Below are positions 1-38,413 of a stretch of DNA of 38,413 nucleotides, piece after piece. The stretch is from positions 1-38,413 of IMG/VR virus record IMGVR_UViG_3300042691_021461; one strand, written 5' to 3'. This stretch comes from a virus. Below the pieces are notes generated by a model. It was not told the DNA's origin. It was given only the letters and a program-made list of their open reading frames with translations, and searched no databases. Numbering within the stretch: position 1 is the stretch's first letter; each line of letters begins with the position of its first letter. Made by a program: the position numbers and the translations under genes.

Positions 1-131
1 CCAAACTTGATGCTCAACTTGAAATTCAAGCATTATGTGATGCGTTTGCTCCAGAACTTCAGAAGTGGACACCGAATGTTTGGAAGTATTATGAGGAAAA
101 GAGACTCCATAAAGCAAGACTTTCTCCTTGA
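1..131 (+). CDS. C-terminal end of an unidentified phage protein (partial)
   Basis: The reading frame is open from the left edge (first complete codon at 3) to a TGA at 129-131, giving 43 codons. The visible residues are rich in charged and aromatic side chains (for example WTPNVWKYYEEKRLHKARL) and look like an ordinary soluble C-terminus. The start lies outside the window, and I do not recognise the family. The next gene begins only 7 nt after the stop, with AGG of its ribosome binding site overlapping this end, so the two are probably co-transcribed. Confidence 0.7.
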   Translation, partial: KLDAQLEIQALCDAFAPELQKWTPNVWKYYEEKRLHKARLSP

Positions 132-137
132 GGTATT

Positions 138-296
138 ATGAAAAGTTGGTGCTTAGTAGATCACGCCACGGGTCGGGTATTTAAAGTCATTGTGACTGAG
201 GAACAACTAAAAGAATATTTTGTTCAAAATCCAAATATATCCGAATGTGTTGATTGTATTGAATGTGACGATGCAGACAGTATTACTTTAGAGTGA
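138..296 (+). CDS. small conserved-type phage protein, function unknown (52 aa)
   Basis: A 52-aa ORF runs from ATG 138 to TGA 294-296, with an AGG Shine-Dalgarno element at 131-133. It begins MKSWCLVDHATGRVFKVIV and has an acidic C-terminal half with a CVDCIEC cluster containing three cysteines, spaced C-x2-C-x2-C. That spacing could suit metal binding but does not match a full zinc finger. No transmembrane segment is visible. It sits in a tight run of small genes before phoH, and a late-promoter octamer overlaps its stop codon. The function is unknown. Confidence 0.65.
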   Translation: MKSWCLVDHATGRVFKVIVTEEQLKEYFVQNPNISECVDCIECDDADSITLE

Positions 297-302
297 TAAA
301 TA
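295..302 (+). promoter_or_regulatory. T4-type late promoter octamer GATAAATA
   Basis: GATAAATA matches the NATAAATA octamer of T4-like late promoters. Transcription would start about 6 nt downstream, near 308, leaving a short leader before the TTG start at 329. It overlaps the stop codon of the upstream small gene. Confidence 0.55.
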
Positions 303-328
303 TCCTTACACACTATGGAGGAATAAAA

Positions 329-571
329 TTGGCTGTATATCCAATTATTAACAAAGAAACTGGAGAACAAAAGGTCATTGAGATGAGTGTCAACGACATT
401 ATGCAATGGTATAATGATAATCCAGAATGGACACGCGATTGGTCCCAAGGTTGTGCATCTCCTGGAGAAGTAGGGGAGTGGCAAAATAAATTAGTTTCCA
501 AGCATCCTGGATGGAATGATGTACTTTCTCGTGCATCAAAAATGCCAGGTTCAAAAGTTAAAAAAATCTAA
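329..571 (+). CDS. conserved T4-like marine phage protein of unknown function (80 aa)
   Basis: The frame is open from a GTG at 293, but the better start is TTG 329: a strong GGAGGAA element lies at 317-323 with 5 nt spacing, and the putative late start near 308 would exclude the GTG. The product then begins with AVYPIINKETGEQK, a form I associate with small cyanophage proteins near phoH. The middle contains tryptophans in NPEWTRDWSQGCASPGE, and the C-terminus is basic (SKVKKI). It has no transmembrane segment or cysteine cluster. It lies 16 nt before phoH. Function is unknown; the start choice is an inference from the ribosome binding site. Confidence 0.7.
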   Translation: MAVYPIINKETGEQKVIEMSVNDIMQWYNDNPEWTRDWSQGCASPGEVGEWQNKLVSKHPGWNDVLSRASKMPGSKVKKI

Positions 572-587
572 TCCAAAATAATATCAT

Positions 588-1340
588 ATGGCAAGAAGAA
601 AAAGAGAAGAGCAACCAATTGGTATAGGTTTAACTGCTAGACAAATGAAGCGGAGAAAACCGATCAGTTCTGATTTAATGAGAGAGATTGGTCCTCTTAC
701 AGAAAATCAGAAAAAACTGTATGAATATTATGGGCAAGGTAAGAATATTTTTGCTCACGGTGTTCCTGGTTCTGGAAAAACATTTATTCTACTTTATAAT
801 GCATTAAAGGATGTTCTTGATGAAAGAACCCCTTATGAAAAAATTTATATTGTAAGGTCTCTTGTTCAGACTAGAGAAATTGGATTTTTGCCTGGATCTG
901 AAGACGACAAAAAATCTCTCTTTGAAATACCATACAAAAATATGGTAAAGTATATGTTTGAGATGCCAGATGATGCCTCTTTTGAAATGCTTTACGCAAA
1001 TCTAAAGGCACAAGGAACTATTAGTTTTTGGTGTACCTCTTTTATTCGTGGAGTAACTCTTGACAACGCTATCATTATTGTAGACGAAGCACAAAATTGC
1101 TCAGCACACGAAAGTTTCTCAGTAATTTCCAGATGTGGATTTAATACAAAAATTATGTTTGCTGGCGATATAGAGCAGAGTGATTTAACTAGAATGAGTG
1201 AGAGAAATGGTATTATTGATTTCATCCGTGTTATTGAGGTAATGCCTTCATTTGAAAAAATTGAATTTCAAGTTGATGATATTGTCAGATCTTCTTTGGT
1301 AAAAGAATTCGTAATAGCTAAAAAATCTCTTGGTCTTTAA
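588..1340 (+). CDS. phoH: PhoH-like P-loop ATPase
   Basis: This 250-aa protein has the PhoH-type P-loop core. Walker A GVPGSGKT is at residues 58-65, an RSLVQTREIGFLPG segment typical of PhoH is at about 90-103, and Walker B IIIVDEAQN ends near residue 170. The basic N-terminal tail (MARRKREE) precedes a helical leader. PhoH-like proteins are widespread in marine phages; in bacteria they are cytoplasmic ATPases linked to phosphate stress and RNA metabolism, and the phage role is not settled. The gene is followed after 2 nt by the exonuclease start, so the two are translationally close. The length is usual for the phage form. Family assignment is secure; physiological role is not. Confidence 0.93.
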   Translation: MARRKREEQPIGIGLTARQMKRRKPISSDLMREIGPLTENQKKLYEYYGQGKNIFAHGVPGSGKTFILLYNALKDVLDERTPYEKIYIVRSLVQTREIGFLPGSEDDKKSLFEIPYKNMVKYMFEMPDDASFEMLYANLKAQGTISFWCTSFIRGVTLDNAIIIVDEAQNCSAHESFSVISRCGFNTKIMFAGDIEQSDLTRMSERNGIIDFIRVIEVMPSFEKIEFQVDDIVRSSLVKEFVIAKKSLGL

Positions 1341-1342
1341 TA

Positions 1343-2011
1343 ATGTTTAATCATATAGAATTGAATTTGCCCGTTCTTGAAAGGGAACTGATTGGTGGTG
1401 TGAGGTATTACAAATTACCTTTGGGAAATAAGAAGTTAGTATCAGTTACTTCTGTTATTAGTCATTATAAAAAAGATTTCTTTGATAAGTGGAGAAAGAG
1501 AGTTGGTGTAGAGGAGGCCAATAAGATTACAAAAAGGGCAACCAGTCGTGGAACTGATACACATACTCTTATTGAAAACTATCTTCTAAATCGCGATTTA
1601 CCTTCCGTTCAACCAATCTCCGAACATTTATTTAAGATTTCTAAACCAACTCTTCAACGCATAAATAATATTCATTGTCTTGAAGGATCACTTTATAGTG
1701 AGATTTTAGGAATTGCAGGAACTGTAGATACAATAGCAGAATTTGATGGCGAACTTGCTGTTATTGACTATAAGACTTCCGCAAAACCAAAACCAAGAGA
1801 ATGGATAGAAGGTTATTTCGTTCAGTGTGCTGCCTATGCAGCAATGCTCTATGAACTTACTGGAATATCTGTAAAGAAGTTTGTGATTATTATGACCTGT
1901 GAAGACGGGGAGTGTGTCGTCTATGAAGAAAGAGATAAGAAAAAGTATCTAAAACTTCTCATTGAATATATTGAAAAATTTGTCAATGACAAACTGGAAG
2001 AATTGACTTGA
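1343..2011 (+). CDS. PD-(D/E)XK family exonuclease (RecB/Cas4-like)
   Basis: This 222-aa protein carries the ordered motifs of a RecB-type nuclease. RGTDTH is at residues 69-74, a conserved glutamate is in the LYSEIL region near 120, GTVD has its aspartate at 129, IDYKTS has D142 and K144, and the QCAAYAAML helix (Q161) follows. Such enzymes degrade or process DNA ends using Mg2+. In a T4-like phage this would fit recombination-dependent replication or host DNA turnover. It starts 2 nt after phoH, and a sigma70 promoter for the next gene overlaps its last codons. The substrate cannot be told from sequence. Confidence 0.85.
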   Translation: MFNHIELNLPVLERELIGGVRYYKLPLGNKKLVSVTSVISHYKKDFFDKWRKRVGVEEANKITKRATSRGTDTHTLIENYLLNRDLPSVQPISEHLFKISKPTLQRINNIHCLEGSLYSEILGIAGTVDTIAEFDGELAVIDYKTSAKPKPREWIEGYFVQCAAYAAMLYELTGISVKKFVIIMTCEDGECVVYEERDKKKYLKLLIEYIEKFVNDKLEELT

Positions 2012-2031
2012 TCAATTTTTATTGCTATACT
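2003..2031 (+). promoter_or_regulatory. sigma70-type promoter with extended -10, upstream of gp33
   Basis: TTGACT (2003-2008), a 17-bp spacer, then TATACT (2026-2031) preceded by TGC give an almost ideal host promoter with an extended -10. Transcription would start near 2038. It lies over the end of the exonuclease gene and would drive gp33, gp59, the DUF1825-like gene and gp32. Confidence 0.8.
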
Positions 2032-2080
2032 TCAGTTAAGTTCGTTTTTTAAAGTCTTGTATATTACAGTATTGGGTCAA

Positions 2081-2338
2081 ATGGAGAATGAGTTAGAAAA
2101 GGTATTAGAGAGTAAATTCTTTTGTCCATCGCGATTTGCACAAGAGATTGAGAATATCGTACAGGTTAATCCTGATATGAATTACATTGATGCAATCGTT
2201 CATTTTTGCGAAAAGAATAGTATAGATTTAGAATCAGTTCCAAAACTCATTTCAAAACCACTTAAAGAAAAGATTAAATATGAAGCAATGGAACTGAATT
2301 TTCTTAAAAAGACTTCCCGTGCAAAATTAGTTTTTTGA
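2081..2338 (+). CDS. gp33: gp33-like late transcription coactivator
   Basis: The frame opens at a TTG (2057), but ATG 2081 gives an 85-aa protein MENELEKVLESKFF and a normal leader after the promoter start near 2038. The pattern FCPSRFAQEIE, then NYIDAIVHFCEK, then the LISKPLKEKIKYEAMELNFL helix and a hydrophobic C-terminus ending in F resembles gp33 of T4-like phages. gp33 connects the sliding clamp gp45 to RNA polymerase and, with gp55, activates late promoters; the C-terminal hydrophobic residues are the expected clamp-binding end. It is the first gene after a strong promoter and precedes gp59 by 7 nt. Family call is by recognition. Confidence 0.75.
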   Translation: MENELEKVLESKFFCPSRFAQEIENIVQVNPDMNYIDAIVHFCEKNSIDLESVPKLISKPLKEKIKYEAMELNFLKKTSRAKLVF

Positions 2339-2345
2339 ATTTTAA

Positions 2346-2942
2346 ATGGCACCTTTTGATGTATATGTCAAGTATCTTTGTTTGAAGAATCACTTTAACA
2401 AAGATACTTATGATTATTTTAAGTATAATAAGAAAACCAGAGCAAGTCTTCAATCCTTCTATAAGAGACGCGATAGATTTTGGTTTGAAAAAATTTCAAG
2501 ACAAAGAAACGAAAAAGAAGTAGAAGATTTTTTTGTTGCAAACTTTGTTTCTTGTAATGATCCAGAAACTCTTTGGATTGGTGAAATGATTAAAGAAGGA
2601 GAAGGAAGATATAATAATTGGCAGAAAAAGATTCAGTCATTATCATATCTGTTTAAAGAAGAATCACAATCACTGTTTGAAGAAAACAAATTTGATGAAG
2701 TATTTAATTGCTCAAAAGGACATCCTCCTCTTCTTAAAAAATTCCTGAGCGGGAATATTAGTCTGGAAACATTGGTCATTTATGATAAAATATTCCTGTT
2801 CGGGAATAAGTTTGATAAGAAACTCAATGACCCCATATGGCAAACTGTAGGACGTAGAATTAAAAAGTATTCTCCTTTTTTGAATATAGATACATTACGT
2901 TATAGAAAAATTTTAAAAGAAATTATTACTGGAGAAAAATGA
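2346..2942 (+). CDS. gp59: gp59-like helicase loader
   Basis: This 198-aa, very basic and helical protein begins MAPFDVYVKYLCLKNHFNKD and contains YDYFKYNKKTRASLQSFYKR, the signature of the T4 gp59 N-terminal domain. gp59 loads the gp41 replicative helicase onto gp32-coated single-stranded DNA and binds forks. Consistent with that, its gene lies two genes upstream of gp32, in the same transcription unit. The stop codon overlaps the next ATG (ATGA), indicating translational coupling. The length is close to that of T4 gp59 (217 aa). Confidence 0.88.
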   Translation: MAPFDVYVKYLCLKNHFNKDTYDYFKYNKKTRASLQSFYKRRDRFWFEKISRQRNEKEVEDFFVANFVSCNDPETLWIGEMIKEGEGRYNNWQKKIQSLSYLFKEESQSLFEENKFDEVFNCSKGHPPLLKKFLSGNISLETLVIYDKIFLFGNKFDKKLNDPIWQTVGRRIKKYSPFLNIDTLRYRKILKEIITGEK

Positions 2943-3283
2943 GTTTTTTTGATTCTGAGGTTGTTCGCGCAGAAATGGCAGAAATATCTGAACTTCAAGA
3001 GGAAATATATGGAAGTGTCTTTACATTTCCAACAATGACCAAAGAAGAAAAAATCCGCCACGTAGATCTTCTTGACAGGTTATTGAATAAACAGAGAATT
3101 CTTTATACTAGATTGAGTCTTTCTGATGATCCTGAAGCAAAGGAAATGAAAGAAAGAGTTATTACTGCCGCTTTAATGATGGGTCTTCCTTCAAATGTTG
3201 ATATGAATGTCCTTTTTGGTAATATGACGAAAATGCTTGAGGCGATGAAGGAAGAGATTGACAAAACTGGTTCCGACCTGTAG
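2939..3283 (+). CDS. DUF1825-like protein of unknown function
   Basis: This 114-aa helical protein begins MSFFDSEVVRAEMAEISELQ and contains KEMKERVITAALMMGLPSN, the texture I associate with the DUF1825 proteins shared by cyanobacteria and their T4-like phages. No catalytic motif or membrane segment is visible. It overlaps gp59 by ATGA and precedes gp32 by a 70-nt leader. The conserved position between gp59 and gp32 suggests a role tied to replication or the replication/late-transcription switch, but that is inference from neighbourhood only. Confidence 0.75.
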   Translation: MSFFDSEVVRAEMAEISELQEEIYGSVFTFPTMTKEEKIRHVDLLDRLLNKQRILYTRLSLSDDPEAKEMKERVITAALMMGLPSNVDMNVLFGNMTKMLEAMKEEIDKTGSDL

Positions 3284-3353
3284 AATGATTTGGGCTGGAC
3301 GATCCCTTAAGCAAAGTCATAAAAGCCAAATACAATTATCTAAAGGTAATCCA
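3284..3353 (+). promoter_or_regulatory. gp32 leader with possible autoregulatory structure
   Basis: This 70-nt leader holds a helix between TTTGGGCT (3289-3296) and AGCCAAA (3324-3330, one bulge), with GGA/TCC (3297-3305) nested inside. An A/U-rich unpaired stretch then leads to AAAGG (3342-3346) and the ATG. In T4, gp32 represses its own translation through a structured leader followed by an unstructured A/U region; this layout is comparable but unproven. Confidence 0.35.
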
Positions 3354-4304
3354 ATGTCATTTCAAAATCTTAAGAAACAATCCTCTCTTGGTTCTCTGAC
3401 TGAAAAGTTGGTTAAGCAAGTAGAAAAAATGAGCACTACTTCTGGTGGTGCTGATGAGCGTCTGTGGAAACCGGAGATGGATAAAACCGGTGTCGGTTCT
3501 GCAATTATTCGTTTTCTTCCCGCACCTGACGGAGAAGAACTTCCTTGGGTGAAGATGTATTCTCACGCTTTCCAAGGTCCTGGTGGATGGTATATTGAAA
3601 ATAGTCTGACCACAATCGGACAAAAAGATCCTCTGGGAGAGCATAATCGTGCTCTCTGGAATACTGGTAGTGAGAAGGATAAGGAAACTGTGCGTAAGCA
3701 AAAGCGTAAGCTTTCTTACTACAGCAACATTTACGTTGTAAAGGATCCTGCAAATCCTGATAATGAAGGTAAAGTATTTCTCTTCAAGTATGGTAAGAAA
3801 ATCTTTGACAAGATTCTGAATGCTATGCAACCAGAGTTTGAGGACGAAGAACCAATCAATCCTTTTGATTTCTGGGTGGGAGCTAACTTCAAACTCAAAA
3901 TCGTAAAAAAGGATGGTTATTGGAACTACGACAAATCTGAGTTTGATCGCATTTCTGTTCTTAATGGAGATGATGATGTTCTGGAAGCAATCTGGAAAAA
4001 GGAGTATTCCCTAACCGCGATTACTGCTCCGGACCAATTCAAGTCTTATGAAGAACTTGAGAAGCGTATGAATATGGTTCTTGGAATTTCCCAGACCACT
4101 TCACCTACAAAATCTCGTGCAGTAGTGGAACAGGAAGATGAGTACGAATCGTACAGTCAACCTGTAAGTCGTGAAGACAAAGTGATGGAAGAACTTGAGC
4201 AATCTTATAGTCGTTCAAAGACTCCTTCTCTTCCTCAAATCTCACAAGACGATGAAGAGGAAGATGATACACTTTCATACTTCCAGAAATTGGTCAACGA
4301 CTGA
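3354..4304 (+). CDS. gp32: gp32-like single-stranded DNA-binding protein
   Basis: ATG 3354 gives a 316-aa protein with AAAGG 8 nt upstream; the longer open frame to 3258 overlaps the previous gene and is unlikely. An N-terminal basic cooperativity region is followed by the OB core (VGSAIIRFLPAPDGEELPW, GGWYIENSLTTIGQ, KRKLSYYSNIYVVKDPANP) and a strongly acidic C-terminal tail (DDEEEDD), which in T4 recruits gp59, gp43 and other partners. The T4 zinc site is absent: there is no cysteine anywhere in the protein. It coats single-stranded DNA during replication, recombination and repair. It is the last gene of the unit and abuts the convergent gp53 stop with no gap. Confidence 0.93.
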   Translation: MSFQNLKKQSSLGSLTEKLVKQVEKMSTTSGGADERLWKPEMDKTGVGSAIIRFLPAPDGEELPWVKMYSHAFQGPGGWYIENSLTTIGQKDPLGEHNRALWNTGSEKDKETVRKQKRKLSYYSNIYVVKDPANPDNEGKVFLFKYGKKIFDKILNAMQPEFEDEEPINPFDFWVGANFKLKIVKKDGYWNYDKSEFDRISVLNGDDDVLEAIWKKEYSLTAITAPDQFKSYEELEKRMNMVLGISQTTSPTKSRAVVEQEDEYESYSQPVSREDKVMEELEQSYSRSKTPSLPQISQDDEEEDDTLSYFQKLVND

Positions 4305-5324
4305 TTAAGTATACAGTCTAATATTATCGCCTCTCTTAAGGGTCTCGGACACATATTGACGAGACCCTTTTTTGTATGGCATAATATCATCCATATCATT
4401 AAAGACTACATTCAAGTATCTTGGTTTTAGGACGTAGATATTTCTTTTTGATTCCTGCAATTCGTTTTCGTACTCATAATTTGTTACTGTTCTGACAAAG
4501 GAAGTGGAAGAAATTTGAGTAGAATACCCAAGTCCAGGATCCCAATACTCATAATAATATGAGTTGGCAGTAATTTCTGATGTTCCTTGAATTGTGAAAA
4601 GCACTTCTTCTTTTCTTGGTTCTGTTAAAGTGGGCAAAGCAATATCAGGAATAAATGAAAGTTCATACCTAAATGCAGTTACATTACCATCAAATTGTCC
4701 TAATATTTCTGTTATTATATGTCTCCCATTATACTGTGGTTCTGAAACATTATTAATTGCTATTTGAGACCCTACCTCTAGATTTGGAATTGAATCTATC
4801 ATATAAACTGTAACAACATTTGATGGGATTACAGAATCTCCAGAAGAAATATTTGCAATTTTTGAATTGATTATTTCTAAGAAGTTGCCATTAGTTTTCC
4901 AGGTAGGATTAATTTTAATTCCAGATTTTAATACAGTAACTCCCAATGAATTCTTAATTTCTTCCGTTTCATAATGATGTATTCCACTATACAGTTCATC
5001 ATAAGAACCATATTTTTTCAACATAACCTTGTCAAAGGTATACTGAGTCATTGGCCATTCTGATTGAATATTTAAAATATTATTAGATAGGAGAACGACC
5101 CAATCAAGAGTTTCGTCATTGTAGAATTTATATGCAACACTATCAGGTCTTTCATCTCCAATAATTGAATACTTTTCAAAGAACTGTAGGTTTCCAAAAA
5201 TATCTTCTCTTAACTTTCCGCGTTTAAAGAGATTCTTTACTGGAACATAATCGGAAATATGATGATCTCCTTTGTTTCTGGAGACATATTCAAAGTTTGG
5301 GACTTGTCTAAAATAAGATGCCAT
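4305..5324 (-). CDS. gp53: gp53-like baseplate wedge protein
   Basis: This 339-aa protein begins MASYFRQVPNFEYVSRNKGD, followed by a segment around residues 45-80 (FEKYSIIGDERPDSVAYKFY) characteristic of gp53, which in T4 completes baseplate wedges and bears the LysM-like fold. It is longer than T4 gp53 (196 aa); the extra material is the middle region (about residues 130-270), rich in beta-prone sequence. It is the last gene of the leftward late operon, starting one base after the gp48 stop. Its last codons contain, on the opposite strand, the transcription terminator for gp32, so this sequence is under double constraint. Confidence 0.85.
   Translation of the reverse strand: MASYFRQVPNFEYVSRNKGDHHISDYVPVKNLFKRGKLREDIFGNLQFFEKYSIIGDERPDSVAYKFYNDETLDWVVLLSNNILNIQSEWPMTQYTFDKVMLKKYGSYDELYSGIHHYETEEIKNSLGVTVLKSGIKINPTWKTNGNFLEIINSKIANISSGDSVIPSNVVTVYMIDSIPNLEVGSQIAINNVSEPQYNGRHIITEILGQFDGNVTAFRYELSFIPDIALPTLTEPRKEEVLFTIQGTSEITANSYYYEYWDPGLGYSTQISSTSFVRTVTNYEYENELQESKRNIYVLKPRYLNVVFNDMDDIMPYKKGSRQYVSETLKRGDNIRLYT
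4338..4373 (+). terminator. rho-independent terminator of the gp32 unit, inside the gp53 coding sequence
   Basis: AAGGGTCTCG (4338-4347) pairs perfectly with CGAGACCCTT (4360-4369) around a 12-nt loop and continues into a run of T ending at 4373. Read leftward there is no U run, so it works only for rightward transcripts. The DNA also codes the KKGSRQYVSETLKRG part of gp53. Confidence 0.85.
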
Positions 5325-5325
5325 T

Positions 5326-6564
5326 TTAGTAACCTATGAGACCATCATCACTTTGTCCATAATCATCATCAAATAGAGGTTCAATTTCACCAAAGGTTAA
5401 TGTCATATCATATTGAGTCATTGCACCGTCATCATATGTCGCATAGTTTCCTGCGGGAGTATAGTTAACGACGCAGTTTTGTAAAGCGCAAGTTTTTATT
5501 TTATTGATGTATGTATGCTCAGAACCTTTATAATAGTACTGAATATCAAAAATATTTGGCGTTTGTAAAAATAGTGCAGATTCTGACCTTTTTACTGACA
5601 TACCTTGTTTGAAAAATCTTATAATTTTTCTAATTTCTTCTGCTTCTTTGCTAAACCGAGCTGACATTGAAAAATTGAAAGTAAATGAACGAAGTGATGG
5701 ACCTTGGAATAATAGTTCCATATTGCTGTTCAAAACAGCACCCGTTGCTCTTGTTAAAAATCCTTGATTTGCCCCAGTTGCCTGGCCAGCAAAAGATGCT
5801 GCTATTGCTTTTTGTATATCTCCTTTGTAATCTTTTACTGCCTTTGCGGCAGTATTTCCCGATTCTCCAAGATTTTCTGCCCCCCCTTTAATCGCTGATA
5901 ATGCTAGAGCTGCTCCGGCAGCAGAAATCGCATCCATAGAATTCTCTCCCCAAGAAACTAGATTAGAATCGGAAATACCAGGTTGTATAGGGAGCATGAC
6001 AGTTCCCATAGAATTTCCTTTATTGGATCCAGAAAATGTTCCAAGATCACTAGTCAATTCAACTTTCTTTGGTTTAGCCCTATACATCGTAAATTTAATA
6101 CAATCTTGTTCAGACATAAATTTTGCATCTTTGGGATACTTTAGATTACCATAACTCTGTCTTATGCCACCTTTTTTATCTCCTATCTTTAAATCCGATA
6201 GAGTTTTATTAAAGTCTGTTGCAGATCCTGTAGACCCTGCAGTTGCAGAATTTGGTGATAGTAATTGTTGTGCATTTGTTGCTCCTGCTTTAGTTGCAGT
6301 CTCAATTGACTTATCTTTAATAATTTTTATATTTTTAGTGTCAGATAATGCTTTTTTTTCGGAATCCGTTAAATTTGCATTAGCATCTGGAGTAAATTGC
6401 CCTGTTGATGGATTGTAAGTTCCTATACTTTGTTGCGTAGTTGCTGCCCCACCACGGTAAACCTGGGTTATTCCATTAGTTGCATTTACTTCGTTGGATA
6501 ATATTCCCCCAATACCAGGAATTAAATATGTATTTGTTCCCGCTGCTCCATAAGTTCCTGCCAT
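5326..6564 (-). CDS. gp48: gp48-like baseplate tail tube cap
   Basis: The frame opens one codon earlier at TTG 6567, but ATG 6564 follows a very strong AAGGAGGAGG element, giving 412 aa. An N-terminal Gly/Ala/Thr-rich, low-complexity region (about 1-130) precedes a core with QDCIKFTMYRAKPKK, MLPIQPGISDSNLVSWGE and, near the C-terminus, a tube-like fold with LRSFTFNFSMSARFSKEAEEI and VNYTPAGNYATYDDGAMTQY. That last part is the pattern of gp48, a structural relative of tail tube proteins that caps the baseplate and starts the tube together with gp54. It lies in the leftward late operon before gp53, with its own late octamer in the tail of the upstream gene. Confidence 0.85.
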   Translation of the reverse strand: MAGTYGAAGTNTYLIPGIGGILSNEVNATNGITQVYRGGAATTQQSIGTYNPSTGQFTPDANANLTDSEKKALSDTKNIKIIKDKSIETATKAGATNAQQLLSPNSATAGSTGSATDFNKTLSDLKIGDKKGGIRQSYGNLKYPKDAKFMSEQDCIKFTMYRAKPKKVELTSDLGTFSGSNKGNSMGTVMLPIQPGISDSNLVSWGENSMDAISAAGAALALSAIKGGAENLGESGNTAAKAVKDYKGDIQKAIAASFAGQATGANQGFLTRATGAVLNSNMELLFQGPSLRSFTFNFSMSARFSKEAEEIRKIIRFFKQGMSVKRSESALFLQTPNIFDIQYYYKGSEHTYINKIKTCALQNCVVNYTPAGNYATYDDGAMTQYDMTLTFGEIEPLFDDDYGQSDDGLIGY

Positions 6565-6642
6565 CAAACCTCCTCCTTACTTGCGGAAGAATTAATAATC
6601 TCAATTATTTGTAGAGTATGAGACATTGATATGAAGAGGTTT

Positions 6643-7038
6643 TTATTTATTTAGACGGAATTTTGCATAAGGTATAGAAAGTAACTCATCCAACTCATTA
6701 TACTTAACAACGTGAAGTTTTCCGGAAACTTCTCCCCACGTATATTGTCTTGATTGTCTCCAATGAAAATTGATTGCTTTAAATCCCCATCCATAAAGTT
6801 CTGTGCAGGCAATTAATGGGTGCTGGTCATATTCAATTTCTGGTGTCTTTGGAGTATAAACGAATGTATAAAACTTTCCTGGTTCTGGATATAATACTTC
6901 TTCCTTTAAGGCATCCATTATCATCAACATTAGGTCTTCTGGATCACTGGTTCCATTCTCAACAATTCTTCTCTTAAGTTCTTCTATTCTTGCTGTTGTT
7001 GAGGATTTCTCTACATATTGCCCAAAACCTTTTGCCAT
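6643..7038 (-). CDS. unknown protein between gp4 and gp48 in the late operon (131 aa)
   Basis: This 131-aa protein has a helical, charged N-terminal third (ARIEELKRRIVENGTSDPED) and an aromatic-rich remainder with KFYTFVYTPKTPEIEYDQHP, GWGFKAINFHW and QYTWGEVSGKLHVV. It starts directly after the gp4 stop (TAA then ATG), so it is translationally coupled to a head-completion gene. No membrane segment or catalytic motif is evident. The composition and position suggest a virion assembly or packaging role; I do not recognise the family. Its stop codon lies within a late octamer. Confidence 0.75.
   Translation of the reverse strand: MAKGFGQYVEKSSTTARIEELKRRIVENGTSDPEDLMLMIMDALKEEVLYPEPGKFYTFVYTPKTPEIEYDQHPLIACTELYGWGFKAINFHWRQSRQYTWGEVSGKLHVVKYNELDELLSIPYAKFRLNK
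6644..6651 (-). promoter_or_regulatory. late promoter octamer AATAAATA for gp48
   Basis: Read on the minus strand, 6651 to 6644 is AATAAATA. It overlaps the stop codon of the 131-aa gene and would start transcripts near 6638, some 73 nt before the gp48 ATG. The resulting leader could fold onto the gp48 ribosome binding site (see findings). Confidence 0.5.
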
Positions 7039-7491
7039 TTACTTGATACCAAGTTCGTTTTCTGTGACGATAAGAAATTTTATTAAGTGGTCATCGCACC
7101 ATTCTTGAATTGTTTTCCACTTTGATTGATTAACAGCATAAGTATTCACTTCATTAATATAAGTTTTTGTTTTCTTATTTCCCTTAATTGGCGGAACTGT
7201 TTGCCTTTTTGGTTTTATTTCAATCACATACTTTTGAGTCTTTCCATTATTTTCTAGTACTTCAATAATAAAATCTGGAAAGTATCTACACACTTTTTCC
7301 TTTACTGGATTATAATAAGGAATACAAAATTCTTCAGACCCATACCTAAGAATACTTGGAGACCTATCACACCATTGCATAAACTTGAGTTCCCAACTAC
7401 TTCTATATACTATATTTTTGGGGTCTCCAATATATTTTTGGGGATTTTGTGGATGAAAAAGTCCTTGACAATATTTTGAATCGCGAGACAT
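7039..7491 (-). CDS. gp4: gp4-like head completion protein with nuclease-like fold
   Basis: This 150-aa protein has the layout of T4 gp4 (also called 50/65), needed to finish DNA-filled heads before tail joining. NPQKYIGDPKNIVYRSSWE is near the N-terminus, then YFPDFIIEV and VIEIKPKRQ. E34, D73, E91 and K93 form a PD-(D/E)XK-type arrangement like TnsA, so it may trim or hold packaged DNA ends. It is the first gene of the leftward late operon, with a TATAAATA octamer about 40 nt upstream. Confidence 0.85.
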   Translation of the reverse strand: MSRDSKYCQGLFHPQNPQKYIGDPKNIVYRSSWELKFMQWCDRSPSILRYGSEEFCIPYYNPVKEKVCRYFPDFIIEVLENNGKTQKYVIEIKPKRQTVPPIKGNKKTKTYINEVNTYAVNQSKWKTIQEWCDDHLIKFLIVTENELGIK

Positions 7492-7527
7492 TCTTTCTTT
7501 TTATATACATAATATATCAACTAAAAG

Positions 7528-7535
7528 TATTTATA
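7528..7535 (-). promoter_or_regulatory. late promoter octamer TATAAATA for the gp4-gp48-gp53 operon
   Basis: Minus-strand 7535 to 7528 reads TATAAATA, the exact T4 late octamer. Transcription would start near 7522 and run into gp4 (start 7491). On the plus strand it lies just before the gp54 ATG at 7537; no equally good plus-strand octamer for gp54 is visible. Confidence 0.75.
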
Positions 7536-7536
7536 G

Positions 7537-8517
7537 ATGGCCATCAACGGTTTTGCAAGTGGTTTAGATCTTGGGGTCAATACTCCAACAATTAATCTTC
7601 AAAATGCAAATCTTGCAGCAAATATAAACAATAATACTTCAGTGGCATTTGATCAAAATACAAATCTCGTTCCCGGAGTTCCCAATCCTTCCCAAGCAGA
7701 AGAACAAACTCAAACAACAAATTCTGGTGGCAATGCCCCACAACCAAAAAAAGTTTCTACTGATATTATAAAGGCAAGAATACTCCAACCTTCCTTAACC
7801 TCACATTTCGAGTGTTACTTTGCGCCGCCGCCTCCTCCTTGTGCTGCTTTTATTAAGCAAGGAGTTCCTGATGTTGATGTTGAAGGTCTTTTGATGTTGA
7901 CTTGTTCCGAAGCATCTCTTCCTGGATCAAGTTTAACAACTCACGAATTAAATAATGATATAACAGGAGTAACTCAAAGACACGCATATCGTCGTTTATA
8001 TGATGATCGTGCTGATTTTACATTTTATGTAAATAACTCATACACACAGATTAGATACTTTGAGTCTTGGATAAGATTTATTGCAGGCGAACAAGTAGCA
8101 AAGGAAGTTTCATCCGACTTATATCGCCCATATAGAGTTAAATATCCCCAAGATTATAAAACTAGTGTTTATATCACCAAATTCGAAAGAGATACTCAAG
8201 CGATAGGTGCCAAAAACCCCCAAAGAATTGTTTACACATTTCACAATGCGTTCCCACTTCAAGTACAATCAATGCCAGTCTCTTATGATTCCTCCCAGTT
8301 ATTGAAGTGTACAGTGTCATTTACTTATGATAGGTACACTGCATCAAATACTTCAGTTTCTTCTACTTATACTCGGACGGAAGAACCCACCCAATCAACA
8401 GCAACTGGGGTTCCAAATCTTGCTGTAGATAATCTTTTTACGAATACGCAATTACAATTTGGTGTTGGTGGTGTTCCTGAACTTCCCGGATTAGTTGGCA
8501 CTGGTGCATTGGCATAA
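7537..8517 (+). CDS. gp54: gp54-like baseplate tail tube initiator
   Basis: This 326-aa protein has a low-complexity Asn/Gln/Thr N-terminus (about 1-75), then a tube-type fold: LQPSLTSHFECYFAPP, MLTCSEASLPGSSLTTHELN, RHAYRRLYDDRADFTFYV and FESWIRFIAGEQ. This is the pattern of gp54, a relative of the tube protein gp19 that sits on gp48 and nucleates tube growth. In T4, genes 48 and 54 are adjacent and co-directional; here gp54 is divergent from the gp48 operon. The ATG at 7537 lacks a good ribosome binding site, so the start is less certain than the family. A bidirectional terminator follows the stop by one base. Confidence 0.8.
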   Translation: MAINGFASGLDLGVNTPTINLQNANLAANINNNTSVAFDQNTNLVPGVPNPSQAEEQTQTTNSGGNAPQPKKVSTDIIKARILQPSLTSHFECYFAPPPPPCAAFIKQGVPDVDVEGLLMLTCSEASLPGSSLTTHELNNDITGVTQRHAYRRLYDDRADFTFYVNNSYTQIRYFESWIRFIAGEQVAKEVSSDLYRPYRVKYPQDYKTSVYITKFERDTQAIGAKNPQRIVYTFHNAFPLQVQSMPVSYDSSQLLKCTVSFTYDRYTASNTSVSSTYTRTEEPTQSTATGVPNLAVDNLFTNTQLQFGVGGVPELPGLVGTGALA

Positions 8518-8518
8518 A

Positions 8519-8544
8519 AAAAGAGGGCCTCAAGACCCTCTTTT
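8519..8544. terminator. bidirectional terminator between gp54 and the membrane-protein island
   Basis: AAAAGAGGG (8519-8527) pairs with CCCTCTTTT (8536-8544) around an 8-nt loop. The A tract on one side and T tract on the other serve both rightward gp54 transcripts and leftward transcripts of the small membrane genes, whose last stop codon (8543-8545) overlaps the stem. Confidence 0.85.
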
Positions 8545-8689
8545 AATTTGGAAATGTTGAACCATTGTCTAGATTTTTTGTTGCTTCTTGAAGTAGATAT
8601 ACACCAAGAACTATAAAACTTGTAGTTCCTATCCAGGCAAGACTTAAAATTAAACTAAGTTTTATTAAATTTCTAAAAAATTTAATCAT
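8543..8689 (-). CDS. small single-span membrane protein (48 aa)
   Basis: This 48-aa ORF begins MIKFFRNLIKLSLILSLAW, with one clear hydrophobic segment at about residues 9-36 and a short polar tail (EATKNLDNGSTFPN). The positive N-terminus suggests the N-in orientation. Its ATG overlaps the TGA of the upstream gene (ATGA at 8689-8686), a classic coupling overlap, and the stop lies in the terminator stem. Both features argue that this is a real gene despite its size. The function is unknown; with its partner it could be an early membrane-acting factor such as a superinfection-exclusion protein, or part of a lysis system. Confidence 0.7.
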   Translation of the reverse strand: MIKFFRNLIKLSLILSLAWIGTTSFIVLGVYLLQEATKNLDNGSTFPN

Positions 8690-8925
8690 TTTTTATTGGA
8701 GTTATTCATACAAAGTCCGATAGCAGCTACAACGGTGATCAAATTGCCCAATAAAAACCAATTTCCTTCTGCTGCAACGTTCATTCGATGACGTATTTCT
8801 GCATGATGGGATTCTGTCTTAACTGCATTTTCTAGAAGAGACATATCTCTTACTGTTTCATATGCCACATATCCAGAACCAAGAATTCCGTAAATGAATA
8901 CAAGACTAAAAAAGAGTTTTTGCAT
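8686..8925 (-). CDS. small two-span membrane protein (79 aa)
   Basis: This 79-aa protein has an N-terminal hydrophobic segment (about residues 4-22, FFSLVFIYGILGSGYVAY), a polar middle with a histidine cluster (ESHHAEIRHR), a second hydrophobic segment (about 56-73) and a basic end (NNSNKK). It is first in a two-gene minus-strand unit lying against the direction of the flanking tail genes, with a consensus extended -10 promoter upstream. The promoter is of host early type rather than late type, which fits early host-membrane modification or exclusion better than late lysis; that is inference. T4 Imm is of similar size, but I cannot claim homology. Confidence 0.75.
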   Translation of the reverse strand: MQKLFFSLVFIYGILGSGYVAYETVRDMSLLENAVKTESHHAEIRHRMNVAAEGNWFLLGNLITVVAAIGLCMNNSNKK

Positions 8926-8947
8926 TTGATTGTTTGTTTACTGTTTT

Positions 8948-8956
8948 ATTATAGCA
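8948..8956 (-). promoter_or_regulatory. host-type extended -10 promoter for the membrane-protein island
   Basis: On the minus strand the sequence reads TGC TATAAT: a perfect -10 hexamer (8953-8948) with the TGn extension (8956-8954). The -35 at 17 bp is poor (ACATTT), as is tolerated for extended -10 promoters. Transcription would start near 8941, just before the 79-aa gene. Confidence 0.7.
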
Positions 8957-9009
8957 CCCAAAATGACCAAAAATGTTTTAAGTGGCCACTTCATCTTCTG
9001 TCCACCTAC

Positions 9010-9017
9010 CATAAATA
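9010..9017 (+). promoter_or_regulatory. late promoter octamer CATAAATA for gp26 and the tail genes
   Basis: CATAAATA is placed so that transcripts start near 9023, 20 nt before the gp26 ATG, with AGGAG (9034-9038) as ribosome binding site. It is the probable late promoter of the tail operon from gp26 through the gp27-like hub gene. Confidence 0.75.
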
Positions 9018-9042
9018 AATTAACTGAATTGTATAGGAGATT

Positions 9043-9762
9043 ATGCCTTTACCAAAAATTGCCACACCAACATATGAGTTGGAATTACCTTCAACTGGTC
9101 AAACTATAAAATTTAGACCATTTTTAGTCAAAGAAGAAAAATTGCTAGTCATCGCTTTAGAATCTGAAGATACTAAGCAAATTACTAATGCAATTAAAAC
9201 AGTAATTAAAAACTGTATTGAAACTAAGAATGTCAAAGTGGAAAATTTACCTACATTTGATATAGAGTATCTTTTCCTTAACATTCGGGGTAAGTCTGTT
9301 GGTGAAGAGATAGAAGTAAATGTATTCTGCCCAGATGACGGAGAAACTTCTGTTCCTGTTAAAATTAACGTAGACGATATCAAAGTTCAACGTAATAATA
9401 AACACTCCAATAAAATTAAACTTGACGATTCTCTAATGATGGAAATGAAGTATCCATCTCTAGATCAGTTCATTAAAAACAATTTTGACTTGTCTAGTAA
9501 TAATGCAATGGAGCAATCATTTGAACTTGTTGCTTCTTGTGTGGATAAAATTTACACAGAAGATGAAGTTTGGGCATCTGCTGATGTATCTAAGAAAGAA
9601 CTTTTAGAATTTCTGGACCAAATGAATTCTTCTCAATTTAAACAAATTGAAAGGTTCTTTGAAACAATGCCCAAACTTTCTCATAAAATCAAGGTTAAAA
9701 ATCCAAGGACTGAGGTTGAAAGTGAAGTTGTTCTTGAGGGACTATCAAGTTTTTTCGCATAG
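9043..9762 (+). CDS. gp26: gp26-like baseplate hub / tail assembly protein
   Basis: This 239-aa protein begins MPLPKIATPTYELELPSTG with FRPFLVKEEKLLVIALE, the pattern of the T4 gp26 family. T4 gp26 is assigned to the baseplate hub. The location directly upstream of a small ORF and two tape-measure-like genes is that of the lambda G tail assembly chaperone. The last codons AGT-TTT-TTC carry a U UUU UUC slippery heptamer (9750-9756); a -1 shift there passes without a stop into the next ORF and would make a 301-residue fusion. A GAGGGA element lies 8 nt upstream of the heptamer. Confidence 0.8.
   Translation: MPLPKIATPTYELELPSTGQTIKFRPFLVKEEKLLVIALESEDTKQITNAIKTVIKNCIETKNVKVENLPTFDIEYLFLNIRGKSVGEEIEVNVFCPDDGETSVPVKINVDDIKVQRNNKHSNKIKLDDSLMMEMKYPSLDQFIKNNFDLSSNNAMEQSFELVASCVDKIYTEDEVWASADVSKKELLEFLDQMNSSQFKQIERFFETMPKLSHKIKVKNPRTEVESEVVLEGLSSFFA
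9736..9756 (+). promoter_or_regulatory. candidate -1 programmed ribosomal frameshift signal
   Basis: Heptamer T-TTT-TTC at 9750-9756 is in the correct phase (agT TTT TTC) for tandem -1 slippage. GAGGGA at 9736-9741, 8 nt upstream, could act as a stimulatory Shine-Dalgarno element as in E. coli dnaX. After slippage the ribosome reads R-I-G and then the downstream ORF from its first codon. No strong downstream hairpin was seen by eye. Confidence 0.65.
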
Positions 9763-9764
9763 GA

Positions 9765-9947
9765 ATGTCCCATATGGATCTCAAGGCTTATTTTAGTCTC
9801 AACTTTTCGTTAATGCAGTATCATAAATATTCATTGACTGAAATTGAAAATATGATTCCTTGGGAGAGGGATATTTATGTTGAATTCCTAAGACAGCATT
9901 TAGAAGAAGAAGAGTTAAAACAGAAACAACAAACTAATGGCTGGTAA
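9765..9947 (+). CDS. small tail-assembly-chaperone-like ORF (possibly gp51-like), probable frameshift partner of gp26
   Basis: This 60-codon ORF lies in the -1 frame relative to gp26. It contains AYFSLNFSLMQYHKYSLTEI followed by MIPWERDIYVEFLRQHLEEE, the pattern of the T-type extension of tail assembly chaperones that bind tape measure proteins. It can be made as an extension of gp26 by -1 frameshifting, or independently from ATG 9774, which has AGGA 10 nt upstream (ATG 9765 abuts that AGGA). Its end overlaps the tape-measure-like gene by 11 nt. T4 gp51, a hub assembly factor, is the likely functional counterpart, but this ORF is much shorter, so the name is uncertain. Confidence 0.75.
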   Translation: MSHMDLKAYFSLNFSLMQYHKYSLTEIENMIPWERDIYVEFLRQHLEEEELKQKQQTNGW

Positions 9948-12759
9948 TTTTACTCTACCTACAGAAAATATTGATGAGGTAATTTTAAGATTACTGGCCT
10001 TAGAACCTAATGAAATAGATGAACTTGATTACGAGACTTATAAAAACAATTTAAGAGAAATTTTAGTCGGAGTAACCACATTAAAAAGAAAAATTGGTGA
10101 TACTGAATTTAATCTTATAAAAGATGAATTTAAAAGAGTAAGAGGAAAGAAAGGTAGATTTAAAATTAAATTCAAGAAATCAAAGGTAACTGCCAATGGG
10201 TTAGGTCTTGGTGGAGTTAGAAAGCAGGTTGCAGGGACTCAAAGGAGACTGATGATTGCTCCTGTTGGGGGAGTTCCTAGAGGGGCTAAAGAAAAAATAG
10301 AAACGGTTTCTAAAGGAAGAGACAGTCAGTTTAATATTTTAGAAAGAATTAGTAATTCATTAGATTCTATTGTTAAAACATTAACAGATATTAATAAAGA
10401 TAATAAAAAAAGAATTGATACTGAAAGAAAAGATACGGAAAGTAAAAAAAGATTTGGTAAGGAGAGGGAATTAGAATCTAAAGTATTTGATGGAATAAAA
10501 AATGTAGTATCTGCTATTACCAAACCTTTTCAATCTATTTGGGATAAAATTATTAATTTTATTAAAAATATTATTCTTGGTAGAATTTTAATAAAGTTAG
10601 TAGATTGGATTGCTGATCCAAAAAATCAAGGAAAAATAAAAAGTATTATTAGATTCTTTAAAGATTGGTGGCCAGCACTACTTGGTGGTTATGTTTTATT
10701 TGGCACAACTTTTGGAAAACTTGTTCGTTCCACTGTGGGGATGGTGGGAAGATTTATCTTTCAAATCGGAAAGGTTGCAATTCCACAACTTTTAAAGTTC
10801 ATTAAAACACCTTTGGGAAAAGGAGTTGCTCTATTCACTGCAGGAGCAACTATACCGGCAATGTTCCCCGGAACTGTTAATGAACAAGAGAGAAAGACTT
10901 CACAATCTCCGGGAAGTGCAGCGGATAAAATAAGACAACTTCAACAACAAAAAGCAAGTCTTAATATATTTGAACGATTGCAAGGAAAAGGATCTGAGAT
11001 TGATGAACAGATACGTTATTTACAAACTGGAAAAACTAAATCATATGGATTTAATGGTGGTGGATTTGCCGGTCTAATAAGAGGTCCAAAAGGAAGAGAT
11101 AAAGTACCAGCGATGCTCACCGATGGTGAGTTTGTGATGTCTGCTGGTGCAGTTCAAAAGTATGGTATTAATACTCTGGAAGCAATGAATGCTTCTGGAG
11201 GTGGAACAAATCAACCCCAAGTCGTTGCAGGAACAACATATGCTTATGGTGGAGGACGTATTGGGGGCCCTGAGAAAGACTCTGGGGGATATTCTGGTAA
11301 TTTATCTAACGATCCAGTATCTTCCATTAAAAAGTTTATAAAGCACAAACTTGGATATGATGTAGATAAACCAAATACTTGGGGGTCATCTTTTCGTACA
11401 GGAATTTCTGGTATATCAGGATCAGGATCAGTATCAGGTTCCAGATATAAATTTCCAGAAAAGTTACCCAATTTAAGAGATATTACTAATCGTGGATTAG
11501 AGTTAGCAAATCAGTCTTATAATACTATTAAAAATCCAAATATACAAAGAGATATTACTAATCGTGGGCTAGAGTTAGCAAATCAGTCTTATAATACTAT
11601 TAAAAATCCAAATACACTAAGATATGGAAAAGATAGGTTAAATGATATTGGAACAACAATAAAAGATAAACTTGTTCAATATTATGATTATCCATTAGCA
11701 TCTCTTGAAAAATATGGAACAAATAGGGAAGATGCATTAATTAAATCTGGCGAACTGAAACCTGGAGCAGCTCTAACAAAAACGACACAAGCAAATCTTG
11801 ATAAAAGTGACGCTTGGATTAATAGTCTTTATGATTCCAAGAGAGATAAAGGTCCAATCGGATCGGTCAAGAAAAGATTTCAAGATATTCAAAATAAAGG
11901 ACTTTTTGCGGATCCTACTGCATTATTGGGACTAAAAAGTGAAGGGTTTGAAAAATTCGTGGAAAAGGCATCGGGGGGAAGAATTAAAAATTTTGGTGCC
12001 AAATTAACTGGTCTGCAATATGCAGCAAAAGGATTAATGGGTCCACTTGGAAAGGCATCTAGAATTGATGATGGTGGATCTCTAGGTAGATATGTTAGAC
12101 CTGCGATGTTGGAGGCACAGAGAAGAGGTCAAGGGGGTGTTGGGGCAATTGGACTGGGACAGAATGATTACAATAGATTGATGGGAGATAAACTTGCTAA
12201 TCTTGCTTTGGGGCAATTCAACTTTAGGGTTGATAAGAGTGGAAGAGCAACAACTGATGATACTTATGAAGCAAATAAATCTGCAGGTGAATATTTTAAG
12301 ACTGCAAGACAATCATTGAAATCTGGTGACGTTGGTGGAGCTTTATTTAAGGCTGTTTCTGGGGTATTGAGAATAAATCAAAATACTGGTTGGGGAAATT
12401 TGAGACCGGGTGGATTGGGTATTGACCTGGGGGGTGGTTTTACGCCAACGGATAATAAGGGAAAACCATTACCGCCAACAAAATCAAAATCTCCAGTTAC
12501 TATGTACGGTCCTAATGATCCACGAAGAAAGCAATCTGGGTCATATAAATCTAGATTTGCTCGCCCAAGAAACGCTGGAGTTGCACCAGTAAAACCACCG
12601 GTTAGACCAAAACGAAGAACAAAATCAGACTTAGTTGGTAGTGGGGGAAGAAGCAGTGGAATAAAATCTTCCAATACCCAAAAACCAAAAACAGTAAGTC
12701 CAACACATCCAAAGGGAACAAGAACTTCTCAATCTACACTGGGAATTAATAAAAGATAA
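9937..12759 (+). CDS. tape-measure-like large tail protein, first of a pair (940 aa)
   Basis: Visible regions are a charged helical N-terminus (1-200), a hydrophobic/amphipathic part (about 185-300, with IINFIKNIILGRILIKLVDW and WWPALLGGYVLFGTTFGKLV), a motif common in tape measure proteins near residue 386 (GRDKVPAMLTDGEFVM followed by AVQKYGIN), a 24-residue perfect-register tandem repeat (about 514-561) and a basic Gly/Ser/Pro-rich C-terminus. Tape measures set tail length and are ejected into the host; the position directly after the chaperone-like pair supports this role. Functional counterpart in T4 would be gp29, without clear sequence identity by eye. Its stop overlaps the next ATG (TAATG). 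Confidence 0.65.
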   Translation: MAGNFTLPTENIDEVILRLLALEPNEIDELDYETYKNNLREILVGVTTLKRKIGDTEFNLIKDEFKRVRGKKGRFKIKFKKSKVTANGLGLGGVRKQVAGTQRRLMIAPVGGVPRGAKEKIETVSKGRDSQFNILERISNSLDSIVKTLTDINKDNKKRIDTERKDTESKKRFGKERELESKVFDGIKNVVSAITKPFQSIWDKIINFIKNIILGRILIKLVDWIADPKNQGKIKSIIRFFKDWWPALLGGYVLFGTTFGKLVRSTVGMVGRFIFQIGKVAIPQLLKFIKTPLGKGVALFTAGATIPAMFPGTVNEQERKTSQSPGSAADKIRQLQQQKASLNIFERLQGKGSEIDEQIRYLQTGKTKSYGFNGGGFAGLIRGPKGRDKVPAMLTDGEFVMSAGAVQKYGINTLEAMNASGGGTNQPQVVAGTTYAYGGGRIGGPEKDSGGYSGNLSNDPVSSIKKFIKHKLGYDVDKPNTWGSSFRTGISGISGSGSVSGSRYKFPEKLPNLRDITNRGLELANQSYNTIKNPNIQRDITNRGLELANQSYNTIKNPNTLRYGKDRLNDIGTTIKDKLVQYYDYPLASLEKYGTNREDALIKSGELKPGAALTKTTQANLDKSDAWINSLYDSKRDKGPIGSVKKRFQDIQNKGLFADPTALLGLKSEGFEKFVEKASGGRIKNFGAKLTGLQYAAKGLMGPLGKASRIDDGGSLGRYVRPAMLEAQRRGQGGVGAIGLGQNDYNRLMGDKLANLALGQFNFRVDKSGRATTDDTYEANKSAGEYFKTARQSLKSGDVGGALFKAVSGVLRINQNTGWGNLRPGGLGIDLGGGFTPTDNKGKPLPPTKSKSPVTMYGPNDPRRKQSGSYKSRFARPRNAGVAPVKPPVRPKRRTKSDLVGSGGRSSGIKSSNTQKPKTVSPTHPKGTRTSQSTLGINKR
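11476..11619 (+). repeat. 72-bp tandem duplication inside the first tape-measure-like gene
   Basis: Two adjacent 72-bp copies (11476-11547 and 11548-11619) differ at only a few bases and encode RDITNRGLELANQSYNTIKN twice. The high DNA identity indicates a recent in-frame duplication. Confidence 0.9.
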
Positions 12760-15700
12760 TGACAAAATTACTCCCTTCTTCAACTTCTGCTATTATTAAA
12801 TCACAAAAAAGTGCGGTTATAAATTCCAAAAAACTTTTTAATATAAAATCAAAAACTACTCTTCTTGATGGATTCGCTGATCAAAAAGTGGGATCTTTTA
12901 ACGGGTCTCTATCTCATATTGAGAAAAAAATTATTATAGTTGATAAACTTTTAAAGGAATCTTTATTTCTATCAAGAAAAGAAGACCAATCAAAAAGAAA
13001 AGGCAAAGAACAAGAAAAGTTTTCTTCTAAGGAAAAGGAGTTAGAAACAAAGAAACCACCCACAGTAAAAGGTATAAAACTTCCAAGTCTACCGAAAATG
13101 GGATTTTTTGGGTGGATTAAAAATTTTATTACACAAACTATTCTTGGATTTTTTGCGGTAAGATTAATAGAATTTCTTCCTCAACTTTTGAAAATACTTC
13201 CAGTAATTATTAAAGTAAGTGATTTTATTGTTAATGTTGGGGGTAAATTACTTGATGGACTTATAACTTTTGTTGATTGGGGATATAAAGCATATGATAC
13301 TACTCGCGGATTTGTTAAAAATACTTTTGGCGAAAATGGGGCAAAACAATTTGATCATCTTTCCAGTTTATTAAATAAGTTTTTAAATCTTGCAATCATT
13401 GCTGGAATGGTTGCTTCTGGGTCTGGAAGATTTAGTAGTGGTAAAGGACCTACGCCAAGTACAAGACCAAGGCCTGGAACTGGAGGAAGACCAAGAGTAA
13501 CAACGTCAGGTGGAGGCCGGGCTGGTGGATTTGACTTAAGAAATCCTTTTAGACAAAGACCAACGATTACTACAAGTGCCGGTAAAAAAGGATTACTCTC
13601 TTCTATTAGACCTCTTCTTAAGAGAATACCACTACCTGTTATTGGCGCATTAATTGATTTTGGGTTGTCTGTAGCACTTGGAGAAAATCCAGGAAGAGCA
13701 GCATTTAGAGCAATTGGAGCGGGCCTTCTTGGCGCTGTTGGAGTAGCAGCAGGATCAGTTATTCCAGTTGCTGGTAATTTTATTGGCGGATTACTTGGTG
13801 GTGCGGCTGGAGATGCAATTGGTGGTGCTCTGTATGATGCATTTTTCGGATCTGGAGTTAAACCAAATAAAGGAAAAACAGTCAAAGCTGCAGGTGGAGG
13901 GAGACCTAGTACTAAATCCGGAAGAACTATTAAGAAAAAAAGAAAATCAAGAACACTATCATTTACGCCAAGAAGAATAAGACCCGGTGCTAATGCTGGG
14001 GGAGAAGATAAAGTTCAATCAATTTTTCCAAATCCATCTAAACCTGGAGGAATGTTTGGATTTTTGGGTGGATTGTTTGGCGAGAATAAACAAGAAGAAC
14101 CACAAAAACCAAAAGAAAAAACAGCAAACCCTCAAGAGTTTTTGGTTAAAAGTAATGATGTTCTTGGAAAATCTGATTTCTTCGGTCCATTCTTTACACT
14201 TGCAATTAAAACAGTTCTTGGGCAAAAACCAGATATTTTAGATTATAGAAATGCTGGAAGAGGATTAAATGCCTGGATGCAGACTACCTTTAAATCAAGT
14301 TCTATTGGGTTTGCTGGAGGTGGTGAAGTAGACATTAAACAACTTTTCTCCGGAGAAGACCTCTCAGATGCGATTGCAAAATCTGTTGAAGATTCTGTAT
14401 CAAAGGAAGTTGATATGACTATTCGTGATTTGGCGAAAGAAATATCTTTGAGACCAGTTGGTAGAGAAGAGATGATTCGAGAGAATATTAAGAAGGGTAC
14501 TGAAGCAGGAGCAACTGGAGGTGGTGGAGGTGGTGAAGTGGGAGGAACTACTGGTGTAGGAACAGTAGAGCAGAGAGCAATGCTTGATGCAATATCTTTT
14601 GCCGAAGGAACTAAAGCAAGTTATGGCACTGTTTTTGGTGGGAAAGTTATTCCGGAATTGGCTAGAGGTGAAATGACTGTCTCCCAAGTTCTTGAAATGC
14701 AAAGAACTGGAAGGTTTAACGGAATACAATACATACCACCCAATTCTTATGATTCTGATGCAACTGGTAGATATCAGTTTATGTCTTATACTTTGAAAGA
14801 AGAAATTGGAAAACAAGGTGTAAAAATGGATGACAAATTTACACCATCTCTTCAAGATAAATTGATATTGGGAAGAATAACTAGAATGAGGGGAGTTACT
14901 GCAGAACTTCTTAAAAAAGAAGGAATGAGTGCGGCAGTAATGGATAGGTTGGCCCCAGAGTTTGCTTCTTTTCCATATTCACCAAAAGGAAATAGAAGTT
15001 ATTATGGACAACCAGTGAAAAGTCCGGAATCTATTAGAAACGCATATAACAAAGCACTTGGAATTCAAAGAGAACTTGCTTCTACACAATCTGAAAAAGG
15101 AGGAGGAACACTTGGATCTAAAAAAGGAAATTTAGATGAAGCTCAAAGAATTGCCCAAAGTATGGGTCTTACAATGACTAGTGGAACAAGAGGACCTCGT
15201 TATCCAGGCGATAGAAGTCTTCATATACAGGGAAGAGCAAGAGATTTTTCTAATGATTCTGTTGGTAGAGGAACTCCACAACAATTAGCATATGCCAAAA
15301 AGATGGTAAATGAGTTTGGGTCATCTCTTACTCAATTAATATATACGCCTTTGGGATATGGAATTGCCAACGGAAAAAAGGTTCCGTTAAGTTACTGGGG
15401 AGAGAGTACTAATAGAGGACACTATAATCACGTTCACGTTGCATATGAAAAAGGTGGAGAAACATTGGATGGCCCACATACAGCATTAATTGGAGAAAAG
15501 GGGAAAGAATATGTTATTGATGCAGATTCATATGAAGAGACAGAAAGAGTTGCACCTGGATTATTGGACATCCTTAACTATAATGTCCACGATAAAACTT
15601 CATTGCAAAAAAATATGCCAGCAATCATTGGTTCTCTAAGTCAATATGCCGATTATGAAATGACGTATTCTGAACCAGAAGTTGCATTTATACCGATACC

Positions 15701-15818
15701 TTTGCAAGATTCTGTTGGTGACTATGGAACTACATCTAGACCCTCAGTTTCTTATGATAGTATATCATCTATAGATAGTATATCATCACAAATCAGCGAC
15801 TCTTTAATGTACGGATAA
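12759..15818 (+). CDS. tape-measure-like tail protein with lysozyme-like and zinc peptidase-like domains (1019 aa)
   Basis: The order is a charged N-terminus, a hydrophobic segment (about 120-165, FFGWIKNFITQTILGFFAVR), a Gly/Ala-rich membrane-like zipper (about 317-364) and a basic linker. Around residues 605-770 comes a lambda-R/GH104-type lytic transglycosylase-like domain (AMLDAISFAEGT with candidate catalytic E616, TGRYQFMSYT). A domain at about 785-905 follows, with SGTRGP, H822-xxGRAR-D829 and H891-x-H893, the ligand spacing of LAS/M15-type peptidoglycan peptidases. The C-terminus (ALIGEKGKEYVIDADSYEET) resembles tape-measure ends. It would digest the cell wall during injection. Paired with the preceding gene; gp27-like hub follows after 3 nt. 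Confidence 0.72.
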   Translation: MTKLLPSSTSAIIKSQKSAVINSKKLFNIKSKTTLLDGFADQKVGSFNGSLSHIEKKIIIVDKLLKESLFLSRKEDQSKRKGKEQEKFSSKEKELETKKPPTVKGIKLPSLPKMGFFGWIKNFITQTILGFFAVRLIEFLPQLLKILPVIIKVSDFIVNVGGKLLDGLITFVDWGYKAYDTTRGFVKNTFGENGAKQFDHLSSLLNKFLNLAIIAGMVASGSGRFSSGKGPTPSTRPRPGTGGRPRVTTSGGGRAGGFDLRNPFRQRPTITTSAGKKGLLSSIRPLLKRIPLPVIGALIDFGLSVALGENPGRAAFRAIGAGLLGAVGVAAGSVIPVAGNFIGGLLGGAAGDAIGGALYDAFFGSGVKPNKGKTVKAAGGGRPSTKSGRTIKKKRKSRTLSFTPRRIRPGANAGGEDKVQSIFPNPSKPGGMFGFLGGLFGENKQEEPQKPKEKTANPQEFLVKSNDVLGKSDFFGPFFTLAIKTVLGQKPDILDYRNAGRGLNAWMQTTFKSSSIGFAGGGEVDIKQLFSGEDLSDAIAKSVEDSVSKEVDMTIRDLAKEISLRPVGREEMIRENIKKGTEAGATGGGGGGEVGGTTGVGTVEQRAMLDAISFAEGTKASYGTVFGGKVIPELARGEMTVSQVLEMQRTGRFNGIQYIPPNSYDSDATGRYQFMSYTLKEEIGKQGVKMDDKFTPSLQDKLILGRITRMRGVTAELLKKEGMSAAVMDRLAPEFASFPYSPKGNRSYYGQPVKSPESIRNAYNKALGIQRELASTQSEKGGGTLGSKKGNLDEAQRIAQSMGLTMTSGTRGPRYPGDRSLHIQGRARDFSNDSVGRGTPQQLAYAKKMVNEFGSSLTQLIYTPLGYGIANGKKVPLSYWGESTNRGHYNHVHVAYEKGGETLDGPHTALIGEKGKEYVIDADSYEETERVAPGLLDILNYNVHDKTSLQKNMPAIIGSLSQYADYEMTYSEPEVAFIPIPLQDSVGDYGTTSRPSVSYDSISSIDSISSQISDSLMYG

Positions 15819-15821
15819 GAA

Positions 15822-17165
15822 ATGATAGATGTAACAGAATCACTCAAGAAGAGTAATAATAACATTCCTATTTTTGAACTTTTTCCAAATGCAGGAGGGG
15901 ACCCAATTGCATTAAATAAGGGAGTTGCAGAATTACATTATTACGAAAATATCTTATCAGAGAGTATTCGTATTTCTGCAGTAGTTGTTGATACTGGAAA
16001 TGCTTCGCCTGCAAATGATGGTACTGGAGCATCAATAGGATTTGCAGAAGCTCTTAAAATAGGTAATGGGGAAAAGATCTATTTACAGATAGAAGATGGA
16101 TTTAATCCTCCAAATAAACTTTCCTTTATTACCGAGGAAAAATCATTTCATCTGAATCAAACGGAAAAAATATCAGAGCATACTCAAAAGAGCGTTTTTT
16201 CGCTTGATATAGTATCAAAGGAATTTCTTAAAAATGAATTATCAGACACAAGAGTAGTTAAAAGATATGATGGAAAAATATCAGATCATATTGAAAAAAT
16301 CTTAAAGGAAAACTTAAAAACAGAAAAGGAACTTGATATTGAAGTAACCGAAAATAGATTCAATTTTATTGGAACAACTAAAAAACCATTTTGGACAATC
16401 TATTGGTTAGCAAAAAAATCAATTCCAAATATACCAGATGCTTTTGGTAAAACTGCTGGATTCCTATTTTTTGAAACTGCCGATGGATATAAATTTAAAT
16501 CAGTAGATAAACTTTTTGATCGTATTGCAATCAAAAAATACATCTTTAATAACACAACTTCAACTATAGTTCCTGTTGGATATGATGGAAAAATCTTGAA
16601 TTATGAATCAACGGATTCTAGTGATTTTCAATCAAAACTACAAATAGGAACATATAATTCTGAAAATAAAGGAGTTGATGCTTTTGAAAGTTTTTACAAT
16701 CAAAAACCAATTGATCTGGATTTACAAGAACCTGTAGTTATCACAGGAGGAACTGACTTTAAGTTTGTAAATAAAGAATTTACAAATTTTCCAAGTCGTT
16801 TTAGTTGGAGTTTAGATTCTGTTGGATTCTTACCTGATGGAAATAGTTTAACAGAACAACTTAAGAAATCAAAGGAACTTGATATTGACAAACAACAAAT
16901 ACAAAGTCGGGCTGCATCAAGATATAATCAATTATTTACAGTAACACTAAAAATAACTCTTGCTGGCGACTTTAGTTTGCGGGCGGGTGACTTAATACAT
17001 TGCGATTTTCCAGAACTTTCTACTAAACCAAATCCAAGTTATAATCCAAGAATGAGTGGAGTTTATATGATTTCTGCATTATGCCATTCTATTTCTAATA
17101 ATGAAACATATACTAACTTAGAATTAATTCGCGATTCTTATGGAAGAAAACCTGCACAGATGTAA
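15822..17165 (+). CDS. gp27: gp27-like baseplate hub protein
   Basis: This 447-aa protein begins MIDVTESLKKSNNNIPIFEL. It has hub-type features: GVAELHYYENILSESIRI (a strand pattern typical of gp27/phage hub first domains), a middle domain with KRYDGKISDHIEKIL, and a C-terminal domain with LRAGDLIHCDFPEL and SGVYMISALCHSISN. T4 gp27 is a 391-aa trimer that carries gp5 and joins the tube; here the gp5-like gene follows after one small gene, matching that partnership. The assignment rests on texture and synteny, not a search. Confidence 0.7.
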   Translation: MIDVTESLKKSNNNIPIFELFPNAGGDPIALNKGVAELHYYENILSESIRISAVVVDTGNASPANDGTGASIGFAEALKIGNGEKIYLQIEDGFNPPNKLSFITEEKSFHLNQTEKISEHTQKSVFSLDIVSKEFLKNELSDTRVVKRYDGKISDHIEKILKENLKTEKELDIEVTENRFNFIGTTKKPFWTIYWLAKKSIPNIPDAFGKTAGFLFFETADGYKFKSVDKLFDRIAIKKYIFNNTTSTIVPVGYDGKILNYESTDSSDFQSKLQIGTYNSENKGVDAFESFYNQKPIDLDLQEPVVITGGTDFKFVNKEFTNFPSRFSWSLDSVGFLPDGNSLTEQLKKSKELDIDKQQIQSRAASRYNQLFTVTLKITLAGDFSLRAGDLIHCDFPELSTKPNPSYNPRMSGVYMISALCHSISNNETYTNLELIRDSYGRKPAQM

Positions 17166-17171
17166 TAAATA
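17164..17171 (+). promoter_or_regulatory. late promoter octamer AATAAATA
   Basis: AATAAATA overlaps the gp27-like stop codon. Transcription would start near 17177, giving a 20-nt leader before ATG 17198 and arguing against the upstream ATG 17180 as start of the next gene. Confidence 0.55.
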
Positions 17172-17197
17172 ATAATTAAATGTACATAGTATCCCAT

Positions 17198-17413
17198 ATG
17201 GGAAGAACACTACAGCAGCACATTAATGATGATAGAAATGAATTAGACAATCCAAATACAAATGGGCAACGTAGGCGTCATTTGGAAGATGAGTTAACTT
17301 CTCTTGAGAAGTATCAAACCAATCATCCAGAAGATGAGCACGATCCTTCATCGTTAGAATTGTATTGCGATTCTAATCCAGATGCTTTTGAATGTAGAAT
17401 TTATGAAGATTGA
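17198..17413 (+). CDS. small acidic phage protein between hub genes (71 aa)
   Basis: The frame is open from ATG 17180, but the second ATG (17198) fits the late promoter start and begins MGRTLQQHINDDRNELDNPN, a form I have seen in small cyanophage proteins next to gp5. The protein is helical and charged, ending DAFECRIYED. It lies between the gp27-like and gp5-like genes and its stop is 2 nt before the gp5-like ATG. It could be a hub assembly factor, but nothing in the sequence shows this. Confidence 0.7.
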   Translation: MGRTLQQHINDDRNELDNPNTNGQRRRHLEDELTSLEKYQTNHPEDEHDPSSLELYCDSNPDAFECRIYED

Positions 17414-17415
17414 TT

Positions 17416-19191
17416 ATGTCTGACGTAACAACTGGAAAAGGTTTTGATTCTGAGTTTTTAACACATCCGCCAAGGTGGTTTGGTCGTATTGAATCCAGTG
17501 AAACTTGGAGAGATAATATTGCCGCACAAAAATTTGATCAATTACCTGATATAAAAGGTTGGGGATATCGTTATAAAGTAAGAATCTTTAGTTGGCATAC
17601 TGGAGATATGAATGTAGTACCTCCAGATCAAATGGTAATGGCAAATGTAATTTTGCCAGTGACTTCTGGATCTGGTTTAGGTGGATTTGGAGAAACTCCA
17701 TGTCTTTCTGCCGGATGCATTGTTACCGGATTTTTTATGGATGGAATGGGTGGTCAAGAACCCTATATTGATGGAGTTCTTGGAAACTCAAACAATAACG
17801 TACCTAAAGAGAGGGGCGGACCGCCGCCAAATAATAATCCAACTCCCTCGGGTTCTTCTGCGCAGAATTTAGATAATTTAACTACTGCTCAATTAAAAAA
17901 TCTTTTAAATCCAGCAAAAACGCCAACAAAAGAAGAATTTGCTGCGGCTTCGGCGGCGCGACAAGCAGCGACATCTGCGGGTCTTCCCAAAGACGAAATT
18001 GAAAGGCAAGTTCTTTTGGCAACAGTAAAGGCATCTCAACCTGAGCAATCTACTCCTAGACAATTAAAAGAAGTTCAGAGTACCCTTGGTTATCAGTTAT
18101 ATGATTCAACTTTTAATAATCCAAATATAGCAAAACTTCCAGATTTTAGAACGGTTAGTAAGTTAAATCTTGGTGGCGTTCCTGGACCATCTAACTTTCC
18201 ACTATATACTTTTGATTCTTTACATCTCGATCCAGTTAAATCTTACTTGATGCAGGATGAAGATAAAAAGATTTTAAGACCATTGATTAGTCCTTGTAAG
18301 AAAAAAAATTCGGAATTAAAGGGCATTCAAAGAGTTATTAAAAATTTATTAAATACAGTAGAGCAACTTAAAAAGTATGCGGGAGAGGCAACCGCATTTG
18401 CAAATTCAATACTAACAAAAGTTCAAAATGCCGTAAGTGAAGCCTCATCATATATTTCTTCATTTATGACATCTATACTTGGTAATGTAATGTCTTATAT
18501 CCAGAATAAGATTTCTGATGGAGTGAAAGAAATTAAAGGATTTTTATTTCCGGGAGAATTTCCGGGATTTACTTCAATAGTGGAAACTGGACTGGAAGGT
18601 ATTAATTGTGTTTTTCAGAAAATAGGTAGAGCATTAAAATCTATTTTTGAGGATCTTCTTCTCAAACTTCTGGATAACGCAATTAATGGACCTTTATGTG
18701 CAACTGAAACTTTGATTTCTGATTTTCTTGCTGGTGGGGTATTGGATAAAATTAGCAATATAATAAATTCTGTTATTAGTCAAATTACACAATTTATTGG
18801 TGGCGGAATAACTTCTGTTGTTAGTAATATTTTTAATGCTCTTGATTTTGTAACTGGAATTTTAGAATTTTTTAAGTGTGATGAGGAAAAATCTTGTCCA
18901 GATTATAATGAAATAAATCTTGCTGGACCTGCAGTACCTGGAGGAGATACTCCTTTACCAGTACCTGGAGGTAATAAAACACCTTCTGATGGCGATAAGA
19001 ATGTTGTTGCAGATTCTCAGAATACATCTGAAGGATTAAGTGAAGGTAAGGCAGAAGCACAACCACAATCTAATGTTGCTGTCGGAACCGAAAAACCAAC
19101 AAATCAACTTCAAGTTGGAGAATCTAATCAACAAACTAGAGATGCTGCTAAGCAAGAGAGAGACTTAATTAAAAAGACACTAGAATTTTAG
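17416..19191 (+). CDS. gp5: gp5-like baseplate hub protein with N-terminal OB domain, no lysozyme domain
   Basis: The frame opens at TTG 17410; ATG 17416 is the better start, giving 591 aa. Residues 1-125 look like the gp5 OB-fold (HPPRWFGRIESSETWRDN, GWGYRYKVRIFSWHTG, VITGFFMDGMGGQEPYIDG-like end of the fold). The rest differs from T4 gp5: instead of a lysozyme and beta-helix there is a linker, a long helical section (about 300-480, ISSFMTSILGNVMSYIQNKI) and a Gly/Pro-rich acidic tail. It should sit on the gp27-like trimer as hub. The cell-wall hydrolase and spike functions appear to be carried by other genes here. Confidence 0.7.
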   Translation: MSDVTTGKGFDSEFLTHPPRWFGRIESSETWRDNIAAQKFDQLPDIKGWGYRYKVRIFSWHTGDMNVVPPDQMVMANVILPVTSGSGLGGFGETPCLSAGCIVTGFFMDGMGGQEPYIDGVLGNSNNNVPKERGGPPPNNNPTPSGSSAQNLDNLTTAQLKNLLNPAKTPTKEEFAAASAARQAATSAGLPKDEIERQVLLATVKASQPEQSTPRQLKEVQSTLGYQLYDSTFNNPNIAKLPDFRTVSKLNLGGVPGPSNFPLYTFDSLHLDPVKSYLMQDEDKKILRPLISPCKKKNSELKGIQRVIKNLLNTVEQLKKYAGEATAFANSILTKVQNAVSEASSYISSFMTSILGNVMSYIQNKISDGVKEIKGFLFPGEFPGFTSIVETGLEGINCVFQKIGRALKSIFEDLLLKLLDNAINGPLCATETLISDFLAGGVLDKISNIINSVISQITQFIGGGITSVVSNIFNALDFVTGILEFFKCDEEKSCPDYNEINLAGPAVPGGDTPLPVPGGNKTPSDGDKNVVADSQNTSEGLSEGKAEAQPQSNVAVGTEKPTNQLQVGESNQQTRDAAKQERDLIKKTLEF

Positions 19192-19193
19192 TA

Positions 19194-20399
19194 ATGGCAT
19201 TTACAAATAAAGTTCCAGATAGATCAATACGGGTTTCATTTTATGATAACGATGGGGTTCGTGTAGATAATGTAACTAAAGATCAAGCAAAAACGATAGA
19301 GGCTGCAAGTCCCGGAAAATTATTTTATTTTCAAGACAAGAACGGTCTTCAAAGAGAACTGACAATTGAGGAAGTTTTAAAACTTACACCAGAAAAAGAT
19401 TTAATCAGTAATACTGCATCAACTCGTTCTGGGTGTCCAACAGCACCTCAACCCTGTGGGCCGCCAAAAGTTCAATTTTTTGGTGGAGAAGGTGTTGGTG
19501 CTATGGCTAATGCTGTAATTAGCCCAATTTCTTCTGGGGTAATGGCATTTGATATAGTCAATCCCGGAAAAGATTATAAAAATGCTCCTTTTGCGGTTTT
19601 AGATGATGAGTGTGGTAAAGGAAGTGGCAGTTCTTTAAAAGTTATTACAGAACCTTCCGGAAAAATAGACAATATCAGTGGCAAAGATATTCTGCAAGTC
19701 AAAAATGTGATTATTAATACCCAAGGGCACGGATATTTAAGCAATTTTGATGGGAGTTTGGGGGGAAACGGAAGAACTTGGAAAGAAGCGGATGAAGGAT
19801 ATGTACAGACAAAAGAAGGAAAGTATTATACTGTTCCTGATGGTAAGCAACCATCAACATTAACTCCAGGAGACACTTGGAATCCTCCATTCGATCCGCC
19901 AGTGGATGTTCCGGAAGATTTTGAACCAGGAGATCCTCTTCCTCCTACACCTCCAGTTCCTCCCACACCTCCAGTTCCTCCCACACCTCCAGTTCCTCCT
20001 ACACCTCCAGTTCCTCCTACACCTCCTTCGCTGACTTACAAAGTTCTTGTTTGTCTTGATGGAGTTGTTATTGATGATCCTGGGTTTAATTATAAACCTG
20101 GCGATAAAATTAAAATGATTCCTGACAATGGATCTACTTTGGAACCAATAATTAATAATAGAGGTGAAGTTATTGAAGTTAAAATCACATCAAAAGGATG
20201 TGGATTCCAAGATTTACCTCAGATTATATTAGAGTCTTCAACCGGATTTAATGCAATCATTAAGCCGATTTTAAATGTAACAAGAATCATTAATGAAGAA
20301 GAACTCCTAAATGTACCTGCCGGAGTTCCACTTGTTTCTGTTATTGATTGTGTTGGAAAAATAGCACCAAAAACTACATTTGACATAGTACCGAGATGA
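19194..20399 (+). CDS. virion structural protein with proline-rich hinge (401 aa)
   Basis: Two beta-rich parts flank a Pro/Thr/Val hexapeptide repeat (PPTPPV, about residues 250-278). Both flanks contain the recurring form of a glycine turn followed by a strand (NPGKDYKNAPFAVLDDECG; DPGFNYKPGDKIKM; KGCGFQDLPQIILES), as in beta-helical or stacked-strand phage fibres. The proline hinge is probably a rigid extended spacer. It starts 2 nt after the gp5-like stop and overlaps the next gene by ATGA, so it is expressed with the hub and spike genes. A baseplate-associated structural role is inferred; the family is not named. Confidence 0.65.
   Translation: MAFTNKVPDRSIRVSFYDNDGVRVDNVTKDQAKTIEAASPGKLFYFQDKNGLQRELTIEEVLKLTPEKDLISNTASTRSGCPTAPQPCGPPKVQFFGGEGVGAMANAVISPISSGVMAFDIVNPGKDYKNAPFAVLDDECGKGSGSSLKVITEPSGKIDNISGKDILQVKNVIINTQGHGYLSNFDGSLGGNGRTWKEADEGYVQTKEGKYYTVPDGKQPSTLTPGDTWNPPFDPPVDVPEDFEPGDPLPPTPPVPPTPPVPPTPPVPPTPPVPPTPPSLTYKVLVCLDGVVIDDPGFNYKPGDKIKMIPDNGSTLEPIINNRGEVIEVKITSKGCGFQDLPQIILESSTGFNAIIKPILNVTRIINEEELLNVPAGVPLVSVIDCVGKIAPKTTFDIVPR
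19941..20027 (+). repeat. 18-bp proline-codon minisatellite
   Basis: Nearly five copies of the 18-bp unit CCTCCYACACCTCCAGTT run from 19941 to 20027 (the last copy is partial), encoding PPTPPV repeats. The copies differ mainly at one silent base (C/T), so the array is prone to copy-number change. Confidence 0.95.
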
Positions 20400-20974
20400 C
20401 AAAAGCAACTAACTACGAAACTAAAGATATTCACTCAAAAGACGGAAATTTGAGATTTGGTCATATACATAAAGATCAGGTCATTTCATCCGCAATGATT
20501 CAGGGTCAAGGTGGTCTTGAATATATTACGATTGACCAAACTGACCCAAGAAAAGGTTGGATTACTTCAAGATGTAGAGGAAGATATCAGATTAAATGTG
20601 GTGATGATATACCAAAAGAGCAACCTGCATTTTGGTTAGATGCTGCAAGTGGGGATATTGTTATTTCTACCCGTGGTCGTATCCGTATGGAAGCAGAAAA
20701 TATTGATATTATTGCATACGGGGAAAATACCTCTAATGGATATGTAAATATATTAGGTAAGGAGGGGGTGAATATTGAAGCAAAAACTGTAAATGTAAAT
20801 GGCAACGAAAAAATGTCCATCTTTACTGATGGTTCAATGCAAATGACCGCAATGAATATATTGAAAATGTACACGGGCGATATGCAAAGTTTAACCGCAT
20901 CTTCTAACCTCAAACCACCAGAACTACCTATGCTTGGTAGCATACTAAATAAAGTATTCCCATTAAACCTGTAA
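20396..20974 (+). CDS. beta-helical spike-like protein (gp5 C-terminal domain analogue)
   Basis: This 192-aa protein has a repetitive beta pattern from about residue 75 onward: SGDIVISTRGRIRMEAENID, NGYVNILGKEGVNIEAKTV, then GSMQMTAMNILKMYTG. Short strands alternating every 8-10 residues are typical of the triple-stranded beta-helix at the end of T4 gp5 and of VgrG-type spikes. Since the gp5-like protein upstream lacks this part, the product may form the central membrane-piercing spike as a separate chain. The ATG overlaps the preceding stop (ATGA). The assignment is inferred from pattern and position. Confidence 0.6.
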   Translation: MTKATNYETKDIHSKDGNLRFGHIHKDQVISSAMIQGQGGLEYITIDQTDPRKGWITSRCRGRYQIKCGDDIPKEQPAFWLDAASGDIVISTRGRIRMEAENIDIIAYGENTSNGYVNILGKEGVNIEAKTVNVNGNEKMSIFTDGSMQMTAMNILKMYTGDMQSLTASSNLKPPELPMLGSILNKVFPLNL

Positions 20975-20980
20975 TATAAT

Positions 20981-22018
20981 ATGGCAAGTTTTGATGATAT
21001 TTTATGTCACAAACAACTTCATTCAACTAAAGAAGCATCTACTCCTGAAGCATTGGGAAAGGGAGATAATTGTATCAAGGGGTCCGCATACCTTCAAGGT
21101 CCAGTTCAGTTTGGAAATGATAAGACATTCCACCCAGAAATAGAACCAAAATTTCCTCCCCCAATACCAAAACCAGAAGCGACCGTGATGATCGGTCCCT
21201 TAAAAAACACCGACTCTCCTTTACCGACTGTTTGTGATAATTACAAATTTATTAAGAAATGGGAAATATCTCCATGTGGTGTTACTGGAATTGGTGCAGA
21301 AAAGTATGAAGAGAAACTTGCTAATCCATATTCTTTAGTTGTCAGATCTGGTCCTCACATTAGTAAAAATCAACAATGTGGTTCTGAAGGAATAAAAGAA
21401 TTTTATGGGCCTGCTGCTGCAATGTTTATTGGTGACGTTGATATCTATGGATATACCCGGATAAAGGATAAATTATCTGTATGCGAAAAAGCAGATTTTA
21501 ATAATGATATTGTGATAAGACAAGATGTAATTGTAGGATCTGATGTTGTAGCAAAAGGAAATATAACAGCTAAAGGAGAAGTTAAATCTCAGTGCGGTTC
21601 TCACGTATTATCTGCAAAGAAAAATTTTGATATTCCTCACCCATCAAAAGAAGGTTGGAGACTTACTCACACTTGCGTAGAAGGTCCAGAAGCAGCGGTT
21701 TATATTAGAGGTAGAGTAAAAAATAGTACAGAGATTCATTTACCTTCTTATTGGAAAGATTTTGTTGATATTCAATCAATTACAGTAAACCTGACTCCCA
21801 TAGGTTCTCATCAAGACGTAATTGTTAAAAGGTGGGATGATAAGAAAGTTTATCTCCAGTCAAAAGGTGGAATGCCTATAGATTGTTTTTACTATATTAT
21901 GGCAGAAAGAATTGATACTGAAAAATTAATTCCAGAGTATCAAGGAACTATTGATGATTATCCGGGAGATAATTCTCAAAGGTCTATTGCTGGATATCAC
22001 TACGATGTAAAGGAGTAA
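20981..22018 (+). CDS. tail/baseplate structural protein with FDIPHP-type C-terminal domain
   Basis: This 345-aa protein has a Pro-rich N-terminal part, a central segment with beta-helix-like strands (about 165-210, NDIVIRQDVIVGSDVVAKGN), and a C-terminal domain beginning NFDIPHPSKEGWRLTHTCVE and continuing EGPEAAVYIRGR and IHLPSYW. The same domain ends the next gene, so they are partial paralogues. I have seen this domain at the ends of phage fibre-like proteins but cannot name it securely. It may act as a trimerising or self-processing tip. It lies in the late hub operon, 6 nt after the spike-like gene. Confidence 0.65.
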   Translation: MASFDDILCHKQLHSTKEASTPEALGKGDNCIKGSAYLQGPVQFGNDKTFHPEIEPKFPPPIPKPEATVMIGPLKNTDSPLPTVCDNYKFIKKWEISPCGVTGIGAEKYEEKLANPYSLVVRSGPHISKNQQCGSEGIKEFYGPAAAMFIGDVDIYGYTRIKDKLSVCEKADFNNDIVIRQDVIVGSDVVAKGNITAKGEVKSQCGSHVLSAKKNFDIPHPSKEGWRLTHTCVEGPEAAVYIRGRVKNSTEIHLPSYWKDFVDIQSITVNLTPIGSHQDVIVKRWDDKKVYLQSKGGMPIDCFYYIMAERIDTEKLIPEYQGTIDDYPGDNSQRSIAGYHYDVKE

Positions 22019-22022
22019 TAAA

Positions 22023-23234
22023 ATGACATATTTTCCACCAGATACTCAAAATGGAACTATAGATCCATGGCCACCAACTATCATAATAAGAAATGATAGT
22101 TCATATGAATATGCCAGAAGATATGGAACTCTAGAAGATCCCCCAGATCTGGGAAGTATAGCAACTGGCAAATTTGCAATATTGGGAATTGCTACAAGTC
22201 CAACATTCTTCAAATCAATTGATATCCTCCCCTCAATTGGAAGTAGTGTTACTCAGTATGTTTCTGTTCATTCTGAACCTACTTTATATGATGCTTCTCT
22301 ATTAAAAGTTTGGCATTTTAGGGCGGATTCTTTAATATCAGATGCTGAGTATGAGTTTGGTCACTCTTTCACTAGAGGATCTACAGATAACTCATATGGA
22401 TTTTATTATGGAAGTAATGTTGGAGTTGCTACAACAGGATATTGGGGAGTTTTTATTGATGATGAAGTTTCTAATTATTTTGATGACCTGGTATTAGTTG
22501 GAAGAACTGTGCCAATAAAGATTAATAATACCATTACTCCTATTGTTCAAATATTCAATAATAATGATAAGAGTGGATTATATGTTCAAGGAAACGTGGA
22601 TATTGGGGGAAACTTAAAGGTTGGTGGGTCAGGAGATATTGATTCAACTCTTAATGTTGGTGCCAGATTAACTGTAGAATCTGGTGGATATGGTGTCACA
22701 GGAAATTCAAATATTACAGGAACTTTGAATGTTACTTCAACAGTAACAGCACCAACTTTTGTTGGAAATGTTACTGGAACTGCAAGTGGTAATAAATTAC
22801 TTGCTGCTTTTGATATTCCTCATGTAAAGAAAAAAGGAAAAAGAATTCGCCATATTATTACAGAAGGTCCTGAAGCGGGAATTTATATTAGAGGAAAACT
22901 TAAAGATTCTAATGTGATAGAACTTCCCGAATATTGGGATGGTTTAATTGACCCAGAAACAATCACGGTATCTTTAACTCAAATTGGATATTCGCAAGAT
23001 TTGATTGTCGATAGAATTGAGTGGGGTAAGAAAATTATTATTCGTTCTGGTGTTGGTGCGAATATTGATTGTTATTATGAAGTTTGGGCAGCAAGGTGGA
23101 TTAATCCTATGGATCACAGTGAAGAATTGCATGTTGTTTATGAAGGAGAAACGCCAGATGATTATCCAGGAAATAACGATAGTTTCCTAGTTGGAGGATG
23201 GGACTATGATAAGAGGAATCCTCAATGGTCTTGA
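22023..23234 (+). CDS. fibre-like structural protein with the same C-terminal domain
   Basis: This 403-aa protein has a unique N-terminal part (1-180), a short fibre section (about 185-255, VQGNVDIGGNLKVGG, SNITGTLNVTSTVTAPTFVG) and the C-terminal domain shared with the previous gene (FDIPHVKKKGKRIRHIITEG, EGPEAGIYIRGK, ELPEYW, about 262-400). The ribosome binding site is AAGGAG in the end of the upstream gene. Its stop codon lies within the -35 of an early-type promoter. Probably a short tail fibre or baseplate-attached spike; the receptor role is inference. Confidence 0.65.
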   Translation: MTYFPPDTQNGTIDPWPPTIIIRNDSSYEYARRYGTLEDPPDLGSIATGKFAILGIATSPTFFKSIDILPSIGSSVTQYVSVHSEPTLYDASLLKVWHFRADSLISDAEYEFGHSFTRGSTDNSYGFYYGSNVGVATTGYWGVFIDDEVSNYFDDLVLVGRTVPIKINNTITPIVQIFNNNDKSGLYVQGNVDIGGNLKVGGSGDIDSTLNVGARLTVESGGYGVTGNSNITGTLNVTSTVTAPTFVGNVTGTASGNKLLAAFDIPHVKKKGKRIRHIITEGPEAGIYIRGKLKDSNVIELPEYWDGLIDPETITVSLTQIGYSQDLIVDRIEWGKKIIIRSGVGANIDCYYEVWAARWINPMDHSEELHVVYEGETPDDYPGNNDSFLVGGWDYDKRNPQWS

Positions 23235-23259
23235 CACCAGGACCTGACCATGCTATGAT
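23231..23259 (+). promoter_or_regulatory. consensus sigma70 promoter of a small-gene island
   Basis: TTGACA (23231-23236), exactly 17 bp, then TATGAT (23254-23259) with the TGC extension (23251-23253). This is the strongest host-type promoter in the window; transcription would start near 23266, 20 nt before the first small gene. The -35 overlaps the upstream stop codon. Confidence 0.85.
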
Positions 23260-23285
23260 ACTGTGGTAATCACGAAACTGCCTGA

Positions 23286-23468
23286 ATGCAAGATGAATAC
23301 CTGACACGATGCGTGATTGATCCTATTAAACGAACAGTCTATCTGTATTCCAGCGAAGGAACAGAAAAGCAAGTAGAGTGTGATACTGTTGATGAGTTTA
23401 TGAATGTACTAATGTTTGTTCGTGCAACCGTGAGTGAAGATATACTCTCATATGCAAATCCGCTTTAA
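23286..23468 (+). CDS. small phage protein of unknown function (60 aa)
   Basis: This 60-aa protein begins MQDEYLTRCVIDPIKRTVYL and continues with YSSEGTEKQVECDTVDEFMN, an alpha/beta pattern (strand, strand, acidic helix). I recognise this type as a small protein common in T4-like cyanophages, without known function. It is the first gene after the consensus promoter, so it is expected to be made early and strongly. No membrane segment is visible. Confidence 0.75.
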   Translation: MQDEYLTRCVIDPIKRTVYLYSSEGTEKQVECDTVDEFMNVLMFVRATVSEDILSYANPL

Positions 23469-23531
23469 TTTCCATTTTAGGTCGAAAAAATTCCCGGCAA
23501 AAAATTGCTCCTATTAGATTTTTCAAAAAGT

Positions 23532-23738
23532 ATGAATCCTTACAGAATTAACTACAAATCTCTAAAAGAAGAACCAGTAAAGACAACTCCAGAAAATGTT
23601 AAGGAATCAAATGAAGGATTATTTTACTCTAAAATGAATCTTCCACAAGCAGCAAAGCATTGTGGAATGAGTCAAAAGGAAATGAAATTGACTTTTTTTG
23701 AGTTTTTAAAGTATAATCCAGTCACATATAAAGCATAA
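23532..23738 (+). CDS. small protein with helix-turn-helix-like segment (68 aa)
   Basis: An upstream TTG (23505) extends the frame, but ATG 23532 gives a plausible 68-aa protein MNPYRINYKSLKEEPVKTTP. Residues about 36-55 (MNLPQAAKHCGMSQKEMKLT) look like a small helix-turn-helix: a helix with AAKHCGMS as the turn, then a second helix, as in DNA-binding regulators. This is a weak pattern call. The gene is in the early-type island and its stop codon lies inside a late octamer, so it could be a regulator; untested. Confidence 0.6.
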   Translation: MNPYRINYKSLKEEPVKTTPENVKESNEGLFYSKMNLPQAAKHCGMSQKEMKLTFFEFLKYNPVTYKA

Positions 23739-23741
23739 ATA
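23734..23741 (+). promoter_or_regulatory. late promoter octamer CATAAATA inside the island
   Basis: CATAAATA overlaps the stop of the 68-aa gene and would start transcripts near 23747, just before the GGAAGG ribosome binding site of the next gene. It would add late expression to the last three genes of the island. Confidence 0.6.
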
Positions 23742-23762
23742 CCCAAAAAAGGAAGGTCTTCT

Positions 23763-24032
23763 ATGAAGTACCGTATAGATACAAAGTATTGCTGGTACAA
23801 TAAAGGAACTCAAATCGTTCTTATGTACTTCATAAACAACATTCCTTTTACTTTTGACGAACTTCCCGACGAATCAATATACGACTTGAGTTTAATAGAA
23901 GTAGCAGATAAAGAAAGGCAATATGATCCAGAACATCTTTTTCTTTCCTCATTTTATCTCATAGACGAAGAATGTCATCCTTTGTTATTTGAATTAGATT
24001 TAGAAAATCCCGAAATGTTACCTAAAGATTAA
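23763..24032 (+). CDS. small acidic protein of unknown function (89 aa)
   Basis: This 89-aa protein begins MKYRIDTKYCWYNKGTQIVL and has an acidic C-terminal half (LFELDLENPEMLPKD). The GGAAGG element at 23751-23756 is the clearest ribosome binding site of the island. There is a hydrophobic stretch QIVLMYFINNIPF, too short and broken for a membrane span. Between a late octamer and a small gene that starts 2 nt after its stop. No family is recognised. Confidence 0.7.
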   Translation: MKYRIDTKYCWYNKGTQIVLMYFINNIPFTFDELPDESIYDLSLIEVADKERQYDPEHLFLSSFYLIDEECHPLLFELDLENPEMLPKD

Positions 24033-24033
24033 A

Positions 24034-24189
24034 ATGTCATTGTTATCAAAAAAAGACCGAAATCTTGCACTTGAGGCATTAGATTTCTATCTCTTCAATA
24101 AGAAATTTGATTTTACTGAAGAGAAAAGAATGGAAGTCAATGCTCTTATTAATTGGATTAAATTGGAACAATATAAAAATGAAAATTAA
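24034..24189 (+). CDS. small helical protein of unknown function (51 aa)
   Basis: This 51-aa ORF starts one base after the previous stop and ends in an 11-nt overlap with the next gene. It begins MSLLSKKDRNLALEALDFYL and is amphipathic helical throughout, ending WIKLEQYKNEN. The tight packing on both sides supports it being real. Function unknown. Confidence 0.6.
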   Translation: MSLLSKKDRNLALEALDFYLFNKKFDFTEEKRMEVNALINWIKLEQYKNEN

Positions 24190-24364
24190 TTTGTGGTGGT
24201 GTGAATCTATGAAGAAATGGAGATGGACACTAATTGATGATTATAGACCTATTGTTAAACAAGAATCTGGACAACAACCAGATCTTCGTCTTGCTATGAA
24301 CGATATTGCAAATACAGTAGAATATATTATCAGCAAGCAAAATGACCCCTTAAACGAAGAGTGA
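24179..24364 (+). CDS. small tryptophan-rich protein of unknown function (61 aa)
   Basis: ATG 24179 gives 61 aa beginning MKINLWWCESMKKWRWTLID, with KQESGQQPDLRLAMNDIANT near the middle; I associate this form with small cyanophage proteins of unknown function. The open frame extends upstream to 24107 but that part overlaps the previous gene. It is the last gene of the island, followed after 14 nt by the terminator. Confidence 0.7.
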   Translation: MKINLWWCESMKKWRWTLIDDYRPIVKQESGQQPDLRLAMNDIANTVEYIISKQNDPLNEE

Positions 24365-24378
24365 TGTTGACTTATAAG

Positions 24379-24404
24379 ACCTCCGAGCAATCGGGGGTTT
24401 TCTT
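24379..24404 (+). terminator. terminator with GNRA tetraloop ending the small-gene island
   Basis: ACCTCCGA (24379-24386) pairs with TCGGGGGT (24391-24398, one G-U) around GCAA, a GNRA-type stable loop, followed by TTTTCTT. It insulates the island from the next late gene, whose late octamer starts 4 nt downstream. Confidence 0.85.
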
Positions 24405-24407
24405 GTG

Positions 24408-24415
24408 AATAAATA
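24408..24415 (+). promoter_or_regulatory. late promoter octamer AATAAATA for the 1960-aa structural protein
   Basis: AATAAATA directly after the terminator would start transcripts near 24421, 26 nt before the ATG at 24447. Confidence 0.7.
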
Positions 24416-24446
24416 ACTCATAACGGAAACTATAAGTACTAATAAG

Positions 24447-27400
24447 ATGGGTCTCTCACGTCTCGATAATTTTTTGAAGTCCGCAAGAGGAACTATTCTT
24501 TATGTTGATCCAAACAGTCTTGATTCAACTGACAGCATTGAAAACTCAGGAAATAGTTTAACGAGACCTTTTAAAACTATTCAAAGAGCCTTAATTGAAG
24601 CAGCAAGATTTTCATATCAACGTGGTCCAGATAACGATAGATTTAATAAAACAACAATTCTTCTATACCCTGGCGATCATATTGTAGATAATCGTCCAGG
24701 ATATATTCCTACTGGTTCCGGTACTTTTTCTTCTAGAGATGGTTCTACTGGTCTTTCGGATTTAGTTCAATGGGATTTGGATACTAGATTTGATTTGACA
24801 GTATCTGATAATACACTATACAAATTGAATTCCATTTATGGTGGGGTTATTATTCCTCGTGGAACCTCAATTGTTGGTATGGATCTTCGTAAGACTAGAA
24901 TTCGTCCTACGTTTATTCCAAATCCAGAAAATGACAATATTGACAGATCTTGTGTTTTCCGCGTAACTGGCTCTTGCTATCTGTGGCAATTTACCCTTTT
25001 GGATGCAGATCCCAATGGAATCTGCTATAAAGACTATACGACAAATACATTTGTTCCTAATTTTTCTCACCATAAACTCGCTGGTTTTGAATATGCAGAT
25101 GGAGTAAATGGAGTTGAAATTAATGACGATTTCCTTAATGGAGGAAATGCAATTTCTACAACCAGAACTGATCTGGATATGTATTATGAAAAGGTTGCGC
25201 GTGTTTATGGTCCTTCTTCTGGTAGAGAGATTGTTCCTGATTATGGTGACGGAGTAATTGATATTCAACCTGTTATAGACGAATATCGTATTGTTGGAAC
25301 CAAAGGAAGATCAGTAGGAATCAGTAGCATCAGGTCAGGAAATGGTTCTACCGCAACAACTACAATTACAGTTGATCTTGCCGAGGCAATTGAAGACTTA
25401 AGTGTAGATAGTCCTATTCAAATTTCTGGCGTTAGTGCTGCGGGATATGATGGACAGTATGTAATTTATAGCGTTCCAAGTACTACTCAAATAACATATC
25501 AAGTCCAATCTCCACCTAAAAATGCACTTCCGGGCATTTCTGGTGCAACTTTAAATCTTACGATAGATACTGTTACTTCATCTTCTCCATATATCTTTAA
25601 CATATCCTTACGTTCTGTTTATGGAATGTGCGGATTGCTTGCGGATGGTGATAAATCAACTGGATTTAAATCAATGGTTGTTGCTCAATATACTGGTATT
25701 GGGCTTCAAAAGGACGACAATGCGTTTGTGAAGTATGATTCTTTTGCTGGAGATTATGAAGATTCTACTACTGTAAGCAATCTTCATACAGATTCAAACT
25801 CAAGATTTAAACCGGAATATGAAAATTTCCACATTAAAGCAACTAACGATGCTTTCTTACAATTAGTTTCTGTTTTTGCAATTGGTTATGCTCAACATTT
25901 TGTGGCAGAAAGTGGTGGTGATATTGCAATTAATAACTCAAATTCAAATTTCGGAGCAAAATCACTAGTATCTTATGGATTCAAGAGAAATGCATTTGGT
26001 CAGGATGATTATGGATATATCACACATATTCTTCCACCAAAAGAAATTGAATCTGATGCTGTTAGTATTGAATTTAATTCTTTAGATGTTGGATTAACTA
26101 CTTCCAAATCTGTAGGTGCAGCAACAACTAGCAGTCTTTATATCTACAATGAGACTGACCAGAATATTCCACCAAGAGTAATTATTGATGGATATCATAT
26201 TGGTGCAAAAGAAAATGAACTCTTGACAGTTGAAGTTTTCCAAAATGGATTTACTACATCATATTCTTCAAGAGTAGTGATGCCTACTGGAACTTATAAC
26301 TCAACTCAATCCTCATCAGAAAAAGTATTTACCGTAGGAAGAAGTTCCGCTGGAATTAACACTATTGTTTCAAATACCCTTACTCTTACTCAACCCCATT
26401 CCTTTATAAATGGAGAATCAATTCGTATTCTTGCTGATAATGGACATTTACCTGACGGATTAAATTCAAATCAAACCTACTATGTAATCACCAAAGATTC
26501 TGCAACAGGAATTGGATCTGATCAAATTCGTATCGCTCAAACATTGAGTGATGCTCTCAATGGTTCTTCTTCCGGAAGTGCAATTCAGATTAACAATAAA
26601 GGAGGAACCTTAAGTATTATAAGTAGAGTCTCTGATAAAAATGCAGGGGATATTGGGCATCCAGTACAGTGGGATACTAGTGGAAATTGGTATATTAATG
26701 TTGCAACAGCAACAAATGGAATTTATGATGCCATGAATTCTTTGGGTGTTGCTGGATTAGGAAATGCAACCACAAGAACTTATGTAACTCGTAAACCTGA
26801 TTCTAGAGGATTAATTGATACCCTTTATAGAGTTCGTTATGTTTTACCAAAAGATTCCCCAATTACATCAAGACCTCCTATTGATGGATATATTCTTCAA
26901 GAGTCTAATAATATTATTGGAACTGGATCGGATGAAATTTCGCAACTTTACAATACTTCCGGATCTATTTCAAATTCCACAATATTAAGAAATCCAAAAT
27001 TTATTGCGGATGCCTCTTGGTCTTCCAATGTAGTGACAATTACTTCTGAATTGCCACACGAATTAAGTGTTGGTGATCAAGTAGAAATTGATAATATATT
27101 GCCAGCACTGTATAATGGAACTTACAGTGTCACTTCTATAATTGACAGGAAAAAATTTACTTACACTTTAACTTCCAGTCCAGGAACATTTGCAAGTAAC
27201 ACTTCAGCAAGAGATGAAGATCTTCCGTATTTTAGAAGAAAAAGATATACAAAAACTTATCAAGTTTATAGAACTCAAGAAATTCAATCATATATTCCAA
27301 ATTCACAAGACGGAATATATTACTTAACTCTAATCAACCACTCAAATTATCCAACAGTAACTCCTTTTAGGGAACTAGGATTTGCGCAACCAGTTGAAAA

Positions 27401-30329
27401 TCTTTATCCACAATCAAACAACGACAATCCAAAATCCGATCCAGATTCATCAGTTTCTCACGCATTACCTGATCCTATCGGAAAGGTTGTAATTGATGAC
27501 CCACAAAATAGTATTACCAAAGAAACGTTAGAATCTTTTATTGTTGGATTTGGAATTACTAATATACAATCCACAAGTGGAACTTCCCACACAATCTTTA
27601 CTACAATTGATCATGGATTCTCTGGAATCACTTCAGTCAGTATTGTAAGTGGTGGAACTGCATATGGTAATGGTTCCTCAGGAAGTCTTTATAACGCACA
27701 ATTAGTTGGATTTGCTGGATCAACTACTGGTTCAAATGCCACTGCAAAAATTACAGTCAATGGTTCTGGATCTATTACTAATGTCAAAATTATTGATAGT
27801 GGTTCTGCCTATGGCATAGGAAATACCCTAAGAGTTGTTGGAGTCGCAACAACTTCAGGATTTGTTGAGGGTGTTGTTACAGTTTCTGCGATCACTAATA
27901 ATATTGGAGACACTATTCAGATTTCGGGAATTTCCTCAGCATCTAATTCCGATTACAATACTCTTTATAGAATTTCTGGAATTTCAACTGGAAAACCAAA
28001 AGAAATTACTGCAGTATCCGCAAATACTGTTTCGGCATTTTCCGCATCTGGATTGGGATTAACCGTAACATCTAACGCAGAGTATATTCCAACAGGAAAA
28101 GCTATCGGAATATCTACATTCCTTTATGATTCAGTGACTGGACTCGCCACCGTTGGATTTACAACAAGCCACGGATTTTTAGTTAACAACAAAATAAGAA
28201 TTGGTGGTGCAAATGAATTAACATTTAATAAAGATTTTATCGTTAAAAATATCAATAGTCTCACTTCAGTAGTCGCTAATATTGGAGTTGCAGTAACAAA
28301 TACACCAACAGGTGATTTGTATGCTTATCGTCCAATTTTCACTTCTTATGGTGGAGATTTAACTAAAGATACAGAAAGTACTTCTGGGCGTTTAAATTAT
28401 GAGTATGCAGGAGTTACTGCTATTCTTAAAACCTCATATTTTACTGAGTATTCAGACCAGTTAACTAATCTTGAAATTGCAAATGCGGTTTCTCTTGGAT
28501 TAAATCTCGGAGACTATTTGCTTATTAATAATGAGGTCTTTAGAATTAGAACTGCTGTTACTTCAGATTCGGTTTCAATCTTTAGGTCAATTCTTGGTTC
28601 TCCTAGACAATCTCATATTTCTGGTTCTGTAGTACGCAAGATTAAGGTATATCCCGTTGAACTCCGTCGCAACTCTATTATTCGTGCTTCGGGACATACC
28701 TTTGAATATCTTGGATTTGGTCCAGGTAATTATTCTACTTCATTACCCGAAAAACAAAATCGCATTCTATCCAGTTCAGAAAAATTCTTAGCACAGGCAA
28801 CAAAATCTGATGGAGGTATTGTTGTTTATACCGGAATGAATAGTGATGGAGACTTCTTTGCGGGCAATAAGAAAATTAACTCTGCCACAGGAAAAGAAGA
28901 ATCTTTTGATACTCCAGTTCCAACAATTACTGGGGAAAAAGAATCAAATTCTATTGTAAATATTACAGATACTCAAAAATTATTTGTAGAGTCTTCATTA
29001 AAAGTTGAAGGCGGAAAGGATAAAAATTCAATATCAGAATTTGATGGTCCTGTTATTTTCAACAATAAAGTCACTTCAAACTCTGATATTGAAGCAAATT
29101 CAATACTTCTTCAGGGAGAAGAGAAGGTATCTAGAAAAATTAGTATATCAAATGAAGAACCAACAATTTCTTCAACCTATGGAGATATTATTTTCAACTC
29201 CGAACCAAGCAAATATGACTTTATTGGTTGGACATATGTAACAGAAAATAAATGGGAACCATTTGGTTTTGTTGGTGGTCAAGGCGTAGGAATTTCTTCC
29301 GGTGGGGATTATGTTGGATTTGCAACTCTCGTAGATCTTGTTGCAATTGGATTTACATTTAATGTAGATTATGACAATAATACTGGAATAAGTACTCTTA
29401 CTTTTGATGCAGATCCAAGAGTTGCTATTTCCACCGGAGCATTGAATACTATCCTAGGAAGAGTACAACAATTAAACTTTGTTGGAGCAGGAATTACTTT
29501 AACTGGAGACAGTACCAGTGGTATTGCAACTATCAATATTCCTGTAGTGGCTGTTGGAGGGACAATTGCAGGAACTCCCTATAATTCTCTTCAGTGGAAT
29601 GATAATGACAAGTTTTCTGGAGTTCCTATTACAATATATGACGATATTAATAATTTATTAGTTTTTGGTGATTATAGTTCATACGTCAATACTGATATCT
29701 CCAAGTCAATAGTCTTTAATAATGCAGGTAGTGTAGGATTTGCGTGTACTTTACCAACTGCAAAAATTGAAATTGTTGCAGATAATGAAACTTCTATTTA
29801 CATCAGATCAACAAGTGGAAGTGACATTATTAAAGTTGAGAATACTTCCGACGATACTACGCCATTTATTATTGACGCAAATGGAAATGTTGGTATTAAC
29901 ACGGGAGCAACAATTGCTCCACTTGATGTATTTGGAAATGCTGCTGTTACTGGTCAGATCCGAATTTACAAATCGGATAGAACCAATTATATTGGATTAG
30001 GTGTAAGTTCTCTAGCCTCAGATCTTAATTTTACGCTTCCAAATTCATATGGTTCTTCCGGACAAGTTCTTTCTACATCTGGTTCAGGAGTTCTTATCTG
30101 GAAACAAACATCTAACCAAGAAGTAGTTGCTGGTGCCGGTATTACAATTACATATGTAACGGTAGGAACCGGACTTACAGTAGCAACAATTAGCAATTCT
30201 GGCGTGAAGAGTTTGTCTGCAGGTAGTGGTATTTCTATTACTGGAACAGAAGGAAACTATACAATTACAGCAACTCGCGATGCATCACCATATCCATATA
30301 CAACTACTGGATTTGGAATGATTATTTAA
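24447..30329 (+). CDS. very large virion structural protein, beta-helical tail fibre/baseplate type (1960 aa)
   Basis: The N-terminus MGLSRLDNFLKSARGTILYV, with PFKTIQRALIEAARFSYQRG and a pectate-lyase-like opening, is a form I know from large structural proteins of T4-like cyanophages. Long Gly/Ser/Thr-rich beta regions follow, with repeated glycine-turn units (SIVSGGTAYGNGSSG; KIIDSGSAYGIGNTL) and, near 1820-1850, the fibre motif NVGINTGATIAPLDVFGNAA. The C-terminus ends in stacked short strands (SLSAGSGISITGTEGNYTI) like a fibre tip. It probably forms a baseplate-attached fibre or wedge extension that touches the host. Its own late promoter and upstream terminator make it a separate unit; its stop overlaps the stop of the convergent gene. 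Confidence 0.8.
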   Translation: MGLSRLDNFLKSARGTILYVDPNSLDSTDSIENSGNSLTRPFKTIQRALIEAARFSYQRGPDNDRFNKTTILLYPGDHIVDNRPGYIPTGSGTFSSRDGSTGLSDLVQWDLDTRFDLTVSDNTLYKLNSIYGGVIIPRGTSIVGMDLRKTRIRPTFIPNPENDNIDRSCVFRVTGSCYLWQFTLLDADPNGICYKDYTTNTFVPNFSHHKLAGFEYADGVNGVEINDDFLNGGNAISTTRTDLDMYYEKVARVYGPSSGREIVPDYGDGVIDIQPVIDEYRIVGTKGRSVGISSIRSGNGSTATTTITVDLAEAIEDLSVDSPIQISGVSAAGYDGQYVIYSVPSTTQITYQVQSPPKNALPGISGATLNLTIDTVTSSSPYIFNISLRSVYGMCGLLADGDKSTGFKSMVVAQYTGIGLQKDDNAFVKYDSFAGDYEDSTTVSNLHTDSNSRFKPEYENFHIKATNDAFLQLVSVFAIGYAQHFVAESGGDIAINNSNSNFGAKSLVSYGFKRNAFGQDDYGYITHILPPKEIESDAVSIEFNSLDVGLTTSKSVGAATTSSLYIYNETDQNIPPRVIIDGYHIGAKENELLTVEVFQNGFTTSYSSRVVMPTGTYNSTQSSSEKVFTVGRSSAGINTIVSNTLTLTQPHSFINGESIRILADNGHLPDGLNSNQTYYVITKDSATGIGSDQIRIAQTLSDALNGSSSGSAIQINNKGGTLSIISRVSDKNAGDIGHPVQWDTSGNWYINVATATNGIYDAMNSLGVAGLGNATTRTYVTRKPDSRGLIDTLYRVRYVLPKDSPITSRPPIDGYILQESNNIIGTGSDEISQLYNTSGSISNSTILRNPKFIADASWSSNVVTITSELPHELSVGDQVEIDNILPALYNGTYSVTSIIDRKKFTYTLTSSPGTFASNTSARDEDLPYFRRKRYTKTYQVYRTQEIQSYIPNSQDGIYYLTLINHSNYPTVTPFRELGFAQPVENLYPQSNNDNPKSDPDSSVSHALPDPIGKVVIDDPQNSITKETLESFIVGFGITNIQSTSGTSHTIFTTIDHGFSGITSVSIVSGGTAYGNGSSGSLYNAQLVGFAGSTTGSNATAKITVNGSGSITNVKIIDSGSAYGIGNTLRVVGVATTSGFVEGVVTVSAITNNIGDTIQISGISSASNSDYNTLYRISGISTGKPKEITAVSANTVSAFSASGLGLTVTSNAEYIPTGKAIGISTFLYDSVTGLATVGFTTSHGFLVNNKIRIGGANELTFNKDFIVKNINSLTSVVANIGVAVTNTPTGDLYAYRPIFTSYGGDLTKDTESTSGRLNYEYAGVTAILKTSYFTEYSDQLTNLEIANAVSLGLNLGDYLLINNEVFRIRTAVTSDSVSIFRSILGSPRQSHISGSVVRKIKVYPVELRRNSIIRASGHTFEYLGFGPGNYSTSLPEKQNRILSSSEKFLAQATKSDGGIVVYTGMNSDGDFFAGNKKINSATGKEESFDTPVPTITGEKESNSIVNITDTQKLFVESSLKVEGGKDKNSISEFDGPVIFNNKVTSNSDIEANSILLQGEEKVSRKISISNEEPTISSTYGDIIFNSEPSKYDFIGWTYVTENKWEPFGFVGGQGVGISSGGDYVGFATLVDLVAIGFTFNVDYDNNTGISTLTFDADPRVAISTGALNTILGRVQQLNFVGAGITLTGDSTSGIATINIPVVAVGGTIAGTPYNSLQWNDNDKFSGVPITIYDDINNLLVFGDYSSYVNTDISKSIVFNNAGSVGFACTLPTAKIEIVADNETSIYIRSTSGSDIIKVENTSDDTTPFIIDANGNVGINTGATIAPLDVFGNAAVTGQIRIYKSDRTNYIGLGVSSLASDLNFTLPNSYGSSGQVLSTSGSGVLIWKQTSNQEVVAGAGITITYVTVGTGLTVATISNSGVKSLSAGSGISITGTEGNYTITATRDASPYPYTTTGFGMII

Positions 30330-30817
30330 TTTCCATCTTCTTTAATTGCTACAATATTGTAGGCTCCACAAATGGCACTAAACGTTTGACCTGGAGCCAA
30401 AAATATTTCCAAAGGCAATGCAACCGAAAGAGAAAATCCAGAAATATTATCTACAGAGAAAAGCCACCTTCTAAAACCTCTTCTGGTTTTAGTAAACTCC
30501 ACTTCTGTTACAGGTAATCTGATGGCTGCATTTTGTGTACTTAAAGTTGCTCTTGGATTTAGGTTATATCCTTTAGCAAACCACCATCTCCAAAGAGTAA
30601 ATGGAGACCAGAAGTAATCTCCATAGAATGCGTTAGCACAAGCAATATTTTTTCCAATAGATTCTACATCAGATTCAGATATACTAATTCCTGCCCAATT
30701 CATAGTAATATCTCCATTTACAGTGGAATCCATAAAATTAATTACAATTCTCACATTTTGTCCAGTGTTATTTGTATATGTTGGATTACTATTTCCACTC
30801 AATACTTGTGATGCCAT
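30326..30817 (-). CDS. virion structural protein on the opposite strand (163 aa)
   Basis: This 163-aa protein begins MASQVLSGNSNPTYTNNTGQ with NVRIVINFMDSTVNGDITMN and ends LAPGQTFSAICGAYNIVAIK, a beta-sandwich texture typical of small capsid decoration or fibre-associated proteins in marine myoviruses. It is the only minus-strand gene of the adhesion region. Its stop codon overlaps that of the 1960-aa gene by two bases, and it is driven by the leftward half of the palindromic late promoter. No terminator is visible at the convergence. Exact virion location is unknown. Confidence 0.7.
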   Translation of the reverse strand: MASQVLSGNSNPTYTNNTGQNVRIVINFMDSTVNGDITMNWAGISISESDVESIGKNIACANAFYGDYFWSPFTLWRWWFAKGYNLNPRATLSTQNAAIRLPVTEVEFTKTRRGFRRWLFSVDNISGFSLSVALPLEIFLAPGQTFSAICGAYNIVAIKEDGN

Positions 30818-30841
30818 ATAAATTCTCTGAATGATTTTTTA

Positions 30842-30855
30842 TTATTTATAAATAA
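30842..30855. promoter_or_regulatory. palindromic bidirectional late promoter
   Basis: TTATTTATAAATAA is a perfect 14-bp palindrome carrying TATAAATA on the plus strand (30847-30854) and on the minus strand (30850-30843). The two flanking divergent genes start at 30817 (-) and 30882 (+), each within 40 nt, as expected for one site serving both. Confidence 0.8.
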
Positions 30856-30862
30856 CTAAAAC

Positions 30863-30881
30863 AGGTAGGCGCTCTCCACCT
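30863..30881 (+). promoter_or_regulatory. hairpin abutting the ATG of the first fibre gene
   Basis: AGGT-A-GG (30863-30869) can pair with CCACCT (30876-30881) around CGCTCT, with one bulged A. It would place the only Shine-Dalgarno-like AGG in a stem directly against ATG 30882, so it might limit translation. Confidence 0.4.
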
Positions 30882-31385
30882 ATGGCAATTCAAAAGAACT
30901 TTGTCATCAAAAATGGATTAGAGGTCAATAGTAATCTTATTTTTGCTGATACAAATTCCAATAAAGTTGGTATTGCAACAACTTCTCCGCAATATACTTT
31001 GCACGTTAATGGGGGAATAGGAGCAACTTCTTTAAATGTAACTGGAGTTTCCACAGTTAATTCATTAAGCATTAACGGCACTTTAAGTGTAGGGAATAGT
31101 ACTGGAACAAGTAATCAATACTTAGCATCCATCGGAACTGGTGTAACCTGGAAAAATGTAGTAGTTCCAAGAACATCCACTGTTTATTCTGCAGGTATTG
31201 GTTCTACTTCATTCTCCGCATCATATTCTGTAGGGTTAATTGATGTGTATATAAATGGAGTGAGATTAGTTCCTCCACCATCTTCTTATGCAGAATTTAC
31301 TGCGTCTAACGGAACTTCCATACTATTGAATGATCCTTGTTTTGGTGGTGAAATTGTAGAATTAGTTGTTTATAATTCACTCTAA
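30882..31385 (+). CDS. short fibre protein (167 aa)
   Basis: The N-terminus MAIQKNFVIKNGLEVNSNLI is followed by the fibre motif KVGIATTSPQYTLHVNGGIG and Gly/Ser/Thr-rich strands (GVSTVNSLSINGTLSVGN). The last third is a compact beta domain (YSVGLIDVYINGVRLVPPPS, EIVELVVYNSL) seen at the ends of small phage fibres. It is the first gene of the rightward unit from the bidirectional promoter and precedes a longer fibre by 12 nt. Probably a tail fibre segment or adaptor. Confidence 0.7.
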   Translation: MAIQKNFVIKNGLEVNSNLIFADTNSNKVGIATTSPQYTLHVNGGIGATSLNVTGVSTVNSLSINGTLSVGNSTGTSNQYLASIGTGVTWKNVVVPRTSTVYSAGIGSTSFSASYSVGLIDVYINGVRLVPPPSSYAEFTASNGTSILLNDPCFGGEIVELVVYNSL

Positions 31386-31397
31386 GAGGAACTTAAA

Positions 31398-32681
31398 ATG
31401 GCACAAAAAAATAGAGAACTTTCACAATTTAGTTCCTTTTTAGAGGTTGATAATTCTAATCAAAATATTGGAATTGCTACTACAGCAACTCCTTATATTG
31501 GAATTGGAACTACAAATCCATCCGCAAAACTCACTGTTGTAGGTGATACAAATATTTCTGGAATTATTTCTGCTTCCGGATATTATCTAAATGGAATTCA
31601 ATTAGTAAGTGCTGCACTTCAAACTTGGGAAATTTCCGGATCTGATGTATACAGAAGTGCTGGAAATGTTGGTATAGGAACCACAATACCTGCAGCGAAA
31701 CTTCAGGTTATTGGAAATATCAATTCAACAACATATACTTCTACTGTTTCAACAGGAACTGCACCATTAGTTGTAAGTTCTACAACTCAAGTAAGCAATC
31801 TAAATGCATCACTTTTAGCGGGAAAATCTGCACCTTCCGGAGATCTTGTAGGTACTAGTGATGAGCAAACTCTTACTAATAAGACTCTAACAAGTCCAAA
31901 AATATCTTCAATTATTAATGGTACTTTCACTTCAACATTACCATCAGTAAATGGAACTTTAGTTAGTACCGGATCTACTGGAGTTGTGACCTCCAATATG
32001 ATTGCAGATTTGAATATTGTAAATGCAGATGTGGCAGTTGGTGCAGCAATTACTTACGGCAAATTATCGCTTTCCAATTCTATTTTAGCATCAGATATTG
32101 TAACTGGTGCCGGAATTACTTATGGCAAATTAAATCTAACAGGATTTGTTACCAATTCTGATATTGCCACTAACGCGGGAATTTCAACTGGAAAATTATC
32201 TGCATTTACTATTTCTGGAGTTCCTCTTGGAAGTAATCTTGCAACATTAACTTTTGGAACTTATATGACTGGCACTTCTTATAATGGAAGTACTGGTGTT
32301 ACTATTGCAACCAATGCAACTAACTCAAATACACCATCAACTATTGTTGCTAGAGATGGAAGTGGAAACTTTACTGCAGGGACGATTACTTGTACGGATT
32401 TAAATTCAACTTCGGATATTAATTTGAAGAAGAATGTTGAAACATTTGAAAATTCGCTATCTGTTATTTCACAATTGAGAGGAGTCAATTTTACTTGGAA
32501 ATCAAATGATAAGCAATCTATCGGTGTAATTGCACAAGAACTTGAGGAAGTTCTTCCCCAATTAGTTGCTACTTCAGATAATAAGTCTGTAAATTATAAT
32601 GGTCTAATTGGTGTTTTGATTGAAGCAGTAAAAGAATTATCTGCAGAGGTTGATCAACTTAAGCAACAACTAAATAAGTAA
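31398..32681 (+). CDS. tail fibre protein with self-cleaving S74 intramolecular chaperone
   Basis: This 427-aa protein is a fibre with motifs IGIGTTNPSAKLTVVGDTNI and VGIGTTIPAAKLQVIGNINS, repeated SGVxxGS-type strands, then a C-terminal peptidase S74 domain of 89 residues. S339-D-x-x-L-K344 provides the Ser-Lys pair, followed by GVNFTWKSNDKQSIGVIAQE, then LPQLV, YNGLIGVLIEAVKEL and a final coiled coil. In known S74 fibres the domain trimerises the shaft and cuts itself off just before the serine, leaving about 338 residues here. A role in host attachment is inferred from the family. Confidence 0.88.
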   Translation: MAQKNRELSQFSSFLEVDNSNQNIGIATTATPYIGIGTTNPSAKLTVVGDTNISGIISASGYYLNGIQLVSAALQTWEISGSDVYRSAGNVGIGTTIPAAKLQVIGNINSTTYTSTVSTGTAPLVVSSTTQVSNLNASLLAGKSAPSGDLVGTSDEQTLTNKTLTSPKISSIINGTFTSTLPSVNGTLVSTGSTGVVTSNMIADLNIVNADVAVGAAITYGKLSLSNSILASDIVTGAGITYGKLNLTGFVTNSDIATNAGISTGKLSAFTISGVPLGSNLATLTFGTYMTGTSYNGSTGVTIATNATNSNTPSTIVARDGSGNFTAGTITCTDLNSTSDINLKKNVETFENSLSVISQLRGVNFTWKSNDKQSIGVIAQELEEVLPQLVATSDNKSVNYNGLIGVLIEAVKELSAEVDQLKQQLNK

Positions 32682-32700
32682 AAGCCGAGTGTAAACGAAG

Positions 32701-33681
32701 ATGGCGATTAAGATTAATAATAATACAGTTATTGATGATAGTCAAAATTTTATTGGCGTTGGTCTGACTCTTACTGGGCCCATTTACATTAGTGGTTCTC
32801 CAGGTTCTTCTGGTCAAGTTATTAAATCTACTGGTTCTGGTCTTCAGTGGGCAGATGATAATACTGGAGGTGGAGGAGCTGGAGGATCTGGGTCTGGTTC
32901 TTTTGATTCTGGAATTACAACGTCAGTATTTGTTTCTGTAACTTCAGGTATTGCAACAGGTATTGGAACCGCAGGTATTTCCACCGCATTATCGCAAACT
33001 ACCCGAAATAATGATATTTTTATTGGACCAGGAATTGCATTTTCTTTTCCAAGTACTGTAGGCGTCAAGTATGTAATAGAATCAATACATTTGACAAATA
33101 CTTTCGCAAATGAACTTTATGTTTCAGGAAGACAAGATTATAATGGAGGAAGAAATATTCCAATTGCAAATAAAGTTATAGTACCTTATCAAGGTGCAAC
33201 CGAACTACTAGAACAACCTGCAATTGCTTCTCCTTCAGACATTATTCGCCTCCAAGCATTTACTGGAATTGGTTCAACTGCATCTGGTATTGATGGTGGT
33301 ATTGATGGATTTATAGTATACTCCAGAAAATCCGATACCAAGTATGTTGGAATTGGTTCAACAGTTACAAATGCATCTGGTCAAGAAATTTATACTGCAT
33401 CCACATATCAAACAGTATTACAATCTATACGATTAGTCAATTACAATAATAATATAGATGTTGATACTTCAGTATCCATTTATAGGGGAGGAACGGTAGG
33501 TGGCATTTTAACTACGGGCGTAAGGCAAGGATACTTAGCATACAATTTAACAGTGCCAAGGAATAGTACAGTTGAAATTTTAGAACAACCAAAATATCTT
33601 GCAATTAGAGACTCAATTGTTGTTGGTGCGGCTGCATCTAATTCAATTGCAATTCACATCGCTGGATTGGGTTATACATAA
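32701..33681 (+). CDS. fibre-associated virion protein with glycine-rich linker (326 aa)
   Basis: An N-terminal part of fibre type (MAIKINNNTVIDDSQNFIGV, SSGQVIKSTGSGLQWAD) leads through a Gly/Ser linker (about 56-68) into a beta-sandwich region made of two related halves. TTSVFVSVTSGIATGIG with VKYVIESIHLTNTFANELYV is followed later by YQTVLQSIRLVNYNNNIDVD; each half continues to a conserved VPxxxxxELLEQP/ VEILEQP segment. The internal duplication suggests two stacked domains. It lies in the rightward fibre unit with ribosome binding site-like GAAG before the ATG. Likely a tail or capsid surface protein. Confidence 0.7.
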   Translation: MAIKINNNTVIDDSQNFIGVGLTLTGPIYISGSPGSSGQVIKSTGSGLQWADDNTGGGGAGGSGSGSFDSGITTSVFVSVTSGIATGIGTAGISTALSQTTRNNDIFIGPGIAFSFPSTVGVKYVIESIHLTNTFANELYVSGRQDYNGGRNIPIANKVIVPYQGATELLEQPAIASPSDIIRLQAFTGIGSTASGIDGGIDGFIVYSRKSDTKYVGIGSTVTNASGQEIYTASTYQTVLQSIRLVNYNNNIDVDTSVSIYRGGTVGGILTTGVRQGYLAYNLTVPRNSTVEILEQPKYLAIRDSIVVGAAASNSIAIHIAGLGYT

Positions 33682-33707
33682 TATAACGATTTAAAAATGG
33701 AGTGATT

Positions 33708-34367
33708 ATGTCGGTATTAATTGCAATGCCTTGCTATGGTGGTATGGTTAGCGATAAGACTGCAAAGGGTCTTTTTAATCTTGGAAAAGAATTAAGAACT
33801 GCAGGAGTAGATCACGGATTGATTACCATTGCCAACGAAAGTCTTGTCACAAAAGCGAGATCTAGAATTGCCAATTTCTTTATAAACAATACAGAATATG
33901 AATACATTCTGTTTATTGATTCTGATATTGGATTTACTCCAGAAGATGTATTTAAATTGTTTCAAAGTAATAAAGAAATTACTTGTGGAGCATATCCAAT
34001 GAAGGGTATTCCTCTTCGTTATAATTATAATATCTCTAAACCAGAGGTGAAAGATGGTGATCTAATTAAGATTGAAAACATTGGATTTGGATTTGCTCTG
34101 ATTCATCGTAAGGTTTTTGAGAGTATTATCTCTAAATATGGAGAAGAGTTAAAATATTATCCACCAACGAATAATAGTTCTTATCCTCCTACAGAAAAAG
34201 AATATCATAATTCTTATCATTATTTCTTAGAATTGAAAAAAGATATGAACTATCTACCAGAAGATTTTTCATTTTTTGAAAGAGCAGGAAGCGTTGGATA
34301 TGATGCTTGGTTAAATACTACTATAAGATTGGCACACGTCGGTTCTCACGTATATCAGGAAGAGTAA
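33708..34367 (+). CDS. GT-A type glycosyltransferase
   Basis: The frame opens at GTG 33702, but ATG 33708 follows GGAG (33699-33702) at proper spacing, giving 219 aa. It begins MSVLIAMPCYGGMVSDKTAK, with ANESLVTKARSRIANFF and then YILFIDSDIGF, where D71-S72-D73 is the DXD metal/nucleotide-sugar motif of GT-A enzymes. Later GFGFALIHRKVFESI and EDFSFFERAGSVGYD are acceptor-side features. It probably adds a sugar to a phage structural protein, DNA base or host surface glycan; its place between fibre genes favours modification of fibres or their receptor, an inference. Ends 4 nt before the next gene. Confidence 0.82.
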   Translation: MSVLIAMPCYGGMVSDKTAKGLFNLGKELRTAGVDHGLITIANESLVTKARSRIANFFINNTEYEYILFIDSDIGFTPEDVFKLFQSNKEITCGAYPMKGIPLRYNYNISKPEVKDGDLIKIENIGFGFALIHRKVFESIISKYGEELKYYPPTNNSSYPPTEKEYHNSYHYFLELKKDMNYLPEDFSFFERAGSVGYDAWLNTTIRLAHVGSHVYQEE

Positions 34368-34371
34368 TTAA

Positions 34372-36246
34372 ATGGCAAGCGGAGTTTTCGGTCTTAAGAA
34401 GATTTACAAAAGACAAGTTGAAAATGTAATTAATAACAACTTCAACAGTTGGACTGAAGACTTCACTGATGCTTATATTATTGCCGGAAATAGGCCATCA
34501 AATGCCTCCCAAACATCTATAATAAAATACTCATACTTTTCTAACTCCAGTGTTATTCTTCCCTCAGCATCTAATATTTCTCCCACTTGTGGGTTATCTA
34601 ATGCATTTGGAGTATCAAATGATACCTATGGGTATTATGCTGCAGGAACAAATAGTAATAGTAATGTAGTATCAAGACTTGATTTTTCTACAGACCTATC
34701 ATCTTTACCAGGCAAAAATTTACCAACGGTTGTTGATTATGGTGGGTCAATATCAAGAATTGATTTTGGATATGGTTATTTTGTTGGTGGACAAAATGGA
34801 ACACTACCAAATCCAAATGAAATTTCAACAATTACAAGATTAGATTTTGCAACAGAAACTATATCTCCTACAACAAATCTTCCCACATCCTTATTCCAAA
34901 TAAGGGCATTCAATGGTTCTACTTATGGATATGCAATAGGAGGAACTGATCCTACCAATACAGCAAAAAATACAATTTATCGTTTAGATTTTTCAAATGA
35001 TACTTTGGCAATTTCTCTTCCATCCAAAAATTTTGCTAGTAATAGATCAGGATCTTGTGTTAATGAAAGTCCACTGTATGGGTATGCAGTTTCGGGGCAA
35101 AATGTAAGTACTATAGAGCGTCTTGATTTTGCTTCAGAAACAGTTTCTGCATTATCTTCACTATCAGCAGGACCTGGATCTAGTGGATCTTATTTCTCAT
35201 CTTTATCTGATGGATATGTACTAGCAAATGCTGCTTCTGGCGATTTTTCTAGATTAGATTTTTCCAATGAAACTGTACAACTTTCTCTTGGAATTGTTGA
35301 AGCCAGAGAAAAATCATCTTGTGTGAGTGCCAGACATAAAACATACAATAAAAATACAAATACTTTTATGTATGCAAACAGAGGCACCCAAGGTGGGGAA
35401 ATAGATAAGTTGTCCTATCAAACAGAAACCTGGACAACTAACCTTGATGCTACTGCCCAAGAACAATCGGAAACAAGTGGAGCATCAACAAATTCTTATG
35501 GGTATATTTTTGGTGGGAAAAAGGGAACCGGAACAACTACATTGATTTCAAGATTGGATTTTTCAAGTGATACTCTTACTTCTGGAGCAAAAGAGGATAA
35601 GTCTAAACTTTCTATAATTCTCCCTTCCACCTCATCTACAACACAATTTGGAACAACCCAAACAAATTCTTATGCATACATAATTGGTGGATCAAATCCA
35701 GGATCTTCATCTATTTGGAGAATGGATTTTTCAACGGATAGTCTTGTTCCAAGTGGAATTTATCCACAATCAAGAACAAATATACGTTCGGTAAAAAGTG
35801 CAACAACATCATATCTTAATTTTGGTGGCGGTTCTATAAGTACAATAATGCGATTAAATTTTTCATCAGAAACTCTAAGTACATCACCGACGAATTATCC
35901 TATTGCTCTTATTCAAGACGTGGCTGCAACTGCAACTTCTGCAAATTATTCTTATGGGTATTTTCTGGGTGGTCGTAATCCTGGAGCATCTCCAAATGTT
36001 GTCAGTTCAATTTATAGATTAGATTTTACAAACGAAACATTTACTCTATCTTCAAATAGTGTTTCGAGTAGTGGTAATAGTATTGGAGGATATGCCTATA
36101 ATGATATGTATGGATATTTTAATGTATTACAAAGTGGACAATCTTCTTTATTCCGAATGGATTTTGGGACAGAATTACTTACGACACAAGCACCATCTCC
36201 ATCAAACAGACAAAGCGGTGTTGCTTACACTAATTCAAATGTATAA
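34372..36246 (+). CDS. kelch-like repeat tail protein, divergent copy (624 aa, 12 repeats)
   Basis: After a head piece (MASGVFGLKKIYKRQVENVI, NNNFNSWTE) shared with the second kelch-like gene, the protein consists of about 12 imperfect repeats of 44-58 residues. Each has an aromatic-glycine strand (YGYxxGG), a variable loop and the strand RLDFSxET. This is the layout of kelch-type beta-propeller blades; 12 blades could make two six-bladed or unequal propellers. Repeats are much more diverged than in the next protein. Variable loops suit ligand or receptor binding. It is in the fibre unit 4 nt after the glycosyltransferase. Confidence 0.75.
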   Translation: MASGVFGLKKIYKRQVENVINNNFNSWTEDFTDAYIIAGNRPSNASQTSIIKYSYFSNSSVILPSASNISPTCGLSNAFGVSNDTYGYYAAGTNSNSNVVSRLDFSTDLSSLPGKNLPTVVDYGGSISRIDFGYGYFVGGQNGTLPNPNEISTITRLDFATETISPTTNLPTSLFQIRAFNGSTYGYAIGGTDPTNTAKNTIYRLDFSNDTLAISLPSKNFASNRSGSCVNESPLYGYAVSGQNVSTIERLDFASETVSALSSLSAGPGSSGSYFSSLSDGYVLANAASGDFSRLDFSNETVQLSLGIVEAREKSSCVSARHKTYNKNTNTFMYANRGTQGGEIDKLSYQTETWTTNLDATAQEQSETSGASTNSYGYIFGGKKGTGTTTLISRLDFSSDTLTSGAKEDKSKLSIILPSTSSTTQFGTTQTNSYAYIIGGSNPGSSSIWRMDFSTDSLVPSGIYPQSRTNIRSVKSATTSYLNFGGGSISTIMRLNFSSETLSTSPTNYPIALIQDVAATATSANYSYGYFLGGRNPGASPNVVSSIYRLDFTNETFTLSSNSVSSSGNSIGGYAYNDMYGYFNVLQSGQSSLFRMDFGTELLTTQAPSPSNRQSGVAYTNSNV

Positions 36247-36253
36247 TCAAATG

Positions 36254-36261
36254 AATAAATA
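36254..36261 (+). promoter_or_regulatory. late promoter octamer AATAAATA for the second kelch-like gene
   Basis: AATAAATA just after the first kelch-like gene would start transcripts near 36267, leaving a 37-nt leader before ATG 36304. The leader holds GGAGT-TAT-ACTCC (36268-36280), a small hairpin. Confidence 0.6.
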
Positions 36262-36303
36262 TAAAAAGGAGTTATACTCCAAAGAATTCTATATTGAAAT
36301 CTA

Positions 36304-38130
36304 ATGGCACAAGGAGTATTTTCGCTACTGGAAGTTAGGTCAGAGCAAGTTAGTAATGTAGCAAATAATAACTTTTCTTCTTGGCCTGAAGGTGCTACTT
36401 ATGGTTATTATGGGGGTGGTGCTGAAGTTCCTACTCGTATAAACACCATTACCCGTATTGATTTCTCTAATGAAACTATCAGTGACCCTGGCAAGAACTT
36501 ACCTACAATAAGAAGTTCTCCGACAGCATCTTCAAGTAGTTCCTATGGTTACTTTGGTGGAGGTCTAACTGGTCCTACTACTTACTTAAACACCATTACT
36601 CGTATTGATTTCTCTAATGAAATAGTTAGTAATCCTGGTAATAACTTTCCTTCAACAAGAGCATCATTTGCAGCAGTCTCAAATAGTTTTTATGGTTATT
36701 TTGGGGGTAGCTCCACGTTTGTTGATATAAACACCATTACCCGTATTGATTTCTCTAATGAAACTATCAGTGACCCTGGCAAGAACTTACCTGCAGAAAC
36801 AAGTAGACTTGCATCAGTCTCAAGCAGTTCTTATGGTTACTTTGGTGGTGGATTTTCTCCTACTTCTCCTACTACTGCCGTAAACACTATCAGTCGCCTT
36901 GATTTTTCTAATGAAACAGTTAGTAATCCTGGCAAGAACTTTTCTTCGACAAAAAGCGAATTTGCAGGAACCTCAAGTAGTTCTTATGGTTACTTTGGCG
37001 GTGGTTCTGGTTCTATAAGCACTATCACCCGTCTTGATTTTTCTAATGAAACAGTTAGTGATCCGGGAAAGAATTTGCCTTCAGTAAGAGAAGATATTGC
37101 AACATCCCAAAATAATTCTTATGGTTATTTTGGTGGTGGTTTTAGTCCCGCCCAAATAAACATAATCAGTCGTCTTGATTTTTCCAATGAAACCGTTAGT
37201 GATCCAGGAAAGAATTTGCCTTCAGCAAGAAATAATTTAACAGCACTCTCTGGAGGAGCATCTACGTTTAGATTGAATAAAAGTTATGTATATTTTGGTG
37301 GCGGAGATAATTTAGGACTTAATGTTGTCAAATTGGATGTTTTTTCTGAAACAACGTCAACACTTTTGAGTACTCTTGATCAAAGTAAAGAAGGATATTC
37401 TGCAGCATCAAGCAATTTTTATGGATATTTTGCTGGAGGTGGTCCGTCTTTAATTAGTACAGTTAATCGTTTAGATTTTTCAAACGATTCAATTAGTTTG
37501 CCAGGAAACAATTTTCCTTCAAATAGAGGTTTTGTTGGAGCAACAGCAAGTAATTCTTATGTATATTTTGGTGGGGGAAATAATAACCTTAATACAGTTG
37601 TTCGTTTAGATTTTTCAAACGATTCAATCAGTTTGCCAGGAAAAAATTTATCCGCATCTAGGGGATCTTTGGCTACAGTATTTAATTCTTCTTATGGTTA
37701 TTATTGTGGAGGACAGATTCCATCGGGATCAACTACTATCAATACCATTGATAGGATTGATTTTTCAAATGAAACTACGAGTCTTCCTGGAAACAATTTA
37801 CCTGTGCAAACTTTTGATCTTGGGGCAGCATCAAGTAATTCCTATGGATATTTTGCAGGTGGAGATGGAACTCCATTAAATACAAACTTAGTAAGTCGTC
37901 TTGATTTTTCAAACGAAACCTTAAGTCTTCCTGGAAAAAATTTAGCAGTAGCAAAAGATGGATTATCTGGTTCTTCTGGCGGTACTAATTATGCTTATTT
38001 TTCTGGAAGTGTCACTCCAAGTTCATCACTGATACAAAGATTGGATTTTTCTACCGAAAGTATAATTGATATTTCGGAAAGATTTCCGATTGCTGGGGGG
38101 CATATGGGAGCAACTTCAAACTCAAACTAA
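36304..38130 (+). CDS. kelch-like repeat tail protein, regular copy (608 aa, 12 repeats)
   Basis: The head piece (MAQGVFSLLEVRSEQVSNVA, NNNFSSWPE) is followed by 12 repeats of 45-55 residues of the form SYGYFGGG - loop - NTITRLDFSNETVSDPGKNLPS - loop. Only repeat 7 (DNLGLNVVKLDVFSETTST) departs strongly from the pattern. The number equals that of the neighbouring paralogue. Strand and glycine placement is as in kelch propellers. Repeats 1 and 3 share a 66-bp identical DNA stretch, and codon choice changes between the first and later repeats, so the gene looks mosaic. A host-recognition or virion surface role is inferred. Confidence 0.78.
   Translation: MAQGVFSLLEVRSEQVSNVANNNFSSWPEGATYGYYGGGAEVPTRINTITRIDFSNETISDPGKNLPTIRSSPTASSSSSYGYFGGGLTGPTTYLNTITRIDFSNEIVSNPGNNFPSTRASFAAVSNSFYGYFGGSSTFVDINTITRIDFSNETISDPGKNLPAETSRLASVSSSSYGYFGGGFSPTSPTTAVNTISRLDFSNETVSNPGKNFSSTKSEFAGTSSSSYGYFGGGSGSISTITRLDFSNETVSDPGKNLPSVREDIATSQNNSYGYFGGGFSPAQINIISRLDFSNETVSDPGKNLPSARNNLTALSGGASTFRLNKSYVYFGGGDNLGLNVVKLDVFSETTSTLLSTLDQSKEGYSAASSNFYGYFAGGGPSLISTVNRLDFSNDSISLPGNNFPSNRGFVGATASNSYVYFGGGNNNLNTVVRLDFSNDSISLPGKNLSASRGSLATVFNSSYGYYCGGQIPSGSTTINTIDRIDFSNETTSLPGNNLPVQTFDLGAASSNSYGYFAGGDGTPLNTNLVSRLDFSNETLSLPGKNLAVAKDGLSGSSGGTNYAYFSGSVTPSSSLIQRLDFSTESIIDISERFPIAGGHMGATSNSN
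36439..36792 (+). repeat. 66-bp identical direct repeat within the kelch-like gene
   Basis: Copies at 36439-36504 and 36727-36792 (start ATAAACACCATTACCCGTAT) are identical over 66 bp and in the same frame, covering the RIDFSNETISDPGKNLP part of repeats 1 and 3. The intervening repeat 2 differs. Recent conversion or duplication between blades explains this. Confidence 0.85.
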
Positions 38131-38154
38131 ATAAAACACTTACATCATAATCAT

Positions 38155-38413
38155 ATGAAATCTGGAGCAACTGAAAGTTCTTTTCATTATCTTTCAAAAT
38201 TTTATAATATACCCGAACAAGTTCATATCTCAAGATCCGCAGAAGATTTAGTAACATCTGCAAAACCAATCAAAATTCTCTGGGCACACGATAATTGTGA
38301 TCAACCAATTCATTATCGTCTTCCAGAGTTATCTCAACATATCAATGCAATTGTTTGCTTATCTGATTGGGAAAGAAATCAGTATATCAAATTTAACAGA
38401 GCACCAGAAGAAA
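38155..38413 (+). CDS. glycosyltransferase N-terminal part (partial, open at right edge)
   Basis: From ATG 38155 the frame stays open to the window end (86 codons). It begins MKSGATESSFHYLSKFYNIP and contains KPIKILWAHDNCDQPIHYR, then AIVCLSDWERNQYIKF. The form LWAHDN, a loop and a strand with CLSDWER is typical of the N-terminal domain of GT-B (GT4-like) glycosyltransferases found in T4-like cyanophages. The catalytic C-terminal half lies outside the window. Placed directly after the kelch-like pair, it could modify fibres or host glycans. Confidence 0.7.
   Translation, partial: MKSGATESSFHYLSKFYNIPEQVHISRSAEDLVTSAKPIKILWAHDNCDQPIHYRLPELSQHINAIVCLSDWERNQYIKFNRAPEE

Follow-up and report, generated by a model that had tools for sequence, protein, structure and literature searches.

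Near the end of the window, i.e., the whole stretch of 38,413 nucleotides analysed here, two adjacent genes encode kelch-like proteins, referred to below as A and B. An earlier note, made from the sequence alone, described them as tandem paralogues that share a head piece and RLDFSxET blades and have 12 repeats each, nearly regular in one protein and strongly diverged in the other. It proposed that this constant number reflects a closed structure, such as two six-bladed propellers, with loops that are free to vary for recognition. The locus thus raises the question of what fixes the number of blades, and of what such proteins do in a virus.

Two paralogous kelch proteins and their predicted fold

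Both open reading frames are intact and lie next to each other in the same direction. Protein A (34372..36246, + strand) comprises 624 aa and protein B (36304..38130, + strand) 608 aa. They are paralogues, with 33-35% identity across ~620 aa (BLASTP, E 1e-59 to 1e-66) and a head piece in common (MASGVFGLKKIYKRQVENV / MAQGVFSLLEVRSEQVSNV). Both match phrog_19111. In Pfam, A is matched by Kelch_1 (PF01344, 33.4 bits, cut-off 20.1) and by PF13415 (22.5 bits, cut-off 22), and B by the kelch family PF24681 (62.6 bits, cut-off 50). Each protein contains 12 motifs of the RLDFSxET type, at a spacing of 44-56 aa in A and 45-53 aa in B. A strict form of the pattern occurs 11 times per protein, whereas 2000 shuffles gave 0.02 occurrences on average and never more than 1. 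A and B each open with a half blade (YGYxGGG in B) and stop just short of the next YGY; therefore, the 12 motifs represent 12 complete blades, assigned as 6+6 in both proteins. The mean blade-to-blade identity is 49.7% in B and 32.9% in A; that is, the blades of B are the more regular and those of A are strongly diverged. Within the blade consensus, YGYFGGG is nearly invariant and the Trp that is classic in kelch repeats has no counterpart there; small and polar residues are abundant in the BC loops.

The structure of B was predicted with AlphaFold2 (model m4ef76124b4fa) from an alignment of 82 twelve-bladed rows; an alignment of 14 rows gave a pLDDT of only 43. The resulting model has a mean pLDDT of 86.7 and a pTM of 0.56, and consists of a helix at residues 8-20 followed by repeated four-stranded blades. 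The helix (36325..36363, + strand), which we propose to be the docking element, is modelled at low confidence (pLDDT 42-58), and its sequence is type-specific across phages. Residues 29-321 are predicted to form a closed six-bladed kelch ring of four-stranded blades, and VIA-align superimposes them on Keap1 (1x2j) with Z 40.5 and an rmsd of 2.0 Å over 282 residues, at a sequence identity of only ~14%, and on the designed six-bladed protein SAKe6 (7pvp) with Z 41.2 and an rmsd of 1.6 Å. We annotate this first module at aa 29-316 (36388..37251, + strand). It is followed by a linker at aa 317-326 (GGASTFRLNK; 37252..37281, + strand), which is placed on the basis of loop length and of the recombination breakpoints that cluster here in relatives.

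The model then predicts a second set of six blades, i.e., module 2 at aa 327-608 (37282..38127, + strand), with DSSP strands from 328 to 605 and a pLDDT mostly of 78-93; the fold of this module was not matched separately. The strand list of the model suggests that ring 1 is closed by strand 313-317, just before the linker, and ring 2, from residue 328 onwards, by the C-terminal strand 602-605; the closure of ring 2 is an inference. The mutual placement of the two rings is uncertain, because the pTM is 0.56. Tandem-propeller constructs of LRP6 could be aligned with the model over its full length, but poorly (TM 0.33). Fold matches in BFVD include kelch proteins of jumbo phages; B alone matched no PDB entry by sequence. 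For A, which has no model of its own, the two propellers are inferred from motif positions and from homology to B: module 1 at aa 34-319 (34471..35328, + strand), with six RLDF-type motifs; a linker at aa 320-331 (ARHKTYNKNTNT; 35329..35364, + strand), marked, like those of the homologues, by additional residues ahead of the B strand of blade 6; and module 2 at aa 332-624 (35365..36243, + strand), placed by motif positions.

The descriptive claims of the earlier note therefore held, namely the tandem paralogues with a common head piece and RLDFSxET blades (BLASTP, motif scan and Pfam), the 12 repeats in each protein, and the one near-regular and one diverged set. The propeller fold held for B, by prediction, while A lay outside the modelling; the proposal of two six-bladed propellers per protein is supported, in that the model of B has a closed first ring, followed by six further blades.

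Blade number changes in steps of six

An alignment search of IMG/VR yielded 177 relatives, the best 80 of which, representing 75 loci, were kept. Removal of near-duplicates at 90% identity gave 107 proteins with a head and a complete 3′ end. Three of these, two ORFs of phage S-SKS1 and one of locus L035, are interrupted by frameshifts and were excluded, leaving 104 intact proteins. Four counts were corrected by hand reading: 12 blades for A, 6+6 for L083, and 6+6 plus a C-terminal extension for L051 and L062. The extension of L051 is MAM-like.

Among these 104 non-redundant homologues, 12 blades are found in 86, 18 in nine and 24 in three; that is, 98 of 104 fit a step of six. The six misfits have 17 and 16 blades (both in L009), 11 (L006), 10 (L014 and L077) and 4 (L005). 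All six lack whole blades and, apart from L005, each of them shortens one module, the layouts being 6+5+6, 6+4+6, 5+6, 6+4 and 4+6. The stretch preceding the YGYF strand is 16 aa long in nearly all blades and 25.4 aa on average at blade 6; in 77 of 82 twelve-bladed proteins, it is longer at blade 6 than at any other blade. All nine proteins with 18 blades have a long stretch at both blade 6 and blade 12, and all three with 24 blades have a further one at blade 18. In the 18-bladed proteins, the first linker (QINR..FKGSPKYTNWPESATTGY) looks like a copy of the head region. A head-motif scan, which is independent of blade sequence, detected five new complete genes (L086, two in L092, L117 and L089), and all five have 12 blades, the count for L089 having been set by hand reading.

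These data demonstrate that the constant is six blades per module, not twelve per protein. The claim of a constant number thus held only in part: there is no free variation (98 of 104 proteins at 12, 18 or 24, and five of five new genes at 12), but the unit is six, relatives with 18 and 24 blades exist, and so do a few modules of four or five. The steps of six, seen across ~100 natural proteins, are a clear sign from evolution that the number of repeats is constrained by the closure of the ring.

Whether the odd counts are real or arise from assembly collapse of near-identical repeats we leave undecided. Long internal exact repeats in L014 (128 nt), L077 (120 nt) and L009 (86 nt) would permit a collapse, whereas those in L006 (42 nt) and L005 (32 nt) are unremarkable relative to regular genes (median 54 nt). 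A 17-bladed protein of 900 aa recurs in contigs from three metagenomes. According to a long-read study, kelch repeats are nine times commoner in long reads than in assemblies (PMC9238414).

Three genes per cluster, variable loops and exchanged propellers

Complete clusters contain three paralogues, one for each of three head types, i.e., type I (GVFGLxxVYKxQ), type II (FSLxEVRxEQ) and type III (GDVFGLxxVYDxQ). The head of A is of type I and that of B of type II. The order of heads is I-II-III in 22 loci and I-III-II in 13. No locus has a duplicated type except the near-identical L062 and L063, in which automatic typing missed one head and called two as type I. The third gene of the present set lies just past the end of the window: over its last 12,920 bases, the window has the same sequence as the contig of L003, which carries the type III gene at L003:15085-17040.

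The kelch genes are located directly downstream of tail-fibre and baseplate genes, and the window encodes, upstream of them, tail tube, baseplate hub, baseplate wedge and tail fibre. In the clusters examined, a glycosyltransferase-like gene (phrog_1574; 33702..34367, + strand, in the window) directly precedes the type I gene, and a 284-298-aa protein with a weak match to phrog_1409 precedes the type III gene; the type II gene is preceded by a sulfotransferase in many clusters, though not in all. Further genes nearby encode a glycosyltransferase/FkbM protein and a 2OG-Fe(II) oxygenase. In long records, of up to 219 kb, all kelch matches fall within the cluster, and the idea of silent cassettes elsewhere in the genome was rejected for that reason. 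Every head-bearing ORF detected by DNA pattern had kelch blades, i.e., no head was found on a non-kelch body, in a search that covered two head types with one degenerate pattern each and was not exhaustive. A single scan of genome_contigs revealed no bacterial homologues.

The variation between close relatives was assessed in 323 blade pairs that share 85-99.9% of their nucleotides. Per site, the BC loop shows 0.39 amino-acid differences and the DA loop 0.22, with 0.52 at two positions of the latter; the values fall to ~0.10 in the AB turn and to 0.02-0.035 in strands B and C. The ligand-binding face of kelch domains is made up of the BC and DA loops (PMC6650413, PMC6720452). The concentration of changes in these two loops supports the claim that loops are free to vary; that they vary for recognition remains an inference, without binding data. 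A diversity-generating retroelement was considered as the origin of this variation and rejected: no match to RVT_1, i.e., no reverse transcriptase, was found in eight long records of up to 219 kb, some of them fragments, and the variable codons show no clear adenine-derived pattern.

Heads are 58% identical within a type across phages, as compared with 44% between types in different phages. The bodies show the reverse, with 51.6% identity among the three paralogues of one phage and 44.7% among same-type genes of different phages. Because bodies are closer within a phage than within a type, exchange among the three genes is suggested. In strains whose other neighbouring proteins are ~97-99% identical, same-type kelch proteins are often 40-75% identical; in L047 and L048, for example, the neighbours share 97.8% and the type III kelch proteins 48%. 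Between L030 and L049, the head and blades 1-5 of the type II protein are 98-100% identical and the next six blades 37-57% (amino acids), while types I and III are both 100% identical. L036 and L030 show a module mosaic of this kind in all three genes. The type II proteins of L048 and L029 form the reverse mosaic, with 99% identity in module 2 and 50% in module 1; thus, the type II protein of L048 combines the first module of L030 with the second of L029. Mosaics also join different types, namely L061 type I with L053 type III, L041 type II with L020 type III, and L020 type II with its own type III. Change points fitted to 27 mosaic pairs fall in the blade-6 segment in 18 pairs, in the head in six, in blade 9 in two and in blade 5 in one. 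These pairs are not all independent, and by eye they correspond to about a dozen events at the linker. Since most breakpoints are at the inter-propeller linker, we conclude that whole propellers are exchanged; this exchange, like the predicted fold, is well supported.

A proposed role in host recognition

Our preferred reading is that A and B are likely (probability about 0.7) two of three tail-attached host-recognition adhesins in a marine T4-like phage, which is probably a cyanophage related to Synechococcus phage S-SKS1 (Llyrvirus). Each adhesin would consist of a short helical head of type I, II or III and a string of complete six-bladed kelch propellers, two in A and B and three or four in some relatives. 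The head would dock the protein onto the tail, and the BC and DA loops of each ring would form a ligand face that binds host surface molecules. Diversity may then be generated at two levels, by point changes and variation in length within the BC and DA loops, and by replacement of whole propellers through homologous recombination at the conserved inter-propeller linker, also between the three paralogues. The genes meet criteria for receptor-binding proteins in that they lie within the tail and baseplate gene block and are more variable than their neighbours between close relatives. However, location in the virion is inferred from gene order, without proteomics; docking by the head is likewise an inference; and receptor binding is inferred from gene position and the pattern of variation. 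A weak point is that the head is poorly modelled in B. The nearby glycosyltransferase, sulfotransferase and 2OG-oxygenase genes would also fit modification of the host surface or of the phage particle, which counts against an adhesin.

Other readings can be weighed against the same data. The proteins might decorate the particle, or the surface of head or tail, and bind glycans or particles in a general manner, e.g., for staying near cells, rather than a specific receptor. Kelch proteins of large phages are indeed known, one of them virion-borne in phage CBB without a proven receptor role (PMC5259590), and BC loops rich in small and polar residues would suit such binding. We nevertheless consider this unlikely, in that the kelch genes adjoin tail-fibre genes, and strong divergence between strains with ~97-99% identical neighbours, together with changes on one face, is better explained by selected, specific recognition. 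Still less probable is a function as intracellular protein-binding scaffolds, similar to the substrate receptors Keap1/KLHL, that would block host defence or hold the adjacent glycosyl- and sulfotransferases. In support, this fold occurs in kelch domains that act as substrate receptors inside cells, and modifying enzymes are encoded between the kelch genes; yet the genes lie within a structural gene block, the three paralogues each have their own conserved head, and the ligand face diverges fast between close strains.

As to architecture, a single closed ring of twelve blades, or a linear solenoid, can be set aside almost entirely. Twelve is the commonest count, and a half blade at the start with its complement at the end would, taken alone, fit a twelve-blade closure as well. 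Against this, a linker follows every sixth blade, forms with 18 and 24 blades exist, and residues 29-321 of the B model align with complete six-bladed domains; the single twelve-bladed ring was rejected on these grounds.

A bolder version of the adhesin reading is that every phage displays six or more rings that can be exchanged independently, borne on three adhesins that differ in their heads; this would amount to combinatorial host recognition, the closed rings being the units of recombination between strains and among the three genes. This is tentative, and on balance we lean slightly against it. If the adhesin reading is true, marine phages would have a route to fast change of host recognition without retroelement mutagenesis, in which the scaffold is kept, one face is varied and whole rings are swapped at a fixed joint. 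The analysis suggests what proteins that so far carry only the label "hypothetical" may do, and the module alleles it defines lend themselves to comparison with host range.

As far as the open-licence literature was searched, propeller-bearing receptor-binding proteins (phi11) and kelch proteins of large phages are already known, and no description was found of kelch strings in steps of six, the three-head set or ring exchange, which appear to be new. Among known proteins, those of the S-SKS1 genes SWZG_00001/00291, 00287 and 00289 (phrog_19111) belong to the same family, have the three heads and much the same gene neighbourhood, and in the best place are 49% identical to B; their only annotation is "hypothetical", and as deposited, one gene runs across the two ends of the record and the other two are frameshifted. 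The BTB-Kelch proteins Keap1, KLHL20 and KLHL12 have the same six-bladed fold (Z ~40), with BC and DA loops on one face, but they carry a single ring in a eukaryotic E3 adaptor, whereas the phage proteins have two to four rings, no BTB domain and the low sequence identity noted above. The receptor-binding protein of S. aureus phage phi11 resembles the proposed adhesins in having beta-propellers that are proposed to hold a glycan-binding cavity, and an N-terminal helical stem (PMC4901313); it differs in having one five-bladed, non-kelch propeller per chain, in a homotrimer with a C-terminal tower. Kelch-type propellers are also found in the jumbo tailed phages CBB, PS119XW and BcepSaruman, and CBB_552 is present in the virion (PMC5259590), but no sequence relation was detected (tblastn, E 1e-5), and the relevant passage on CBB describes neither the head trio nor the steps of six. 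Mosaic tail fibres and gp38-type adhesins of T-even phages exchange host-recognition parts by recombination at short conserved stretches. These have other folds; in the kelch proteins, the exchanged unit is a whole closed propeller, with the crossover at the linker between rings.

Enzyme genes among the kelch genes

The three kelch genes are interleaved with genes for a sulfotransferase, a glycosyltransferase/FkbM methyltransferase and a 2OG-Fe(II) oxygenase (homologous loci L030:9165-9992, L003:12638-14203 and L003:17064-17726). This arrangement suggests modification of virion or host glycans. In several relatives a sulfotransferase gene lies ahead of the type II kelch gene, without a counterpart in the window at 36246-36304. 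This short gap, between kelch genes A and B, can be read as NKYKKELYSKEFYIEI, which bears a faint likeness to the C-terminus of the relatives' sulfotransferase; it may be a remnant of that gene.

Paralogues and broken genes

Two neighbouring genes at 20981-23234 of the window, each matching phrog_17490/28536 (unknown function), form a second pair of paralogues in tandem besides the kelch pair; they lie within the tail region. In the deposited genome of Synechococcus phage S-SKS1 (HQ633071.1; L001:3-1226, L002:33810-39955), none of the three kelch genes is whole: the record ends cut one of them in two, and frameshifts interrupt the other two, conceivably sequencing errors within the repeats.

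Heads and C-terminal domains

At locus L009:1334-12649, the latter half of the head, of the EGLSLNIPGLL type, is unusual and common to all three kelch proteins. This half therefore goes with the phage, and it is the first 15 residues that go with the type. Some relatives carry an added C-terminal domain beyond the second propeller (L051:2793-5342, L062:8603-11194, L010:1577-4168), that of L051 matching MAM (PF00629).
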